Shown here in pieces: positions 1 through 64,000 of a stretch of 64,000 nt of DNA. The DNA is from Rubripirellula obstinata. GTDB lineage: Bacteria; Planctomycetota; Planctomycetia; Pirellulales; Pirellulaceae. The notes below the pieces were generated by a model, which saw nothing but the letters and a program-made list of their open reading frames with translations, was not told the origin of the DNA and ran no database searches. Where the stretch lies: positions 1 to 64,000 of the forward strand of contig NZ_LWSK01000006.1 of assembly GCF_001642955.1 (NCBI RefSeq), written 5' to 3'. The stretch's first letter is position 1; the number at the start of each line of letters is the position of its first letter. The position numbers were made by a program, and so were the translations under genes.

Positions 1-77
1 TTGCAATGTTCATTTTGCAATTTGCAATGTTCGACTGGTTCGCGAATAACATCACCCACCGCATTTTCATCAGCCCA

Positions 78-164
78 GGCATCGCCCCGCGCGTTGTGCT
101 GGACCCGAACGCGCGGGGCGATGCCCACGCGGTTAAACGATTTAGAAACCCTTCACGGCGTTGG
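78..164. mobile_element. Truncated copy of the 145-bp palindromic miniature element
   Basis: This stretch holds the central palindrome (arms 78-95 and 108-125, 18 bp, with a 12-nt loop) and the right end of the element described at 15228-15372. It finishes in the terminal inverted repeat CTTCACGGCGTTGG at 151-164. Homology stops at about 78 on the left, so the left terminal repeat is missing and no target duplication can be tested. The remaining sequence from 1 to 77 shows only a short TGCAATGTTC-like repetition and no gene. Confidence 0.75.
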
Positions 165-196
165 CTGTTACCGCTCCGCGGCTAGGTGGCTTGTTC

Positions 197-421
197 TTAT
201 TGCTCCTCCGACTCCTCGACGGCCTCGCCCTTGGCGGGGCCGCCTTCGTGTGGGACTTTGATTTCTTCGTCCAACCATCGGCCTAGGTCGATCATTCGGC
301 AACGCTCGCTGCAAAATGGTGGCGTCTTGGTCTTGCTGAAATCAAAGGTCTCACCGCAACTGCTGCAAACCATGAACTTGGTTGGGTCTTTGGGCATGGT
401 CGATTTGGGATTCAAAGGCAA
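197..421 (-). CDS. yacG: YacG-family zinc-binding protein (DNA gyrase inhibitor family)
   Basis: This 74-residue protein carries the zinc knuckle that defines the YacG family: C19-x2-C22 and C37-x3-C41 in the context [19 protein letters not shown]. That 'PFCS.RC...DL..W' stretch is the family signature. Characterised YacG binds one zinc and can bind GyrB to inhibit gyrase; that role is family knowledge and is not visible here. The C-terminus is acidic. Met9 or Met17 could be the true start, because the family core begins near residue 17. The first start codon lies only 20 nt downstream of the mature 3' end of rnpB on the same strand, so the gene is probably read from a transcript that runs through rnpB. 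Confidence 0.88.
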
Positions 422-441
422 GCTGAGTCGGTTCTAAAAAT

Positions 442-844
<403 letters not shown>

Positions 845-962
845 AACTGTAAATGATGATCGACAATCGACAAATCAGCAAGATCTACAGATGACTTTCG
901 GTTTGCATTGCCGCTACACTGTGAATCGAGATACGTTGTCACGACGGTAAAGCAGACAAATC

Positions 963-2141
963 ATGGATCAAATGAAACACCTTCGGCCTGCGGCATTGAT
1001 CGCCACCACTTTGCTGGTGGCGGTTTATTGTCCTGGTTTGCACGGTAAGCTGCAGGGGCAAGACACCGCCGCCGTTGCAAAAGCAGCGGCATCCGGCATT
1101 GATTCACTCGACATTGACTACTGGGTAACCCAGTTGTCGCATTCGCATTACCTGCGGCGCGAAACGGCCGAGCAGAAATTGACCGAGGCGGGGCCGGATG
1201 CGGTCAAGGATTTGGCGGCCGTGATGTTAGACGGCGACCTGGAAGCGATCGAGCGTGCATCGTCAGCGCTGACTCAAATTGCCATCGATCATCATCCGTC
1301 CAAAGATGGCGGCGCGTGGCAGAATCTGGCAGACCTGTCAAATTCCACGACCGGTTTGATCGCGGCATCGACACGCCGAGCGGCGGACGAGATTCGTCGG
1401 CAACGCGGTTCGCAGGCTCTCGCCGAATTGCGTGCAGCAGGTGTCTTTGTTGGCGTGGCTGACTTTATGATTCGTGCCGTCAGCGAACCCAAAATCGTTG
1501 CCCAAATCGACGACAAGTGGAACCAAGACATCGCCGCTCTCGATTGGCTTCGTTGGCTCAACAGTGTCGATTCGATCAAACTGGTCGGCCCGGCAATCAA
1601 CAAGGACGTCCTAAAACGTGTCAGCCAAATGCCTGACTTGAAGTCGTTAGCGATGGAAGATGGAATGCTGGCCCCCGAGGACTTGGAAGCTTTGAAACAG
1701 GTCCGAACGATGCGGTCGCTTGACCTGCGATACGTCGAACTGTCAAAGGAAGTTTCAACGGTCGTGGCATCGCTGCCGATTCGTGATTCCATCACATTGA
1801 TGGGAACCGGCACGTCCGATGCAGACGTTGAATCGATGAAAGCAGCCGCGCCGGGCGTAACGATTGAACACAAGAAAGGTGGCTTCCTTGGCGTGAAGTG
1901 CATGGACCGTGCCGCCGCCTGCGAAATCACCGAAGTCGTCGCCGCCAGTGCAGCAGAACAGGCTGGCCTGATCCGCGGTGACGTGATCGTAAAGATCGGC
2001 GACGCGGTCGTCGAACAATTCAGCGATCTGCAAGCCAAAGTCAACCAGCACTTTGCCGGTGACGAGATGGAATTGAATTACCTTCGCGGCGGTCAGCTAC
2101 AAACCACCAAGGTCAAGCTTCGCAGGTTGATCGATCGCTAA
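963..2141 (+). CDS. Secreted or membrane-anchored protein with HEAT/LRR-like region and C-terminal PDZ domain
   Basis: The 392-residue product begins with a hydrophobic segment (about residues 9-28) that acts as a signal peptide or anchor, so the bulk should lie in the periplasm. Residues about 50-110 look like a HEAT-type helical repeat (LRRETAEQKLTEAGPDAVKDL). Residues about 185-290 show irregular leucine-rich repeat spacing (LKSLAMEDG.., MRSLDLRYVEL). The last 85 residues form a PDZ domain with GFLGVKC as the carboxylate-binding loop and AAEQAGLIRGDVIVKIGD, the classic PDZ core. No protease catalytic domain accompanies it, so it is probably a scaffold or sensor rather than a DegP-type protease. 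Met4 is an alternative start. mutY follows after about 67 bp on the same strand. The function is unknown. Confidence 0.8.
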   Translation: MDQMKHLRPAALIATTLLVAVYCPGLHGKLQGQDTAAVAKAAASGIDSLDIDYWVTQLSHSHYLRRETAEQKLTEAGPDAVKDLAAVMLDGDLEAIERASSALTQIAIDHHPSKDGGAWQNLADLSNSTTGLIAASTRRAADEIRRQRGSQALAELRAAGVFVGVADFMIRAVSEPKIVAQIDDKWNQDIAALDWLRWLNSVDSIKLVGPAINKDVLKRVSQMPDLKSLAMEDGMLAPEDLEALKQVRTMRSLDLRYVELSKEVSTVVASLPIRDSITLMGTGTSDADVESMKAAAPGVTIEHKKGGFLGVKCMDRAAACEITEVVAASAAEQAGLIRGDVIVKIGDAVVEQFSDLQAKVNQHFAGDEMELNYLRGGQLQTTKVKLRRLIDR

Positions 2142-2208
2142 CGCAGGCCCATCACAAGACCAGCCCGAACATGATCCGGTTTGGCAAGACGCGACGTATC
2201 GCAGCAGC

Positions 2209-3279
2209 GTGCGTCGGAAATTGCTGTCATGGTTTTCCAAGAACGCGCGAACGTTGCCTTGGCGATCGCTGCCAACGCCTTACCGCGTTTGGATCAGCGA
2301 GATCATGTTGCAACAGACGCAAGTCAAAACGGTGTTGCCGTACTACGATCGCTTCCTGAAAACCTTTCCCGATGTTTTCAAGCTTGCCGAAGCCGAAGAG
2401 GCAACGCTGATGCAGCATTGGGAAGGTCTGGGGTATTACCGCCGCGCCCGCAGCATGCATGCGGCCGCCAAGCGAATCGTCGAAGATCACGACGGCGTCT
2501 TCCCCAGCGACTTCGACGAAGTACTCGCACTGCCCGGCATCGGCCGTTACACCGCCGGCGCGATCTTGTCGATTTCGGGCGACCAACGCTTCCCCGTACT
2601 CGAAGGCAACACCCAACGCGTCTTCAGCCGCTGGGTCGCTCTACGTCGCCCACCCACCGAAACCCAGTCCACCAAACTGCTATGGCAGATCGCCGAATCC
2701 ATGCTGCCGCCAAAAAAGGGGTCAGGACTCTTTAATCAAGCGGCGATGGAATTGGGGGCGCTCGTTTGCACGCCCAAGAACCCGAATTGCGGCGAGTGTC
2801 CGGTACGCAAGCACTGCGCTGCTCATCGATTTGGCAAAGAAGCTGAAATTCCCGGCAAGCTCGCAAAGATCAAGTACGAAAGTCGCCGCGAATATGCGTT
2901 CGTCGTTCGCGAAGCCGGCGCGGGCGATGATGAACCGCCTCGCTACCTGATGCGAGCGCTTCCCGAAGGTGTGCGTTGGTCAGGGTTGTGGGACTTTCCG
3001 CGAACGATCGAACGTTCGATCGACAGCGTGGAAGAAGCCGCTGTCGAAGTTTCCGTGTCGTTGAACCAGCCACTGCAAATTGGCGAACCGTTAACACGAA
3101 TCAAACATGCGGTGACCAAGTATCGAATCGAATTACAGGTTCACCATGCGGATCTTCCGTCGCCAAGTGCAAGTCAGAATCATGATTCTGAATCACCCTG
3201 GAAATTCGTGACGGCCAAGGAAATGAAGAAGCTGCCGCTAAGTGTGACCGGACGCAAGATTGCGAAGCTGTTGGACTAG
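2209..3279 (+). CDS. mutY: A/G-specific adenine DNA glycosylase MutY
   Basis: This enzyme removes adenine mispaired with 8-oxoguanine. The 356-residue protein has the glycosylase fold with catalytic Glu31 in WISEIMLQQTQV, the helix-hairpin-helix LPGIGRYTAG (108-117), the 4Fe-4S ligands C187-x6-C194-x2-C197-x5-C203 and a C-terminal NUDIX-like domain (from about 225) that recognises 8-oxoG. At the usual catalytic Asp (LDGN in E. coli, Asp138) this protein has Glu132 in LEGN. The GTG start was chosen because it is the first usual start codon. The frame stays open upstream to about 2131 and reads like protein (DPVWQDATYRSS), but offers no ATG, GTG or TTG. The stop codon overlaps that of the convergent nnrE. 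Confidence 0.95.
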   Translation: MRRKLLSWFSKNARTLPWRSLPTPYRVWISEIMLQQTQVKTVLPYYDRFLKTFPDVFKLAEAEEATLMQHWEGLGYYRRARSMHAAAKRIVEDHDGVFPSDFDEVLALPGIGRYTAGAILSISGDQRFPVLEGNTQRVFSRWVALRRPPTETQSTKLLWQIAESMLPPKKGSGLFNQAAMELGALVCTPKNPNCGECPVRKHCAAHRFGKEAEIPGKLAKIKYESRREYAFVVREAGAGDDEPPRYLMRALPEGVRWSGLWDFPRTIERSIDSVEEAAVEVSVSLNQPLQIGEPLTRIKHAVTKYRIELQVHHADLPSPSASQNHDSESPWKFVTAKEMKKLPLSVTGRKIAKLLD

Positions 3280-3938
3280 CCAATCGATCGCAGCAGCTTG
3301 CTTGGGACTCCGATCGAAACGACGTGAACTTGCCCAATGTGCTTGCTGGCGTTGGGGGAGGCAAAACCCGTTTTCGGTGCAACGAACGTTATCGTGTGAT
3401 CGGCGATGAAGGTTGGATCAATCGCTTCGCCGGTGTCTGCGTTCATGCCCGTGGGAATGTCTAACGCGATGCGCATGCATGGTTGATTGTTGGCGGCGCG
3501 AACTAGATCTGCGTACATTCCACGTAGCGGCGGTTTGGATCCGGTGCCCAGCAATCCGTCGACGATCGTGGCGGCAGGATCCAGGATCAGTTGCAACCTA
3601 GATGACTCGTCGACCTTTTGAATTGGAATGTCCGAACGTGCTGCGATTTCGGCATTGGTTTTTGCATCGCCCGAAAGATCGCTGATCTCGCAAGTCGAAA
3701 CAATTTGAATGGAGCGTCCCAGCAATTCCAAGTGCCGCGCGATGACATAGCCATCGCCGCCGTTGTTGCCTTTTCCGCAAAGGATCGTGATCAGTCCGGG
3801 TGGTGCAACGCCGTGGATCTTTTCAGCAGCGCCGCGGCCAGCATTTTCCATCAGTACAATCCCTGGAATTCCGTATTCATCGATCGCAATCTGATCAACA
3901 CGACGAACCTGTTCACAACTGAGCGACTTGGAATTCAT
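3276..3938 (-). CDS. nnrE: NAD(P)H-hydrate epimerase (YjeF N-terminal domain)
   Basis: The enzyme epimerises damaged hydrated NAD(P)H (the R form) so that a dehydratase can repair it. The 220-residue protein covers only the epimerase domain. It has an N-terminal helix typical of the family (SCEQVRRVDQIAIDEYGIPG), MENAGRGAAEKI, the phosphate loop CGKGNNGGDGYVIARHL and the acidic site IVDGLLGTG. The NnrD dehydratase domain often fused in other bacteria is absent and is not seen elsewhere in the window. The gene converges on mutY, and the two stop codons share CTAG at 3276-3279, so the 3' ends are fully overlapped. Confidence 0.92.
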   Translation of the reverse strand: MNSKSLSCEQVRRVDQIAIDEYGIPGIVLMENAGRGAAEKIHGVAPPGLITILCGKGNNGGDGYVIARHLELLGRSIQIVSTCEISDLSGDAKTNAEIAARSDIPIQKVDESSRLQLILDPAATIVDGLLGTGSKPPLRGMYADLVRAANNQPCMRIALDIPTGMNADTGEAIDPTFIADHTITFVAPKTGFASPNASKHIGQVHVVSIGVPSKLLRSIG

Positions 3939-4168
3939 AGAAAGCTTTTAACGTAGGGAAGTTAATTCGCAGTGCCAACGGTCATGGATTATAGGGCAAT
4001 TGTCTCCATTGACTGAAACGACAGTTGCGGAGGACAATTCCTTGTGTTGCTTTCCAGCTTGTAGGCTTGTTGTTCTTCCTGCGGCACCGCCGTAGAACCG
4101 AATTCATTCAGTTTTACCGTGAACCATTTTTGCAAGTGCAACGGAATAAATTCCGTTCTGCGTTTATT

Positions 4169-4798
4169 ATGATGACCAATAATCAAGAACTGTTTCGGGC
4201 TTGCCATTGCTGTGGGCTGATCCATCAGATGCCAAACGTTGATGCCACTGCGGTTCAGGCGAATTCGGTCGCTTGCTGCACTCGTTGTCAGACTTGGTTG
4301 GTGTCGCCAACGCCTCGCCGCGTTAGTGCTTCGCGGACTGCGGCGGCGGCCGTGGGTGCGTTCATTCTTTTTTGGCCAGCGATCTTGTTACCGATTCTGC
4401 AAATTGAGCGTCTCGGTCAAACCGCTCAGCAAAGTATCCTCAGCGGGATCATCGATCTGTTTCATCACGGCAGCTACTTCGTCGGCGGCGTTGTCCTGTT
4501 GTTCTCGATCATTTTTCCGCTGATGAAAATTGTTTTGTTGATCGAGCTGAGCTGTTTGGAATGGCTGGGGACGCGTCACAAAGCGTTCACGTTGCGGATG
4601 ATGGAACACGTCGGCAAGTGGAGCATGATGGACGTGATGTTGTTGGCGTTTTTGGTCATGTTGGTGAAGCTTGGCAACCTGGTGCATTTTGAATTTGGGC
4701 CAGCGGTGATCGCGTTTGTTGCCTGCGTTGCGATGAGCATGGCTGCGTCGTTATCCTTTGACCCACATTCCATCTGGGAGACGCCGTCCGATGCCTGA
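4169..4798 (+). CDS. PqiA-like integral membrane protein
   Basis: The 209-residue protein starts with a zinc-ribbon-like pair of cysteine motifs (CHCCG and CCTRC, about residues 11-41), followed by four hydrophobic helices. This is the arrangement of one half of PqiA/YebS, which normally contain two such halves. These proteins are inner-membrane partners of MCE-domain lipid-transport proteins. The adjacent MCE gene overlaps it by 8 nt, which supports this role. The start was placed at the double ATG at 4169/4172; an upstream ATG at 4025 would add a basic stretch with no family resemblance. It is the first gene of a three-gene operon. Confidence 0.82.
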   Translation: MMTNNQELFRACHCCGLIHQMPNVDATAVQANSVACCTRCQTWLVSPTPRRVSASRTAAAAVGAFILFWPAILLPILQIERLGQTAQQSILSGIIDLFHHGSYFVGGVVLLFSIIFPLMKIVLLIELSCLEWLGTRHKAFTLRMMEHVGKWSMMDVMLLAFLVMLVKLGNLVHFEFGPAVIAFVACVAMSMAASLSFDPHSIWETPSDA

Positions 4799-6290
4799 TT
4801 CCTTTCCCGCTGCCAACGTTGTTGATCGGCCTCGCGCCGCTGCGCATTTGTCAAAGTTGTGGTGGCTGACTGGTGCATGTTTGTTGCTTGCGATCGGGCT
4901 GGTCTGGTCATCGTCGCGTGATTCCGGAATCGCGATTACGATTCAGTTTGATCAAGGTCATGGATTGAAGGTCGGCGATTCGGTTCGTCATCGCGGCATC
5001 GACATTGGACAGGTGACGGCGATCACGCTTAGCGAAGATTTGTCCAGCATCATTGCAAGCGTCAGCATTGATCCAAGTGCGTCGGCGGTGGCGACCGAGG
5101 GATCTCGGTTTTGGATTGTGCGTCCGCAAATTGATATTAGCGGCGTCAGCGGTTTGGACACTGCGGTTGGGGCGAAGTACTTAGCCGTCATTCCAGGCGA
5201 ATCGGAAACGGTGAAGACAGAGTTTCGCGGTCTTGGCACGCGGCCCGCCGACGACCAGGGCAGCGATGGAATCGAATTGGTGCTGCGTGGTGATGACCGT
5301 CATGGAATTCATCCCGGCGCACCGGTGACATGGCGTGGGATCGAAGTCGGTCGAGTGTTATCGGCAAGCCTAGCCCCCAACGCGTTGAAGGTCGATGTTC
5401 ACGTGCGAATCGATGACGGCTATCGGCGGTTGGTGACCGGCGGTTCCAAGTTTTGGGTGACCAGCGGCATCGACATTGACGTTGGCGTGACGGGCGTGAA
5501 TGTGAATGCGGAATCTTTGGCGACGATCGCACGCGGTGGCGTGGCAATGATCAGCACCGCCAACGAAACGGATGCAGAGGTTGCGCCCGGTTCGGTATTC
5601 AAACTTCACGACCGGCGCGACGATGATTGGATCGATTCGGCGGTGGAGATCAATCTGCTGAAACAGTCGCCGCCAGCAACATTGAACGTCATTGCGACCT
5701 GGACTGAAACTTTTTTGGGGATCAATCGAACGTCCCAGGCAACGTCACTTGGCGTCGTGATCGCGGATTCTAACAACCAAGCGGTTGCGGTGTTTCCGGC
5801 TGATGTGGCGGCCGCGGGCGAAGATGCGAAAGAAGATTCGTTCGCCGCAGGTTATCAGTTGCGTGACGGGTTCTTTCCGATCCAGGCACAACCAACGATC
5901 GTTGGTTCGATCGCCAAGACCTTCTTCCCGCACGAACCGCCTGGTGGCCGCGTCATTATGCCGGATCGAATTCGCGCCGCCAGCGAGCCGGAAGATTGCT
6001 TTGTGGTTCGGGCTGACGAAAGTGCTGGCAAAGTCACCATGCAGATGATTGGGCGACAATCAATCTCACGTGGCGGCGAACTGAATGGAGACGCCAGTGC
6101 TGATTCCAGTGCTGATTCTAGTGCTGATTCCGGTGTTGATTCCGGGGGATACTGGAACGTTGCCAGCGGCGGGCTAAGCCGGTCAATGTGGCATGGCGCG
6201 CCCGTGATTTCGGCGGTGGATGAACGAATCATCGGTTTACTGATCGTGGAAAAGGCGGGTGCCAGAATCGTTCCTATTCCTGTCCAATGA
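4791..6290 (+). CDS. PqiB/MlaD-type protein with two MCE domains and an uncharacterised C-terminal region
   Basis: The 499-residue protein has one N-terminal transmembrane helix (about 24-43), then two MCE domains (about 45-135 and 150-245). Both contain the GVRHRGIDIGQV / GAPVTWRGIEVGRV pattern of PqiB. MCE proteins form periplasmic rings or tubes that carry lipids between the inner and outer membranes. E. coli PqiB has three MCE domains. Here the third is replaced by about 250 residues of beta-rich sequence that I cannot assign, interrupted by a Ser-Ala-Asp-Ser tandem repeat. The start was chosen as the ATG overlapping the end of the PqiA-like gene; an upstream ATG at 4758 would overlap that gene by 41 nt. 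Confidence 0.85.
   Translation: MPDSFPAANVVDRPRAAAHLSKLWWLTGACLLLAIGLVWSSSRDSGIAITIQFDQGHGLKVGDSVRHRGIDIGQVTAITLSEDLSSIIASVSIDPSASAVATEGSRFWIVRPQIDISGVSGLDTAVGAKYLAVIPGESETVKTEFRGLGTRPADDQGSDGIELVLRGDDRHGIHPGAPVTWRGIEVGRVLSASLAPNALKVDVHVRIDDGYRRLVTGGSKFWVTSGIDIDVGVTGVNVNAESLATIARGGVAMISTANETDAEVAPGSVFKLHDRRDDDWIDSAVEINLLKQSPPATLNVIATWTETFLGINRTSQATSLGVVIADSNNQAVAVFPADVAAAGEDAKEDSFAAGYQLRDGFFPIQAQPTIVGSIAKTFFPHEPPGGRVIMPDRIRAASEPEDCFVVRADESAGKVTMQMIGRQSISRGGELNGDASADSSADSSADSGVDSGGYWNVASGGLSRSMWHGAPVISAVDERIIGLLIVEKAGARIVPIPVQ
6096..6143. repeat. In-frame 12-bp tandem repeat in the MCE gene
   Basis: Four 12-bp units (AGTGCTGATTCC and close variants) encode Ser-Ala-Asp-Ser three times, then Gly-Val-Asp-Ser. 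Unit length is a multiple of three, so copy-number change would keep the frame. The repeat sits in a probable surface loop of the C-terminal region. Confidence 0.85.
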
Positions 6291-6297
6291 TGCGACT

Positions 6298-6801
6298 ATG
6301 AAAGACAACCCAGCAGAACCTGAATCAGAACCTGAATCAGAACAGAATCAATCAAGTCCGCCCGCAGTCGCCCCCACGATGCGTCTGACTCGTACCGGTT
6401 TGATCGCGTGCTTGGCCACGATGGTAGTTTGCGGCTTGAGCGTTTATGCACTGTTCCCGGACAGTGTCGGTGGGCCGCCGTTGCCCGTGTTGGCGACGAT
6501 CGAACTGGAACCGGTTGAAACCGTCAGCGGTGTCGGGGCTCTGATGACCGAGGTCGTTGTGATCGAGAATTTGCTGGACGATGAAATTGGAAAGCTAACG
6601 ATCGATATCAATGGTCAGTATTTGTATCTGCAAAATTCGCCGCTCGCTGCGCGGGAAAGGTTAGTCATGCCGCAACGAACGTTTACGGACAAACGAAGTA
6701 GTGCTCGGTTTGACCCGGTCAAGTATCCCGTCGAAGACATCGTCGTCACGGGCCAGTTACCAAACGGGGCGCGAGGCGTGTCGAGGTTTGAGTTTGAGTA
6801 G
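6298..6801 (+). CDS. Uncharacterised single-pass membrane protein, third gene of the PqiA/MCE operon
   Basis: The 167-residue protein starts with an acidic, Glu-Pro-Ser-rich cytoplasmic tail (about 1-35) containing a short duplicated EPES. One transmembrane helix follows (about 40-58), then a periplasmic domain of about 105 residues predicted to be beta-rich. It begins 7 nt after the MCE gene stop, so it is surely cotranscribed. PqiC, the usual third component, is a lipoprotein; this protein lacks a lipobox and I do not see PqiC similarity. By position it may be a local partner of the MCE protein, but that is inference. An upstream ATG at 6259 overlaps the MCE gene and is less likely. The stretch 6802-6928 is empty. 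Confidence 0.65.
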   Translation: MKDNPAEPESEPESEQNQSSPPAVAPTMRLTRTGLIACLATMVVCGLSVYALFPDSVGGPPLPVLATIELEPVETVSGVGALMTEVVVIENLLDDEIGKLTIDINGQYLYLQNSPLAARERLVMPQRTFTDKRSSARFDPVKYPVEDIVVTGQLPNGARGVSRFEFE

Positions 6802-6928
6802 GGATTTGGTATCCAAGCTATCGCGTGACGGCTGATCAAAGTAACGCGGTCAAGTTAGGCTCGAATAAAATTTCATCGCTCGGCTGACACGCTCACCTTC
6901 TTAGAAAGAATCCTTAGAAAGAATCTCT

Positions 6929-7873
6929 GTGTTAAAAGATCGCTTGCGAACCTCCGCCGTCATTATCACTGTCGTTGCAGTGCTGTTGTACTTGGACGGG
7001 AACTACAGCATCGTTGGTGCCGAAGGATTGTGGTTGTTGCCGTTGTTGTTGTTCTTTTCGCTTGGCACGGCGTGGGACATTGCGACGATGGTTCGCGCCA
7101 GTGGTCGGCAATGCCAACGCAACAGTGCGTTGGTCGCGACCGCGGTGGTGACTTTGTCATCGACGATCCCAATGGCGTGGCCGGTCGCCGGCGCGGTGTA
7201 TCCGGCGGATTGTCCGGTTGGCGAATTGGGGTGGATTGTGATCGGTGGCATCGCGGCGGTCTTCATCACGTTGATGGTCGAAATGAATCGTTACCAATCG
7301 GATGAAAAAGGAACGATTGAGCGCACCTTTTCTGGCGTCTTTGTGTCAGCTTACGCGGGGCTGCCGTTTGCGTTGATGGTGGCCCTTCGATCGCTTGGTG
7401 ATGGGAACTGGGGTCTGGCAGCTCTGCTGACCATGATCGCGGTGACCAAGTCCGCTGACGCGGGTGCCTATTTTGCAGGAAAGACCTTTGGCAAACATAA
7501 ACTGATCCCTCGGCTTAGCCCTGGCAAAACCTGGCAGGGCCTCGCGGGCGGCATTGTGACCGCTACGATCGTTGCGTTCGCCTGTCTGAGTTGGCTTTTC
7601 CCGATGATTAAGGGGGGTGCCGACGGGCCGGTCAGCGAGGCCGTGATTGATGGACTGGCGACGCCGTTTTTCGGAGCCCTACTGCTCGGACCGCTGCTTG
7701 CGGTTGCTGGATTGATCGGCGATTTGGCGGAATCGATGATCAAACGCGATAGCGCTGCTAAGGATAGTGGCACCCTGTTGCCCGGTTTGGGCGGCGTTTG
7801 GGATGTCAGCGATTCGCTGATTGCAACGATTTTGCCAGCGTTTTTGTGCTTTGCGGCCGGCGTCGCGGCATGA
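6929..7873 (+). CDS. cdsA: Phosphatidate cytidylyltransferase (CDP-diacylglycerol synthase)
   Basis: The enzyme makes CDP-diacylglycerol from phosphatidate and CTP, the entry to phospholipid synthesis. The 314-residue protein has about eight membrane segments and the two conserved stretches of the family: KSADAGAYFAGKTFGKHKL..SPGKTWQG and, near the C-terminus, GDLAESMIKRDSAAKDSG followed by LLPGLGGVWDVSDS. The usual last motif is PGHGGxxDRxDS; here His is Leu and Arg is Val. GTG start. The leader contains a direct repeat CTTAGAAAGAATC at about 6900-6925 just before the start. The upstream gap suggests it is transcribed separately from the MCE operon. Confidence 0.93.
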   Translation: MLKDRLRTSAVIITVVAVLLYLDGNYSIVGAEGLWLLPLLLFFSLGTAWDIATMVRASGRQCQRNSALVATAVVTLSSTIPMAWPVAGAVYPADCPVGELGWIVIGGIAAVFITLMVEMNRYQSDEKGTIERTFSGVFVSAYAGLPFALMVALRSLGDGNWGLAALLTMIAVTKSADAGAYFAGKTFGKHKLIPRLSPGKTWQGLAGGIVTATIVAFACLSWLFPMIKGGADGPVSEAVIDGLATPFFGALLLGPLLAVAGLIGDLAESMIKRDSAAKDSGTLLPGLGGVWDVSDSLIATILPAFLCFAAGVAA

Positions 7874-7976
7874 ACTAGACTTCACACTGAAAACTCACCG
7901 CTACCGGCCCAGAATCGATACAATTCGGGCATCGGCAATTTGGATGGCAAACCATCCATACATCCATGGAAAACCA

Positions 7977-8969
7977 ATGACTGAAAACACGCTTTCGATT
8001 ACCGATCGCGATGAAATCTTGGCCTTGTTTGGGCCACGCGACCAACACCTACGCAGACTGCGCAAACTGTTTGATGTCACCATCACTCAGCGGAATGGCA
8101 GCGTTCGAATCACTGGCGAAGAAGAGCCGGTTCAGAAAGCGACCCGCGCGGTGGAAAGGCTACGCCATCTGTCTCGCAAACAGGGTGAACTCAGCATCGG
8201 CGACATCGACAAGGCGGCCGCCGAAGAAGGCGTCACGCCGGCGGCCGATTTGAGGCGTGGCGGAAGTGCGTTGCATCAACCTGCCACCGGCGAAGAGATC
8301 AACATTCAGCACGCCGGTCGCCGGATCAAACCGCGAACCAAGGGGCAAGCACTTTACGTTGACGCAATTCGCGACCACGATTTGACATTCGCGACCGGCC
8401 CAGCGGGCTGCGGGAAAACTTACTTGGCCGTCGCCATGGCGGTGGAAGCCCTGCGTGCTGGCCACGTTCGCAAAATTGTCCTGGTCAGGCCCGCTGTCGA
8501 AGCCGGAGAAAGTCTGGGATTTTTGCCCGGCGATTTGCGAGCAAAATTGAATCCCTACCTGCGTCCGCTGATGGATTCGCTTGGTGAAATGGTTGACTTT
8601 AACCAGGCACGTGAGTTTATGGAGCAGGACATCATCGAGGTCATTCCGCTGGCGTACATGCGCGGCCGAACGCTCAATGATGCCTTTATCATCTTGGACG
8701 AAGCTCAAAATACGACGGTTCCGCAGATGAAAATGTTCCTGACCCGGATGGGGGAACAGAGCAAAATGGTGGTCAGCGGCGACGCAACTCAGTTAGATTT
8801 GCCTCGCGGCGTCACCAGCGGGCTAAAGGACGCCATTAAACGACTCGGAAACATCGATGACATAGGTTTGGTTAAGTTAACCGCCGGCGATATCGTCCGT
8901 CACCGTTTGGTGCAAAAGATTGTCGCCGCGTACGAATCAGATAACACCAGCGAGGAAGTGTCAGGTTAG
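7977..8969 (+). CDS. phoH: PhoH-like P-loop ATPase (YbeZ family)
   Basis: This 330-residue protein belongs to the PhoH/YbeZ family of cytosolic ATPases linked to RNA metabolism. The N-terminus (about 25-70) resembles a KH-like RNA-binding domain (NGSVRITGEEEPVQKATRAV). The ATPase has Walker A GPAGCGKT (141-148) and Walker B ILDEAQN with Asp241-Glu242. The start was taken as the ATG at 7977; an in-frame ATG at 7944 would add 11 residues. It heads the phoH, pgpH, ybeY, corC cluster, whose order is close to the ybeZ-ybeY-ybeX cluster of many bacteria and supports a joint role in ribosome and RNA maintenance. Confidence 0.93.
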   Translation: MTENTLSITDRDEILALFGPRDQHLRRLRKLFDVTITQRNGSVRITGEEEPVQKATRAVERLRHLSRKQGELSIGDIDKAAAEEGVTPAADLRRGGSALHQPATGEEINIQHAGRRIKPRTKGQALYVDAIRDHDLTFATGPAGCGKTYLAVAMAVEALRAGHVRKIVLVRPAVEAGESLGFLPGDLRAKLNPYLRPLMDSLGEMVDFNQAREFMEQDIIEVIPLAYMRGRTLNDAFIILDEAQNTTVPQMKMFLTRMGEQSKMVVSGDATQLDLPRGVTSGLKDAIKRLGNIDDIGLVKLTAGDIVRHRLVQKIVAAYESDNTSEEVSG

Positions 8970-8996
8970 TCATCGATTGATGACCAACCGCCCGCG

Positions 8997-11390
8997 ATGA
9001 GTGGACAATCCAAACCGCGAAACCGCCAAGAGCGGATCGATTCGCTTGGCATCCAAAAACCACGACTGATTCAGTGGTGGCAGGATGCGAACAAGACCGA
9101 CGTGTTTTCGCGTGTTGGAATCGCGATCACCGGTGCGCTGTTGCTGTTGGTTCTTTGCCAAAGTTGGCGACCGCCATTCGCCTATCGCGTCGGTGCGATC
9201 CCCGCACGCGACCTGGTCAGCCGGGTTACGTTCGAGGTGCCCAACATCGAAGAAACCAAGGCGATTCAAAACACGCGTCGCCGCGAAACATTAGCGTTCT
9301 ATCGCAACCGAACCGAACCGCTGAAACAATTGCAGGCGGCACTGCGTGACCAATTGTTCCTGGTGCTCAGCGAGAGTTCCTATGAAGAATTGACCGAAGA
9401 AGAAAAGTTGGCGTTCAGTCAGTTCTATGACATTTCGCAAGTCAGTCCGCCCGCGGAAGGCAAAACGCTGGACACACCAGCGATGCGTTTTGCGATGCTG
9501 AAAGATGTGCTGTCCGAAGACAAGGAATTGAAGAAGCTGCAGGAAGCACTCGACATTGCGATGAAGAAGAATTTCGAGAAAGGTGTGATTCTTAACCTGA
9601 CGCACAAACCGGATCAGGGCAGCAAGGATCTGATCCAGGTTTACCGTGCCGGATTGCCTGATGAATACAAACCGGTGGACGTGAGTGATGTTCGAATCGC
9701 TGAAGCGTCGCTGGAACTTGTCAAACAATTGAAGGAACAATTTCGCACGCGGTTTTCTGGCGAAGAATCAAAGACGGCATCGACTCAGAAGGTCGCGCAG
9801 ATGATCGGCGACTGGATCGTCACGCGGCTGAAAGGCTACGAAACGCTTCAGTACGACGACGAGCGCAGCGAACAGGCTCGCAAGGAAGCCGCGGCGTTGG
9901 TCGAGCCCGTGATGACGCCGTACCGCTTTGGTGAATCGCAGTTGGCCGAAGCGGGGAAACCGTTGGCGACCAAGGAAATTGGTCTGCTAGAAAAAGAGTG
10001 GGTAGAGCTGATCGGAAAAATGACGCTATCGGATAAGCTTGCCCGCGTCGCGGCCTATGGCGGAATGATTGCGGCGCTTTATCTGTTATGCGGTTCCTAC
10101 ATTTTCTTTGTTGATGATCGATCGCTGCTGTTGGATCGATGGAAGCTTGGCAAAGTGCTGGCCGTTGTTGTCGGGGCGATCGTGCTGGGGTACTGGGTGT
10201 CGGGTGACCGTTGGCGAGGCGAGTTGATTCCGCTCGTGATGGCGTCGATCGTGTTGTCAGTTGTCTACGGACGTGAGCTAGCACTTTTGTTGATGGCCGC
10301 CGCCTGCATTTCAACGACGTTATTCTTGGGCAGCGACTTGGCCGAATTGGTTTCCATGGCAGCCGCCTGTACGAGCTGCATTTTGTTGCTCGGTCGCATT
10401 CGCACGCGAACTCACTTGTTGTACGTCGGTGCTGTTTCTGGGTTGATTACGTTGATGACCGTTGTCGGCGTCGGGATCGTGACCGGTCAAACCCTTTCGG
10501 CTGGGGCGCTCGGTTCAGGCATCGAACCGGTGTATCGCGGGCCACAAGCCGACATGGTGTTCTGGGGTTTGCTGAAAGAAGCGATGCGGTCGGGCGTTTA
10601 CATTTTGGTTTCGTCGCTCGCGATGACTGGTTTGTTGCCCTTGGTTGAGAAAGCGTTTGGCGTGCAGACGGACCTTAGTTTGCTGGAACTTGGCGACGCG
10701 TCGCACCCGCTGCTTCGCCGATTGGCCCAGCGTGCGCCGGGGACTTACAACCACTCGATCAATGTCGCCTCGATCGCCGAAGCTGCGGCCGATTCGATTG
10801 GTGCCAATGGATTGCTGGTTCGCGTCGGAGCGTATTTCCACGACATCGGCAAAATGTTCAAACCTGAATACTTTATCGAAAACCAATCCGCGGGAGTGAA
10901 CCAACACGATTCGCTGCAACCGGCCATGAGCACGTTGGTTATCATCGCGCACGTCAAAGACGGTGCCGACCTGGCACGCAGTCACCATCTACCTGAACCG
11001 ATCATCGATTTCATTCTGCAGCATCACGGCACAACGTTGGTGGAATACTTCTACCGCGAGGCCGCCCGCCGCAGCGAAGAAGACCCCAACGGCGAATCAG
11101 TCAGCGATAAAGATTTCCGTTATCCGGGACCGAAGCCGCAAACGCTGGAAGCCGCTGTCATGATGTTGGCTGATACCGTTGAAAGTGCTAGCCGAACGCT
11201 GGTGGACCCAACACCGTCGCGAATCACAAACTTAGTTGAATCGATCTCGAACAAAAAAATGGGGGATGGTCAGTTCGATGAATGTGGACTGACTTTCAAG
11301 CAGCTTGACCGAGTCCGACGCAGCCTCGTGAAATCGTTGACCGCGATCTATCACGCTCGAGTCAAATATCCCGGTCAGCAATCAGCCTAA
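8997..11390 (+). CDS. pgpH: 7TM receptor HD-domain phosphohydrolase (PgpH/YqfF type)
   Basis: The 797-residue protein has one N-terminal membrane helix (about 42-60), a long extracytoplasmic 7TMR-HDED domain (about 65-340), a cluster of about seven membrane helices (about 350-560) and a cytoplasmic HD domain. Metal-binding residues seen are His586 (TYNHSINVASIAEAAA), His615-Asp616 (FHDIGK) and later His residues in DGADLARSHHLPE and FILQHHGT. The family includes PgpH, which degrades cyclic di-AMP; that substrate is inferred by family. No diadenylate cyclase gene is in the window. Start ATG lies 27 nt after the phoH stop. Confidence 0.92.
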   Translation: MSGQSKPRNRQERIDSLGIQKPRLIQWWQDANKTDVFSRVGIAITGALLLLVLCQSWRPPFAYRVGAIPARDLVSRVTFEVPNIEETKAIQNTRRRETLAFYRNRTEPLKQLQAALRDQLFLVLSESSYEELTEEEKLAFSQFYDISQVSPPAEGKTLDTPAMRFAMLKDVLSEDKELKKLQEALDIAMKKNFEKGVILNLTHKPDQGSKDLIQVYRAGLPDEYKPVDVSDVRIAEASLELVKQLKEQFRTRFSGEESKTASTQKVAQMIGDWIVTRLKGYETLQYDDERSEQARKEAAALVEPVMTPYRFGESQLAEAGKPLATKEIGLLEKEWVELIGKMTLSDKLARVAAYGGMIAALYLLCGSYIFFVDDRSLLLDRWKLGKVLAVVVGAIVLGYWVSGDRWRGELIPLVMASIVLSVVYGRELALLLMAAACISTTLFLGSDLAELVSMAAACTSCILLLGRIRTRTHLLYVGAVSGLITLMTVVGVGIVTGQTLSAGALGSGIEPVYRGPQADMVFWGLLKEAMRSGVYILVSSLAMTGLLPLVEKAFGVQTDLSLLELGDASHPLLRRLAQRAPGTYNHSINVASIAEAAADSIGANGLLVRVGAYFHDIGKMFKPEYFIENQSAGVNQHDSLQPAMSTLVIIAHVKDGADLARSHHLPEPIIDFILQHHGTTLVEYFYREAARRSEEDPNGESVSDKDFRYPGPKPQTLEAAVMMLADTVESASRTLVDPTPSRITNLVESISNKKMGDGQFDECGLTFKQLDRVRRSLVKSLTAIYHARVKYPGQQSA

Positions 11391-11398
11391 GCGAAAAA

Positions 11399-11905
11399 GT
11401 GAACGAACCTCCGCCGGAACCTGACGCCCCGAACCTCGACGTTGAAATTACGATCGATGCACAGGTCCACGCTCCCATTCATTCATCGTTGATCACGCAA
11501 GCGGCCCGCGCCGCGGCGATTCAGCAAGGCTTCCATCGCGGCGAATTGGGCGTTCGCATCACGGACGATGAAACCATCAAGCAAATTAACGCAAAGCATC
11601 TTGGGCATGATTACGCCACCGATGTGATCAGTTTCGGTTATTCCGCCGAAGGATCAACGATCCAAGGTGAATTGGTCGCCAGTGTTGATACGGCTCGTGC
11701 GCGTTCGAGCGAACTGGGCTGGTCGATCGATTATGAATTGGCGTTGTACGTCGTCCACGGTGTCTTGCACATCACTGGTCTGGACGACCACAACGACAAA
11801 GACCGTGCTGAAATGCGCCGCTGCGAAACGGAAGTGATGACGTCGCTTGGCATTAACGACATCGTTCGATTTGGTGTCGATACCAACGAAGGGGATTCCG
11901 AGTGA
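11399..11905 (+). CDS. ybeY: Endoribonuclease YbeY (rRNA maturation factor)
   Basis: YbeY is a zinc-dependent single-strand endoribonuclease involved in 16S rRNA 3' processing and ribosome quality control. The 168-residue protein has the family core (TDVISFGYSAEG..GELVASVDTA) and the metal site HGVLHITGLDDH. Histidines are at 120, 124 and 131; the usual pattern is H-x3-H-x5-H, while here the third His is one residue later, with Asp130 in its place. GTG start 8 nt after pgpH. Its stop TGA overlaps the GTG start of the next gene, which suggests translational coupling. Confidence 0.92.
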   Translation: MNEPPPEPDAPNLDVEITIDAQVHAPIHSSLITQAARAAAIQQGFHRGELGVRITDDETIKQINAKHLGHDYATDVISFGYSAEGSTIQGELVASVDTARARSSELGWSIDYELALYVVHGVLHITGLDDHNDKDRAEMRRCETEVMTSLGINDIVRFGVDTNEGDSE

Positions 11906-13191
11906 ATCATCTCTACGTTTGGTGGGCCGTTTCGGCGGTCGGGTTTATCCTCAGCAGCATTGGCGGACTGGGCAGCGAGCTTCTGGATCGGTTTGCCGGT
12001 CGCGCATTGGAAGCCTATTGTCGGCTGAAGAAAAATCGCGATCGTTTTGGTGCGGTGCTTGACCATCAAGACGACGCAATCGACGGGGCAGGCTACCTGC
12101 GGATGATCGGAACCGTGATTTTCCTGATTGCTGGAACAGGAGCGATCTTTATTAATCATGTTTCGCCGCCGCCGATCCGATTGATGGTTTGGGGCGTCGG
12201 CGCGGTCGGCATCATGATGATGGTGCATGTCTGGTTACCAGCCGCAGTCACGCGGTTTGCATCAACACCAGTGCTGTATCACACGTGGCCGTTTTGGCGT
12301 TCGTTGTCGATCATCATGAGCCCGTTGTCGGCTCCGGGGCAATTGGTGGATTTGGTGACGCGTCGATTGATGGGCACCGCCGAGAACGAAGACGAAGACG
12401 AAGAACAACTGGAAGACGAGATCCGAACCATGGTCACCGCGGGAACTCGCGAAGGCTACTTTGGTCCGGGTGTTCGTGAGATGATTCAGGGCGTGGTGAC
12501 GCTGCACGAAAATACGGTCTCGCACATCATGACGTCCCGCGGCGAAGTCGATGCGATCGATGTTACGTGGGATTGGGATAAAATTTTGACTCAGGTCGTC
12601 AAAGCAGGACGCACGCGTTTTCCCGTCTACAAGGAAACACTCGATCAAATCGTCGGTGTTCTTTACGTCAAGGATTTGCTGCCTTACTTGGCCGATTCGG
12701 GTATCAAGGGCAAGCAGTTGACGGATGTGATGCGTCGGCCATGGAACGTCGCTGATTCGCGTAGCGTTGAATCAATGCTTCGCGAATTCCTACATTCACG
12801 AAGCCACATGGCGATCGTGTTAGACGAATTTGGTCAGACCGCCGGTGTCGTTACGATCGAAGATGCTTTGGAAGAAATCGTCGGCGAAATCGTTGATGAA
12901 TCGGATGCCGAAGAAGAGTTCGGCGTCGAAGTGATCGACGATGAAACGGTCGAAGTCGACGGCCGTGTGATGATCGATGACCTGAATGAAATGCTCGATT
13001 GGGGTTTGCCCGAGAGCGAGGATTACGAGACTGTCGCGGGCTACGTGCTGTACCACATCGGTGCGATTCCCGATGAAGGTCAGAAGCTAACGATCGAAGA
13101 GATTGAGATCGAAATTCTAAGAGCGAGCAATCGCAAAATCGAATCGATGCGGATCCACCGTTCGGGGCAGCCCAACCAAAAAGTTGGGTAG
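11902..13191 (+). CDS. CBS-domain membrane protein of the CorC/HlyC family
   Basis: The 429-residue protein has about four N-terminal membrane segments (about 4-22, 66-84, 92-112, 125-150), a pair of CBS domains (MTSRGEVDAIDV..KILTQVVKAGRTRFPVYKE and ..HMAIVLDEFGQTAGVVTIEDALEEIVGEIVDE, about 205-335) and a C-terminal CorC_HlyC domain (about 350-425). CBS pairs bind adenine nucleotides; family members are implicated in magnesium or cobalt efflux. The membrane part is shorter and less typical than a full DUF21 domain. It is coupled to ybeY by a 4-nt start/stop overlap and ends 49 bp from the convergent sufS; no palindromic element is seen in that short gap. Confidence 0.88.
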   Translation: MNHLYVWWAVSAVGFILSSIGGLGSELLDRFAGRALEAYCRLKKNRDRFGAVLDHQDDAIDGAGYLRMIGTVIFLIAGTGAIFINHVSPPPIRLMVWGVGAVGIMMMVHVWLPAAVTRFASTPVLYHTWPFWRSLSIIMSPLSAPGQLVDLVTRRLMGTAENEDEDEEQLEDEIRTMVTAGTREGYFGPGVREMIQGVVTLHENTVSHIMTSRGEVDAIDVTWDWDKILTQVVKAGRTRFPVYKETLDQIVGVLYVKDLLPYLADSGIKGKQLTDVMRRPWNVADSRSVESMLREFLHSRSHMAIVLDEFGQTAGVVTIEDALEEIVGEIVDESDAEEEFGVEVIDDETVEVDGRVMIDDLNEMLDWGLPESEDYETVAGYVLYHIGAIPDEGQKLTIEEIEIEILRASNRKIESMRIHRSGQPNQKVG

Positions 13192-13240
13192 CGAGGTTTG
13201 GAAATCCGCTACGTCAATGAGTCCTCGGTTTCTAGCGGCT

Positions 13241-14527
13241 TCACGATCGCTTTCGTCGTCGCCCCGTCGGTGCAAACTTCTTTTGCACTTTCGCAAGCGA
13301 TTCGATGAACTGGTCTACTTCGTCCATCGTGTTGTAGAAATAAAAGCTCGCGCGGCTAGTCGCGGTCACGCCCAGGTATTCATGCAGCGGCATCGTGCAG
13401 TGGTGTCCGGCGCGGACTGCGATGCCGTCATGGTCGAGCCCCTGGGATACGTCATGCGCGTGGATGCGATCGACTTGAAAGCTGACGATCCCACCTTTCT
13501 TATCCGGCGTCGGACCGATCACTTTCACTCCGTCCATCGATCGCAGTGCCGCATCCGCTCGTTCGCACATGCGATGTTCGTGATTGGCAATGTTGTCTAG
13601 GCCCAGCTCGCTGACGTATTGCATCGCTGCGGCCAAACCAATTGCTTCGGCGATCGGCGGCGTTCCGGCTTCGAATTTGTCCGGCAGTGCAGCGGTCGTA
13701 AAGCCAGAGGTTTTGACTTCGTCAATCATCGCTCCGCCACCCAAAAACGGTGGCATCGCGTCCAGCAACGTTTGCTTGCCGTACAGAACGCCGATGCCGG
13801 TGGGGCCACACACCTTGTGCCCGCTGAAGACGACAAAGTCGGCATCCCAGTCTTGAACGTTGACGGCACGGTGCGGGACCGCTTGGGCAGCATCGATCAA
13901 CACGATCGCGTCGTGATCATGTGCGATCTTGGTCCATCGCTTCACGGGGTTTTCAGTCCCCAACACGTTGCTGGCCGCCGTGAAAGCAAACAGCTTGGGT
14001 TGGTGTTTCTGCAACGCCGCCTGAACGACTTCGTCGCTGATCAGAAAATCATCATCGATCGGCAGGAATTCAATTTTGCAACCAACGCGCTGGGCCAATT
14101 GTTGCCAAGGAACGATGTTGGCGTGGTGTTCGGCGATCGTCAGCAAGATCACATCACCCGGGCCGATGTTGGTATCACCCCAGGTGCGTGCGACGGTGTT
14201 GATCGATGCGGTGGCACCGGCCGTGAAGATGACTTCGTGATCGACCGCTGCACCGATGAAGTTGGCTGCGACCGTTCGGGATTGCTCGTACGCCGCGGTT
14301 GATTCTTCGCTGAGCGTGTGGATGCCGCGATGAACGTTGGCGTAGTAATTTCGGTAGCAATCACCCATTGCCTCGATGACGGCGACCGGTCGCTGGGTGC
14401 TGGCAGCGTTGTCCAGAAACACCAGCGGAGCACCGCTGGCGGTCGTACGGCCGAGGACCGGGAAGTCGTCGCGGGAATCAAGCAGGGGCTGCAAGGTTGC
14501 TTCGTCAGAGGCGGTGAGGGCCGTCAT
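13241..14527 (-). CDS. sufS: Cysteine desulfurase SufS
   Basis: This PLP enzyme takes sulfur from cysteine for Fe-S cluster assembly. The 428-residue form shows FLDNAASTQRP, IVLIDAAQAVPH, the PLP lysine Lys238 in SGHKVCGPTGIG and the active-site Cys377 in RAGHHCTMPLHEYLG, all of the group II (SufS) type. The frame is open upstream to 14668, but that would overlap the end of sufU by 80 nt and adds sequence not typical of SufS, so the ATG at 14527 was preferred. It follows sufU on the same strand, 61 bp apart. The SufBCD scaffold genes are not in the window. Confidence 0.93.
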   Translation of the reverse strand: MTALTASDEATLQPLLDSRDDFPVLGRTTASGAPLVFLDNAASTQRPVAVIEAMGDCYRNYYANVHRGIHTLSEESTAAYEQSRTVAANFIGAAVDHEVIFTAGATASINTVARTWGDTNIGPGDVILLTIAEHHANIVPWQQLAQRVGCKIEFLPIDDDFLISDEVVQAALQKHQPKLFAFTAASNVLGTENPVKRWTKIAHDHDAIVLIDAAQAVPHRAVNVQDWDADFVVFSGHKVCGPTGIGVLYGKQTLLDAMPPFLGGGAMIDEVKTSGFTTAALPDKFEAGTPPIAEAIGLAAAMQYVSELGLDNIANHEHRMCERADAALRSMDGVKVIGPTPDKKGGIVSFQVDRIHAHDVSQGLDHDGIAVRAGHHCTMPLHEYLGVTATSRASFYFYNTMDEVDQFIESLAKVQKKFAPTGRRRKRS

Positions 14528-14588
14528 GGAGAGAAAGGTTTTGTTGTTTGGATCGGACAAGTAAATTCGCGACTCTTCGTCAACCGGC

Positions 14589-15047
14589 TCAGGTTTCTTC
14601 ACCCAGCGTTGGGCCGCCAAACTTTCGTCGAGCGCCGTTGGATTCGACGTCGTCGTCTCCGGCGGCAACAGGCGACTTCAACGCCCCCTGCAAAATTCGC
14701 CAAGACAGCAAGCAGCATTTTTGGCGGTTGGGCGTCAACGGGTGTCCGAACAATTCAAGCATTTCGTCTGCTGTGAACGCTTGGATCTCTTCCATGGTCT
14801 TGCCGTCAATTTTTTCCATCAGCATGGAAGCCGAAGCTTGGCTGATCACGCACCCATCCCCGTCAAACCAGGCTTCGATGATCTTGCCGTCGTCGTCCAT
14901 CTTCAAATCAATGTGAACGACATCGCCGCACAGCGGATTTTTCCCCTCGTCGGTATGCGTCGCCGTATCCAGCGGGCCACGATTGTAGGGATCCTCGTAG
15001 TGATCGAGGACATGTTCGGCGTAAATGTCTGGTTCGCTTGGGGACAT
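14589..15047 (-). CDS. sufU: SufU-type Fe-S assembly / zinc sulfurtransferase protein
   Basis: SufU accepts sulfur from SufS. The 152-residue protein has the three conserved cysteines Cys40 (NPLCGD with Asp42), Cys66 (GDGCVISQASASM) and Cys111 (NRQKCCLLSW), with a second Cys beside the last one. It carries an extra C-terminal tail of about 30 residues, rich in Asp and Gly, beyond the usual end. It lies just upstream of sufS on the minus strand and is probably cotranscribed, giving a SufS-SufU pair as in Gram-positive bacteria. Confidence 0.9.
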   Translation of the reverse strand: MSPSEPDIYAEHVLDHYEDPYNRGPLDTATHTDEGKNPLCGDVVHIDLKMDDDGKIIEAWFDGDGCVISQASASMLMEKIDGKTMEEIQAFTADEMLELFGHPLTPNRQKCCLLSWRILQGALKSPVAAGDDDVESNGARRKFGGPTLGEET

Positions 15048-15227
15048 CGCTTCGTTGCGTTTTAGAGAGTGTTTTAAGAGTGTCTGTTCGTATCTGTTCT
15101 CTGTTCGTATCTGTCCTTGGGACTTCTACTCAAAGTCTATGATCGTTGTCAAAAATCGCGAGGGCACTGCAGGTCAGTATCAACGCAGAACAATAGTCTT
15201 TGTTGCCGGGCCAAATGGGGCAATCGC

Positions 15228-15372
15228 CCAACGCCGTGAAGGGTTTCTAAATCGTTTAACCGCGTGGGCATCGCCCCGCGCGTCCATGCGGGGCGTAACG
15301 CGCGGGGCGATGCCCACGCGGCTAAACGAACTAAACCGTGTTTTCCGGGACCAAAACTCTTCACGGCGTTGG
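15228..15372. mobile_element. Complete 145-bp miniature inverted-repeat element with 7-bp target duplication
   Basis: The element begins with CCAACGCCGTGAAG (15228-15241) and ends with its exact reverse complement (15359-15372). Its centre is a perfect 24-bp palindrome (arms 15260-15283 and 15298-15321, 14-nt loop). The 7 bp CAATCGC directly flank it on both sides (15221-15227 and 15373-15379), which is what a target-site duplication looks like. It encodes no protein, so it would depend on a transposase supplied in trans. It lies between the divergent sufU and nrdJ genes. A second complete copy of the same length, in the opposite orientation, is at 62840-62984. Confidence 0.85.
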
Positions 15373-15379
15373 CAATCGC

Positions 15380-15978
15380 CCTGTGAAAATCTCGGGAAAA
15401 TCTCGGGAGGATCCCGGCACCAAACACCCACCAATAATTTCCTAATTCTGACAAGTTTTCCACTTCAGTCATGCAAATGCTATCAAAGATTCACTAACCC
15501 TTAACGAGCGTTGATCTTACGTCGCTTCGGTAGTCAATTGACACCCGTTGTTCACCTGTCCCCCGCGGCGCTTAAACAGCCTGCTGGCAACGGTTTAGGA
15601 CGTTCAGAAATTTGAATTTGACTCAGTCGGCCAAATCGCTAGGATTCTGCAGTCGCCCATATCTAGTGGTCAGGGCAGGCGGTAGCCACTACCGGTAGTG
15701 CTGTCATTAACGTTTGCTCAAACATTGAGGGCAGCGTTCTTGTTGGCACTTGCGGTCTCAAAAATTTCTTCCGAGGGATTGAGGCCGGCTAGCTTTTAGG
15801 CGACAAATGTACACTGTTTGGTTTGATATGTATTCTGGCTAGTAGTCGCCGTTTCGCACGGAGTTCGTTCTGGCTCGCAACGATGGTCCCTGATCCGATT
15901 GATTCGGTCGGAAATCGATTGCGAGATTCGGAGCGCCGCGAAGCTTGGCGTCGGTTACCGGTCCCACGGATGACACCT
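15380..15978. other. Intergenic region upstream of nrdJ
   Basis: No gene, tRNA or recognised riboswitch was seen between the miniature element and the nrdJ ribosome-binding site. A perfect 14-bp palindrome at 15687-15700 is listed separately. I looked for a cobalamin riboswitch and an NrdR box, since nrdJ is B12-dependent, and found neither. Confidence 0.6.
15687..15700. promoter_or_regulatory. Perfect 14-bp palindrome upstream of nrdJ (possible operator)
   Basis: The sequence CACTACCGGTAGTG is a perfect dyad about 300 bp upstream of the nrdJ start. It does not match the NrdR box consensus. A protein-binding role is only a guess from its symmetry and position. Confidence 0.25.
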
Positions 15979-15995
15979 AAGGAGTCTCAAAGTTT

Positions 15996-18900
15996 ATGGC
16001 CACCGTTCTGTCCACCCCCAACGTCACTTCCACCACCGGCAACACGTCGAGCGACGATGCCGCGATCCAAAAAGTCAATCGAGAGCACGGCGTGAAGTAC
16101 GCTGCCGATCGATTTGGCAAAACAAAGCGACGTGGTAAAAGCGGTTTGAAGATCAAGTCGCAATTTTGCCCTCAGAACGATCAAACGCCCTTCGAAACCA
16201 CTCAGTGGGATTTGCGAAGCGCGTCGATCAAGGATGAAAGCGGCAACGCATTGTTCGAGCAGACCAATTGCGAAGTCCCTGCCGGTTGGAGCCAATTGGC
16301 GACCAACGTTGTCGTGTCAAAGTATTTCTACGGCGACCCCGGCACCGAAGGCGAACGTGAACGCAGCGTTCGTCAATTGATTCACCGCGTCACGCGAACG
16401 ATCACCGATTGGGGGTTGGCCGACGGCTATTTTGATTCGCCCGAAGACGGCGATCGATACTACCGCGATCTGACTTGGTTGTGCCTGCACCAACACGGTG
16501 CGTTCAACAGCCCCGTTTGGTTCAACGTTGGTCTGCACGCTCAATACGGCGTCGTCGGCGACAAGTGCAATTGGCACTGGGACGAAGCCAACGCGACGAC
16601 GGCTCAGCCAGAAAATCCCTACGAGTATCCGCAGGGTTCGGCGTGCTTTATTCAAGCGGTCGAAGACAACATGGAAGACATCATGCGTCTTGCGTGCAGC
16701 GAAGCGATGTTGTTCAAATTCGGCAGCGGCACCGGCACCGACTTGTCAACGATTCGCAGCCAGCGTGAAAAGCTGTCCGGCGGCGGAACCCCATCGGGCC
16801 CATTGTCGTTTATGCGAGTTTACGATTCGATCGCAGGTGTCGTGAAGAGCGGCGGCAAGACCCGACGTGCTGCCAAGATGCAATCGTTGAAGGTCTGGCA
16901 CGCGGACATTCTTGAATTCATCGAATGCAAGTGGAACGAGGAAAAGAAGGCTCACGCTTTGATCCGTGAAGGTTACGAATCGAACTTCAACGGCGAAGCC
17001 TACAGCAGCGTTTGTTTCCAAAATGCAAACCTGTCGGTGCGTTTGACCGACGACTACATGGAAGCAGTTCGCGATAACAAGCAATGGCAAACTCGTTGGA
17101 TCACCGACAAGCCAACCGACGATGCTCCTTCGTATGACGCGAAGGAATTGCTGAACAAGATGGCTGAATGTGCATGGCACTGTGGCGATCCAGGTGTTCA
17201 GTACGACACCACGATCAACAAGTGGCACACCTGTCCTAACAGCGGTGACATTAACGCGTCGAACCCGTGCAGCGAATACATGTTCCTGGACAACACGGCG
17301 TGCAACTTGGCATCGATCAACTTGATGAAGTTCGTCGGTCCAAACGGCGACTTCGATGCCCAGCGATTCCGTTCCGCATCGCGTCTGTTCTTTATTGCTC
17401 AGGAAATCCTGGTCGATCACGCCAGCTATCCGACTGAACCGATCGCTCGCAACAGCCACGCGTTCCGCCCGCTGGGTCTTGGTTATTCCAACCTGGGCAG
17501 CGTGCTGATGACTCGCGGAATGGCTTACGATTCCGATGCCGGTCGCGGCCTTTGCGGATCGCTGACTGCATTGCTGCACGGCGAAGCCAACCGCACCAGT
17601 GCCGAATTGGCGGGCGTTGTTGGACCGTTTGACGCGTACAGCGAAAACGAAAAGCCGATGCTAAACGTGATGCGAATGCACCGCGAAGCCTGCGACGAAA
17701 TCAATGATGACGGTCCGCCGGAACTGAAGGAAGCCGCAACCAAGTTGTGGGATACCGTTTTGGAAGTCGGCGAAAAGTACGGTTTCCGAAACGCGCAAGC
17801 GACCGTGCTGGCACCGACTGGAACCATCAGTTTCATGATGGACTGCGACACGACCGGCATCGAGCCCGACATCGCGTTAGTCAAGTACAAGCAGCTTGCC
17901 GGTGGCGGGATGTTGAAGATCGTCAACCAAACCGTCAAACGCGGCTTGGTCACGACGGGCTACAGCGAAGGCCAGATCGAAAACATCTTGGCCTACATCG
18001 ACGCCAACGACACGATCGAAGGTGCACCGGACTTGAAGGACGAACACCTACCGGTCTTTGATTGTGCATTCCAAGCCGCCAACGGTGTTCGCAGCATCAA
18101 CTGGCGTGCTCACGTCACGATGATGGCGGCCGCACAACCGTTCCTGTCCGGTGCGATCAGTAAAACGGTCAACATGCCGTCCGACGTGACCCCCGAAGAC
18201 ATCGCCAGTGCGTACGCTTGGGGCTGGGAACTTGGTTTGAAGGCGATCGCGATCTACCGCGACGGCAGCAAGCAATCGCAGCCGCTGAACACCAAGACCG
18301 ACAGCGAAGTTTCGGCCGATCAAGCGACGAAGACGATCACCAAGACCGTCGAGAAGGTTGTCTACAAGCCACGTCGCGAACGTTTGCCCGACACGCGTCA
18401 AAGCGTGACGCACAAATTCACGATTGCGGGTCACGAAGGCTATCTGTGCGTTGGGCTTTACCCCGATGGACGTCCGGGTGAGATTTTCATCACGATGGCC
18501 AAAGAAGGGTCAACGATCGGCGGCATCATGGACAGCTTCGGAACGGCGTTGTCGATCGCGTTGCAATACGGCGTGCCTTTGGAAGTGTTGGTCAACAAGT
18601 TCAGCCACACCCGGTTCGAGCCGATGGGTCACACGTCCAACAAGGACATTCGGATCGCCAAGAGTGTCGTCGATTACATTGCCCGTTGGTTGGGAATCAC
18701 TTTCATGAGTGGAAACGACTACGGCGTCAAAGCTGGTGACAAAACGAGTTCCGGCAACGGTCCCGAAGTGGTCAACACCAGCTCGGTGATGAACGATCTG
18801 CGAGAAGACGCCGGTGCGGCAGTCGCGTTGGCCGAACGAGCAGCTTTCCAAGGTCAATCCGAGCAGTCGTACGCCAATGGGCATACCAACGGCACTTCCA

Positions 18901-19091
18901 ATGGAGCATCAAACGGAACCTCCAATGGTCATGCCAAACCGGCGACCGATGCCGATGGCGGAAACCAGGGCGACCAATTCGCTCGCTTCCAAATCGACGC
19001 ACCTAGTTGCGATAACTGCGGCAGCATCACGGTTAGAAACGGCAACTGTTACCTGTGCCACAACTGCGGCAACAGCATGGGCTGCAGCTAA
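15996..19091 (+). CDS. nrdJ: Class II (adenosylcobalamin-dependent) ribonucleotide reductase
   Basis: The enzyme reduces ribonucleotides to deoxyribonucleotides with adenosylcobalamin as radical source and needs no oxygen. The 1031-residue protein has Cys217 (QGSACFIQ), the [11 protein letters not shown] nucleotide region, the active-site triad Asn423-Cys425-Glu427 in [21 protein letters not shown] and APTGTISF. After the barrel come an [19 protein letters not shown] domain, an Asn-Gly-Thr-Ser repeat linker (about 945-975) and a cysteine-rich end [20 protein letters not shown] that should act as a redox/zinc tail. A clear ribosome-binding site AAGGAG (15979-15984) precedes the ATG by 11 nt. 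A terminator follows. Confidence 0.95.
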   Translation: [1031 protein letters not shown]

Positions 19092-19123
19092 GACGTCTAA
19101 CGACATCTAATCAAACGCCAAAG

Positions 19124-19152
19124 CGGCCATCCGGAAACGGGTGGCCGTTTTT
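19124..19152 (+). terminator. Rho-independent terminator of nrdJ
   Basis: CGGCCATCC and GGGTGGCCG form a hairpin with a GAAAC-type loop, followed directly by TTTTT at 19148-19152, 33 bp after the nrdJ stop codon. Confidence 0.85.
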
Positions 19153-19183
19153 CGGTTGAAGTATCTCGTTAACCAGAATGAAC

Positions 19184-19216
19184 GTAGGCCGGAACAAGCA
19201 AAGCGCAGTTCCGGCA
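19184..19216. repeat. Single GTAGGCCGGAAC-type palindromic repeat unit
   Basis: One unit of the dispersed family that also occurs at 31368, 47193-47404, 53812-53905 and 55108-55191. It starts GTAGGCCGGAACAAG and ends CAGTTCCGGCA, so GCCGGAAC and GTTCCGGC can pair within the unit. The centre is shortened here. It sits between the convergent nrdJ and cytochrome genes. Confidence 0.7.
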
Positions 19217-19226
19217 ATTGCAAAAC

Positions 19227-22200
19227 CTACTCAATGTTCTTGCTGGTATCCCGTTGATCTTTCAAATACTCAATCAAGTCTAAAAACTCGATCGGAGCGA
19301 TTTGAGTGATCAGTCCTTCGGGCATCGAGCTTGCGTTCATCGGTTTTCGGATTTCGATGATGTCTTTATCGATGTCAACTTGCTTTCCGTTGGCAATTCC
19401 GAGCGAAAGTACCGTTTCGGTTTCCTTCAAGATGAAACCGGTGTTGGCGATGCCGTCTTCATCGAGGACTGAAACTGTTTCGTAGCCTTTGGAGATTTCT
19501 TCGTTGGGCAATAGCACCGATGTGATGATCTGTTTCCGATCCATCCGTTTGCCAACATCCGAAAGATCAGGACCAAACTTCTTGCCAAGCTTTCCAACTT
19601 GATGGCACGCAGAACAAACTTGCTTGAACACCGCTTCTCCGCGTGATGCTTTCCCGCCGCCAACGTTAGCAAGCTTGTCGATGGCTTTCTTACGATCCTT
19701 CATTCCCGCGTCCACATTTTCCGCGATCGCCAACAGTTCGACCGCCGCACCACCTGGCCCGCTAATCTTGATGTGCTTTGCCAGATGAGCCTTTGCTGCG
19801 GGTGACGAATCGATCAGTAATTCATCAGCACTCTGGCCGCTCCAAAACGGTTTTAGGGCATGCAGCGTATGTTCCAGCGTGTAATCGATCCAATAGTCCA
19901 TCTTTGAATCCACGACCGATAAAGCGATCGATACCGAATCGGGCGTTGTTAGAAAACTGGCTCCACGGACGGCTTCCAATCGCACTCGCGGATGTGGATC
20001 GTTCACCGCCGCCGCAATCCGCATTTTGAAACCAGCAACTCGATCGCGTTCATTGGTGATTGAATGAATGGCGGCAGCCCGAGCTCGGAAATCTTTGCTT
20101 TCCAGGATTCGGTCCAATAATCCTTCATCCAAATCACGAAAGCTTTCTTGAATCCACATCGCTTCGCACCATTGGCGTGGGGCGTCGTTGGTTTCAATCC
20201 ATCGTGCCAACGCGTCGTAAACGTCGGCTTTCTCGCGATCTCTTATTTCACGCCGGGCTCGATAACGCGTCCGCAATTCGTACGCGTTCAATTGGTCCAA
20301 CAGTTCGCGGATCGATTTACCAGCTTGCGTGATTGGCGACAGCAAAGGTTTGTTCTTATTGACCAGGCGGTAAACCCGTCCATGTTGCTTGTCGCGATTG
20401 GGATCGCGTTGCGAGTACTGCATGTGTCCGATCAACGCGTTGCACCAGTCGCCAAACCATACCGCACCGTCCGGGCCAATCTTTGGATCAACCGGTCGGA
20501 ACACCATGTCAGTTGATGCGAGCAGGTCTTCGATTCGTTCGCCCTCGAATCCGGCGGTGCCTTCTTCATCACGAAGGTTGAATCGTGGCATTCCGTGCAG
20601 GTTGATCACGCACGCGTAGATAAACTGTCCCTGCATGTCGTCGGGCAGGTGACGCGAGGTTAGAAACTCGCTACCCACGGCGGGGCGGATTCCTTCGTTG
20701 TCAAAATTAGGTCGCAACGTTTTTCGCGTGCTGACTTCCTTACCCGAAAGCGGGCTGACCCAATGCTGGCGTGCGTTGGTTCCGTCACCCACCATTCCAT
20801 TGCCCCACTGATCAAACACCAAGCACCAAGGATTCCCATAGCCCGGTGTGCGGTAGTGCGTGAAGGATTGCGAAAGCGGATCGAACACGTATCCGCCGGA
20901 CGTGTTCTTGTTGCGAAATGCACCCCAAGGAGTTTCCAACGTCGTTGATAGCGAGATCCCCTCGAGCATGTGCAGTTGCCCGCCATGCGAATACTCCCAC
21001 GCGCCCATCGTGTGGTGTGTGTCGTCCGTCGCGATGCCGTCAATCATCTGCTCGACCACGTCGGCACGGTCATCCCCGTCGGTGTCTTTCAGAAACAAAA
21101 TCCGAGGTTCATCGACCACTAAAACTCCGCCACCGAAGAACTCGAAACCTGTTGGGCAGATCAGCTTGTCGTAGAAGGTCTTGCACTGATCGGCCATCCC
21201 GTCGCCGTCGGTGTCTTCTAAAATCAACAGCTTGTCGTCTGGTTTGGAAGACCCCGGTTGCCACTGGGGATAATTACTCATGCAAGAAACCCACAAACGG
21301 CCTTGGTTATCGAACGCGATTTGATTGGGGTTGGCCAGTTCAGGAAACTCTCGCTCCGACGCGAACAGTTTGACTTCCATCCCCTCGGGCACCTTCATCG
21401 TCGCGATCGATTCTTCAGGCGTCGTGTATTTCAATTCCTCTGGTTCCCGCATCTTGCGAAATCCTTCGTCACGCGATCCGAACATGGTTTCCGGAGTAAA
21501 GACTTCGCCGGTGCTGGAATCATCCGGCTGATCGGCCACGTCACGACCGGCAGCCAAATCCCAAACGTATTGATCGCGGACAGCGACGATGTTTCGGATC
21601 TTGGCGTACTCCGTTGGGAACGTTTCGGTGTCCCAGGTTCGTCTTCCGCCGTAGACGTACCAACCGTTCAGCATGCGGTAGTCCTGTGAATGGAACCAAG
21701 ATTTATCATTCACCCATTTGCGGACTTCAGCAAAGCGTGATGTCTCGATGCCGGTTGGATGCGGAGATTGAAACAGTGATTCGTCGATCAAGACGCCCAC
21801 CAATGCATCACCCCGCTCGTTCAAATGAGCACCGTTGGCCGTGTACTGATTGCCAAGTTCGGCGGCGAAGGCCTTGCTGGTTGGCGTGAATAAATCCACA
21901 AATGGATAGCCATTTTCCGATGCCAATCTGCTGATTGCATCGGAGTACGCCTTCAAGTTTTGGTTCTCAACAACGCCGGATGGTTGCAGCGGATTGCCAG
22001 TCGATTCAAACGCGATTGGGCTCATCAAAACGAACGACGGCTTTTTACCCTGCTTGGTAAAACGCTCGGTCATCTGATCGATGTAGTTCCGGTAATCGGC
22101 AACAAAATTTTCCAGGTTTCCCGCATCGCGACCCGCAAATGATTCATTGAAACCAAAGAAGCATAGGAAAAGCTCTGGTGAGAACACTTCCATCGGATCA

Positions 22201-22472
22201 TCGATGGTGGTGTAGTTCCCTGGTCGCTGTTGGTTGCCAACTTCATCGGCGGGCCAACCGAAATTGCGAAAGACAATCTCTTTGTCGGGATGCCGCGTGA
22301 GCAGCAGCGATTCAAAGTGCCCGAACAGGTTCATGCGTTCGGCCAGCGAATTCCCAACCGCCGCAACGCGAACGCGGTTCGTCAAATCGAGCGATTGGGC
22401 AAAGCATGCAGACGGAAGACAAACCAACAACGCAAACGGAAAAATTCGAACGCTCTGAATGATCTTCTTCAT
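19227..22472 (-). CDS. Secreted SGNH hydrolase / PVC-type membrane-bound dehydrogenase / cytochrome c fusion
   Basis: The 1081-residue protein has a Sec signal peptide ending at CFAQS (about 27). It then has an SGNH/GDSL-type hydrolase domain (about 30-250, AAVGNSLAER .. NAHLNERG), and the large beta-propeller dehydrogenase domain typical of Planctomycetes/Verrucomicrobia (about 345-720, ASEREFPELANPNQIAFD.., LLILEDTDGDGMADQ). HEAT-like repeats follow (about 760-900), and a C-terminal PVC heme domain has Cys953-x2-Cys956-His957 (CSACH). Such proteins are exported and thought to oxidise sugars or their derivatives; the substrate cannot be read from sequence. The start was moved from 22526 to the Met before the signal peptide. 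No transporter is adjacent. Confidence 0.88.
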   Translation of the reverse strand: MKKIIQSVRIFPFALLVCLPSACFAQSLDLTNRVRVAAVGNSLAERMNLFGHFESLLLTRHPDKEIVFRNFGWPADEVGNQQRPGNYTTIDDPMEVFSPELFLCFFGFNESFAGRDAGNLENFVADYRNYIDQMTERFTKQGKKPSFVLMSPIAFESTGNPLQPSGVVENQNLKAYSDAISRLASENGYPFVDLFTPTSKAFAAELGNQYTANGAHLNERGDALVGVLIDESLFQSPHPTGIETSRFAEVRKWVNDKSWFHSQDYRMLNGWYVYGGRRTWDTETFPTEYAKIRNIVAVRDQYVWDLAAGRDVADQPDDSSTGEVFTPETMFGSRDEGFRKMREPEELKYTTPEESIATMKVPEGMEVKLFASEREFPELANPNQIAFDNQGRLWVSCMSNYPQWQPGSSKPDDKLLILEDTDGDGMADQCKTFYDKLICPTGFEFFGGGVLVVDEPRILFLKDTDGDDRADVVEQMIDGIATDDTHHTMGAWEYSHGGQLHMLEGISLSTTLETPWGAFRNKNTSGGYVFDPLSQSFTHYRTPGYGNPWCLVFDQWGNGMVGDGTNARQHWVSPLSGKEVSTRKTLRPNFDNEGIRPAVGSEFLTSRHLPDDMQGQFIYACVINLHGMPRFNLRDEEGTAGFEGERIEDLLASTDMVFRPVDPKIGPDGAVWFGDWCNALIGHMQYSQRDPNRDKQHGRVYRLVNKNKPLLSPITQAGKSIRELLDQLNAYELRTRYRARREIRDREKADVYDALARWIETNDAPRQWCEAMWIQESFRDLDEGLLDRILESKDFRARAAAIHSITNERDRVAGFKMRIAAAVNDPHPRVRLEAVRGASFLTTPDSVSIALSVVDSKMDYWIDYTLEHTLHALKPFWSGQSADELLIDSSPAAKAHLAKHIKISGPGGAAVELLAIAENVDAGMKDRKKAIDKLANVGGGKASRGEAVFKQVCSACHQVGKLGKKFGPDLSDVGKRMDRKQIITSVLLPNEEISKGYETVSVLDEDGIANTGFILKETETVLSLGIANGKQVDIDKDIIEIRKPMNASSMPEGLITQIAPIEFLDLIEYLKDQRDTSKNIE

Positions 22473-22584
22473 GACATGCTTTTCCGAATGCGGGGTCGGT
22501 GAAAGGGAGGCCCCAGTAGGATACACCGAGCGATCAGCAGCTACGGCCTACAATCTACATCGATTCCCGTTCGCTACCCCGAAC

Positions 22585-23421
22585 CTACTTCACGGCCACG
22601 ATGTAACAGATCCAACTGGGGTCGCTGGGGGCTTCGACGCATCGTCCCCAAGTTCCGTCGCCTTCGCCATCTTCGTCTTCGCGTTCCCAGTAGACGTGGC
22701 TTTCTTTGAATCCTGCTTCGGCCAACATTTCGCGGACTTCGGGGATCGTCCAGAAACGCCACTGGTACTCAAACGCTTTTTTAAGCTTGCTACCATCGGC
22801 GAATTTGAAATGGATGTAGAACGTTGCGTCAGCGGTGATGGGATCAAAGCGTGCTTGATACCAGTGATACTTGAACCCCTTCTTTCCCTTTTTGATCGTC
22901 CGCTTATCAACGTGGTCTTCCGCGTAACACTCACTGCCGCCCATCATGTCCATCACCATGACACCTTCAGCGGCCAAGTTGGCGCGAGCGATTTTGAAAT
23001 AGTCAACGACTTCGGCTCGTGTTTTGAAATACCAAAACGAAAAGTTCTGAGCCGCTAATACGTCTGCCTGAGGTCGGTTGCGTTTGCGAACATCTTGTTC
23101 CAGCAAACGAACACGGCTCTGTTGTTCTTCATCCAGCTTTGCCAGATTGTTTTCGCGTCCCCAATCGAGTGTTTCGCTGCACAGGTCCACCCCCAGCGCG
23201 GTCCGCTTTGGATCCGACGCGGCCCAGTCGCAACAGACCGCGAAAGTTCCACAAAAGTCTTCTCGCAATCGCATCGGTTTTTTTCCGAACGCATCGCGAT
23301 AGGCTTGTTCAAAAAAACTGACTTCGTGTTCAGGCGTCTGAACTGATTCTTGGTAACAGTGAAACTTGTCGGCCTTTTGAGCCATCGTCAATTTTTGTTT
23401 CTTTTTCTTTTTCTTGCTCAT
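22585..23421 (-). CDS. Class I SAM-dependent methyltransferase
   Basis: The 278-residue protein starts with a lysine run (SKKKKKKQK), then a Rossmann methyltransferase fold. REDFCGTFAVCCDWA stands at the SAM-binding loop, TALGVDLCSETLDWG is the acidic strand 2, and DVLAAQNFSFWYF and GVMVMDMMGGSE follow. The substrate is unknown; small-molecule and protein targets are both possible. Its ATG overlaps the polX stop by 4 nt (23418-23421), so the two are translationally coupled and may be linked in function, although I know of no established link. Confidence 0.85.
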   Translation of the reverse strand: MSKKKKKKQKLTMAQKADKFHCYQESVQTPEHEVSFFEQAYRDAFGKKPMRLREDFCGTFAVCCDWAASDPKRTALGVDLCSETLDWGRENNLAKLDEEQQSRVRLLEQDVRKRNRPQADVLAAQNFSFWYFKTRAEVVDYFKIARANLAAEGVMVMDMMGGSECYAEDHVDKRTIKKGKKGFKYHWYQARFDPITADATFYIHFKFADGSKLKKAFEYQWRFWTIPEVREMLAEAGFKESHVYWEREDEDGEGDGTWGRCVEAPSDPSWICYIVAVK

Positions 23422-25148
23422 GTTGCTTTTTCAAGGAGAGATTTTATTGCTTGCCATGCCTGAGTATTCGCCACATCATCCGCCAAGAACCCAGCCCGTC
23501 TGGCTTGTTGGATTCCATGCTGCATCACATTCATGCCGTCGGTTGAATGGGCATCCGTGTTGATCACAATCGGGATGCCCAGCTTCTTTGCCTTGGACAA
23601 GTGTAAATCGTTCAAATCCAGCCGCGCGGGGTTGGCGTTTAATTCCATCAACTTACCATGCTTGGCCGCGGCATCCATCACTTGATCCATGTCCACGTCA
23701 TAGGGCGGCCGACGATTGATCAGCCGGCCGGTCGGGTGGGCGATGCAACTGACGTGCGGATTTTCAATCGCACCGAGAATTCGGTCGGTAATTTGGTCTC
23801 GCGGCTGTTTTTGGCCGTAGTGAACGCTGGCCAGAACCCAGTCCGCCTCGGCCAAGCAATCGTCGGCCAAATCCATTCCGCCGGCTTCCAAAATATCGCA
23901 TTCGATGCCCTTCAGGATCGTCAGCCGGCCTTCATATTCGGGCCGGATCTCGTCGATCATCTTCCACTGCTCGCGAAGCCTCGTTTCATCCAGCCCCCGT
24001 GCCATCGAAACTCGTTTGCTATGGTCGGTGATCGCGATGAAGCTAAGCCCACGTTCGATCGCTGCTTCGGCCATGTCGCGAATCGTGCCGGTGCCGTCGG
24101 TTGCCGAAGTGTGCATGTGCAAGTCACCACGAATGTCCGAAAGCTGAATCAGGGTTGGCATTTCTCCAGATTCGGCCATCGCAAATTCCAGCCGGTCTTC
24201 ACGAAGCTCCGGTGCAATCCATGGTAACCCAATCGCTTCGTAAACCTCTTCTTCGCTGGCACCCGCGATTTTGGTGTCGTCATCGACCTTGAATACACCG
24301 TACTCGCTGATTTTCAGCCCACGCTCTTTGGCGATTCGGCGAGTGTGAATGTTGTGGGCCTGAGATCCGGTGAAGTACTGAAGCGCCGCGCCAAATTGGT
24401 CCGCGGCAACGCATCGCATGTCTACTTGGAATGCCTTGTCCACGCGGATCGAAATCTTTGTGTCGCCACGCCCGATAGTCGACGCGTGGTAGGTGTATTT
24501 CTCCAAGTGATCCATGGCCGATTGAGGATCATCGGCGACGACCAACAAATCTAAATCGCCGATGGTTTCACGAAGCCGGCGATAGCTGCCCGCCCACTGC
24601 ATCTTTTGAATGCCTTTGCAGGACTGCATATGCCCGCCGATGTCCGCAGCCAGTTCGTCGCCCTTGTGCCAGCGAATCCGCTCGGCTGCTTGCTGGGCGA
24701 TGGCCAGTCCATCCAGGATGGTCGCCTGCGATTTCTTACCGAATCCTTTTAGGCCAGCGATTTTGTCTTCGTGGCAAGCCTTGCGAAGATCTTCCAGCGA
24801 TTCGATCGCGAGTGCGTCACGCAGCTTCACAGCCTTCTTCGCGCCAAGCCCGGGAATGCGAGCCATTTGAATGACAATTTCGGGAACGGCCTGACGAAGT
24901 TCTTCCAGTTGCGGCAGCGAACCGGTGTCCACAAGCGTCTGGCATTTTTCAACGAGTGTCTTTCCAACGCCGGGCACCTTTGCAAGATCTCGGCTTGAAT
25001 CGGCCAAGATATCGGCAACCGATTCATCGAGTTCGCGGATTGCTTTGGCACCGTTTTGATAGGCGCGAATTCGAAACGGATTCTCACCACGGAACTCAAG
25101 CAGTTCCGCCATTTCCTCAAACACTTTTGCAATCTTACCGTTGTCCAT
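23418..25148 (-). CDS. polX: Bacterial family X DNA polymerase / PHP exonuclease
   Basis: PolX fills gaps in base-excision repair and has a 3'-5' exonuclease in its PHP domain. The 576-residue protein contains an N-terminal lyase-type helical domain with HhH motifs (PFRIRAYQNGAKAI, KVPGVGKTLVEK, RIPGLGAKKAVKL) and the polymerase palm with GSYRR and GDLDLLV (metal Asp pair). The C-terminal PHP domain has DLHMHTSATDGTGT, AITDHS and NTDAHS metal ligands. The length is typical. The start was moved from 25208 to the Met before DNGKIAKVF. It sits upstream of, and coupled to, the methyltransferase gene. Confidence 0.94.
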   Translation of the reverse strand: MDNGKIAKVFEEMAELLEFRGENPFRIRAYQNGAKAIRELDESVADILADSSRDLAKVPGVGKTLVEKCQTLVDTGSLPQLEELRQAVPEIVIQMARIPGLGAKKAVKLRDALAIESLEDLRKACHEDKIAGLKGFGKKSQATILDGLAIAQQAAERIRWHKGDELAADIGGHMQSCKGIQKMQWAGSYRRLRETIGDLDLLVVADDPQSAMDHLEKYTYHASTIGRGDTKISIRVDKAFQVDMRCVAADQFGAALQYFTGSQAHNIHTRRIAKERGLKISEYGVFKVDDDTKIAGASEEEVYEAIGLPWIAPELREDRLEFAMAESGEMPTLIQLSDIRGDLHMHTSATDGTGTIRDMAEAAIERGLSFIAITDHSKRVSMARGLDETRLREQWKMIDEIRPEYEGRLTILKGIECDILEAGGMDLADDCLAEADWVLASVHYGQKQPRDQITDRILGAIENPHVSCIAHPTGRLINRRPPYDVDMDQVMDAAAKHGKLMELNANPARLDLNDLHLSKAKKLGIPIVINTDAHSTDGMNVMQHGIQQARRAGFLADDVANTQAWQAIKSLLEKAT

Positions 25149-25372
25149 CGCTGCCACTTTTCGCTGTGAATACCGTCGAATAAAAGACAGGTTTCGGTGG
25201 CTCCACACGGCCTACGTTTGTGAATCGCCAAGGAATTGGCATCACGTGGTGGCGTTCACCGAGAACTATCGAATTAACGATCACAATGGAAACGATACGT
25301 CTGCGATCGCCAACCGGGCAAGCAAGCTTTGATGCCATCCTGATCGGCAATGCCAAGCCTTAATCCAACGGA

Positions 25373-25630
25373 TTACTTTCGTTGCTTGGCAGCTTCGATC
25401 AAAGCTTCGACCTCAAGAACTTGTTCGTAGGGCACGCGTTGGCGTTCGTATTTGTTGGACATGAGCTCGTGGAGCGTTTCGAGATCATCCAGCGGCATGA
25501 CGTCGTAATGGGTCCATTCCGCATCCGACTTCAAACGAGCTCGCAGCTTCCATTTCCCGCCGTGTCGCGTTGCGGTCACCAGCCGGGTCGCGCCTTCTTC
25601 GGTTTTCTCTCGCCATTCGTGTTTTTTCAT
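25373..25630 (-). CDS. Small conserved-looking protein of unknown function
   Basis: The 85-residue protein is charged and has no signal or membrane segment. It reads WREKTEEGATRLVTATRHGGKWKLRARLKSD, then a predicted helix DDLETLHELMSNKYERQRVPYEQVLEVEALIEAAKQRK. I recognise no family. Its ATG overlaps the stop of the giant membrane protein upstream by 4 nt, so it is probably expressed with it. Confidence 0.7.
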   Translation of the reverse strand: MKKHEWREKTEEGATRLVTATRHGGKWKLRARLKSDAEWTHYDVMPLDDLETLHELMSNKYERQRVPYEQVLEVEALIEAAKQRK

Positions 25631-28600
25631 GATCCATTTCCCATTTGACGTCGGAAGGCGTCGAAGGCGTCTCGGAGTGCGGCGGGCGGGCGGCGTCGAT
25701 TGCCAGAATCGCGGATGCCTTTTAACGAATCGGATTGTTCGCTGGTGCTGCGGTTTTTGCCGGTTGATGGTGGGCGAAGTCCGAGGCTGCGGAGTGCTTC
25801 TTCGGTCGCTCGATTGGCGGCAGGATCGTTCTTGTTTTTCGCTGCATCAAGGTCGCCGATGTCTTTCCAGCGATCTTGGAATTGCTTCAAGTCTTGTTCT
25901 GTCCAGTTGAGTCGATCGAGTAATTCTTGGTCGGGTGCATCGCGAGTTTGGTCGAGGTAATCCAAGACCATGTCGGTTGCTTTGCGAGTGTACTCGTCGT
26001 TGGCGGCACTGTTTTCAGCGGATTGCTGAGACGACTCAGCGTCGGTGCCTTCTCCGCTACCATCACCAGACCCCGGGCGTCCTTGGGATGATGGCTTGGG
26101 TGAACGGGACTGGGTTGCTGAATCATCGTCGGTCGGCGTACCCGTTTGGTCAGAGTTGCCGTCGGTGGATTCCGAACCCGGTTGTCCTTCCTTGGGTTCG
26201 CCGGAGGGTTTTTCAGAAGAGCCCTGGTCAGAAGAACCCTGGTCAGATCCATCCGAAGATGAGTCAGTTCCCTGCTCGGAACCTTGATCCGATTTCTGCT
26301 CGGAACCCTGCTCGGGTGCATCACCCTGCTTTGCGGGGTTCTGTTCGCCAGCTTGCTGCTCGCTAGCTGCGTTCTCACTGGCGTTTTCTTGTCCGCTGCT
26401 CTGATTGCTGGAATCCTGCGACTGATCACCTTGGCCTGATTCTGATTGTCCCGATGGATCGTCGGGCATTGCGTTTGAGTCTGCCGGCTGGCCTTGTTCA
26501 GACTCGCTTGGTTTGGCATCTGACGACTTGGATTCCGATGGGGCACCGTTTGACGAATCACTTTCGCCAGACTGCTGGCCTGATTCTTTTCCAGCGGGCG
26601 ATTGGTTGGGCGATTGGCCTTGGGATGGTTCGCCGGATTCAGGCTGCTCACCTTGTTGGCCGTCTTGTTGACCGCTTTGGCCCTGCTGTTGTTCTTGCTG
26701 TTTTTGATTCAAGTAATCTTGAATCCGCTCGAACGCCTCGCCGTCGTGTTTGGGCGAAGACTGCTCGCCAGACTCGCCTGACGAACCATTTTCGCCTGCT
26801 GATTCGCCTTGTTGTGGCTCGGTTTGGCCTTCACCGTTCTGACCAGACTGATTTTGCTGCGAATCCTGACCGGCACCTTGTTTGGATCCATCCTGCTGAC
26901 CAGATGGATTGCCCTCGCCGGGTTGTCCTTCACCGGGTTGTCCTTCACTGGGTTCTCCCTCACCGGGTTCGCCTTGCATCGGTTCACTCTCACCGGCACC
27001 GCCTTCGCCCGGTTCTCCGGGACTGCTTTCTCCGGGCGTGCTTTCGCCGGGACTGTTTTCGCCGGTGCTGTTTTTACCGCCACTTGGCTTATTTTCGCCT
27101 TGGCCTTCACCGCCCGACTGCGCCCCTTCGCCTTGGCTTTCCCCTTCGTTCTTTTCAGACTGATCCCCTTCGCCGCCGCCGGATCCTTGTTGTCCGCTTT
27201 CGCCAGTTTGGCTGCTTCCCTGGTCACCTTCGGCACCACCGCCGCCCTGTTGCTGTTCGCCTTCGCCGGCACCGTCGCCGGAATTCTCTTCAGATGAATT
27301 GGGATCAGACGCTGGTTGGTCGTCGGGTTCGGACAGGCCCTCGCCCGCGGCATCTTCATTCGGCGGCATTTCATCCGACGCGACGATTCGCAGTTCGATT
27401 GGATCGGTCTTTGATCGGTTTCCTTGGACTTGGTCATTCGCTTCGCTGGACTTGTTGTCGATTGCGACTGCGGTGATTCGCACGACGTCGCCAACGGACA
27501 AACCAAGTTCGGCTGGCCTGAATCGGTACTCGGCCACTTGGTTTCCGCGTTTCCCGGCAACGTCTTGCCACAGAACGGGTTCGCCGACGTTTCGAATGCC
27601 GCTGGTGATTTGAAGTCGAATTTCGCTGAGTCCAAAATCTGCATCCGAAGCATGCACTTCGATGATTTGTTGCGTTCCGATCGGCACATCCTTTGGCACG
27701 CGAGTGGGCAACATGATTGCGACTTCGGGCGGCAGGTCGGCGATGATGTCGATCGGGTAGATGATCGGATCCGGGTTGTTGGCATTCGCTTCGTCCCAGA
27801 CTCGAATACGATAACTGTCGCGGCGCACCGAGGCTGAACGTCGCCCATCAATCTGCAACGCAAAGTCAACCGACAACGATCGGCCGTCATCGCCCACGAC
27901 CATCTCGATCGCTCCATCGGTTGCCTGGGTCGTATCGCCGACCGTCTTTGGGTTGAACTCAATCGCAGCCCGAGCGATGGGGCGATTGGTGGTGGCGTTC
28001 AGCGTGATCGCGGTTCCTTCGATCGCTGAAATCGATCCGCTGGTTCGCGTAAAGGGTGCGATACCTGTGTAGCCCGGTGGTCGATAATTGACCGAATCAA
28101 GTGCGACGACGGGCACATCTTTGACTCGAAATTCATAGGCCTGCGAAGTCGCATCGCCAGCCTTGATTAAGTAAGGCACATCGCCGCTGGCGGAATGATC
28201 CAGCGTGATGTCGGCGATAAAACCAAACGCCCCCAGCGATTCGTCTCGCTGCATCGTGGTTTGCTTTGCGCCGGTGGAGTACTGAATTTCACACAGCGCG
28301 GTTTCGTCTGGTTTCAAGCCGCGAATATCAGCGGTCACCTGAACGCTTCGCCCCGCGATCGCTTCGGCGTCACCGGGCGTGACGTCTTTGATCGACACTC
28401 GCGTGACCGGCGCGATCGATGCGGTCGGTTTGATCAAGCGACGCACGGACTGCAATGAATTCTTGGGCGACGCGGCGGCATAGAAAACCAAAGACGCCAG
28501 TGCGACCGCGGCAGCCAACCACAACTTCATGTTCCCGGTCGCTTCGTCGGGCAGTTCATCGTGGCGTTTCAGGTAGCCGGCAGTCGATGTGCCAATCGAC

Positions 28601-29085
28601 TGAACGACTCGCCCCTGCAGCCCGTTTTGACTGGTGCTTTCTTTCAGCGTGACGTAGCTGGTCAAGGATTGTCGAAGACTCGGGTAGTTTTTTTCTAAGC
28701 TTCGGGCGGCATATTCTGGGCTGATCGATTTGCCGATTAGCGGAAAGATGCGAAGCCACGCATAGGCAAACACACCCGCGACCAAGCTGACCAAAGCTGC
28801 GATCCTGGCCCAAGAATTGACGCCCGACAGCGACGGTCGAGACAGCACCCAGTGATCCAGCAGAATCCAAGCTCCGATGGAGATGACAATTCCCAGCACC
28901 AGTTTCAAGCTATGCCGAACCAACTCGCCCCACCAAAGTGCGCGACAAGCCTCGTCGATACGGGCTGCGATCAGCCGGTCGGCTGTTTCGCCTGCGGCTG
29001 ATTTGTTTCGGGCGTTTTTCTGAGTCGCTGACCGATTCGACGTCGAGGCAGGACTGGCGGGTGGAGGAGCAGCAGGCATGAACAA
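25627..29085 (-). CDS. Very large membrane protein with long Gly/Gln/Glu/Ser-rich region (DUF4175-like architecture)
   Basis: The 1152-residue protein has three predicted membrane helices in the first 210 residues (about 62-82, 93-113, 188-206), like DUF4175-type proteins. A periplasmic region of Ig-like or beta-sandwich sequence follows (about 240-590; PYLIKAGDATSQAYEFRV, NYRPPGYTG). Next is about 450 residues of low complexity (about 600-1040), dominated by GEG, GQ, SGQ and PGE repeats. A short helical C-terminal domain (EYTRKATDMVLDYLDQTRDAPDQELLDRLNW) ends the chain. Such proteins in planctomycetes are often misnamed after circumsporozoite protein because of the repeats. Met3 could be the start. 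It is probably an envelope protein. The 85-residue downstream gene is coupled to it. Confidence 0.8.
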   Translation of the reverse strand: MFMPAAPPPASPASTSNRSATQKNARNKSAAGETADRLIAARIDEACRALWWGELVRHSLKLVLGIVISIGAWILLDHWVLSRPSLSGVNSWARIAALVSLVAGVFAYAWLRIFPLIGKSISPEYAARSLEKNYPSLRQSLTSYVTLKESTSQNGLQGRVVQSIGTSTAGYLKRHDELPDEATGNMKLWLAAAVALASLVFYAAASPKNSLQSVRRLIKPTASIAPVTRVSIKDVTPGDAEAIAGRSVQVTADIRGLKPDETALCEIQYSTGAKQTTMQRDESLGAFGFIADITLDHSASGDVPYLIKAGDATSQAYEFRVKDVPVVALDSVNYRPPGYTGIAPFTRTSGSISAIEGTAITLNATTNRPIARAAIEFNPKTVGDTTQATDGAIEMVVGDDGRSLSVDFALQIDGRRSASVRRDSYRIRVWDEANANNPDPIIYPIDIIADLPPEVAIMLPTRVPKDVPIGTQQIIEVHASDADFGLSEIRLQITSGIRNVGEPVLWQDVAGKRGNQVAEYRFRPAELGLSVGDVVRITAVAIDNKSSEANDQVQGNRSKTDPIELRIVASDEMPPNEDAAGEGLSEPDDQPASDPNSSEENSGDGAGEGEQQQGGGGAEGDQGSSQTGESGQQGSGGGEGDQSEKNEGESQGEGAQSGGEGQGENKPSGGKNSTGENSPGESTPGESSPGEPGEGGAGESEPMQGEPGEGEPSEGQPGEGQPGEGNPSGQQDGSKQGAGQDSQQNQSGQNGEGQTEPQQGESAGENGSSGESGEQSSPKHDGEAFERIQDYLNQKQQEQQQGQSGQQDGQQGEQPESGEPSQGQSPNQSPAGKESGQQSGESDSSNGAPSESKSSDAKPSESEQGQPADSNAMPDDPSGQSESGQGDQSQDSSNQSSGQENASENAASEQQAGEQNPAKQGDAPEQGSEQKSDQGSEQGTDSSSDGSDQGSSDQGSSEKPSGEPKEGQPGSESTDGNSDQTGTPTDDDSATQSRSPKPSSQGRPGSGDGSGEGTDAESSQQSAENSAANDEYTRKATDMVLDYLDQTRDAPDQELLDRLNWTEQDLKQFQDRWKDIGDLDAAKNKNDPAANRATEEALRSLGLRPPSTGKNRSTSEQSDSLKGIRDSGNRRRPPAALRDAFDAFRRQMGNGS

Positions 29086-29575
29086 TTGTTAACGGAAGCA
29101 AATTGCAAGATCGGCGTGGCAACGATCCGACGATCTTCTGCTGGAAGTATAGCCCAGCCGGGGATAGTCTAGCGTGCTGTCAGTCCAGCTAGTTCCGTCC
29201 TGGAGTGTGGGTTGTAACGATTGAGCGAGTTCTGCGGACTTCGAGTGATCTTTTTGGACCCGCAAAATCAAGTTGAATTGATGACGAATTGCATTTTTTT
29301 CCTGTTCAGGTTCGACTACTGTTGAGTCAGTTAATCCTCCGCCGAAAGGTGGTGGTAAATCCTGGCCAGTAGAATCGCGATGGCGGCGTGCTTCTGACCA
29401 ATTGCTAGGCTGTTTGATCGATGTGAATTTTCGCATCGATCGAGGGAATTCTCGTGTTCTTTGTACGAATCAAATGCCTTCTCGGCAGTCGTGCATGTCC
29501 AAAACGGGGGGTTCCTAAGCTGGTATACTTCCACAAAATTCTGCCCGTGCCCAAACTCAATTCACTCGATTTCAT
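29086..29575. other. Divergent intergenic region with no recognised feature
   Basis: These 490 bp separate the giant membrane protein (minus) from the HTH protein gene (plus). I see no gene, no palindromic repeat of the families found elsewhere, and no convincing promoter. Both promoters must lie here. Confidence 0.5.
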
Positions 29576-30739
29576 ATGAGATACGCCTTCCGTCTTGCCG
29601 AATTGCTCGGCCATACCCCGGACCGCAGAAAACGTCCGGGGACAATTAAGTCAATTGTTGAGCACACTGGTTTGGACCGCCACCAAGTCGCCTCGCTTTT
29701 GAAGAACGAGGCGAAGTACATCCCGCTGGATGCTCTTTCGCGGATTTGTGACTATTTGATCGATCATGGATATGCGACCGCTGATGAATTGCCAGGTTCG
29801 CTGTTCGCTGTTAACGCAGAGAACTTCTGGGAATTACTTGCCCGCCGTGGCGAGATCGAAATTGTCCTTGGTGTTCGCGAAAGCACCGAAGGCGGATCGC
29901 CTGACAATGCAACCGTCGTCGCGAGCGATGCGGTGTTGTTCGGCGAATTGCTGAACGGTGTGTCCACGTTGGGAGGGGCGGCAAAGCACCAAGGTTCCGC
30001 CGATAAGGATGCGTCCGAAGGCGAAGATTTGCCAAGCAACGGCGAAACGTTGATGCCGAACAAGATTCAACAAACGCTCGTTTGGAGTCCGGGTCAGGTT
30101 TCCATCGAAGACGCTCGAGAACGTGCAAACGAAGTGATGGAAGGGTTTGTGGAAGCGACCGGCGACCGCGGGATGGTTTGCATCGGCAGCGTCAAAAGTA
30201 ACCCAGTCGTCGAATTGTTGTTTGCAGACGTATTCGGATGCACTCCGTTTGTCACCGAAGACGACGTTGACGATGTGTCGGCGAGATCATGCCCGTTTTT
30301 CCTTCGCTACCGCGATAGTGATCCGCAACCAGGCGGAGCGTCCGCGGGTGTGCGGTTGAGTAAAAATGAAGACGCGCCGGAGCCAGGTTTCTATTACGAA
30401 AAAGATGACGGAACTTGGGCCTACGCTGGCGGTAAGAACAAAGACACGGCGCTTGTGTTCTACATTTTCCGCGAAGCACTTGGGCGACTTGACATGGTGT
30501 TGAGCGGGTTTTCGGGACGGGCAACGCGATTGCTTGCGAAGACGATCGCAATCCGAGGCGAAGAATTCTGGCCACCGGTTTATGAAAAAGATGGCGTCCA
30601 ACTGGGGGCTTACTTGGTGCAATACGAGGACAACGAGCATGCCCCCACCCGCGATGACTTGATGTACAACGCGGGCGGAGCAGCGACGATCATGCCTCTA
30701 TCAACCGAAGCGATCGCCAAGCGAATGGTTCGTCGGTAG
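29576..30739 (+). CDS. Protein with N-terminal helix-turn-helix and a large uncharacterised C-terminal domain
   Basis: Residues about 20-60 (TIKSIVEHTGLDRHQVASLLKNEAKYIPLDALSRICDYLIDHG) form an XRE/Cro-like helix-turn-helix. It starts at the very N-terminus with RYAFRLAELLGH. A variable acidic linker follows (about 125-165), then a domain of about 220 residues with predicted alpha/beta pattern, including ATGDRGMVCIGSVKSNPVVELLFADVFGCTPF and FYIFREALGRLDMVLSGFSGRATRLLAK. The protein looks cytosolic and should bind DNA; its ligand and targets are unknown. It ends by overlapping the convergent YjdF-like gene by 39 bp, so the two genes share antisense 3' ends. Confidence 0.75.
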   Translation: MRYAFRLAELLGHTPDRRKRPGTIKSIVEHTGLDRHQVASLLKNEAKYIPLDALSRICDYLIDHGYATADELPGSLFAVNAENFWELLARRGEIEIVLGVRESTEGGSPDNATVVASDAVLFGELLNGVSTLGGAAKHQGSADKDASEGEDLPSNGETLMPNKIQQTLVWSPGQVSIEDARERANEVMEGFVEATGDRGMVCIGSVKSNPVVELLFADVFGCTPFVTEDDVDDVSARSCPFFLRYRDSDPQPGGASAGVRLSKNEDAPEPGFYYEKDDGTWAYAGGKNKDTALVFYIFREALGRLDMVLSGFSGRATRLLAKTIAIRGEEFWPPVYEKDGVQLGAYLVQYEDNEHAPTRDDLMYNAGGAATIMPLSTEAIAKRMVRR

Positions 30740-31330
30740 TTGAAGCAACGAAGCGGCAGCAATGATGCTGCCCAAAAGTGCCAGTGCGAGGTCTTTCTGG
30801 GGATCCCAAACGTCGCCCTGTTGCCCGTTGTAAGCTTCGGCTTGCCCGGGCGATAACTGGACGGCGATTTGCCATTCCAGAATTTCATAGACCGCACCGA
30901 TCGACATTACGACGGCAATCGACATGATGGCCGCGCCCGTAGGACGCATTCCGAACCCGCGGCGCAGCCATTCGGACGCAGGCGGGACAATCAATAAACC
31001 TGATGCAAAGTGTACGAATCGGTCGTAGTGATTTCGTTGCCACCCCGTTTGCTCGGACAACGAAAACCCCGTCAACCAAGCGAAGAATTCGTCATACGGT
31101 ACAAACGAATAAATCCACGTTGCACCGATCAGGTGAAGCCACCAAAACGCGATGATGCAGCCGAACGATAACGAAGTCAGACCATAGCGAACGACGACGA
31201 AAGCGAGCAGCAATAATCCGACGGCCGTTGGAATATGTTGCAATAAGAGTTGTTCAGGATAAACGCTGATCGCAAACGTCAAGCACGCCGCCATCATCGT
31301 TGTCGCGATCACCAGCAGTCGCGTTTTCAT
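30701..31330 (-). CDS. YjdF-like integral membrane protein (DUF2238)
   Basis: The 209-residue protein has about six membrane helices. It shows the family's conserved residues NHYDRFVHFASG, AVYEILEW and the C-terminal QGDVWDPQKDLALALLGS, which match the DUF2238 pattern well. The function of the family is not known. Its last 39 coding bases lie antisense to the end of the HTH protein gene. Upstream lies one GTAGGCC-type repeat unit. Confidence 0.82.
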   Translation of the reverse strand: MKTRLLVIATTMMAACLTFAISVYPEQLLLQHIPTAVGLLLLAFVVVRYGLTSLSFGCIIAFWWLHLIGATWIYSFVPYDEFFAWLTGFSLSEQTGWQRNHYDRFVHFASGLLIVPPASEWLRRGFGMRPTGAAIMSIAVVMSIGAVYEILEWQIAVQLSPGQAEAYNGQQGDVWDPQKDLALALLGSIIAAASLLQLPTNHSLGDRFG

Positions 31331-31367
31331 GCGTTACCGTTCTTGAAATAGCTAATGGGCTAGAAAC

Positions 31368-31390
31368 GAAGCGGCTTGTTCCGGCCTACG
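31368..31390. repeat. Half unit of the GTAGGCCGGAAC palindromic family
   Basis: GAAGCGGCTTGTTCCGGCCTACG is the reverse-strand half of the family unit seen complete at 47274-47310. Only one arm is present. It lies between two minus-strand genes, downstream of the barrel gene's upstream neighbour and 24 bp before the barrel gene's stop side. Confidence 0.6.
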
Positions 31391-31414
31391 TTTATTACCC
31401 ATTCTAAGCAGACT

Positions 31415-32458
31415 TTAAAACCGCCAACTGGCCTGGATGAATACGCCGTCATCGAGGTCTCGTTCTAGATCTTCGCTGACGTATTCCAGTGACCTTCCAA
31501 AAGCGTAGCCTGTTTCGATGAACAGGCCGCGGTTGCCAGCTCGAATGACTTCATAGCCGGCCATCAATCGATAGTCGCGAATCGTCAATTGATCCTTGCG
31601 GCCGTTGTCACGCGAAACCGCCCACGAATTGCCTCCGAAACCTGCACCAAGATAGACCCAGCCTTCGGCTTCGCCGCCTTGCTTCCACAAACGTTTCGAC
31701 AACCTTGGTCTGGGGATCATGCCATCGAATTTTAAGTCGGGCGATGGCGTCCAGGTGAAACCAATCGCAGGCAGCAGGCTAACGTCTTCGCGGTCTAAGT
31801 AAACCGCGCCGACGGACACCTTCCAAACATCGCTGCATTGGTAATTCAAGAGTCCCAAACCAAAGATTCGTATCGCACCTTCGCTGGTCGTCAGGTCGCT
31901 GCGAACGGCGGGACTGACGATGATGGTCGTGGAGATTTTTTCAGTCCACGTTTTCTGGTTCAGAAACGTGACTCCGGTTTCGTACAACGTTTCCGGAACA
32001 TCTAAATCGTTTCCAGAAATGCTGATTGATGGGCCGTTTAGATGGGTGGCTCGAAAGTATGGACGCAGGCCTAGGATGTTTTCCAAACTGCCAAGCGGAA
32101 CTCCAAAACTGACCCGAGCTTCCTCGAACGTCATGTCCAGGCCGCCAAGCTTGCTGCCGGTGTCAAACAAGTGACCGCCCAAAACTTCGGCACCTTGATA
32201 GAAGCTCTTGCGAAACCGCTGAATCGGAATCTCGGCCATCTGATCGATTTGCTGGGGACGAAAATCGATCGGCGGAGCGACAGCGTTGGAGTCGAAAACC
32301 GAATAGGGCTCCGTTGCATCAGGATGGATTGCTGATGGCAGTGGTGGTGATTGACCGAAACAGTTCGGCATCGTTGTGACGGTTGCGACGTAGAAACATC
32401 CGAGCAACAGAATTGCGGGTGGCGTAACCCAAGAGATTGCAAATCGAAGCGTGGCCAA
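31415..32458 (-). CDS. Outer-membrane beta-barrel-like protein (DUF6268 type)
   Basis: The 347-residue protein has a hydrophobic N-terminus (about 5-35) that should act as a signal peptide, followed by a Pro-rich stretch. Alternating beta strands (YFRATHLNGPSISISG, TTIIVSPAVRSDLTT, KVSVGAVYLDREDVSLLP, WVYLGAGFGGNSWAV) end in an aromatic C-terminal residue (ASWRF), as in outer-membrane proteins. The pattern and the ending match DUF6268 proteins of planctomycetes. No substrate is suggested by the neighbours. Confidence 0.68.
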   Translation of the reverse strand: MATLRFAISWVTPPAILLLGCFYVATVTTMPNCFGQSPPLPSAIHPDATEPYSVFDSNAVAPPIDFRPQQIDQMAEIPIQRFRKSFYQGAEVLGGHLFDTGSKLGGLDMTFEEARVSFGVPLGSLENILGLRPYFRATHLNGPSISISGNDLDVPETLYETGVTFLNQKTWTEKISTTIIVSPAVRSDLTTSEGAIRIFGLGLLNYQCSDVWKVSVGAVYLDREDVSLLPAIGFTWTPSPDLKFDGMIPRPRLSKRLWKQGGEAEGWVYLGAGFGGNSWAVSRDNGRKDQLTIRDYRLMAGYEVIRAGNRGLFIETGYAFGRSLEYVSEDLERDLDDGVFIQASWRF

Positions 32459-32523
32459 ACTGATTCCTGTAACGTGCCGGAAAACAGTGGACTAACAAAT
32501 TTGCGTGAGCTTGGTCTATAGAA

Positions 32524-32570
32524 ATCAGGAAACTCGCTCGCGATTTGCCCCGACGAGCGAGTTTCCTGAT
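32524..32570. repeat. Perfect 17-bp stem hairpin in an intergenic region
   Basis: Arms 32524-32540 and 32554-32570 are exact reverse complements around a 13-nt loop. It is the only copy of this sequence in the window and lies upstream of the minus-strand barrel gene. It has no T-run on the plus side, so it is not an obvious terminator. The rest of the gap 32459-32896 shows nothing else. Confidence 0.7.
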
Positions 32571-32896
32571 GTTCCAAACTCTTGGTTCAGCGAAGTCCGC
32601 CCCACAGACTTGTCTGAACACCGAAGCATCGCACGTAAGTCGAGCGTGTGCGAATAATGAACACCTCAGTGATCCGTTTTCGTACCGCAAGCGTCCACGT
32701 ATGCCGGTTGTCAGGTTTGGCTACGGCTCCTCCCCCCGCCTTGTGTGCGTTTTTTGAGCGTCTTGGATTCCAATCGGCAAAGCAGAATTTCTTGGGCTTT
32801 TAATGGTGATTGAAAATTTGCTATAGGCGACCGGTACCAGGCGATTGGTTTAGCCACTCGTATCCCCACGCTCACTCGTTTGCCACGGCAAATTCC

Positions 32897-34033
32897 ATGA
32901 TTCGACGTTTCTCGCCCGCACTTTGTCTTGGACTGATCTTCAGCACCTGCAGTGTCGCACACGCTGAACTGCCCAGTCTGCTTCGGATTTTTGGCAAAAC
33001 AAAAGCAGCCGAAGTCGATGCCTCCAAGGTCTATGAATTGACTCAGGAAGATGGGCCTTGGTTGATCCTTGCATCCACGCTGGTTGGCGAAGGGGCTCGG
33101 GATCGGGCGAACAAGTTGGCAGTTGAAATCCGCAGCGAGCTTGGGTTGCCGGCATTTATCTACAAAGAAGACTTTGATTTTTCGGGCACGCTTCGTTACG
33201 ACCAAATGAATTCAAAGCGGGTTCGTTATGCCAATGAATATCAGTACGAAGCCTACGTTGTTTTGGTCGGTGAGTATGACCGAGTCGACCACCCCAGCAT
33301 TGAACGCGACCTGAAATCGATCAAGGTCGCAAAGCCGAGAGCGCTGGAAGATCCACGCGAACGTGCGGCTGAGCTGAACGGAGAAACGCAGGCCGGGGCC
33401 GTCAAGGTTGTCGCGACAATGTTAAAGTCCATGTCATCCGGTGGCAAAAAGCCAGGCCCGATGGCGGGCGCGTTTGCGACGCGCAATCCAATGTTGCCCG
33501 AAAACTATTTCGAGTCGCCCGTGGTGGATTCATTCGTCAGCGAATTGAACGAAGATTTTGATCAACACAACTTGTTGCAATGCGATGGGAAATTCACTGT
33601 CGTGGTAAAAACGTTCAGCGGTACCAACACAATTACATCGAACAGCAAAGAAGAAGACTCGTTCGTCCCGACCGGGAAGAAACTGGACAAGATGGCCAGG
33701 GACGCAAACATGATGGTCAGGGAACTTCGCAAGAAAGGCGTCGAGGCCTATCAATTCCACGACCGTGAGCGATCGATTGTGACCGTGGGCAGTTTTGAAT
33801 CGCTTGGTAATGAGTTGCCAAACAAGGGCTTCCAATACAACCCGCAAATTCTGCAAACGATGCGAACCTACAGCGCCGTCAACGTTGATCCGCAACTCGC
33901 TCGCCAAGTCCCACGCAATTCAGGTCGCGCAAGTAACAACATCAACATGATTCCGTTTGACGTTGAACCAACACCGATCGCCATTCCAAAGAAAACCAAA
34001 CGCAGTCTTTATGGTTCGTTGGGACGTCGGTAA
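32897..34033 (+). CDS. Secreted protein of unknown function
   Basis: The 378-residue form begins with a signal peptide (RRFSPALCLGLIFSTCSVAHA). The start was chosen there; an ATG at 32810 would place 29 residues before it. The mature part has two stretches with the alternating strand/helix pattern of a small sensor-like module: WLILASTLVGEGARDRANKLAVEIR.. and, later, MVRELRKKGVEAYQF..RSIVTVGSF. This recalls SPOR-like modules, but that is only a visual impression. The end is basic (KKTKRSLYGSLGRR). rdgB follows after 5 bp, so the two are cotranscribed. Confidence 0.65.
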   Translation: MIRRFSPALCLGLIFSTCSVAHAELPSLLRIFGKTKAAEVDASKVYELTQEDGPWLILASTLVGEGARDRANKLAVEIRSELGLPAFIYKEDFDFSGTLRYDQMNSKRVRYANEYQYEAYVVLVGEYDRVDHPSIERDLKSIKVAKPRALEDPRERAAELNGETQAGAVKVVATMLKSMSSGGKKPGPMAGAFATRNPMLPENYFESPVVDSFVSELNEDFDQHNLLQCDGKFTVVVKTFSGTNTITSNSKEEDSFVPTGKKLDKMARDANMMVRELRKKGVEAYQFHDRERSIVTVGSFESLGNELPNKGFQYNPQILQTMRTYSAVNVDPQLARQVPRNSGRASNNINMIPFDVEPTPIAIPKKTKRSLYGSLGRR

Positions 34034-34038
34034 ACAAC

Positions 34039-34647
34039 ATGTTCGATTTAGTTCTTGGAACCAACAACCAAAAAAAACTGGTTGAGCTGCGGCTGCTATT
34101 GCCCGCGGATCGTTTTACGCTGACGACGCTTGCCGAAATCCCGGAATCGATTGACGTCGATGAAACGGGAACCACGTTCACTGAAAACGCTGCCTTGAAA
34201 GCGACTCAGCAAGCCAAGTTACTGGGCCGATGGGTGTTGGCCGAAGACAGCGGTTTGACCGTGGACGCTTTGAAGGGCCAGCCCGGTGTGTATTCCGCTC
34301 GCTACGCCGGCCAGCACGGTGATGATGAAGCGAACAACGAAAAGCTATTGAAGGAGCTCGAAGGCGTTCCGATGGATCGTCGAACAGCAAAGTTCAATTG
34401 TTATCTGTGCTTGTCGGATCCAGATGGCAACGTTCGGCTGGAAGGTCATGGAACCTGTGGCGGCGTGATCGCGACCGAGCGATCAGGAAACGCCGGATTC
34501 GGTTACGATCCATTGTTCGTGATCCCAGAATATCACCGAACGTTTGGCGAGTTAGACTTGGCGGTCAAGCGAGCGATCAGCCATCGCAGCCGAGCTCTTC
34601 GCAGCTTTGTGCCAAAGTTAGTGCGGCTGACGAATCAAGTCGATTAA
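34039..34647 (+). CDS. rdgB: XTP/dITP diphosphatase (RdgB/HAM1)
   Basis: The enzyme hydrolyses non-canonical purine triphosphates (ITP, XTP, dITP) to prevent their incorporation into nucleic acids. The 202-residue protein has TNNQKKLVELRLLL at the N-terminus, FTENAALKATQQAK, LAEDSGLTVDALKGQPGVYSARYAG, the substrate region GNAGFGYDPLFVI and ISHRSRALRSF near the C-terminus, all family signatures. It follows the secreted unknown by 5 bp. Its 3' end faces the convergent zincin gene across a palindromic repeat cluster. Confidence 0.95.
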   Translation: MFDLVLGTNNQKKLVELRLLLPADRFTLTTLAEIPESIDVDETGTTFTENAALKATQQAKLLGRWVLAEDSGLTVDALKGQPGVYSARYAGQHGDDEANNEKLLKELEGVPMDRRTAKFNCYLCLSDPDGNVRLEGHGTCGGVIATERSGNAGFGYDPLFVIPEYHRTFGELDLAVKRAISHRSRALRSFVPKLVRLTNQVD

Positions 34648-34673
34648 GCGCAGCGAGGATTTCATGGAGAGAC

Positions 34674-34792
34674 TGTGTTGAAGCGTAGCGAAACTCGCCA
34701 AGAGTTTCGGCCTGTGTTGAAACGTAGCGAAACTCGCCAAGAGTTTCGGCCTGCCGTTGGGGATTGCCGAAAGTCTTGGCGACTTCCGCTAC
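34674..34792. repeat. Palindromic repeat cluster (GTAGCGRAA..TTTCGGC family), two direct copies plus one inverted
   Basis: Two 39-bp direct copies (34674-34712 and 34713-34751) contain GAAACTCGCCAAGAGTTTC, itself a small hairpin. An inverted third copy lies at 34766-34792, where the stem reads AAGTC/GACTT instead of AACTC/GAGTT; both sides have changed together. The inverted copy overlaps the last codons of the minus-strand zincin gene and supplies its stop codon. Another inverted pair of the same family is at 39871-39936. Confidence 0.8.
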
Positions 34793-35190
34793 AAAATGCT
34801 TCGTGGGAATCCCCAGTGCGCTGCCAAGGCATCGGCGGCTTCTTCGATATCGGTGATCTCGTTCCAGGGACCGTTTCGCAGGTATGCATGAGCGAGTTCG
34901 TGTGCGATGACGTACAGACCAAACTGGTGCTCGCACGTCGCTAAACGCTCTTTCAAAACGACGCAACGACTTCCGATGCCGTCGGCCGATGGCAACGCCA
35001 TGATCAGTTTTAGTTTGTCACCACGCGAATGATTCATCTTCGTAATCGTGAACCGAACGTCGCTGGTGAAGTCTTCGATGACAGGTTCAGGCAACCGGCC
35101 AAGCACTTCGAGTAATCGCTGGCGTAGCGGATCACCTTGTGCGAATTCAACGACCAGGCAATCCAGCGGCGATGCAGGAATTTCACACAC
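34789..35190 (-). CDS. Small single-domain zinc metallopeptidase-like protein
   Basis: The 133-residue protein has a clear zincin motif His97-Glu98-x2-His101 (YVIAHELAHAYLRNG), followed by EITDIEEAADALAAHWG, where Glu116 or Glu117 is in place for the third metal ligand. The arrangement resembles ImmA/IrrE-type peptidases, which cut repressors, but no helix-turn-helix partner lies beside it. It has no signal peptide. The stop codon lies in a palindromic repeat. Substrate unknown. Confidence 0.7.
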   Translation of the reverse strand: MCEIPASPLDCLVVEFAQGDPLRQRLLEVLGRLPEPVIEDFTSDVRFTITKMNHSRGDKLKLIMALPSADGIGSRCVVLKERLATCEHQFGLYVIAHELAHAYLRNGPWNEITDIEEAADALAAHWGFPRSIL

Positions 35191-35209
35191 GATTGGGATG
35201 ACTGCTGAA

Positions 35210-35788
35210 TTATGGATCGGGTGAAGACATGAATTCGCGAACCGTTACTGATTCGCGAGCAGAAGGATCGTGCGGTTGATTGACGCCTGAAATCGGTTCG
35301 CCTGAAATCGTTTCAGCAGGGTGAAACGCATTCTCGACATCAATTCTACTCTGTTCCTGCTTCAATTCACTCATCAAGCGTCGTTCTCGTTTGGCTCTGA
35401 TCAGGCTGAAGACAAAGATCACCATAAACACCGAGCTGATGACCAGCGTTGCGAAGGCCAGGTTGGCGGCGTACGCGTCAACGTTCTCGCCGTCTAAGTC
35501 GGGGACGACGAAATCACCCACTGGTGGATCAATAAATTGTTCGGCCAGCGCAATCCCGTATCCGCATCTGGCCAGGGCTGCGACAACGGCAAACAACATG
35601 ATCGTGGCCGCGGCGGTAACCGAATTGCGGCGTCGGTGCGGGTTCAGCCCCACCACACCGCAGAAAAGCACAGGAATGCCGAACATCATCGGAATGAACA
35701 ACGCAGGCATTTTTAGCGGTGTTCCCACCATCGCGACTGCGGAAAGCCCGCAGAGAAGCAGACCGAAAATTATGCTGACTCTTGCCAT
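35210..35788 (-). CDS. Small multi-pass membrane protein of unknown function
   Basis: The 192-residue protein has four hydrophobic helices (about 4-20, 27-46, 57-80, 111-132). A soluble, charged C-terminal tail (about 135-192; RAKRERRLMSELKQEQSRIDVENAF) should be cytoplasmic. I recognise no family. It lies 19 bp upstream of the zincin gene on the same strand, so the two are probably cotranscribed. Confidence 0.6.
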   Translation of the reverse strand: MARVSIIFGLLLCGLSAVAMVGTPLKMPALFIPMMFGIPVLFCGVVGLNPHRRRNSVTAAATIMLFAVVAALARCGYGIALAEQFIDPPVGDFVVPDLDGENVDAYAANLAFATLVISSVFMVIFVFSLIRAKRERRLMSELKQEQSRIDVENAFHPAETISGEPISGVNQPHDPSARESVTVREFMSSPDP

Positions 35789-35873
35789 GGCGGAACTGTA
35801 GCGTCCCGGTTACCGCTAAGCGAGTCCCGTTAGCTTTGTTGGATTGGGCTGGGGAGATTTGAAGGTGCGCTCT

Positions 35874-35904
35874 GCCGTAACTCGCTTCACTCGCTACGGC
35901 CTAC
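35874..35904. repeat. GTAGGCCGTAGC-family unit
   Basis: On the minus strand this reads GTAGGCCGTAGCGAGTGAAG and continues to a GTTACGGC end; GCCGTA and TACGGC can pair within the unit. Related units are at 39783-39813 and 51507-51582, which differ in the middle (GAGTGAAGC, GAGCGGAGC, GAGCCATAGC). Confidence 0.7.
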
Positions 35905-35958
35905 GTTTGACGACCATTGTCTTCGGTCCATTGGAAACGATGATGAAAGCGACCTGCC

Positions 35959-36062
35959 CGTAGCTGATCCCGCCAGGGTTCAGTCGAGCCTAATTCGACT
36001 GTGGACTGAACCGATCGAGAACTGAACCGATCGTGAACTGAACCCTGGCGGGATCAGCTACG
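35959..36062. repeat. Long inverted repeat with 26-bp perfect arms
   Basis: Arms 35959-35984 and 36037-36062 (starting CGTAGCTGATCCCGCC) are exact reverse complements. The 52-bp spacer contains repeats of GAACTGAACCGATCG. It lies between two minus-strand genes, just past the stop of the radical SAM gene. A single arm of the same family is found near 63067-63092. Confidence 0.85.
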
Positions 36063-36076
36063 TTTAACATCGTCAC

Positions 36077-37174
36077 TTAGCCTTGTTCCATCTTTAAGAC
36101 GGGCAGTCGGCCGCGTCGTTCAATCTGGTTGCGGATCGCGTCGGGCGTGTTGTCCGCTGGGACTTGCCGCTCGCTGGGTGGAATTTCGGGCGGGACGTAT
36201 CGGCTGCCTTGGCGAGATCCTCGGGCGGCGAATTCGGCTTCGATCGATTGCCGGATTCCCGATTTTCGTAAGCACCATTTGGGCTCGATCAAAAAATCCG
36301 GCGGTGCATCACCGCTGACTCGTTCGACGATCGTTTCAGGCGGAATCCGTTCCAGAAAATCGACAACGGTTTTCACGTAGTCGTCACGTTCCATCATCTT
36401 GATCTCGCCACGCAACACCTGTTCGCCCAGCGGCGTGCCGCGAACCGAATACAGGTTATGCAGCTTGATCGCATCGAATCCCAGCCTGCCAATTTCGGCC
36501 GCCGTTTCCATCATCATCTCGTGCGTTTCGCCTGGGATCCCCAGAATCACATGCGCACAGCATTCAAACCCGCGACCTCGGCTGCGGTCGATTGCATTGA
36601 TAAGATCTTCGTGGCAATGCGCCCGATTCATCCACGTCAGCCCATCATCGTGGATCGTTTGCATTCCAAACTCCAACGACACGTATGACCGTTCGCCAAG
36701 TTCTTCGATCAGTTCCAGAACCGATTCAGGCAAACAATCCGGTCGCGTTCCGATCGCCAGTCCGACCACGGGCGCACCAGATTCTTGGAAGCTGAGGGCC
36801 AACTCAAAGACTTCCCGCAATTGCTCGACGGGTGCGTAGGTGTTGGTTGCGGGTTGGAAATAGGCGATGAATCCGGCGACCTTTTTGTACCGCTCGCGAA
36901 CCGTCACGATGCCGCTGGAAAGTTGGTCGTGGACCTGTTTCAACCGCACGCGTCGCGAGGGGCTGAACGAACGATTGTCACAAAAATTGCATCCGCCTTT
37001 GGCGACCGCTCCGTCAACATTGGGGCAAGTAAACCCAGCATCGATGCTGACGCGTTGAATCCGGCCCCCAAACCGGCGGCGAAGTGCAGCACCAAAATTG
37101 TTGATGGGTGGCCCGTCGATTGGCCCGTCGATTGATTCGTCGATTGGTTCGTCGATTGGTTCGTCAATTGTCAT
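36077..37174 (-). CDS. Radical SAM protein of the YhcC / TIGR01212 family
   Basis: The 365-residue protein has the family's 4Fe-4S motif C-x11-C-x2-C in FTCPNVDGAVAKGGCNFC (about 49-64), followed by the radical SAM barrel (YFQPATNTYAPVEQLREVF, VGLAIGTRPDCL, LEFGMQTIHDDGLTWMNRAH, CCAHVILGIPGETHEMMMETA). The reaction of YhcC is not established. The first 22 residues are a tandem Asp-Glu-Pro-Ile / Asp-Gly-Pro-Ile repeat encoded by five 12-bp units (37110-37169). E. coli YhcC has no such leader, so the functional start may lie near INNFGAALRRRF. Confidence 0.88.
   Translation of the reverse strand: MTIDEPIDEPIDESIDGPIDGPPINNFGAALRRRFGGRIQRVSIDAGFTCPNVDGAVAKGGCNFCDNRSFSPSRRVRLKQVHDQLSSGIVTVRERYKKVAGFIAYFQPATNTYAPVEQLREVFELALSFQESGAPVVGLAIGTRPDCLPESVLELIEELGERSYVSLEFGMQTIHDDGLTWMNRAHCHEDLINAIDRSRGRGFECCAHVILGIPGETHEMMMETAAEIGRLGFDAIKLHNLYSVRGTPLGEQVLRGEIKMMERDDYVKTVVDFLERIPPETIVERVSGDAPPDFLIEPKWCLRKSGIRQSIEAEFAARGSRQGSRYVPPEIPPSERQVPADNTPDAIRNQIERRGRLPVLKMEQG
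37110..37169. repeat. In-frame 12-bp tandem repeat at the start of the radical SAM gene
   Basis: Five 12-bp units of the type GGTTCGTCGATT encode Ile-Asp-Glu-Pro and Ile-Asp-Gly-Pro on the minus strand, directly after the start codon. Changes in copy number would alter only the N-terminal tail length. Confidence 0.85.
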
Positions 37175-37335
37175 GAACGACTAAGCGATTGAGGAAAAAG
37201 TGGTTGCCAAACGGGGTATCCGGGTCAAAATGGCGATGCGTGAAGTTTTTCACGAATTCCCGTTTTTTGACAATGTATCCGTTGTCTCTGTTACCGTCGC
37301 CCTTATTCCCGTTTGCCATAATTAAGAGTAGTCCC

Positions 37336-37776
37336 GTGCCTGAACAAGAACCCGAAGTTGTCTATGCCGGTCCGTTCGGACAGTTAACCCCCGTCGGTGG
37401 CGGTGATCCAATTCCGCTTGTCAAAGAGCGTTTGCTAATCGGACGTCGTGGCGAAGTTGATATCCAGTTGAAGTTCCCGAACGTTTCGAGCCAGCATTGT
37501 CGCTTAACGTTGGAACATGGTTACTGGTTCGTCAAGGATCTGAACAGTCGTAATGGAACGAAGGTTGACGAGCGAGCCGTGATGCGGAAGCGAGTCGATC
37601 CCGGCAGCAAGCTTTCCATCGCCAAGCACCATTACGTGTGCGAGTATGAACCGCAGTCGCTCGGGGCCTACGGGCCACCGCCTGCGGACGATGATTACAT
37701 GGAAGAGCTAATGAAGAGTTCGCTGATGGATCGCGCGGGCTTGAGCAATCGCAAGAAAACTCGCGGTAGCGAGTAG
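37336..37776 (+). CDS. FHA-domain protein
   Basis: The 146-residue protein carries a forkhead-associated domain (about 25-100) with the phosphothreonine-binding signature: LLIGRRGEVDIQL, NVSSQHCRLTLEHGYWFVKDLNSRNGTKVDE. FHA domains bind phosphothreonine peptides made by Ser/Thr kinases, which are abundant in planctomycetes. The C-terminal tail is rich in Pro and acidic residues. The GTG start was preferred. The frame is open upstream to 37189, and the ATG at 37273 would add a hydrophobic leader (MYPLSLLPSPLFPFAII), so a membrane-anchored form is possible. Confidence 0.82.
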   Translation: MPEQEPEVVYAGPFGQLTPVGGGDPIPLVKERLLIGRRGEVDIQLKFPNVSSQHCRLTLEHGYWFVKDLNSRNGTKVDERAVMRKRVDPGSKLSIAKHHYVCEYEPQSLGAYGPPPADDDYMEELMKSSLMDRAGLSNRKKTRGSE

Positions 37777-38151
37777 GTGATTTCGCGTTGCTTTAGAGGT
37801 GTTTTTTTGCCGTGAACGCTCGGACGTTGTCGTCATTTCTCCCCAGAAGTCGGGTTAAGACTGCGATCGTCTCAGAAAATGATGGGTTTTTACAACAGCC
37901 ACGCTGGGAAGTCCTTTTCTGGCCGTTTTAACGCCCAGAGCGAGTGCAGCAAAATGAAAACTTAAGTGCGGATTCATGTGATGCATTCGATGGCCGACTT
38001 GATACCATCTATAATGGAAAACGCTGCGGCGGGTAGGTTAACCCGCATCGCAGTGCATGTATTTTGCCGCGTTCGGCGCGGCACAGTACCAGTTTTCCCC
38101 TTCGCGGGCGATGGCTCGATATAAACTTTTTTTCTCCGGGAGTCTTTCAAG
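37777..38151. other. Intergenic leader of the DUF1559 gene
   Basis: This 375-bp gap has no gene. It contains a consensus -10 box (listed separately) and a small hairpin GCGGGT/ACCCGC at about 38029-38046 downstream of it, in what would be the 5' untranslated region. GGGAGT lies about 8 bp before the ATG at 38152 and may serve as ribosome-binding site. Confidence 0.5.
38010..38015 (+). promoter_or_regulatory. Possible -10 box of the DUF1559 gene
   Basis: TATAAT matches the sigma-70 consensus exactly, 137 bp upstream of the start codon. The sequence at the expected -35 spacing (TCGATG, 37987-37992) is a weak match, so the call rests on the -10 box alone. Confidence 0.35.
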
Positions 38152-39390
38152 ATGAACAAGAACTTTTCTAAGACCCGTGGTTTCACCTTGGTGGAACTGC
38201 TGGTCGTGATCGCCATTATTGGCGTGTTGGTGGGGCTGCTGTTGCCAGCCGTCCAAGCGGCTCGCGAAGCTGCACGGCGCATGAGTTGTAGCAACAATGT
38301 CAAGCAGTTGGGCCTTGCGCTCCACAACTACCATTCGGCCTTCAATCAATTGACGATGCAGGGAACGGGTACAAAATCGGGGACTCCTGATGGGCCTCTG
38401 ACTGACGTTGCCCATATCTATGCTGCGGTCAATGCCCACAATTCGATGCAGTTGAGCGCGATGGTTGGATTGACTCCATTTTTCGAGCAGCAGGCCCTTT
38501 GGGAGCAGATCTCCAATCCGCTGTGGGTTGACGCGAACGGCAACGGAACGATTGACGCTGGCGAACAGTATCCGGCAATGGGCCCGCACCCGCTAACAGG
38601 TGGTGTTGTTTATACACCATGGTTGACGGAGATAGCAACGCTTCGCTGCCCCAGTGACCCGGGAACGGGGCTGCCAGCAAAAGGCCGCAGCAACTACGCC
38701 TTTTGCTTGGGCGATTCGCAGCGGACCGAAGCATCGGGGGCTCGCAACGCTGCGTTGGAGCTAAACGGCGGTCACTTCGACACTTGGGATCCCGATGGAT
38801 TCGCGGTGAATGCAAGATCAGCGCAGCGTGGAATGTTTGGAAAGCATTACCAAGGCGGTTTTCGAGATTGCTTGGATGGTTTGTCCAACACAATTGCGAT
38901 GGGCGAGATTGTGACCTACTTAGGTGACCGAGACGTTCGCTCGAGTGCCGCGAATCGAGCTAATTCTCACCTTCACGTTGTGAATTGCGATGACGATCCC
39001 GACCCGTTGCGTCCGCGATTCTGGAAGCCGCAAGTTGAGGTTCCGGTTGACGTCGATACCACCCGCACTCGCGAAGCGCGTGGGTACCAGTGGGCTGTGG
39101 CGAATATGATGCAAACAGGATTTGTCACGATCAAGCCTCCGAACTCGCTGATCTGTTCAGGCAACGCGAGGCAGGCAGGAGTCTTTGGCGCAAGTAGCAA
39201 TCACCAAGGAGGCGCCCACGTCTTGATGGGTGACGGTGCTGTCAAGTTCATCACCGATTCCATCGAAGCGGGTAACCAACAGCAACGCAATGTCACGACC
39301 GGCACTGGTCCGGGCGTCATTAGTCCCTATGGTCTTTGGGGGTCACTTGGTACTCGGGCCTCGAAGGAAGTCATCGACGAAGAGTTTTGA
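38152..39390 (+). CDS. DUF1559 protein with type IV pilin-like N-terminus
   Basis: The 412-residue protein starts with a prepilin signal: the cleavage site TRG followed by FTLVELLVVIAIIGVLVGLLLPAVQ, the N-methylation helix of type II pseudopilins. Then comes RMSCSNNVKQLGLALHNYHSA, the start of the DUF1559 domain, which ends with HQGGAHVLMGDGAVKFITDSI. Planctomycetes encode dozens to hundreds of these; they are exported through a type II-like route and their role is unknown. A small lipoprotein gene follows, as is common for this family. Confidence 0.94.
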   Translation: MNKNFSKTRGFTLVELLVVIAIIGVLVGLLLPAVQAAREAARRMSCSNNVKQLGLALHNYHSAFNQLTMQGTGTKSGTPDGPLTDVAHIYAAVNAHNSMQLSAMVGLTPFFEQQALWEQISNPLWVDANGNGTIDAGEQYPAMGPHPLTGGVVYTPWLTEIATLRCPSDPGTGLPAKGRSNYAFCLGDSQRTEASGARNAALELNGGHFDTWDPDGFAVNARSAQRGMFGKHYQGGFRDCLDGLSNTIAMGEIVTYLGDRDVRSSAANRANSHLHVVNCDDDPDPLRPRFWKPQVEVPVDVDTTRTREARGYQWAVANMMQTGFVTIKPPNSLICSGNARQAGVFGASSNHQGGAHVLMGDGAVKFITDSIEAGNQQQRNVTTGTGPGVISPYGLWGSLGTRASKEVIDEEF

Positions 39391-39552
39391 TCTTCGCAAG
39401 CCCGTTTAGCAATTCTTGATTGCTAAATCATTAGCATTGGCGAGCTAAGATCGGTGGTTTTAAAACCCTGAACTTAGCTTGCCATTCTTTCTAGGTAGTC
39501 ACGGCCAATGTTTGGCCAGGTTTCAGTTAACAACGATTTAAAGAGTTCGATC

Positions 39553-39732
39553 ATGTCATTTAGAAATGTCTGTTTCTCCATCGCCTTTGGTTCACTGATG
39601 GCAATGGGATGCGGTGGTGAATCAAACGCCGTTATTTCCCCTCCTGAAGGTGCACGGGAAATGACACCCGAGGAAATGGAAGAGTTCAACAAGAACGCTG
39701 CTGGCGACATGGAACCAGTCATTCGGGACTGA
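39553..39732 (+). CDS. Small lipoprotein downstream of the DUF1559 gene
   Basis: The 59-residue precursor has a hydrophobic signal and lipobox (SLMAMGCGG), so Cys20 should be lipidated and the mature part only about 40 residues long. The mature part is acidic (EMTPEEMEEFNKNAAGDME). Small lipoproteins of this kind commonly follow DUF1559 genes in planctomycetes; whether they interact is not known. An upstream ATG at 39508 gives a non-typical leader, so 39553 was preferred. Confidence 0.72.
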   Translation: MSFRNVCFSIAFGSLMAMGCGGESNAVISPPEGAREMTPEEMEEFNKNAAGDMEPVIRD

Positions 39733-39782
39733 GTGCTAGATGGCGAAGGGGCAAGGCAAGCTAATCGGCCGAAGCCCCTAAG

Positions 39783-39813
39783 GTAGGCCGTAGCGAGCGG
39801 AGCGAGTTACGGC
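39783..39813. repeat. GTAGGCCGTAGC-family unit
   Basis: One unit starting GTAGGCCGTAGCGAGCGG and ending GTTACGGC. GCCGTA and TACGGC can pair. It lies after the lipoprotein gene in the convergent gap 39733-40030. Confidence 0.7.
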
Positions 39814-39870
39814 AGTGCAGCAAAAATGCTGTAACTCTCCACTAGTATTCCGCGTCACCTCAATTTTCGG

Positions 39871-39936
39871 GTAGCGGAACTCGCCAAGAGTTTCGGCTAC
39901 GAGAGGGACGCCGAAAGTCTACGCGACTTCCGCTAC
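39871..39936. repeat. Inverted pair of the GTAGCGGAA..TTTCGGC family
   Basis: Two units, 39871-39897 (plus) and 39910-39936 (minus), face each other. Each has an internal small hairpin: GGAACTC-GCCAA-GAGTTTC in the first and GGAAGTC-GCGTA-GACTTTC in the second, so stem bases changed on both sides and the loop changed freely. It sits between the convergent lipoprotein and regulator genes. Confidence 0.78.
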
Positions 39937-40030
39937 CTCCTAACCGAAGATTGAGCTGACATGGACTGCTAGTTTCGGCTTACAAAGTCTGCCGATTGGC
40001 GTGCCTGTACGCGATAGCGAAGCTGTCGAG

Positions 40031-41326
40031 TCAATTCCCATGAAACCGTCGGCGGTACTGTCCCGGAGTACAGTCGACGGTGCGGCGGAATGCGGTGACC
40101 AAATGTGCGGACGTTTTGTAGCTGACCATGTGGGCAATTTGCTCCAGGCTGTAAGTCGTTTCCGCCAACAGCATCCGCACGCGGTCGATTCGCACTCGTT
40201 CAATTTCCTCTCGCGGTGTGCGAGATAGAATCTGGCGAAAGCGTCGTTCCAGGGTCGCTCGCGAGTAGGCGGTCGCTCTTAAGACATCTTCCACGCCAAT
40301 GCCGTCGCACGCGTTTGATCGAATGTACTGAACGGCGGCGGCGAGATCTGTGTCTTCGATCGCCATCACATCGGTCGACATTCGCACGCAAAGTCGTGAC
40401 GGTGGAATGAGGGTTCGTTTTTGTTTGGGCGTGGCCCCAGACATCAGTTCGGCCAAGGCGGTCGCCCCTTCAAAGCCGATTCGATGAGCGTCGGGTTCAA
40501 TGCTGGTCAGCGGCGGATTTGCTAGGTCGCAAATCACTTCGTCGTCATCGACGCCCAGCACTGCGACTTGATCAGGCACCTTTAGTCTCGCGCGACGAGC
40601 AGCGATAAGCACCTGCCGGCCTCGCATATCGTTGCAGGCGAACACACCAAGCGGCTTTGGCTGGTCCTTTAACCATTGCTCAAGCTCCAGGTCGTCCAGT
40701 TCGCCCCCAAGCTCTGACGAAAGAGTTCCTGCGGGCTCGCCGACCGAAATCCCAGGGCTTTGTGGGGGCTTTCGCGACCCGGTTGAATCTTCGCTGGAAT
40801 TGCCAGCCGGCTGGTAGTCGCGAGCGTTGACGCCTTTTTCTTTACAGATCCGCAAGAAAGCATCCCGACGTTCGTCCGAGAAATCGATCCCGTCGTAGCC
40901 ACAAAATGCCAGCTCGCGAAACCCACGCTGCTGAAAATGCTCGATCGCCATTTCTGCGCAGGCTTTTGAATCGGTGTTTAGCGCCACGCCGCTGTCCGGA
41001 ATAAACGCACCTCTTAAATCGACTGTCGGAACACCAAATTGCCGCACTGAATCGGCAATCATTTGGGTTTCAATTCTGGCAATCACGCCGTCGAAGGTTT
41101 GTCGTTTTACGACATCTGGTATGTCTTCCTGCAGTCCTCGTTCGAGATGCAAGACATGCCAAGGGCCGTGGGCACGCATGAACGAGGCGATGCCCATCAA
41201 GCAGTTTCGCCCATATGCACGAGACGATTCGATCAGCAAGAGGACGTGAGGCATTTCGGGAATGTCCTCCGTTTGCGGCGATGTGTTTTTCATGGTCTGG
41301 TCACCAGGGCTTTTCTCGCTAAGCAA
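40031..41326 (-). CDS. XylR-type AraC-family transcriptional regulator with a LacI-like ligand domain
   Basis: The 431-residue protein has an N-terminal periplasmic-binding-protein-like ligand domain (about 25-300; PHVLLLIESSRAYGRNCLMGIASF, FACNDMRGRQVLIAARRARLKVPDQVAVLGVDDDEVICDLANPPLTSIEPD) and a C-terminal AraC helix-turn-helix pair (about 325-431; VLRATAYSRATLERRFRQIL, SLEQIAHMVSYKTSAHLVTAFRR). This is the layout of E. coli XylR, a xylose-responsive activator. An unusual Ser/Gly/Pro-rich insert lies at about 170-205. Met12 is an alternative start. It is divergent from the DUF5107-TPR and sugar-porter genes, which are its likely targets. Confidence 0.9.
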   Translation of the reverse strand: MLSEKSPGDQTMKNTSPQTEDIPEMPHVLLLIESSRAYGRNCLMGIASFMRAHGPWHVLHLERGLQEDIPDVVKRQTFDGVIARIETQMIADSVRQFGVPTVDLRGAFIPDSGVALNTDSKACAEMAIEHFQQRGFRELAFCGYDGIDFSDERRDAFLRICKEKGVNARDYQPAGNSSEDSTGSRKPPQSPGISVGEPAGTLSSELGGELDDLELEQWLKDQPKPLGVFACNDMRGRQVLIAARRARLKVPDQVAVLGVDDDEVICDLANPPLTSIEPDAHRIGFEGATALAELMSGATPKQKRTLIPPSRLCVRMSTDVMAIEDTDLAAAVQYIRSNACDGIGVEDVLRATAYSRATLERRFRQILSRTPREEIERVRIDRVRMLLAETTYSLEQIAHMVSYKTSAHLVTAFRRTVDCTPGQYRRRFHGN

Positions 41327-41714
41327 ATTTTACTGCGTTAATTCCATGACAGAAAGCCGGTTTCAACCAGCCGTGCAAACAATGTACACAAAAAAAACAT
41401 GACAAAACCCTGCTGCAGTAAAAGTGAAACGAAAAGATGCCCCCGTGCAACGCCTAGACCTTTCGTGTCGTTTAAACTCTGTTGTTGGCTGGCGAGGTCA
41501 TATTTACGACAACGTTGCGATGCAGCGGTATCAATCGGCTTTGAAAAGCGAAGAAACGTTTCGAATATCCGGTGCTTTGTCTAGTCATGAGCGACCGACG
41601 GACGAATGAACGGCGGATGGACGGAAGAATCAACGAGTAGCGAGTTCAAAAACATCCTTTCCAAACTAATTAAATCCTTACCGATACCACTGAAGCGACA
41701 GGGGCAATGGAATA
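41327..41714. other. Divergent intergenic region of the carbohydrate locus
   Basis: This gap between the XylR-type regulator and the DUF5107-TPR gene should contain both promoters and the operator. I see an A-rich stretch (ACACAAAAAAAAC, about 41386) and no clear direct repeat or palindrome of operator type. Confidence 0.45.
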
Positions 41715-44700
41715 ATGGACATGAAAATGAAACAAGTCAAAGCATGGTCTGAATCGGTTGCGATTCCCACTTATGGAATTGGTCAGCCAGACCGCAATCC
41801 GATGTTTCTGGAAAAGCGGGTCTATCAAGGTTCCAGCGGAGCGGTTTATCCGTTGCCAGTGATCGACCGAATTGATGACGAAAAACAAGACAAGGTTTGG
41901 CAGGCCATTTATCTTGAGAATCAATTCTTGAAGATCATGATTCTGCCCGAATTGGGTGGCCGTATTCACATGGCACTCGACAAGACCAACGACTACCACT
42001 TTGTCTATCACAACCAAGTGATCAAGCCTGCGTTGGTTGGATTGGCGGGCCCCTGGATCAGTGGCGGTATCGAATTCAATTGGCCGCAACACCACCGCCC
42101 CAATACCTACGGCCCCGTGGATTCCACGATCGAAGAGAATGAAGACGGGTCGTGTACCGTTTGGTGCCACGAAATCGATCGCATGCACCGAACAGAGTGC
42201 CGGCATGGTTTTACGCTGCACCCCGATTCGGCCTATGTGCAGATCGATGCAAAGATGTTCAATCGAACAACATTGCCTCAAACGTTTTTGTGGTGGGCCA
42301 ACCCAGCCGTCTCGGTGGGCGATGATCACCAATCGATTTTCCCGCCTGATGTCAGTGCGGTGATGGATCATGGGAAACGTGATGTGTCGAACTTCCCAAT
42401 CGCAACAGGGACCTATTACAAGGTCGATTACGGTCAAGGTCCCGAACAAGCGGACAACGGAAAACCCGGCACCGATATTTCACGCTATCGAAATATCCCC
42501 GTGCCGACGTCCTACATGGCAGCGAAGAGTGATTACAACTTTGTCGGCAGTTACGACCACGGCCACCGCGCCGGGTTGCTGCATATTTGTGATCACAATG
42601 TCAGCCCCGGCAAGAAACAATGGACCTGGGGCAATGGCGAATTCGGGCAGGCCTGGGATCGGCATTTGACCGACGAAGATGGACCTTACATCGAATTGAT
42701 GTGCGGCGTTTACACTGACAATCAGCCGGACTTTACTTGGTTGATGCCGGGTGAGCAGAAGGCGTTCACGCAGTACTTTATGCCATACAAAGGCATCGGG
42801 CTGATCGGCAACGCGACGATCGAAGCAGCCGTCGGAATGTCGGTTGATTCAAACGTTGCAACGATCCGAGCCTACACGACGTCTGAACAGACCGACGCCG
42901 AAATCCGTTTGTCGCTGCGTGGCGAATGCTTGGGGACGTGCAAGTTCAATGCTTCACCGGCCGACCATTTTGAGTGCGAGCTTTCGGTTCCCAGCGACGC
43001 AGTTCTCAGCGACTTGACGGTTTCCGTTTACGACGCAAGCGGCCGCGTTTTGGTTTCGTACACGCCGCCAAAATCAAAGCACGAAGTTCCAGAAGCCGCC
43101 AAGGAAATTGACGTTCCCCAGAAGCTAGAAAACACCGAGGCGTTGTTTCTAGCCGGCCAACACCTGGAACAGTATCGGCACGCGACGCGTCAACCGATGG
43201 ATTACTACGACGAAGGACTAAGCCGCGACCAGGGCGACGCACGATGCAACAATGCGAAGGGAAAGCTGCTGGCACGTCGCGGCTGTTTTGCCGAATCGAT
43301 TCCTTACTTTGAAAAGTCAATTCAAACGCTAACGCGGCACAACCCGAACGCTTACGACTGCGAACCGCTTTACAACCTTGGGTTGTCGCTTCGTGCGGTG
43401 GGCCGTTTGGGCGATGCGGGTCGCGCTTTCGGAAAAGCCAGTTGGGGTGGTGCTTGGCAGGGACAGGCGTTCTTTGAAATGGCTCGGTTGGCGGGCCGGT
43501 TTGGCAATCACGACGAGGCGGTTGAAAGGTGCCAGCGTTGTCTGGAAATCCAGGGCAACCATGACCAAGCAAGGCACTTGTTGATCTCGCTTCATCGCGG
43601 CACGCCGAAGCATCAGGAATTGATCGAAGATTACCTTAGCGTGAATCCGTTTTGTTTCGGTGCTTTGTACGAACAAGCCGTTGCGACGGAGGACTACGAA
43701 ACCTACGACGCCCGCTGCCGCGATGACGAGAACACGGTGATCGAGTTGGCGTTGGATTATGCCGCGTTTGGCGATGATCAGACCGCAGCAAACGTGCTGG
43801 AACATTTGCTTTCGCGAGTACCGTCGGCGTCCTGCATGGTGTACTACCATCTCGCCAGCCTGTATTCCAATCTCGGTCGGGACCAGGATGCCGCCAAACA
43901 ACGCGAACTCGCCCGATCGACCGAAACGTTGATGTTCGCGAATAAGCTGGAAGACATTCCGGTTCTTGAATCGGCCATGGCTGCCGAAGGCGGTGATGCG
44001 GTTGCAGCGTATCAGCTTGGCAATCTTTGGTACGACCGACGGCAATACGACAAAGCCGTTAAGTGCTGGGAAGAATCCAAGCGTATCGATCCCTCTTTCC
44101 CAACTGTTTGGCGAAACCTGTCGTTGGCTTACTTGAACCAGCAAGGCGATAACGACGCTGCCTGGGACGCGATGAAGCAAGCGTTCGATCTGAATCCAAC
44201 GGACGCTCGCGTGTTGTTTGAATTAGATCAATTGGCGATTCGTCTTTGTCATTCGCCTGCCGATCGTCTCGCACGATTGAAACAGTATCCGGATTTGGTT
44301 GACCGTCGAGACGACTTGTACTTGCAGTGGGTCACGCTGCACAATTTGGTCGGTGATCATCAAGCCGCGTTGGACGCATTGTTGCAGCGGAATTTCCATC
44401 CGTGGGAAGGCGGCGAAGGCAAGATTCCATTGCAGTACGCGACGGCATTGACGCAGTTAGGCTGCGAAGCTCTCTGCAGCGAACAACTCGACCAAGCCAG
44501 CCAGTTCCTTGAACGGGCAACGCATTGGCCAGAGAATCTTGGCGAAGGCAAACTGATCGGGACCCAAGAAAACAACATTCATTACTGGCTTGGATGCGTT
44601 GCCGAGCAACTCAATGATGCGTCGGCTGCGGAAGAGTGGTTCCGAAAAGCCAGTTCAGGGCCAAGCGAACCGACTTCGGCGATGTATTACAACGACCAAC

Positions 44701-45041
44701 CACCGCACATGGTTTATTACCAAGGGTTGGCGTTTGAAAAGCTTGGGATGATGGACGAGGCGAAAACTCGTTTTCAAAAGCTAATTGACTACGGCAACCA
44801 ACACATCGACGAAGCCGTAACGATCGATTACTTCGCGGTATCGCTGCCTGATTTCTTGGTGTTCGATCCAGACATTCAATTGCAACATCAAATCCACTGC
44901 CGTTACATGATGGCGCTAGGCTATCTTGGGTTGGGTAAATCAGAAGAAGCAAGCAAGCTGTTCACCGAGATCCTTGACCAACAGCCCGATCACCTTGGTG
45001 CCAACATTCATCAAGTGGTTTCGCAAACCGCGATCAGTTAA
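41715..45041 (+). CDS. DUF5107 domain protein with TPR repeats
   Basis: The 1108-residue protein has an N-terminal DUF5107 domain of galactose-mutarotase-like beta type (about 15-390; ILPELGGRIHMALDKTNDYHFVYHNQVIKPALVGLAGPWISGGIEFNWPQHHRP) and then about 600 residues of tetratricopeptide repeats (DARCNNAKGKLLARRGCFAESIPYFEKSI; AAYQLGNLWYDRRQYDKAVKCWEESKRIDPSFPTVWRNLSLAYLNQQ). No signal peptide is seen, so it should be cytosolic. The DUF5107 fold and the neighbouring sugar porter point to carbohydrate binding or epimerisation, but no activity is established. It is followed by the sugar porter after 249 bp. Confidence 0.88.
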   Translation: MDMKMKQVKAWSESVAIPTYGIGQPDRNPMFLEKRVYQGSSGAVYPLPVIDRIDDEKQDKVWQAIYLENQFLKIMILPELGGRIHMALDKTNDYHFVYHNQVIKPALVGLAGPWISGGIEFNWPQHHRPNTYGPVDSTIEENEDGSCTVWCHEIDRMHRTECRHGFTLHPDSAYVQIDAKMFNRTTLPQTFLWWANPAVSVGDDHQSIFPPDVSAVMDHGKRDVSNFPIATGTYYKVDYGQGPEQADNGKPGTDISRYRNIPVPTSYMAAKSDYNFVGSYDHGHRAGLLHICDHNVSPGKKQWTWGNGEFGQAWDRHLTDEDGPYIELMCGVYTDNQPDFTWLMPGEQKAFTQYFMPYKGIGLIGNATIEAAVGMSVDSNVATIRAYTTSEQTDAEIRLSLRGECLGTCKFNASPADHFECELSVPSDAVLSDLTVSVYDASGRVLVSYTPPKSKHEVPEAAKEIDVPQKLENTEALFLAGQHLEQYRHATRQPMDYYDEGLSRDQGDARCNNAKGKLLARRGCFAESIPYFEKSIQTLTRHNPNAYDCEPLYNLGLSLRAVGRLGDAGRAFGKASWGGAWQGQAFFEMARLAGRFGNHDEAVERCQRCLEIQGNHDQARHLLISLHRGTPKHQELIEDYLSVNPFCFGALYEQAVATEDYETYDARCRDDENTVIELALDYAAFGDDQTAANVLEHLLSRVPSASCMVYYHLASLYSNLGRDQDAAKQRELARSTETLMFANKLEDIPVLESAMAAEGGDAVAAYQLGNLWYDRRQYDKAVKCWEESKRIDPSFPTVWRNLSLAYLNQQGDNDAAWDAMKQAFDLNPTDARVLFELDQLAIRLCHSPADRLARLKQYPDLVDRRDDLYLQWVTLHNLVGDHQAALDALLQRNFHPWEGGEGKIPLQYATALTQLGCEALCSEQLDQASQFLERATHWPENLGEGKLIGTQENNIHYWLGCVAEQLNDASAAEEWFRKASSGPSEPTSAMYYNDQPPHMVYYQGLAFEKLGMMDEAKTRFQKLIDYGNQHIDEAVTIDYFAVSLPDFLVFDPDIQLQHQIHCRYMMALGYLGLGKSEEASKLFTEILDQQPDHLGANIHQVVSQTAIS

Positions 45042-45060
45042 AAAGTCGGAAGTCCGGTAG

Positions 45061-45165
45061 TGATGAATCGGGCAGCTACGAATCGGTAAGCTGTGACTTG
45101 GTAAGCTATGACTCGGGAAGCTGCGAGTCTGTAAGCTATGAGTCGGTAAGCTATGAGTCGTGCGG
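45061..45165. repeat. Intergenic 15-bp tandem repeat
   Basis: Seven 15-bp units of the type CTATGAGTCGGTAAG run from 45061 to 45165, with the outer units most diverged. They lie between the DUF5107-TPR gene and the sugar porter. On the minus strand they would encode Leu-Ile-Ala-Tyr-Arg repeats, but I see no support for a gene there. The stretch 45199-45248 after it contains a CTCCCTTTGGGAGAGG palindrome. Confidence 0.85.
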
Positions 45166-45290
45166 TTTTAGAGGTCTCCCAAACACAGTGACCGCGACTC
45201 ACTTCTCCCTTTGGGAGAGGTCGAGCCAAAGCGAGGGAGAGGGTTTACGATCAATCTGAAATCAAAACAACTCAAACCAAGAGATCCGAA

Positions 45291-46775
45291 GTGGCATTCA
45301 ATGAAGATTCCGACGCCAACGAGCGTCGCGCAGATGCCTACCGTCCTGCAAATCCCATCAGCGAAGATTCCGCAGACGAAACCCTGAACAGCACTATCAA
45401 TACCCGTTTCATTTGGGTCATTTGTTTCGTTGCCGCCATGGGTGGCCTGTTGTTCGGTTACGACTGGGTGGTCATTGGCGGTGCCAAGCCATTCTATGAA
45501 CCGTATTTCGGAATCTCGGATTCACCGACCTTGCAAGGTTGGGCGATGAGCACCGCGCTGATCGGTTGTTTGTTGGGAGCCGTTGTTAGTGGAGCACTTG
45601 CCGATCGCCTGGGACGAAAACGATTGCTGTTGGTCGCGGCGTTCCTGTTCACGTTGTCGGCCGTCGGGACGGCATTGAGCATCGATTTCACCTGGTTCAA
45701 CATCTTTCGATTCGTCGGCGGCATCGGCATTGGCTTAGCATCCAATCTTTCACCGATGTATATCGCTGAGATTGCACCGGCAAAATCACGAGGACGATTG
45801 GTGTCGGTCAACCAACTGACCATTGTTGTCGGCGTCTTGGCTGCTCAGATTGTGAACTTGCTGATCGCGGATCAGGTGGTTGAAAATGCAACCGCAGAAG
45901 CCATTCGCCAATCGTGGAACGGGACGCATGGTTGGCGGTGGATGTTTGCTGCGGAAACCGTTCCCGCGGCGGCCTTCTTTTTGATGATGTTTGTCGTTCC
46001 CGAAAGCCCCCGGTGGTTAGTCCGCGACGGTCAAGACGACAAAGCAAAATCGGTGCTAGAGCGCGTGGGCGGTTCGGATTACGCCGAGAAAGAATTGTAC
46101 GAGATCAAGGAATCGATCGGCCAGGAAGCACAGACGAAGGTCCATTTGTCTGAGTTGTTTGAACCCAAGATTAGGAAAATCCTGGGCTTGGGGATCTTCT
46201 TGGCCGTGTTCCAGCAGTGGTGCGGAATCAACGTCATTTTCAACTACGCCCAAGAGATTTTTTCAGCCGCTGGTTACGACGTCGGCTCGATCATGTTCAA
46301 TATCGTGATCACGGGCATCGTCAATTTGGTCTTCACCTTCGTTGCGATCTTCACCGTTGACCGATACGGACGCCGCGGATTAATGCTGGTGGGTTCTTTG
46401 GGGCTAGCGATTATCTACGGGATTCTGGGCAGTTGTTACTTCGCGGAAAGCCAGGGCGTTCACGTGCTGATTTTGGTGCTCAGTGCAATCGCCTGTTACG
46501 CCATGTCATTGGCCCCGGTCGTTTGGGTTTTCCTATCTGAAATTTTCCCCAACCGAATTCGCGGTGCAGCGATGGCGGTCTGCGTTTTCAGCCTGTGGCT
46601 CGGTTGCACGGCGTTGACATTCACCTTCCCAATCCTGAATGACCAATTAGGAGCCCACGGAACATTCTGGCTCTACGGCGTGATCTGCGCAGTCGGCTTC
46701 GTCGTGATCTTGTTGAAACTTCCAGAAACGAAGGGCAAATCACTGGAAGAGATTCAAGAATCGTTGATCAAGTAA
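45291..46775 (+). CDS. Sugar porter of the major facilitator superfamily
   Basis: The 494-residue protein has 12 predicted membrane helices and the sugar-porter signatures: GYDWVVIGGA in helix 1, ADRLGRKR after helix 2, AEIAPAKSRGRLVSVNQL, VPESPRWLVRDGQ after helix 6, QQWCGINVIFNYAQEIF in helix 7 and LPETKGKSLEEIQE at the end. Such proteins are proton symporters or facilitators for hexoses or pentoses, as in XylE. An acidic N-terminal extension of about 38 residues precedes helix 1. GTG start. Together with the XylR-type regulator it suggests sugar uptake; the sugar cannot be read from sequence. Confidence 0.92.
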   Translation: MAFNEDSDANERRADAYRPANPISEDSADETLNSTINTRFIWVICFVAAMGGLLFGYDWVVIGGAKPFYEPYFGISDSPTLQGWAMSTALIGCLLGAVVSGALADRLGRKRLLLVAAFLFTLSAVGTALSIDFTWFNIFRFVGGIGIGLASNLSPMYIAEIAPAKSRGRLVSVNQLTIVVGVLAAQIVNLLIADQVVENATAEAIRQSWNGTHGWRWMFAAETVPAAAFFLMMFVVPESPRWLVRDGQDDKAKSVLERVGGSDYAEKELYEIKESIGQEAQTKVHLSELFEPKIRKILGLGIFLAVFQQWCGINVIFNYAQEIFSAAGYDVGSIMFNIVITGIVNLVFTFVAIFTVDRYGRRGLMLVGSLGLAIIYGILGSCYFAESQGVHVLILVLSAIACYAMSLAPVVWVFLSEIFPNRIRGAAMAVCVFSLWLGCTALTFTFPILNDQLGAHGTFWLYGVICAVGFVVILLKLPETKGKSLEEIQESLIK

Positions 46776-46886
46776 ACCTTGATTGGCCGGGCAACGTGCC
46801 GGCGTAATAGACGTAGGCCGGACCGCTAAACCTTTGGCATTGACAATGAAAATGGATATTCGTTTTATGTTCCGTGCATCGATGAA

Positions 46887-47133
46887 TACGCCAACGGCGT
46901 TAAACAACCTAGCCCAGGGTTAAAGCTTTGTGAGCGTAGCGAAGCAAACTGCAACCCTGGGTTGATGTCGATATCTCATCGCCCGTCCCCTCGCCGATTT
47001 TGGCGGCAAAGCCGCCAAAATCGGCGAGGGGACGGCTCCGCTGGTGCCCGCGTGCCCCAGGGTTGCAGCGTCAAATCGCCAAGGCGTTTGACGACTTTAA
47101 CCCTGGGCTATGTTGTTTAACGCCGTTGGCGTA
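46887..47133. repeat. Triple-nested inverted repeat ending in a perfect 25-bp hairpin
   Basis: Outer arms 46887-46925 and 47095-47133 (39 bp, one mismatch; TACGCCAACGGCG at the tips). Middle arms include CTGCAACCCTGGG near 46949 and its complement near 47055. The core is a perfect 25-bp stem, arms 46983-47007 and 47011-47035, with a 3-nt loop. The whole 247-bp figure lies between the convergent sugar-porter and SGNH genes. Confidence 0.88.
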
Positions 47134-47192
47134 CGGAATGAAAGCTGCGCAAACAAAAGTGACCGCGACCCCAAACTTTTAGCGGCCCAGAC

Positions 47193-47404
47193 GTAGGCCG
47201 GAACAAGCCGCTTCGGCGCAGTTCCGGCAATTGCACTGAACGGTTTCGGCGATCCAACGCAGCACCATATTATTGCCGGAACTGCGCCGAAGCGGCTTGT
47301 TCCGGCCTACGCAGTTTCGGCAACTGCATTGAACGACTTTTGGCGATCCAACGCAGCACCATACCATTGCCGGAACTGCGCCGAAGCGGCTTGTTCCGGC
47401 CTAC
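47193..47404. repeat. Three GTAGGCCGGAAC-type units, two of them in a 94-bp tandem duplication
   Basis: Unit 1 is at 47193-47229 (plus). Units 2 and 3, both inverted, are at 47274-47310 and 47368-47404, exactly 94 bp apart, and the sequence between them is also duplicated (GGCGATCCAACGCAGCACCAT occurs twice). Unit 1 can pair with either inverted copy. The cluster ends 16 bp before the SGNH stop codon. Confidence 0.85.
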
Positions 47405-47420
47405 GCGAAAAGCTTGGCTA

Positions 47421-48173
47421 TCATTTTTTAAACAACGCCAGAATCAGATCGGCTACCACTTGATGGCCTTTCCGATTGGGGTGATTGGCTTGCGAAAGGA
47501 ATGTCTTGACGTTCGCGCCGCCTGCAACACGCTTTTGAAACGCGGCATAAGAATCAACGACGGGGACACCAAACTCTTTGCCTAGCTTGCGAACTGATTC
47601 TGCGTGCTTGGCTAGCTTGGTATTTGGGTCGGTGATGTCTTCGTGCGAATCAGGCGTGGGCGTCAACAGCACGACTTTGACTTCGGCCTGCAACGCTTGC
47701 TGAATCATCGTCCGCCAATGCGTTTCCGCGGCTTCGACACCGATGCCTCGATCGTTCAGGCAGTAGTCGATAAAGACGACATCAGGTTTCAGCGTCAGCA
47801 CGTCATCGGCGAAACGCTTGGATCCGGGACGAGAATTCTCGCCGCCGATCGCGGTCGTGCAAACGTCAATCACTGCCGTTGGATACTGTTTGCACAAAGC
47901 TTGGTGAAACAGGATCGGGTAGGAATCAAAGCGTTGGATGGTGGGCGTGCGGAAATAGCCGGCCGGAACGGAATGACCATGGAAGACAAAACGTACCAGC
48001 CGGTTTTTGGGCCAAGTAAGTTTCATCTGCTGTTTCAGTTCATCAAAGCTCTGCTGCTGAATCGATTTCGCTGAACTCGGCATACCGACATCGTCAGCAC
48101 TGGCTGCTGGTACGGCGATCCAGGCCAGAAGGAGGGCGATACCAAGTTTGCTTAACGTCATTGATCGGATCAT
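47421..48173 (-). CDS. Secreted SGNH/GDSL-type hydrolase
   Basis: The 250-residue protein has a signal peptide (about 1-26, ending AASA) and an SGNH-like fold. The first block is degenerate: FHGHSVPAGYF takes the place of the usual GDS block, with Ser in HGHS as the candidate nucleophile. The later blocks are VCTTAIGGENS (Gly block), FIDYCLNDRGIG (Asn block) and NHPNRKGHQVVADLI, which supplies the catalytic Asp/His region (N-H-P in place of D-x-x-H). Such enzymes deacetylate or de-esterify carbohydrates and lipids. It is not in an operon. Confidence 0.8.
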   Translation of the reverse strand: MIRSMTLSKLGIALLLAWIAVPAASADDVGMPSSAKSIQQQSFDELKQQMKLTWPKNRLVRFVFHGHSVPAGYFRTPTIQRFDSYPILFHQALCKQYPTAVIDVCTTAIGGENSRPGSKRFADDVLTLKPDVVFIDYCLNDRGIGVEAAETHWRTMIQQALQAEVKVVLLTPTPDSHEDITDPNTKLAKHAESVRKLGKEFGVPVVDSYAAFQKRVAGGANVKTFLSQANHPNRKGHQVVADLILALFKK

Positions 48174-48495
48174 GTTTGCTGACTTTCAACTGCTGTGTTG
48201 GATGAGTTTGCGGAACTGCCCCACCAATTGTCATCTGTTTTCCAGTCGAAATCGAGACAGGAGGCGTGTTCGGATTTTGGGGGATCGAATCCCATAAAGA
48301 TACTTCGGGACAATGCCTAAGCTTAACCGTGCATCCGACTCGATTCTACCAATCCAAACGCTTTGACTGGATTTAGAAGCCTACTGCTTGGAAACCGAAA
48401 CCATCGTTACGAAAACGTCAGGCCCTCCGGGACTAACGCGCAGTAATCAATAAGACGTCCCCTGCGAAAGGCGGCACTTATTCCCCGCTCGTTCC
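48174..48495. other. Intergenic region with no recognised feature
   Basis: The 322 bp between the SGNH hydrolase start and the ftsK stop (both minus strand) contain no gene, palindromic element or clear terminator that I can see. It should hold the SGNH promoter. Confidence 0.5.
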
Positions 48496-51291
48496 TTAAA
48501 CGTCTTCGTACTCTTCCTCATCCTCAGCATCTTCGTACTCGTATTCGTCTTCTAATTCCTCACCGGGTTCTTCTTCCTCTTCTTCATACTCTTCTTCTTC
48601 AACGAGTTCTTCCTCCTCGTATTCCTCTTCATCATCGACCTCTTCTTCTTCGTCCTCGATCCCTTGCATTGCATTCCACTGGGGCATGGTCAGGATGACC
48701 TCGCGAGCCTTGCTGCCGTTGTAGGCACCGACGATGCCGTCTTCGGCCATGAAATCGATCAGCTTGGCGGCGCGGCCGTAGCCGATTCCAAGACAACGTT
48801 GAAGCAAACTGCAAGAACCACGGCCTTCGCGAATGACAACTTCGATCGCGCTGTCGTAGAGTTCATCTTTCTTCTTTAGCTCGTCCAGCGATGCCGTTTC
48901 GCCACTGCCTTCTTCATCGACCTTCAAATTCATCAGCTCGCCGACGAAGTTCTGCTTGCCCATGCTGCAATGAGCACAGACGGCATCGATTTCTTCATCA
49001 GAAAGATAAGTTCCCTGTCCGCGAATCGTCGTGCTGGTTCCCGGCCACAGGAAAAGCATGTCACCGTTGCCCAGCAATTTGTCAGCACCGTTTTCGTCCA
49101 ACACAACACGGCTGTCAGTCTTCGATGCAACCTGGAAACTCAAACGTGCCGGCAAGTTCGATTTGATCAGGCCCGTGATCACGTCAACGGTTGGTTTTTG
49201 CGTTGCCAAGATCAAGTGAATGCCGACCGCACGCGCCTTTTGAGCAATCCGAACGATGTGAGTTTCAACATCCTTACCCGCGGTCATCATCAAGTCTGCC
49301 ATTTCGTCGGCGATGATCACGATGAAGGGGAGTTTGTCTGGGATATCTTTCGCTTCGTCCGCTTCGTCGATTTCAAGACGACGCAGCACCTCTTCGCGAC
49401 CCAGCGCGTTGAAGCTGTTGATGTGACGCACGCCCGCTCTGGCAAGCAAACCGTAACGCTCTTCCATCTTCTCGACCGCCCAAGCCAAGATGGCTTCGGC
49501 TTTTTTCATGTCCACGATAACGGGGTGCATCAAGTGCGGAAGTTGACCGTAACCGCTAAGTTCGACCATCTTGGGGTCGATCATCAACATGCGAACTTCG
49601 TTAGGGCGGCAACACATCAGGATCGATGTGATGATGGCGTTCAAACAAACACTCTTACCGGTACCGGTTCGGCCTGCGATCAACAGGTGAGGCATCTTGG
49701 CCAAATCGACGACCATCGGATTACCCGACACGTCTTTGCCCAAGAAAACAGGAATGTTCATCTTCGCGGCGCGAGTGTCGGATTCTTCGATCACATCACG
49801 CAACATCACGACTTGCCGGTTCTCGTTGGGCACTTCGATCCCAACCGTGTTCTTTCCTGGAATCGGTGACACGATTCGCACGCTCGGAACGCGAAGGGCG
49901 ATGGCCAGGTCGTCGGCAAGTCCGGTGATCTTGCTGAGCCGCAAACCGGCTTCGAGTTCGATTTCGTACTGCGCGATGACGGGACCGGTTTCGATTTCGA
50001 CCACGCGAATGTTGAAACCGAAATTTTTGAAGGTTTCTTCCAGGATCAACGCTTTGCGACGGACTTCGACCAATTGGTCTTCGTACGAAATATCATCGCT
50101 CTGTTCCAACAGTTGCAGGTTTGGCAGTTGGTAGTCTTCGCTGCCTTCGGGGGCGTTGACATTGATGCTGTCGTAGAATTCTTGTCTCGGATCTTTCTTA
50201 GTCTTAGGTTTGGGGGCACGAACTTTGGGATGCGATACTGGGTGCGGTTCATCTTGCCGCAGCGTGACGGTTTCGTCCTCGACTTCAATTTCTCGCGTCG
50301 GACTTTCGGCGACCTCTGTGTCTTCGCCTTCTTCGTCCTCGTCCCAGTAATCTTCTTCTTCCTCGTACTCTTCTTCGTCTTGATCCGATGGCGAAGAACC
50401 CATTGCTGTTGCGGCGGCAGCCAACCCCGCGGCCGCGGCTGCGCCGATTGCGGCGGTCGCCGTTTTCTTGGGACGATTGAACTTGATCGTCGGCTCATGT
50501 CGCTCTTTGATTTCCAACTCGCTCTCGTCGCCTTCTTCATCACCTTCAAAATCGGCGTCGTCTGATTCGGCTTGGTCGCCATCGATCGTGATGGGTTGTT
50601 CCAGATCGGTGAATGGTTGGCGAGTTCGTCCCGCCAGCGGAATGAACTTGCCGGCTCGACGAACCGAACCAGTGGCCCGAGCTCCCCGCGACATGATCGC
50701 CCGCCCCGCGTACAGCAATGCGTAGTCGGTTGTTAAAAGCAGCCCAATCGTCAAAGTCGTCAAGGTTAGAATCCATGCGCCGGCTGGGGCAAAGTGTTCC
50801 AGCAACCACGTCGATGACATCGCGCCCAGATATCCGCCGTTGCCCACCACTGGCATGCCATCAAGTTGCGTTGGAAGCAGCCCGGCACCGGTCGCTGCCG
50901 CCAACACGACCACGGTTCCACCAAAGGATCGTAGAACCGGCGCATTCATCGTCCCGCGTGTAATCAACGCAGTCGCCGTTCCGCCCATCGCTGCGATCAC
51001 CAACGCGGTCGCCAGGCCAACACAATCCAGCAAGATCGACGAAATCATCGCTCCCCAATATCCGCAGGCGTTGGTGATCGCGGGATTCGTTGGGTAGATA
51101 ACGGTATCGGGCTGATAGAAATTGCTGATCGGCCAAACCGGTGTGTCCAGCGGATCGGCGGCGCTGCGAGTGACCACCGAAACGGTGACGATCAGCGTGA
51201 TTGCAAAGAGTGCAATGGCGGTGATATCGCGAGCCAAATTGGGCTCGCGGATCGGTTGGTCGTCATGCGATTCGATCGAGGCAGCCGACAT
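48496..51291 (-). CDS. ftsK: FtsK/SpoIIIE-family DNA translocase
   Basis: FtsK pumps chromosomal DNA at the septum during division. The 931-residue protein has four to five N-terminal membrane helices (about 22-185) and an acidic low-complexity linker (about 235-345). The motor follows with Walker A GRTGTGKS (540-547, Lys546), MLMIDPKMVELSGY, VIIADEMADLMM (Walker B) and LILATQKPTVDVITGLIK. The C-terminal gamma winged helix (SCSLLQRCLGIGYGRAAKLIDFMAEDGI) reads the orienting KOPS sites. A tail of about 55 mostly Glu/Asp/Tyr residues follows, which is unusual. The start was moved from 51390 to the Met of MSAASIES. Confidence 0.95.
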   Translation of the reverse strand: MSAASIESHDDQPIREPNLARDITAIALFAITLIVTVSVVTRSAADPLDTPVWPISNFYQPDTVIYPTNPAITNACGYWGAMISSILLDCVGLATALVIAAMGGTATALITRGTMNAPVLRSFGGTVVVLAAATGAGLLPTQLDGMPVVGNGGYLGAMSSTWLLEHFAPAGAWILTLTTLTIGLLLTTDYALLYAGRAIMSRGARATGSVRRAGKFIPLAGRTRQPFTDLEQPITIDGDQAESDDADFEGDEEGDESELEIKERHEPTIKFNRPKKTATAAIGAAAAAGLAAAATAMGSSPSDQDEEEYEEEEDYWDEDEEGEDTEVAESPTREIEVEDETVTLRQDEPHPVSHPKVRAPKPKTKKDPRQEFYDSINVNAPEGSEDYQLPNLQLLEQSDDISYEDQLVEVRRKALILEETFKNFGFNIRVVEIETGPVIAQYEIELEAGLRLSKITGLADDLAIALRVPSVRIVSPIPGKNTVGIEVPNENRQVVMLRDVIEESDTRAAKMNIPVFLGKDVSGNPMVVDLAKMPHLLIAGRTGTGKSVCLNAIITSILMCCRPNEVRMLMIDPKMVELSGYGQLPHLMHPVIVDMKKAEAILAWAVEKMEERYGLLARAGVRHINSFNALGREEVLRRLEIDEADEAKDIPDKLPFIVIIADEMADLMMTAGKDVETHIVRIAQKARAVGIHLILATQKPTVDVITGLIKSNLPARLSFQVASKTDSRVVLDENGADKLLGNGDMLFLWPGTSTTIRGQGTYLSDEEIDAVCAHCSMGKQNFVGELMNLKVDEEGSGETASLDELKKKDELYDSAIEVVIREGRGSCSLLQRCLGIGYGRAAKLIDFMAEDGIVGAYNGSKAREVILTMPQWNAMQGIEDEEEEVDDEEEYEEEELVEEEEYEEEEEEPGEELEDEYEYEDAEDEEEYEDV

Positions 51292-51426
51292 GATGCTGTT
51301 GAAACTCCGTTTAGATAACGCTCGGGGGCCTACGTCCGTGCAGTCCCCTTTTGTCTGATCGGCATGCAATGACCGGCGTGACAATTCCAATAGGATTTGT
51401 CCGCATAATCGGAACCGGGGCAGTGT

Positions 51427-51484
51427 TTCGTTAAGCCGCGTTGGGCATCGCCCCGCGCGTCATGCGTTGCAATACGCGCGGGGT
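51427..51484. mobile_element. Remnant of the 145-bp palindromic miniature element
   Basis: This stretch holds the left shoulder and most of the central palindrome (CCGCGTTGGGCATCGCCCCG .. ACGCGCGGGG) but neither terminal repeat. The right arm breaks off at 51484. It lies upstream of ftsK in the 51292-51859 gap. Confidence 0.65.
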
Positions 51485-51506
51485 CAACTTGTCACGCCCC
51501 TTGAAA

Positions 51507-51582
51507 GTAGGCCGTAGCGAGCCATAGCGAGTTACGGCGTTGCGCAGATTGCCGTAACTCGCTATGGCTCGCTACGGCCTAC
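51507..51582. repeat. Perfect 32-bp inverted pair of the GTAGGCCGTAGC family
   Basis: Arms 51507-51538 and 51551-51582 are exact reverse complements with a 12-nt loop. Each arm is one family unit whose middle reads GAGCCATAGCGAG, unlike the units at 35874 and 39783; both arms carry the same middle, so pairing is preserved. Confidence 0.88.
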
Positions 51583-51684
51583 CTACTGGCCGCCAGTTGT
51601 GATCGCGCCGGGACAAGCCCGAAGCGGAAATTGATCGAGTTGCCTCCGACGATTCGAATGGCCGCATTGGACTGGAAGCGAACA

Positions 51685-51730
51685 GCCCACAGGGCGACAC
51701 AAATCTCGCCTTTTGTGTCGCCCTCTGGGC
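51685..51730. repeat. Intergenic hairpin, 19-bp stem with one mismatch
   Basis: Arms 51685-51703 and 51712-51730 (AGGGCGACACAAA and its complement at the core) surround an 8-nt loop. It lies about 130 bp before the stop side of the next minus-strand gene and shows no further copy in the window. The rest of the gap to 51859 is featureless. Confidence 0.72.
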
Positions 51731-51859
51731 TTCGCAATCAGCGATTTATCGGTCCGGTAGCTGACGCCACCGGCAATGATGTGTCGGCCTCCGGCCTGTG
51801 TTGCACGCGAGAATCCCAGGTCAAAAGCCGCAGAAGATTTGTGGGGTACAAATAGGCTG

Positions 51860-52972
51860 CTAGTGCTTCGGAAATGTTCCCCAACCCATCAGGCTGCCCT
51901 CAATTTGATAGCCGGCCTTTTCCCAGCGTCGAAAGATCCAAACACTGACAAAATAGACTGCTGTGAAATCACAAAGCTTTCGGAGAAAAGTTGGCACGAC
52001 TGTGTTGGACCAAAGATATAAGTCGCCTGGCGTTTGTGAAAAGAGGACAAGGTAGAGCATGTTGGTCAGGTATCCCAGCAAGATCACAACCGCTAGGAAC
52101 GCCACCCGAATTCTCTTGCCGCGTTTAGAGACATTCGATTGGTCACCACCTTCCGATTCTGGAACGGCGGACTGCACCACCGCCCAACCCGCCAGCACAA
52201 TGACGCTGACGCGAAGAACTCGCCATAGAAAACCCAATAGCAGCAACCCGGCCGAATTGCCCGGATCAAAATTGACCACGGTGTCTTTGAAGTGTTCCCG
52301 TATCATTTGATTTGAGCTTTCACGAATCGTCAGATCGACTGCGACTAAAAACGTGAGAAGCATCAAGCCTTGAATGCTCCAATTGCGATCATTGGCACGG
52401 TCGATTCGTTGGACTTTGCAATCCCGCAATCGTAAACATGTGACGGGTGAAAGCAATTGAACCGTCACCAAGCACCAAGGAATGATCAACAGGCCGCTGA
52501 TTGCCGAAACGCCGATCATGCGAAAGGGCATGGCCCCACCCGGCACATCGGATTCATACCAATCGTAAAAGGCGATCCAACTGCCCAATTGAAACACTGT
52601 CGGAATCAGCGATAGGCTGGCTACCCACAATAAGATCCAAGTGCTGGAAGTGTTGAGGCAACGCCAAAGCCACCAAATTGCAATGTGGATGCAAAAAGCG
52701 GACCACAAACCGGTAGACAGACCCATACGACATTCAGAGAAACTGACCAAGATTGACGACGGAAAGAACCGATGCATTCCCAACCAATGCAACAATAGGT
52801 CTGGAATCAGGCCCATCGCCAGCCAGAACGATATCGATATCAGAACGGTCCTGCAAAAGTACCGATCACGCTGCATTGCAGAGTTTTCCGCAGAGTTTAC
52901 TGCTGGGTTTTCCGCTGGGTTTTCGGCAGAGTTTTCTGCTGGGTTTTCATTCAGGTTTTCGTCAGAAATCAA
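51860..52972 (-). CDS. Multi-pass membrane protein of unknown function
   Basis: The 370-residue protein has about eight predicted membrane helices and few charged loops. I recognise no family. Its N-terminal tail (about 5-32) is a tandem repeat of the pentapeptide Asn-Pro-Ala-Glu-Asn and variants, encoded by 15-bp units at about 52877-52960. An upstream partner gene is absent; the next gene is divergent. A transport or envelope role would be a guess. Confidence 0.62.
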   Translation of the reverse strand: MISDENLNENPAENSAENPAENPAVNSAENSAMQRDRYFCRTVLISISFWLAMGLIPDLLLHWLGMHRFFPSSILVSFSECRMGLSTGLWSAFCIHIAIWWLWRCLNTSSTWILLWVASLSLIPTVFQLGSWIAFYDWYESDVPGGAMPFRMIGVSAISGLLIIPWCLVTVQLLSPVTCLRLRDCKVQRIDRANDRNWSIQGLMLLTFLVAVDLTIRESSNQMIREHFKDTVVNFDPGNSAGLLLLGFLWRVLRVSVIVLAGWAVVQSAVPESEGGDQSNVSKRGKRIRVAFLAVVILLGYLTNMLYLVLFSQTPGDLYLWSNTVVPTFLRKLCDFTAVYFVSVWIFRRWEKAGYQIEGSLMGWGTFPKH

Positions 52973-53172
52973 ACTTCACTCCCATCTCATATTCTCCATT
53001 GTCCGAACCCGATCCTTCGCTGCTGTCTCTAGTGACTTCGATGGAGAGGTCAGCGGTGAACTGAAATCAGACTACTTTGACTTTTTTGTTCACTGGGCGA
53101 CGAAACAGGATAACCTAGATGGGTAGGCCGAGGCTCGGTTAGTTGCATTCTACGAATTTGAGGAACATTGCT

Positions 53173-53808
53173 GTGGCAGTCAATCAATTCCGCATTGAAG
53201 CATTCTTTGAAGAGGAAGAACTTCGGTATTTCCGTGCTGGGGAAGATGCCGAGTCTGGATCTTGGTTTCTGATGTTCGGCAGCAAGACCGGGGTCAATGT
53301 TCGACTACTTGAAGACGGTGAGTGCATTCTGATTCGCAGTCAGCCGCTGGTTCACTTGGATGAATTTAGTCGCGAAGGTCGGTGCCGGGTTTGGGAAGCG
53401 ATGGCGCACCGCAATGACCAAATGGTGGTCGGGCGTTACAGCGGCACCGAAAACGTCGTCGTCGAAGCCGCACTGCCGATCGAAGATGGCGAAATCAGCG
53501 ACAATCAATTGAAGCGGATGCTTGCCGTTGTCGTCAACGAATCCAATCACTACGGGCCTCACCTGCGGCAAATTGCTCACGACGAAACCGTCAAGGTGCG
53601 CGAAGATCCGATCGACGGACTGATGCGACAATTGCTGGAAGGCAGCGAACTGGAAGACGATGACGCCGCACCCGTTGAACTGGGTCCAGAACCGTTTTTA
53701 GATTCAGACGAATCATCAGGCGACGACGACGAAAACGAAGAACAGATTCAAAGCAAACTTCGCAATGAATCTGATGGTGATGATCGCCAAGATGATTCAT
53801 CCGATTAA
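53173..53808 (+). CDS. Acidic protein with a YbjN-like N-terminal domain
   Basis: The 211-residue form has an N-terminal domain of about 140 residues with the alternating pattern of YbjN/type III chaperone-like folds (RYFRAGEDAESGSWFLMFGSKTGVNVRLLEDGECILIRSQPL; LPIEDGEISDNQLKRMLAVVVNESNHYGPHLRQIAHD). A strongly acidic C-terminal tail follows (about 165-211). The assignment is by overall pattern only. The GTG at 53173 was preferred to a TTG at 53143. It faces rsgA convergently across a palindromic pair. Confidence 0.55.
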   Translation: MAVNQFRIEAFFEEEELRYFRAGEDAESGSWFLMFGSKTGVNVRLLEDGECILIRSQPLVHLDEFSREGRCRVWEAMAHRNDQMVVGRYSGTENVVVEAALPIEDGEISDNQLKRMLAVVVNESNHYGPHLRQIAHDETVKVREDPIDGLMRQLLEGSELEDDDAAPVELGPEPFLDSDESSGDDDENEEQIQSKLRNESDGDDRQDDSSD

Positions 53809-53811
53809 AAC

Positions 53812-53905
53812 GTAGGCCGGAACAAGCCGCTTCGGCGCAGTTCCGGCAATCCAACCGTTTCATGCAATTGCCGGAACCGCGCCGAAGCGGCTTGTTCCGG
53901 CCTAC
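53812..53905. repeat. Inverted pair of GTAGGCCGGAAC-type units between convergent genes
   Basis: Arms 53812-53850 and 53867-53905 (39 bp, one mismatch, 16-nt loop). The pair starts 3 bp after the stop of the YbjN-like gene and ends 52 bp before the stop of rsgA. It could act as a two-way terminator; there is no T-run. Confidence 0.85.
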
Positions 53906-53956
53906 ATTGATTCGGAACCTCCATCGAGTTTTACGATGCGTACGCGGGCAGCGCAA

Positions 53957-55093
53957 TCACTCGTCAAGCAACAAATCTGATTCCAGCAAATGACAATAGG
54001 CATCGTACCGCCTTGCATCGATGCGGGCGTCGGCGACTGCGTCTTTCACGGCACAATCATCTTCACTTAGATGCAGACAATTGCCGTACCTGCAACCGCT
54101 GACGTAGGGCCGTAAGTCGGGCATCAATCCGGCGACTTCTTCGGCCGAAATGTCCCATAGTTTGAATTGTCGGATTCCCGGTGTATCGAAAACCGCTCCG
54201 CCATCATCAAGCGGTATCAATGTTGTCGCGGTCGTGGTGTGGCGTCCCTTGCTGTTGTCCTGACTGACTCGACCAACAGCCAATCCTAGCCCAGGTTTAA
54301 TCGCATTTAGCAAACTGCTTTTGCCAACGCCACTTTGCCCAGCCAGTGCGGTTTGCTTTCCGGCAATCAGGTGCCGAAGATAGTCCACACCCACACCGGT
54401 TTCTGCGGACGTCATCAGCACTCGCACGCCCATCGCCGCATAGACGCCGATCAATTGCTGCAGCGACACCGGTTCCACCAAATCAATCTTGTTCAACACT
54501 AGAACAGGCTGAACATTGCACTGCGACGCGGTCAGTAAAAACCGATCGATCAATACTGGTTTTAACGATGGCTCGGCAACACTGGCAATGATTAGCAAGT
54601 AATCGACGTTGGCCACCAAGACGTGTTGCTGTCCACGACTGGTTCGACTGATGATGCCGCGTCGCGGTTCGACATGTTCGATCATGCCATCGATATTGGT
54701 ATCACCGCGAAACCGGACCAGGTCACCTGCGACAACCGCGGATCGACCGTCGATGCTGAGCGATTTCAATACCTGACGGATCGCGCATTCGTAGATCGAA
54801 CCTTGATCGTCTAGCACTTTGCACTTCAGTCCATGGGCACTGATGACTCGGCCGGAACGCAATTGCGGATGAGTTGCCGAAGCATCCTTGTCGGACTGAT
54901 CGGCATCGCTGACGACGGTTCGCTTCCGCGTCAAATCGCCTTTGCCGCTGACCCGCTCGCCCAGATTTAGATCGGCAAGCTTGTCAGATTTCCCGTCGCG
55001 ATAGTCCCGCGTCAGATCGGCGTCACGCACACGCCCTTGATGGCTCTTGCGAAAGGAGGCCCGCTGCTTGGCGTTCTTTTTTTTCTTAGCCAT
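53957..55093 (-). CDS. rsgA: Ribosome small-subunit GTPase RsgA (YjeQ)
   Basis: RsgA is a circularly permuted GTPase that checks late 30S assembly. The 378-residue protein has a basic N-terminal extension ([16 protein letters not shown]), an OB domain (about 78-140), then G4 [10 protein letters not shown]1 [15 protein letters not shown]2 RHTTT and G3 FDTPGIRQF in permuted order. A zinc site [14 protein letters not shown] with the Cys-x4-Cys-x-His-x5-Cys pattern follows. The N-terminal 75 residues are longer than in E. coli. It lies downstream of ftsH on the minus strand, across an inverted repeat. Confidence 0.95.
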
Positions 55094-55107
55094 GGGCTCT
55101 GTATAAA

Positions 55108-55191
55108 GTAGGCCGGAACAAGCCGCTTGGGCGCAGTTCCGGCGTCTGCCCTATTGCCGGAACTGCGCCCAAGCGGCTTGGTCCGGCCTAC
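55108..55191. repeat. Inverted pair of GTAGGCC units with compensating change
   Basis: Arms 55108-55143 and 55156-55191 (36 bp, one mismatch, 12-nt loop). Where the other copies read CGCTTCGGCGCAG, the left arm here reads CGCTTGGGCGCAG and the right arm carries the matching CTGCGCCCAAGCG, so the base pair was exchanged. It lies between the rsgA start and the ftsH stop. Confidence 0.86.
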
Positions 55192-55199
55192 GTTGAGTA

Positions 55200-57242
55200 C
55201 TAACCTTCCTTTTTGACCGCCGTTCCGGGGCTGTGCTCGGCTGCACTTTCGGGCTGCATTGTCTGGGTTGGACCATCGTCTTTGCGGTTGCGAACCTGGA
55301 TCGATTCGCCGATCAAATCCGTCAACTCTGCTTCGCCGAGTTCCTCGTGTTCCAGCAAAGCTCGCGTGATCGTTTCTAAATCCGAACGATGCTCGCGGAG
55401 AAGTTGCTCGGCCTTCTGATCGGCCTCCAACAACAATCGGGCAACCTCTTCGTCGACCAATTCCTGAGTGTGATCACTGAACTGGCGTGTTTGGTGAATT
55501 TCGCGTCCCAAGAACGGATCTTCGTCGCTTGTCTTGTAGCTGACCGGGCCAATCTTGGCACTCATGCCCCAATGGGTCACCATCCGCCTGGCAATACTGG
55601 TCGCCCGTTCCAGATCGTTTTCCGCACCGACGCAAGTTTCGCTGTAGATAATTTTTTCAGCAGCACGACCGCCAAGCAACACGATCAATTGATGTTCGAG
55701 TTCGCGTTTTGAAATGCTCAGGCGATCTTCGCTTGGTACATATTGTGTGACGCCAAGCGCGCGACCACGCGGAATGATCGTCACCTTGTGAACAATGTTT
55801 GCTCCGTCCAAATGCCAAGCCGTCAACGTGTGCCCAGCCTCGTGGTAAGCAGTCTTTTCCTTCTCGCTTTCTTGCAGCACCTCTTCGCGTTTGGCCCCCA
55901 TCAGGATCTTGTCGCGAGCTTGCTCAAAATCGCTCATATCGACAATTTTTTTGTCTTGGCGAGCGGCCCAGAGTGCGGCTTCGTTGACCATGTTGCGAAT
56001 GTCAGCCCCGGTCAGTCCAACCGTTCCTGCGGCAAGCCGTTTCAGATCGACATCTTCGGCGAGCGGAACATCGCGGACGTGAACCTTAAAAATTGCTTCG
56101 CGACCCTTCATCGTTGGCCGACCGACGGTGATGTGTCGGTCAAAACGACCAGGACGCAGCAGTGCTGGATCCAATACATCGGGCCGGTTGGTTGCGGCAA
56201 CGACAATGACCGCTTGGTTGCCACCAAAGCCATCCATTTCGCCAAGAATTTGATTCAACGTTTGCTCGCGCTCGTCATGACCGCCACCCAAACCGGCACC
56301 ACGTTGGCGTCCGACTGCGTCGATTTCATCAATGAAGATAATCGCGGGACTGTTTTCTTTGGCTGTCTTGAACAGGTCACGAACGCGGCTAGCACCGACA
56401 CCGACAAACATCTGAATAAATTCAGAACCGTTGACCGAATAGAAAGGCACACTGGCTTCGCCGGCAACCGCGCGAGCCAACAGCGTTTTGCCGGTACCGG
56501 GCGGTCCATTAAGAAGCACTCCCTTGGGCACGCGTCCGCCAAGTGCCTGGAATTTTTCGGGCGTTTTTAGGAAATCAACAATTTCCTGCAAGTCAGCTTT
56601 GACGCCTTCCAAGCCTGCAACGTCACTAAACGTGACCATTTTGTCACTGGCCTCGAATCGCTTGGCCGGGCTCTTGCTGAAGCCTGACAACAATCCGCCG
56701 CCGCCCATCATGTCGTTTCGCGACCGACGCAGCATCAGAAAAAAGAACACCAAAATGCCGATCGGCAAACCGACCATCGCCAGGAAATAGATCACCTCGG
56801 CGGTGTTATCGCGTTCAGGGTACGTGAAATCTTCGATGCCAGCTTCACGCAGCTCTTTCTGGAATTCCACCACCCAGCCCGCATCGGTGGGGCGGTTAAA
56901 TGCGAACTCTTTCAGGTAGGTGCCCTGCTCTGCCGCGGCTTCGTCGTCGGCGTCGGAGTTTTCGCCTGAATCCGCTTTTTGCAGCGATTTTGGAACTTCG
57001 GGGCGGATTTTGAAGTCGCCGACGACACGTTCTTGATCGATTCGAACGGACTGAACGTTTTCCTTTTTGAGCTGGTCATAGAAAAATTTCGCGGTAACCA
57101 CCGACCTTTCTTCGTTACGACCATAGAACAGCATCATCACCAACGCAGCGATGACCAATGCGATTAGCAGTGAGTTATTGCCCCGTTTTGCTGGACCGTT
57201 TTCCTTGTCCTCGGGAGCGTTCGAATTGCTAGGTTTATCCAT
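55200..57242 (-). CDS. ftsH: ATP-dependent zinc metalloprotease FtsH
   Basis: FtsH is a hexameric membrane AAA protease. The 680-residue protein has helix 1 at about 24-41, a periplasmic domain with an acidic insert (about 85-105), helix 2 at about 152-172, Walker A GPPGTGKT (246-253), the pore region [17 protein letters not shown], Walker [12 protein letters not shown], the second region of homology [20 protein letters not shown], and the zinc site His467-Glu468-x2-His471 (HEAGH). The pore stretch has Ile-Gln where FVEMF is usual. The C-terminal tail ends with a Ser/Ala-rich stretch. Confidence 0.96.
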
Positions 57243-57374
57243 GTGCTTCGGTTTATCCGTTTCAGCTATCTCAGGTGGCCGAATGCGTGCTCGGCGCGTT
57301 GATTGATCGTAAGTGTTGATTGATCGTAAGTGGTGAATTGTAGTGCTTCGACGACAAAGTGACTAACCGTCGGT

Positions 57375-60311
57375 TCATTGGCCCGATTCCGAATCTCCTT
57401 GCAAGTTCCATTCCGGGCGAATCGCGTGCCCCGCCTGGGCGGCCAATTTCAGATCGTTCGCCAATTTGGCGACATCCACCCGACGAATGGCCGCAATTTG
57501 CGACGCCGAATAACCGTCACGGAACAGCCGCCAAGTCCAATAGGCGTCCGACGATTCAGAATTCTGAGCAACTTCGGGCTGCTCAATGGGTGAGCCGTGA
57601 CGCGTAAGCGGCCGGGAATCGGGCGTTGGAATCGAATCCGATGAACCACTGGAATCCGGCGTTGCGTGGGATTCTGGTGCCGCGTGGGGTTCTGGTGCCG
57701 CGTGGGATTCTGGTGCCGCGTGGGATTCTGGTGCCGCGTGGGATTCTGGTGCCTCAGTTGCCCGAGGCCTCACGGCCAGCGGCTCACCATTTTCGCCCTC
57801 GAATTGCCCGCCCTCGAATTGCCCAGGAGCGTCTTGGCCAGTTTGCTCGACGGCACCGCGAATCAGCTCGATCAGGTCGTACCCGAACTGCTCGATCGTC
57901 GCCGAACCAATTCCAGACACCAATTCCAGCTCGCCCGTCGTGGTTGGTTTCGCATCCGCCAACCGCTCGATCGTCGCGTTGGTCAAAATCCGATATGCCG
58001 GAATCCCCAACGCCGCTGACGATTTGCTGCGCCAACGCTTGATCACATCGATCAGCTCTGACAAAGCTTGATCGTCCTGCGAAAGCGGCGCATCGGGCTG
58101 GGCATTATCAGTACCCGCCGATTCCGTTTGCACATCAGCGGCTTCCAGTTTAGCCACCGACATCGCCAACTTTTTCGCCAGCGGAAACGACATGCGAATC
58201 GAAGCAGGCAACTCCGTTCCCTCCAACATCAGTTGACGACCGGCCGCCGTGACATGCAACGTCGGCCGCCGATCATCCACCTCTTTCTGTTCCAACATTC
58301 CACCTTCGGCAATCGCCTCCATCACCGAAACCACTTCGCTTTGCCTCAAACCCGAAAGCAGCCCGTAAGTGCTTAGCTGATTCAATCGCCATTGCTGCAA
58401 CTTTTTGTTCTTCGACCCACACAACATTTGCGCCACAAGCGTTTTCCCAAACCGTCCATGCATCCGAGTCACGCCGCTCAGCACCACCCGGACTCCTCGC
58501 AACAGCGCGGCGTTGTCCACGCCTTTCAGCGGAGTTCCCAAGGAGACATCTGACCCGCGACCTAAACTTCCGTCAGCCGGTTTGCATCGATCGCAAGTAC
58601 CGCAGTTGTCTGAATCGGTTTCGCCAAAGTAATCCAGGATGACGCGTTGACGACAGCCGGGCGTATTGGCCAGCCCAATCACGGCTTCCAACTTTCCAAA
58701 TTCAGCTTTTTTGCGTCGTTCCAGTTCCTCGAAATCGATGTCCAGTTCGTCAAACGAACGCTCGCGATCGATAAAGTGAACGGCTCGACCGCGAAACGGC
58801 GGAACGTAATCAAACGATCGTAACCGCCGCAATTCTCGCAGCGTTCGCGCCAATTGTTCGCGATCAACATCCGCCAACTGCATCAACCGTTTCGGTTGGA
58901 CATAGACATCTTCATTTCGACGACGGCCGACGACTTTTTCAATCGCCAGCATGACTCGGCGTCGCACCCGAGCTTCTTTGGGCAGAAAATCCAGCAGCGT
59001 CGGTGCCTTGGAATCAATTCGCACCATTGCCTTGCCGGCACTGGAATCGAGTCGCCGAATCACGCCCGCACGCGCCAGCAAGGTTTCCGCTGTTCCGACC
59101 GCTTCGCTGCCCTCTTTTAAGCCTGCTCCTTCCTTGACCTGATCGAGCGTCAATTCAATCGGATCTTCTTCGCGAGAGAGTAAATACTGATGCACCAAAC
59201 GAACTGCTTCCCGCGATGGATAGCGATTTTCGATAAAGAACTCTTGCACGTAGCGATCTTGGTATGAAAACAGTAACTCACAATCGCTGTTCTTTCCGTC
59301 ACGCCCTGCCCTGCCCGCTTCTTGATAGTACGCTTCCAAACTGCCGGGCATGTTGTAGTGAACGACGAACCGAATGTCAGATTTGTCGATGCCCATTCCA
59401 AAAGCATTGGTCGCGACGATCGCCGACAACTTGCCCGACATGAACGCTTCTTGGACTTGATGCCGTCCCACCTGATCCAATCCAGCGTGATAGACGCCGA
59501 TCGGCTTATCCACTTTCTCTGGCAGCCATTCACCAATTTCCTCGCATCGTTTTCGAGTCGCGGCGTAAATAATTCCAGCACCCGTTTTTCCATCCGCGTT
59601 GTGCGAGTTGATGATGGAAATCAATCGTTCTTGCTTGGCCGAATCCGTTTTGGCGTGCGTGACACTGAATCGCAAATTGGTTCTTGCGAAACCAGTCACG
59701 AAGGTTGCAGGTTTCTTCAAATTCAAAAGCGAGATAATGTCATCGCGAACGACCGGTGTTGCTGTTGCGGTCAAGGCAATCGTTTGGACGTCGTTCAAAT
59801 ACCGCTGACGAAACAGTCCCAATCGCGAATAGTCGGGCCGGAAGTCGTGGCCCCATTCGCTGACGCAGTGGGCCTCGTCAACGGCAAGCAAACTGATGTT
59901 GGCGGACTCGGTGGCTTCTAAAAATCGGCTGTTGCGAAGCCGCTCGGGCGCGACGTAAACCAAATCCAATTGACCGGACGCCATTTCTGACATGACCGCG
60001 GATTGTTCGCTCGCGGACAGGCTGCTGTTGATCAGTTTTGCGTTAATCCCTAGCGCTCGTAGCGTATCGACTTGGTCCTTCATCAACGCGATCAGCGGCG
60101 AAACTACGATCGTGGTCCCCTCACGAGCCAAACTGGGCAACTGATAGCATAAACTTTTACCGCCGCCGGTCGGCATCACGCACATCACGTCCGCACCGCT
60201 GGCAACCGCTTCGATCACGTCACCCTGGCCGGGGCGAAAGGACTGCAAACCAAACCGCGACAAAAAAGTTGCCGGGTCGGCCGCAGTAGATTGCTTGGTG
60301 TGGTCAGCCAT
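57375..60311 (-). CDS. recQ: ATP-dependent DNA helicase RecQ with extended C-terminus
   Basis: RecQ unwinds DNA in recombination repair. The 978-residue protein has Walker A MPTGGGKS (Lys52), DEAH at 145-148, helicase C-terminal motif VVHYNMPGSLEAYYQEAGRAGRDG, a zinc site ending CGTCDRC, a winged-helix RQC domain (about 600-700), and an HRDC domain (about 755-835). A linker of repeated Pro-Glu-Ser-His-Ala-Ala follows (about 855-885), then a C-terminal helix-turn-helix domain (RLFRDGYSASQIAAIRRVDVAKLANDL). E. coli RecQ has 609 residues. The Met at 60311 was preferred to one six codons upstream. Confidence 0.95.
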   Translation of the reverse strand: MADHTKQSTAADPATFLSRFGLQSFRPGQGDVIEAVASGADVMCVMPTGGGKSLCYQLPSLAREGTTIVVSPLIALMKDQVDTLRALGINAKLINSSLSASEQSAVMSEMASGQLDLVYVAPERLRNSRFLEATESANISLLAVDEAHCVSEWGHDFRPDYSRLGLFRQRYLNDVQTIALTATATPVVRDDIISLLNLKKPATFVTGFARTNLRFSVTHAKTDSAKQERLISIINSHNADGKTGAGIIYAATRKRCEEIGEWLPEKVDKPIGVYHAGLDQVGRHQVQEAFMSGKLSAIVATNAFGMGIDKSDIRFVVHYNMPGSLEAYYQEAGRAGRDGKNSDCELLFSYQDRYVQEFFIENRYPSREAVRLVHQYLLSREEDPIELTLDQVKEGAGLKEGSEAVGTAETLLARAGVIRRLDSSAGKAMVRIDSKAPTLLDFLPKEARVRRRVMLAIEKVVGRRRNEDVYVQPKRLMQLADVDREQLARTLRELRRLRSFDYVPPFRGRAVHFIDRERSFDELDIDFEELERRKKAEFGKLEAVIGLANTPGCRQRVILDYFGETDSDNCGTCDRCKPADGSLGRGSDVSLGTPLKGVDNAALLRGVRVVLSGVTRMHGRFGKTLVAQMLCGSKNKKLQQWRLNQLSTYGLLSGLRQSEVVSVMEAIAEGGMLEQKEVDDRRPTLHVTAAGRQLMLEGTELPASIRMSFPLAKKLAMSVAKLEAADVQTESAGTDNAQPDAPLSQDDQALSELIDVIKRWRSKSSAALGIPAYRILTNATIERLADAKPTTTGELELVSGIGSATIEQFGYDLIELIRGAVEQTGQDAPGQFEGGQFEGENGEPLAVRPRATEAPESHAAPESHAAPESHAAPEPHAAPESHATPDSSGSSDSIPTPDSRPLTRHGSPIEQPEVAQNSESSDAYWTWRLFRDGYSASQIAAIRRVDVAKLANDLKLAAQAGHAIRPEWNLQGDSESGQ
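57664..57753. repeat. In-frame 18-bp tandem repeat in recQ
   Basis: Five 18-bp units of the type GCGTGGGATTCTGGTGCC encode Ala-Pro-Glu-Ser-His-Ala on the minus strand. The units are almost identical, so the array is young. It lies in the linker before the final helix-turn-helix domain. Confidence 0.9.
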
Positions 60312-60401
60312 GACGTTACACTGATGCAAGAGGAGAACGAAGAACGGGAAACCGAGTGCCGGTTTTTACTCAAAACGAAACGTCAGTATAGGTTCCGTAT
60401 C

Positions 60402-60593
60402 ATGCAAGACGAAGTGACCTACATTTGCGACGCCTGCGGCGAAGAAATCGTCATCCCAGTCGATCCAGCCGGCGGAAAAACGCAAAAATACACCGAAGAC
60501 TGCCCTGTCTGCTGCAATCCAAGTGTCATCCATGTTGACTGGGACGAAGACGAACCAAGAGCCTGGGCTGAGGCTGAACAAGATCGGTTCTAA
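60402..60593 (+). CDS. CPXCG-type small cysteine-rich protein
   Basis: The 63-residue protein has the pattern of the CPXCG family: YICDACGEEIVIPVDPAGGKTQKY then EDCPVCCNPSVIHVDW, with two cysteine pairs that should bind one zinc. Its function is not established. The ATG at 60402 was preferred; the frame is open to 60291, which would overlap the recQ start region. It is the first of several plus-strand genes that may form an operon with short gaps. Confidence 0.82.
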   Translation: MQDEVTYICDACGEEIVIPVDPAGGKTQKYTEDCPVCCNPSVIHVDWDEDEPRAWAEAEQDRF

Positions 60594-60624
60594 CATCGCA
60601 AAGCGGAAATCAAGCCTTCCAAAA

Positions 60625-60870
60625 ATGAATTTCAAGAAACCGCAACCGCCATCGCCACAGCAGGTTCGCGAGAATATGCAGCGGTGGTACGTCGCGATGG
60701 AATCGTCACACGAAATGTTGATGGCCGGGCTGCGTCACAAAATCGGCCCCGATGGCGACCTGGGCGAGGCCTACCGCCAATGGAATGCGGACCGACGCGA
60801 AAGAAAGATTCGCGAATACGAAGAAGCCTACCGCAGACGTCAGCAACGCGGGGCTAACAATGCCTCCTAG
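60625..60870 (+). CDS. Small basic, mainly helical protein of unknown function
   Basis: The 81-residue protein is Arg/Lys/Glu-rich, with predicted helices PSPQQVRENMQRWYVAMESSHEMLMAGLR and YRQWNADRRERKIREYEEAYRRRQQR. I recognise no family. Its stop overlaps the start of the nucleotidyltransferase-like gene by 11 nt, so the two are translationally coupled, as is common for two-gene modules of the toxin-antitoxin type. Confidence 0.68.
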   Translation: MNFKKPQPPSPQQVRENMQRWYVAMESSHEMLMAGLRHKIGPDGDLGEAYRQWNADRRERKIREYEEAYRRRQQRGANNAS

Positions 60871-61420
60871 CGTTCTAATGCGCTCGCTCCAAAAAATCTG
60901 GCCCCAAATTGACGCTGCCGGCATCCCCGTTGCGATCGCTGGTGGAATCGCCATGTCGTTTTGGGGACATCCGCGAAGCACGCAAGACATCAACTTACTC
61001 TCCGTCTGCGCTGACTCAGAAAACCTAACCAACTTGCTGCGAAAGATTGGATTGAAAAAACTTTCACCCGCGGCGAAAGACCTGGGGCTTTGCCAATTGT
61101 CAACTTGGTCTCTGTCGATGGACGAAGATTACATGGATGTTGAAATCGACACGTTGACTGGCAATTCGATCTACTACCACAACCTGGTGAAGCGATTTGT
61201 TGAAGCTAATATCGATGGAATGCAAACAACCAGTCGCGTGATTTCTCGAGAAGACTTGATTCTTCATAAGCTCTATGCCGAACGTTTAATCGACCAAGCG
61301 GATGTTATCAGCCTGACCGAGAGCCACGGGGCTGAATTGGATCAAGTTTATTTGTCTAAGTGGATCGAGGAACTTGGACTGCAAGAAAACTGGAACGAAA
61401 TCCAACGACGCATGGGCTGA
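60860..61420 (+). CDS. Nucleotidyltransferase-like protein
   Basis: The 186-residue protein shows the nucleotidyltransferase fold signature VAIAGGIAMSFWGHPRSTQDINLL. The usual metal pair Asp-x-Asp reads Asp43-Ile-Asn45, and a later acidic strand DYMDVEID (Asp93, Glu95, Asp97) is in place for the third carboxylate. Such folds occur in AbiEii-type toxins and in sugar or antibiotic nucleotidyltransferases. Loss of one catalytic Asp would weaken or abolish transfer. The ATG lies inside the end of the small basic gene. It could belong to a toxin-antitoxin-like pair, but that is inference from size, order and coupling. Confidence 0.7.
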   Translation: MPPSVLMRSLQKIWPQIDAAGIPVAIAGGIAMSFWGHPRSTQDINLLSVCADSENLTNLLRKIGLKKLSPAAKDLGLCQLSTWSLSMDEDYMDVEIDTLTGNSIYYHNLVKRFVEANIDGMQTTSRVISREDLILHKLYAERLIDQADVISLTESHGAELDQVYLSKWIEELGLQENWNEIQRRMG

Positions 61421-61456
61421 CGCTTCCTTGATTCACCCCCGCCGGTTTTATTGCCC

Positions 61457-62581
61457 ATGTTTATTCACCAATCCAAGCTTCCGCATGTTCTGCTGCCGGA
61501 ACACTACTGGTCAGCAGAACTTTTTGACCAGGAACAGGCAAAGCTTTTTCGGCCCCAGTGGCATTGGGTTGGCAGTCTAGCGGATCTGCCCGGTGAAGGA
61601 GATTTCTTGACCAAGGACGTCATGGGCACGCCGGTTTTGATTCGCAAATCGAGCGGGACCGTCCATTGTTATTTGAACGTTTGCCCACACCGTCACAGCA
61701 TGCTGTCGCATCAGCCCAGCGGCAATTGCGAAACGATCAAATGCCAATACCACGGCTGGGAATTCACCGAGTCCGGCAAAACGGGAAAGATCCCGGATGC
61801 GAAAAGCTTTCGCCCCATGCCCGGTGGTCCGGAGTGTTTGACGAAGTTCAAAACATCGCTTATCGGTCCATTGATCTTTGTCAACTTGGCCCCTGATCCC
61901 GATCCGATTGCAAACCAATTAGGCGTCACCCAAGCTGTCCTGGAACAATACGCGGCCGACCGTTGGCGTCGCGTTGACCACTGGGATTTCGACTTTCCCG
62001 CGAATTGGAAAATCGTCGCCGAGAATACGGTTGAATCGTATCACTTGGATTCGGTGCATTCCCAAACGTTGCAGGCGGCCGCGTGCGAAGAAGACATCGA
62101 ACACGAAATCCACGACAGCGGAACGGTCATGCGATCAACGACAATCGCACCCGCGTTCTACAAGCGATTGGCCGACTTTGTTCTGCCCAGACTGCAACCC
62201 GGATGCGACCATCAGTATCAACTGCATCATTGTTTCCCCGGTTTGTTTGTGATTCGCATCGACGCGATGCTGCAAGTCATGTCACTGACACCGATCACCG
62301 CCACGTCATGCCACATGGATGTTTCCGTTTTCATTCTTCGCGCTGAAAAGGAAACCGCGTTTACGCGTTTGCTAACGACGATGTGGGGACGACTGAAATC
62401 TTCCGTCATCAGAAAAATTTTAGCCGAAGACGCAGCCATCTATCCTGACCTACAACGCGGCATGGAAAACAGCCCCTTCAAGGGAAGCATCAGCACACGC
62501 GAGGAGCTGGTGTTTGCGTTACAAGAATACGTGGCCCGAAATTGCGGACTCGATCATCTGATCGACAAAACAGATGCATGA
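61457..62581 (+). CDS. Rieske-type aromatic ring-hydroxylating oxygenase, alpha subunit
   Basis: The 374-residue protein has a Rieske 2Fe-2S domain (about 40-125) with ligands in NVCPHRHSM and CQYHGWEF, then the catalytic domain with NWKIVAENTVESYHLDSVH, whose His and nearby carboxylate hold the mononuclear iron. Family members oxidise aromatic rings or methyl groups of betaines; the substrate is unknown. No reductase or beta subunit lies beside it. The ATG at 61457 lies 36 bp after the nucleotidyltransferase-like gene. Confidence 0.9.
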   Translation: MFIHQSKLPHVLLPEHYWSAELFDQEQAKLFRPQWHWVGSLADLPGEGDFLTKDVMGTPVLIRKSSGTVHCYLNVCPHRHSMLSHQPSGNCETIKCQYHGWEFTESGKTGKIPDAKSFRPMPGGPECLTKFKTSLIGPLIFVNLAPDPDPIANQLGVTQAVLEQYAADRWRRVDHWDFDFPANWKIVAENTVESYHLDSVHSQTLQAAACEEDIEHEIHDSGTVMRSTTIAPAFYKRLADFVLPRLQPGCDHQYQLHHCFPGLFVIRIDAMLQVMSLTPITATSCHMDVSVFILRAEKETAFTRLLTTMWGRLKSSVIRKILAEDAAIYPDLQRGMENSPFKGSISTREELVFALQEYVARNCGLDHLIDKTDA

Positions 62582-62748
62582 ATCGGAGTCACAAACTGCC
62601 ATTCAAGAGCTTCGTGAATCTCGACTTGGCAAGTCATTCTTTCAGGCGACTTGTGAACAGGTCGCAGAACGATTGACATTTCTCGGTGAACGCCACCATT
62701 TAGGTTCCTGTAAGTTGCACCCAGAGCGTATTTCCCGAGGTATCCCAC

Positions 62749-63050
62749 CCAACGCCGTGAAGGGTTTTTAACTGTTTAACCGCGTGAGCATCGCCCCGCG
62801 CGTTCGGGGCCGGGGGACGCGCGACGCGCGGGGCGATGCCCAACGCCGTGAAGAGTTTTGGTCCAGTAAAACACGGATTAGTTCGTTTAGCCGCGTGGGC
62901 ATCGCCCCGCGCGTTACGCCCCGCATGGACGCGCGGGGCGATGCCCACGCGGTTAAACGATTTAGAAACCCTTCACGGCGTTGGGCGATGCCCACGCGGC
63001 TAAACGAACGAACACGTGTTTTCCGGGACCAAAACCATTCAAGGCGTTGG
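62749..63050. mobile_element. Older copy of the miniature element, interrupted by a younger copy
   Basis: The left end CCAACGCCGTGAAG is at 62749-62762. The right end is a diverged GGCGTTGG at 63043-63050. Inside its palindrome right arm lies the complete element 62840-62984 with the duplicated GCGATGC on each side. Removing the insert and one duplicate leaves about 150 bp with the normal arm sequence. The outer copy has no visible target duplication (ATCCCAC and GTACAGC flank it), as expected for an old insertion. The rest of the convergent gap is featureless apart from a GAACCCTGGCGGG stretch near 63070. Confidence 0.82.
62840..62984. mobile_element. Complete 145-bp miniature element inserted in another copy, with 7-bp target duplication
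   Basis: It has the same length and the same 14-bp terminal inverted repeats (62840-62853 and 62971-62984) as the copy at 15228-15372, in the opposite orientation; the loop of its central palindrome is the exact reverse complement of the other. GCGATGC occurs at 62833-62839 and again at 62985-62991. Deleting the insert and one duplicate recreates the canonical palindrome arm of the outer copy, which is direct evidence for insertion by transposition. Confidence 0.9.
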
Positions 63051-63150
63051 GTACAGCTTCTGGTGGACTGAACCCTGGCGGGCCCAGCTACGAAAGGATT
63101 CGCCAAAGACGGAACTTGTTCAGGACAGTTCCTCTAGTAGGGCCTACTTC

Positions 63151-63858
63151 CTAAAACTGCCAACCACTGATGTCTAACTGTCCGCCAAACGGCACTTCGT
63201 TCAGAATGGGAACGTCGCCGAATCCTTCGATTTGTTTGGCGTTGGAAAGGCAAGAATCATGGACTTCATCGCTCGCTTGATTTAGCACGATGCCGGACAA
63301 ACTGATACTGCCCTGCTTTGCCGCCGCGATGGTGGCTAGCGTTTGATGAATCGTGCCCAGTCGGTTGGCCGACACCAAGATCACGGCGTCGGCTGCGATC
63401 TGTTTGGCAAAATCGATGTTCAGGATCGAGTCGGCTAAGGGGCTCATCAGTCCGCCAGCACCTTCGACGATGCAGACATCGAAATCGGCATCCGTCCAAA
63501 CTTTCAGTCCGTCGATCATTGCCTGAGCATCAACCGATGTGTTTTCGGCGCGGGCGGCTTCGTTGGGCGCGAGCGGGGCCAGGAATCTTTGCGGACAAAC
63601 TTCGTTGAGCGTCCGCGGACGACCGGCGGCTTCCCAAAGTGCGACTGCATCGCTCGCGATTCGGACGCCGTCTTTGTCACGGCAATCGCTGGCAACCGGT
63701 TTGTAGACGCCGACTCGTAAACCCGATTCTCGAAAGCTCTTTGCGGCCAACGCGGCGATGTAGGTTTTGCCAACATCCGTGTCGGTGCCTGCAAAGAAGA
63801 TGACTTTTGTCTTAGGATTAAGCTGGGGCTTTTGTTTAGGCTGGGTGTCGGAAATCAT
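63151..63858 (-). CDS. bioD: ATP-dependent dethiobiotin synthetase BioD
   Basis: BioD makes the ureido ring of dethiobiotin from 7,8-diaminononanoate, CO2 and ATP in biotin synthesis. The 235-residue protein has the P-loop AGTDTDVGKT (Lys31), GVYKPVASDC, the acidic CIVEGAGGLMSPL and VILVSANRLGTIHQTL, all BioD signatures. The N-terminal 17 residues (QPKQKPQLNPK) are an unusual basic extension. Other bio genes are not in the window. Its start is 26 bp from the divergent partial gene. Confidence 0.94.
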   Translation of the reverse strand: MISDTQPKQKPQLNPKTKVIFFAGTDTDVGKTYIAALAAKSFRESGLRVGVYKPVASDCRDKDGVRIASDAVALWEAAGRPRTLNEVCPQRFLAPLAPNEAARAENTSVDAQAMIDGLKVWTDADFDVCIVEGAGGLMSPLADSILNIDFAKQIAADAVILVSANRLGTIHQTLATIAAAKQGSISLSGIVLNQASDEVHDSCLSNAKQIEGFGDVPILNEVPFGGQLDISGWQF

Positions 63859-63884
63859 GATCAGGCGTAAATCGGAAAAAGGTA

Positions 63885-64000
63885 ATGACTGTGGCTCGAA
63901 ATGTTCGCGTATCCGTAGTGCAAATGAAAGATGCCGGCAGCGGCGTGTCAGCCGATGGAGTCGTTGATCCGAATTGTCGGCAAAAGAATGTCGATGCGGC
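63885..64000 (+). CDS. Start of a probable carbon-nitrogen hydrolase (nitrilase family), cut by the window edge
   Basis: The first 38 codons read MTVARNVRVSVVQMKDAGSG and, further on, QKNVDAA. The 'V.VVQM' strand and the 'KNV.AA' helix are how nitrilase-superfamily proteins begin (the later Glu/Lys/Cys triad lies outside the window). AAAAAGGT lies just before the ATG. The identification rests on a short segment. Confidence 0.5.
   Translation, partial: MTVARNVRVSVVQMKDAGSGVSADGVVDPNCRQKNVDA

Follow-up and report, generated by a model that had tools for sequence, protein, structure and literature searches.

The MITE copies in the window

Between a gene for a Rieske-type oxygenase and a gene resembling dethiobiotin synthetase, the window (the whole 64-kb stretch of DNA that was analysed) carries a complete 143-bp copy of a MITE family that is nested within an older copy of the same family; a second complete copy and a partial, chimeric one lie elsewhere in the same stretch. 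The individual features, including the terminal inverted repeats (TIRs) and their correspondence to the ends of an IS described below, are the following:

62841..62983, minus strand: inserted complete MITE copy, 143 bp, inverse to the family consensus, with perfect 13-bp TIRs
62841..62853, plus strand: TIR CAACGCCGTGAAG of the inserted copy, corresponding to the left end of the IS
62971..62983, minus strand: TIR CAACGCCGTGAAG of the inserted copy, corresponding to the right end of the IS
62832..62840, plus strand: left target-site duplication GGCGATGCC of the inserted copy
62984..62992, plus strand: right target-site duplication GGCGATGCC of the inserted copy
62883..62960, no strand: central palindrome of the inserted copy, stem of ~30 bp, loop of ~16 nt
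62750..63049, plus strand: older MITE copy, split by the insertion (62750-62840 and 62993-63049, 148 bp when joined)
15229..15371, plus strand: second complete MITE copy, 143 bp, with perfect TIRs, 97.8% identical to the consensus
15220..15228, plus strand: left target-site duplication GCAATCGCC of the second copy
15372..15380, plus strand: right target-site duplication GCAATCGCC of the second copy
80..163, minus strand: partial, chimeric copy with one TIR and the palindrome, its other end being a different repeat (CATTTTCATCAGCCCAGG...)

When the flanks of the inserted copy (62841-62983; 96% identity to the family consensus) are joined with a single GGCGATGCC, a full-length older copy of 148 bp and 88% identity to the consensus is rebuilt, and the insertion site proves to be the right palindrome arm of that older copy. 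The nesting of a 145-bp element in an older member of its own family, which the original prediction had proposed, is thereby borne out, and every sequence and coordinate given in that prediction is indeed present in the window. The right TIR of the older copy (62750-63049) is degenerate (CAACGCCTTGAAT), and its own target duplication is not recognisable (TATCCCACC / GGTACAGCT). The second complete copy (15229-15371) is intergenic, lying upstream of two divergent ORFs that start at 15047 (minus strand) and 15996 (plus strand); its perfect flanking repeat had likewise been predicted, and both complete copies indeed possess perfect TIRs and perfect duplications. The claim that the element encodes nothing also holds, the 143 bp being devoid of coding capacity and crossed only by chance frames that enter from flanking DNA.

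Chimeric variants in which a palindrome arm ends in GCGATGCCTGGGCTGATGAAAAT, as opposed to the usual arm and TIR, were seen in the window (1-164) and at C242:93853, C2:25587, C2:93663 and C1:238586, with downstream sequence that is partly common among these loci.

How abundant is the family in its own genome? The motif CCAACGCCGTGAAG is matched eight times in the window when up to two mismatches are allowed (0.82 expected) and, with at most one mismatch, 356 times in the whole draft genome of 6.58 Mb, compared with five matches of a reversed control. The search for the 145-bp sequence across the genome, suggested at the outset, indeed returned many copies, with at least ~40 near-complete ones at 87-100% identity by BLAST. 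The draft assembly comprises 307 contigs, whose breaks often fall in MITE repeats, and the statistics given below refer to a sample of 1.82 of its 6.58 Mb, containing 57 TIR pairs that enclose a palindrome and 148 ends; extrapolation from this sample puts the full MITE copies of the genome, very roughly, at 200.

Boundaries, empty sites and target preference

The original prediction gave the element a 14-bp TIR and a 7-bp target duplication. Whereas the repeats themselves are present, their sizes had to be corrected to 13 bp and 9 bp, because the first base of the supposed 14-bp TIR varies among copies (C, T, G or A) and tracks the target, being identical to the adjoining target base. With a 14-bp TIR, 22 pairs show an exact flanking repeat of 7 bp, and no pair shows one of 4-6 or 8-10 bp; with the 13-bp TIR CAACGCCGTGAAG, the 57 pairs include 18 with an exact 9-bp repeat and 35 that agree at seven or more of the nine positions, exact flanking repeats of any other length between 4 and 13 bp being absent from these 57 pairs. 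The mean flank identity across all 57 pairs amounts to 0.735 in the 9-bp register versus 0.18-0.36 in the other registers (5-13 bp), and the match per column is 0.67-0.81 in all nine columns, falling to 0.25, the chance level, in the next column outward. When flanks are deliberately mispaired between copies, eight or nine of the nine positions agree in 2.3% of the pairings, which probably reflects several insertions sharing one target. The flanks of the genomic copies, whose listing had been proposed as a check, thus yield many precise duplications, with a length of 9 bp and not 7 bp.

The insertion model was further tested on paralogous empty sites, and for eight of the 31 sites tested the flanks run continuously, with no gap, across a single unduplicated target (for instance, C1:204391 compared with C242:68166-68271). 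At seven of these sites at least two relatives carry the exact single target, and at C2:87673 one relative does; the element's own palindromes account for four of the eight loci, other repeats for the remaining four.

Another palindromic repeat of high abundance, which begins (C)GTAGCTGG-CCCGCCAGGGTTCAGTC and has GTAG at its end as known REPs do, is the target of some MITE insertions; it occurs in the flanks of C1:204391, at C242:68166-68271 and in the window at 63056-63092.

Nested insertions comparable to that of the window were also found at C24:9551, C2:87673, C246:43553 and C262:20512, and altogether palindrome arms contain 5 of the 22 clean insertions and 19 of the 148 ends. Is this more than the target sequence would dictate? 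From 17 clean insertions outside the family's own palindromes a symmetric target motif, GGGGNNNNNCCCC, was derived; the mean score of palindrome arms on it is 7.2, and arms make up 171 of the 869 sites in the 1.82 Mb that reach 7 or more. The motif alone leads one to expect 3.3% of insertions in arms, as against the 23% (5/22) observed (P 6e-4). However, the loss of genic insertions by selection would raise the expected share of the arms, and the excess is therefore not claimed as special targeting; motif and selection together may suffice to account for it.

A compound unit of 1072 bp (L112 12835-13906, i.e. C242:71935-73006) consists of two MITEs around 930 bp of passenger DNA with internal repeats, its outer flanks both reading AGTTGTACC, as if the whole unit had moved together. 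Its candidacy as an autonomous element was rejected, since it turned out to be a pair of MITEs and the DNA between them, in which no gene was recognisable. TIME-COMPs are composites with a Tn3-derived miniature element at either end (PMC13367494); the unit resembles them in the bracketing of passenger DNA by two MITEs and in the outer duplication of the whole, and departs from them in its IS4-type ends, in its passenger without recognisable gene and in being the single example found.

The central palindrome

Alignment of 52 copies gave a consensus of 145 bases with asymmetric ends, GGGTTTCTAAA on the left and ACTAACACGTGTTTTCCGGGACCAAAACTC on the right, and with a palindromic core, in which a stem of ~30 bp closes a variable loop of ~16 nt. 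The central hairpin of the original prediction thus stands, its stem, put there at 20+ bp, being refined to ~30 bp. Single-strand folding is strong (z about -13), as expected of any palindrome; the inserted MITE of the window folds as single-stranded DNA at -63.5 kcal/mol (z -12.6). Compensatory change between the arms was not found, the arms of one copy agreeing at 0.956 and those of different copies at 0.957 (permutation p 0.78), and retention of the hairpin by selection accordingly found no evidence in this comparison, given that own arms are no more alike than arms across copies. In Rfam, no family scored above its gathering score, and weak miRNA and sbcD matches amount to hairpin noise. 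Relative to the asymmetric ends, the loop TTCGGG..CAGCACGA is found about nine times in each orientation, a pattern suggestive of inversion between the two arms of the palindrome; TCCATGCGGGGCGAAA, the loop seen most often, almost always points the same way.

Where else does the palindrome occur? Among 59 palindromes of the own-genome sample, 41 have both TIRs, 17 have one and a single palindrome has none. On its own (about query positions 35-126), the palindrome is present in eight genomes of four genera, the own genome included, out of 241 genomes of the bacterial family searched, and for the other seven genomes none of the matches listed extends to the TIRs. In a complete genome of the same genus (G003; 688 BLAST matches), the palindrome without TIRs forms tandem arrays with a period of ~98 bp, located at L065 1128-2513 (13.5 copies), L061 and L067. 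The simplest reading of this distribution is that, in the lineage of the own genome, IS ends came to enclose a palindromic repeat that already existed.

In another genus (g22), this imperfect palindrome recurs as CGTTTAACCGCG...CGCGGTTAAACG, adjoining other repeated sequences (L328 1504-1580; L329 1160-1245 and 1500-1582; L330 1240-1320 and 1505-1585).

The probable partner IS, its transposase and the proposed movement of the MITE

At the start of C112, a single TIR is followed by coding sequence in place of the palindrome, and this led to the transposase gene with matching end repeats that had been proposed as a further thing to look for; it was found in the same genome, within an IS of 1595 bp:

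C266:24806-26400: full-length IS, 1595 bp, with a complete 484-aa ORF between MITE-type TIRs

The IS is identical to the MITE TIR over 13 of 13 bp at both of its ends, and the asymmetric MITE ends match the corresponding IS ends (24/30 on the left). Beyond ~20-30 bp from the ends, the MITE contains no IS sequence, its core being a different repeat, and the MITE is therefore not a simple internal deletion of the 1595-bp IS. Other IS copies are collapsed into contig ends, where two left/right pairs match over 9 bp, namely GGCTGACGA for C32/C112 and GACGACGCC for C261 paired with the right side of C266. The latter match suggests that the flanks in C266 come from different insertions and that the draft's sole full-length copy of the IS is probably chimeric, two of them having been joined in assembly. 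IS ends also lie in MITE palindrome arms (C303 and C52, and likewise the diverged relative C280), which indicates that the target preference of the IS is the same as that of the MITE. The same core end, C[AT]ACGCCGT, is found on homologous ISs in complete genomes from the genus, family and order of the own genome, where five out of five copies in G003, four out of six in G139 and four out of four in G030 are flanked by perfect 9-bp duplications.

The 484-aa protein matches Pfam DDE_Tnp_1 above the cut-off (4.5e-18), and its best NCBIfam model is IS4 (IS4_1; E 1.8e-31), with a score of 109.5 bits that falls just below the cut-off of 115. The catalytic triad, D152, D239 and E339, and the Y(2)R(3)E(6)K motif, Y332-R335-E339-K346, are both invariant in 10 homologues; the triad residues are separated by 86 and 99 residues, in agreement with D(60~110)D(100~150)E, where the spacing of 99 sits at the edge of the stated range. 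In the AlphaFold2 model (mean pLDDT 67.9, catalytic core mostly 80-93), a Tn5-like transposase fold is predicted, the top five Foldseek matches all being Tn5 transposase (E 7.6e-9 to 3.7e-7, TM-scores 0.34-0.38); a sequence search among solved structures returned no transposase relative of the protein. Strong homologues with a named record come nearly all from Planctomycetota.

Four features characterise the IS4Sa subgroup: ends of the form CA------T, target duplications 8-10 bp long, an overall size between 1150 and 1750 bp and the YREK motif (PMC2266710, Table 1). The partner IS agrees on all four counts, with CAACGCCGT (T at position 9), 9 bp, 1595 bp and YREK, and has a single ORF; it can thus be described as IS4Sa-like by ends, duplication, size and motif. 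The original prediction had been unable to name the family of the element; that of the partner is now nameable as IS4. The ISPepr1 subgroup (ends YT-AA-YTT, duplication of 7-8 bp) was dropped because the duplication was corrected from 7 to 9 bp, and the partner ends read CAACGCC.

The element is a bacterial MITE: it is short and non-coding (about 70-300 bp without coding capacity being the usual range), shares its TIRs with an IS, leaves a duplication of fixed length, 9 bp, and has empty sites. That it is non-autonomous, as originally claimed, is supported by the precise duplications, the paralogous empty sites and the transposase gene with matching ends. All this makes it highly likely that we are dealing with a non-autonomous, IS-derived element of 143 bp that is moved in trans by the IS4-family DDE transposase of the 1595-bp IS; judged by ends, target and duplication length, features read from sequence, it is very probably this transposase that mobilises the MITE. 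The transposase would recognise the CAACGCCGTGAAG ends common to IS and MITE and join them to staggered cuts 9 bp apart, preferably in a G-rich/C-rich symmetric target (GGGGNNNNNCCCC), and gap repair would leave the 9-bp direct repeats. IS10 and IS50, members of the IS4 family, transpose by cut-and-paste with a 9-bp stagger, and by analogy the same chemistry may apply here. As every MITE brings along a palindrome of ~80 bp, each arm of which offers a good target match (GGGCGATGCCC or its complement), and intergenic copies tolerate insertion, old copies would become landing sites and copies would nest; this may well be the cause of the over-representation of nested copies. Signs of recent activity are found in the IS ends, which are 100% identical between copies, and in the window MITEs at 62841 and 15229, identical at 140 of 143 positions.

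Could another transposase, or no transposition at all, explain the same observations? The genome holds a second, diverged IS of the family (C244:22956-24039, C84:8689-8753, C301:1-64), whose transposase is related (46% aa identity) and whose ends read GCAACGCTATGAAGCATTTTGG, and one might envisage that this IS4-family element (around C244, C84 and C301), rather than the 1595-bp IS, mainly moves the MITE. Its TIR, however, has two mismatches to that of the MITE, as opposed to 13/13 identity at both ends of the 1595-bp IS, and the longest open frame assembled for it (395 codons) stops directly after the catalytic E, which renders a leading role improbable, even if the diverged element could also act on the MITE. 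Still less credible is the idea that recombination or an assembly artefact, and not insertion, created the nested arrangement. The 307-contig draft is often broken in MITE repeats and some copies have mismatched flanks, but the window copy has both junctions intact together with a perfect 9-bp duplication, nesting recurs independently and in the same register at C24, C2, C246 and C262, and mispaired flanks so seldom (just 2.3%) agree at eight or more positions.

A different thought is invited by the long palindromic core, which seven other genomes of the bacterial family contain without TIR arms and which forms tandem arrays in G003: might the palindrome, and not the TIRs, be the mobile determinant of a REP/BIME-type element served by a tyrosine (RAYT/Y1) transposase? 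Y1 transposases are not known to make target duplications, whereas here the 9-bp duplications adjoin the TIRs and not the palindrome, 58 of the 59 palindromes in the own-genome sample adjoin at least one TIR, and the TIRs match a DDE IS, so that for the own-genome copies this possibility is largely refuted and its probability very slight. REP/BIME repeats of GTAG or CGTC type are known in Planctomycetes too (PMC3733652); the MITE palindromes resemble them in being intergenic and of high copy number, and differ in having DDE-type TIRs and target duplications. Assignment to REP/REPIN elements, which are RAYT-associated, lack a duplication and bear a GTAG/CGTC tag, was likewise rejected, the MITE having 9-bp duplications at its TIRs and palindromes that end in GTTTAACC.

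With mobilisation by the 1595-bp IS as the favoured account, the MITE is a new family of a known kind, no description of which was found in the literature searched. Bacterial MITEs moved in trans by a resident IS include RUP/IS630-Spn1 and Nezha/ISNpu3-like (PMC3049150). Like these, the present element is short and non-coding, shares its TIRs with an IS, is flanked by duplications, reaches high copy number and has strong secondary structure; unlike them, it has an IS4-family partner (one, admittedly, whose NCBIfam IS4 score stays just below the cut-off), a duplication of 9 bp, and a palindromic core that is common to other genera and contains the element's own preferred target.

What is the significance of such a core? 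It is conceivable, if rather unlikely, that the element profited from enclosing a palindromic repeat found in several genera of the bacterial family, because its own transposase lands there readily and without harm. Each copy would then carry two self-targets, and nesting would be an intrinsic way of growing that spares the host, not an accident; the palindrome that expands into TIR-less arrays in a related species would be a repeat in its own right, spreading by separate means. The family accounts for many of the contig breaks of the draft genome, and its description here pairs a MITE of high copy number with the probable source of its transposase in a planctomycete-type genome. With a self-target in every copy, the family also offers a clean natural system for telling apart the effects of target preference, of nesting and of selection against insertion into genes.
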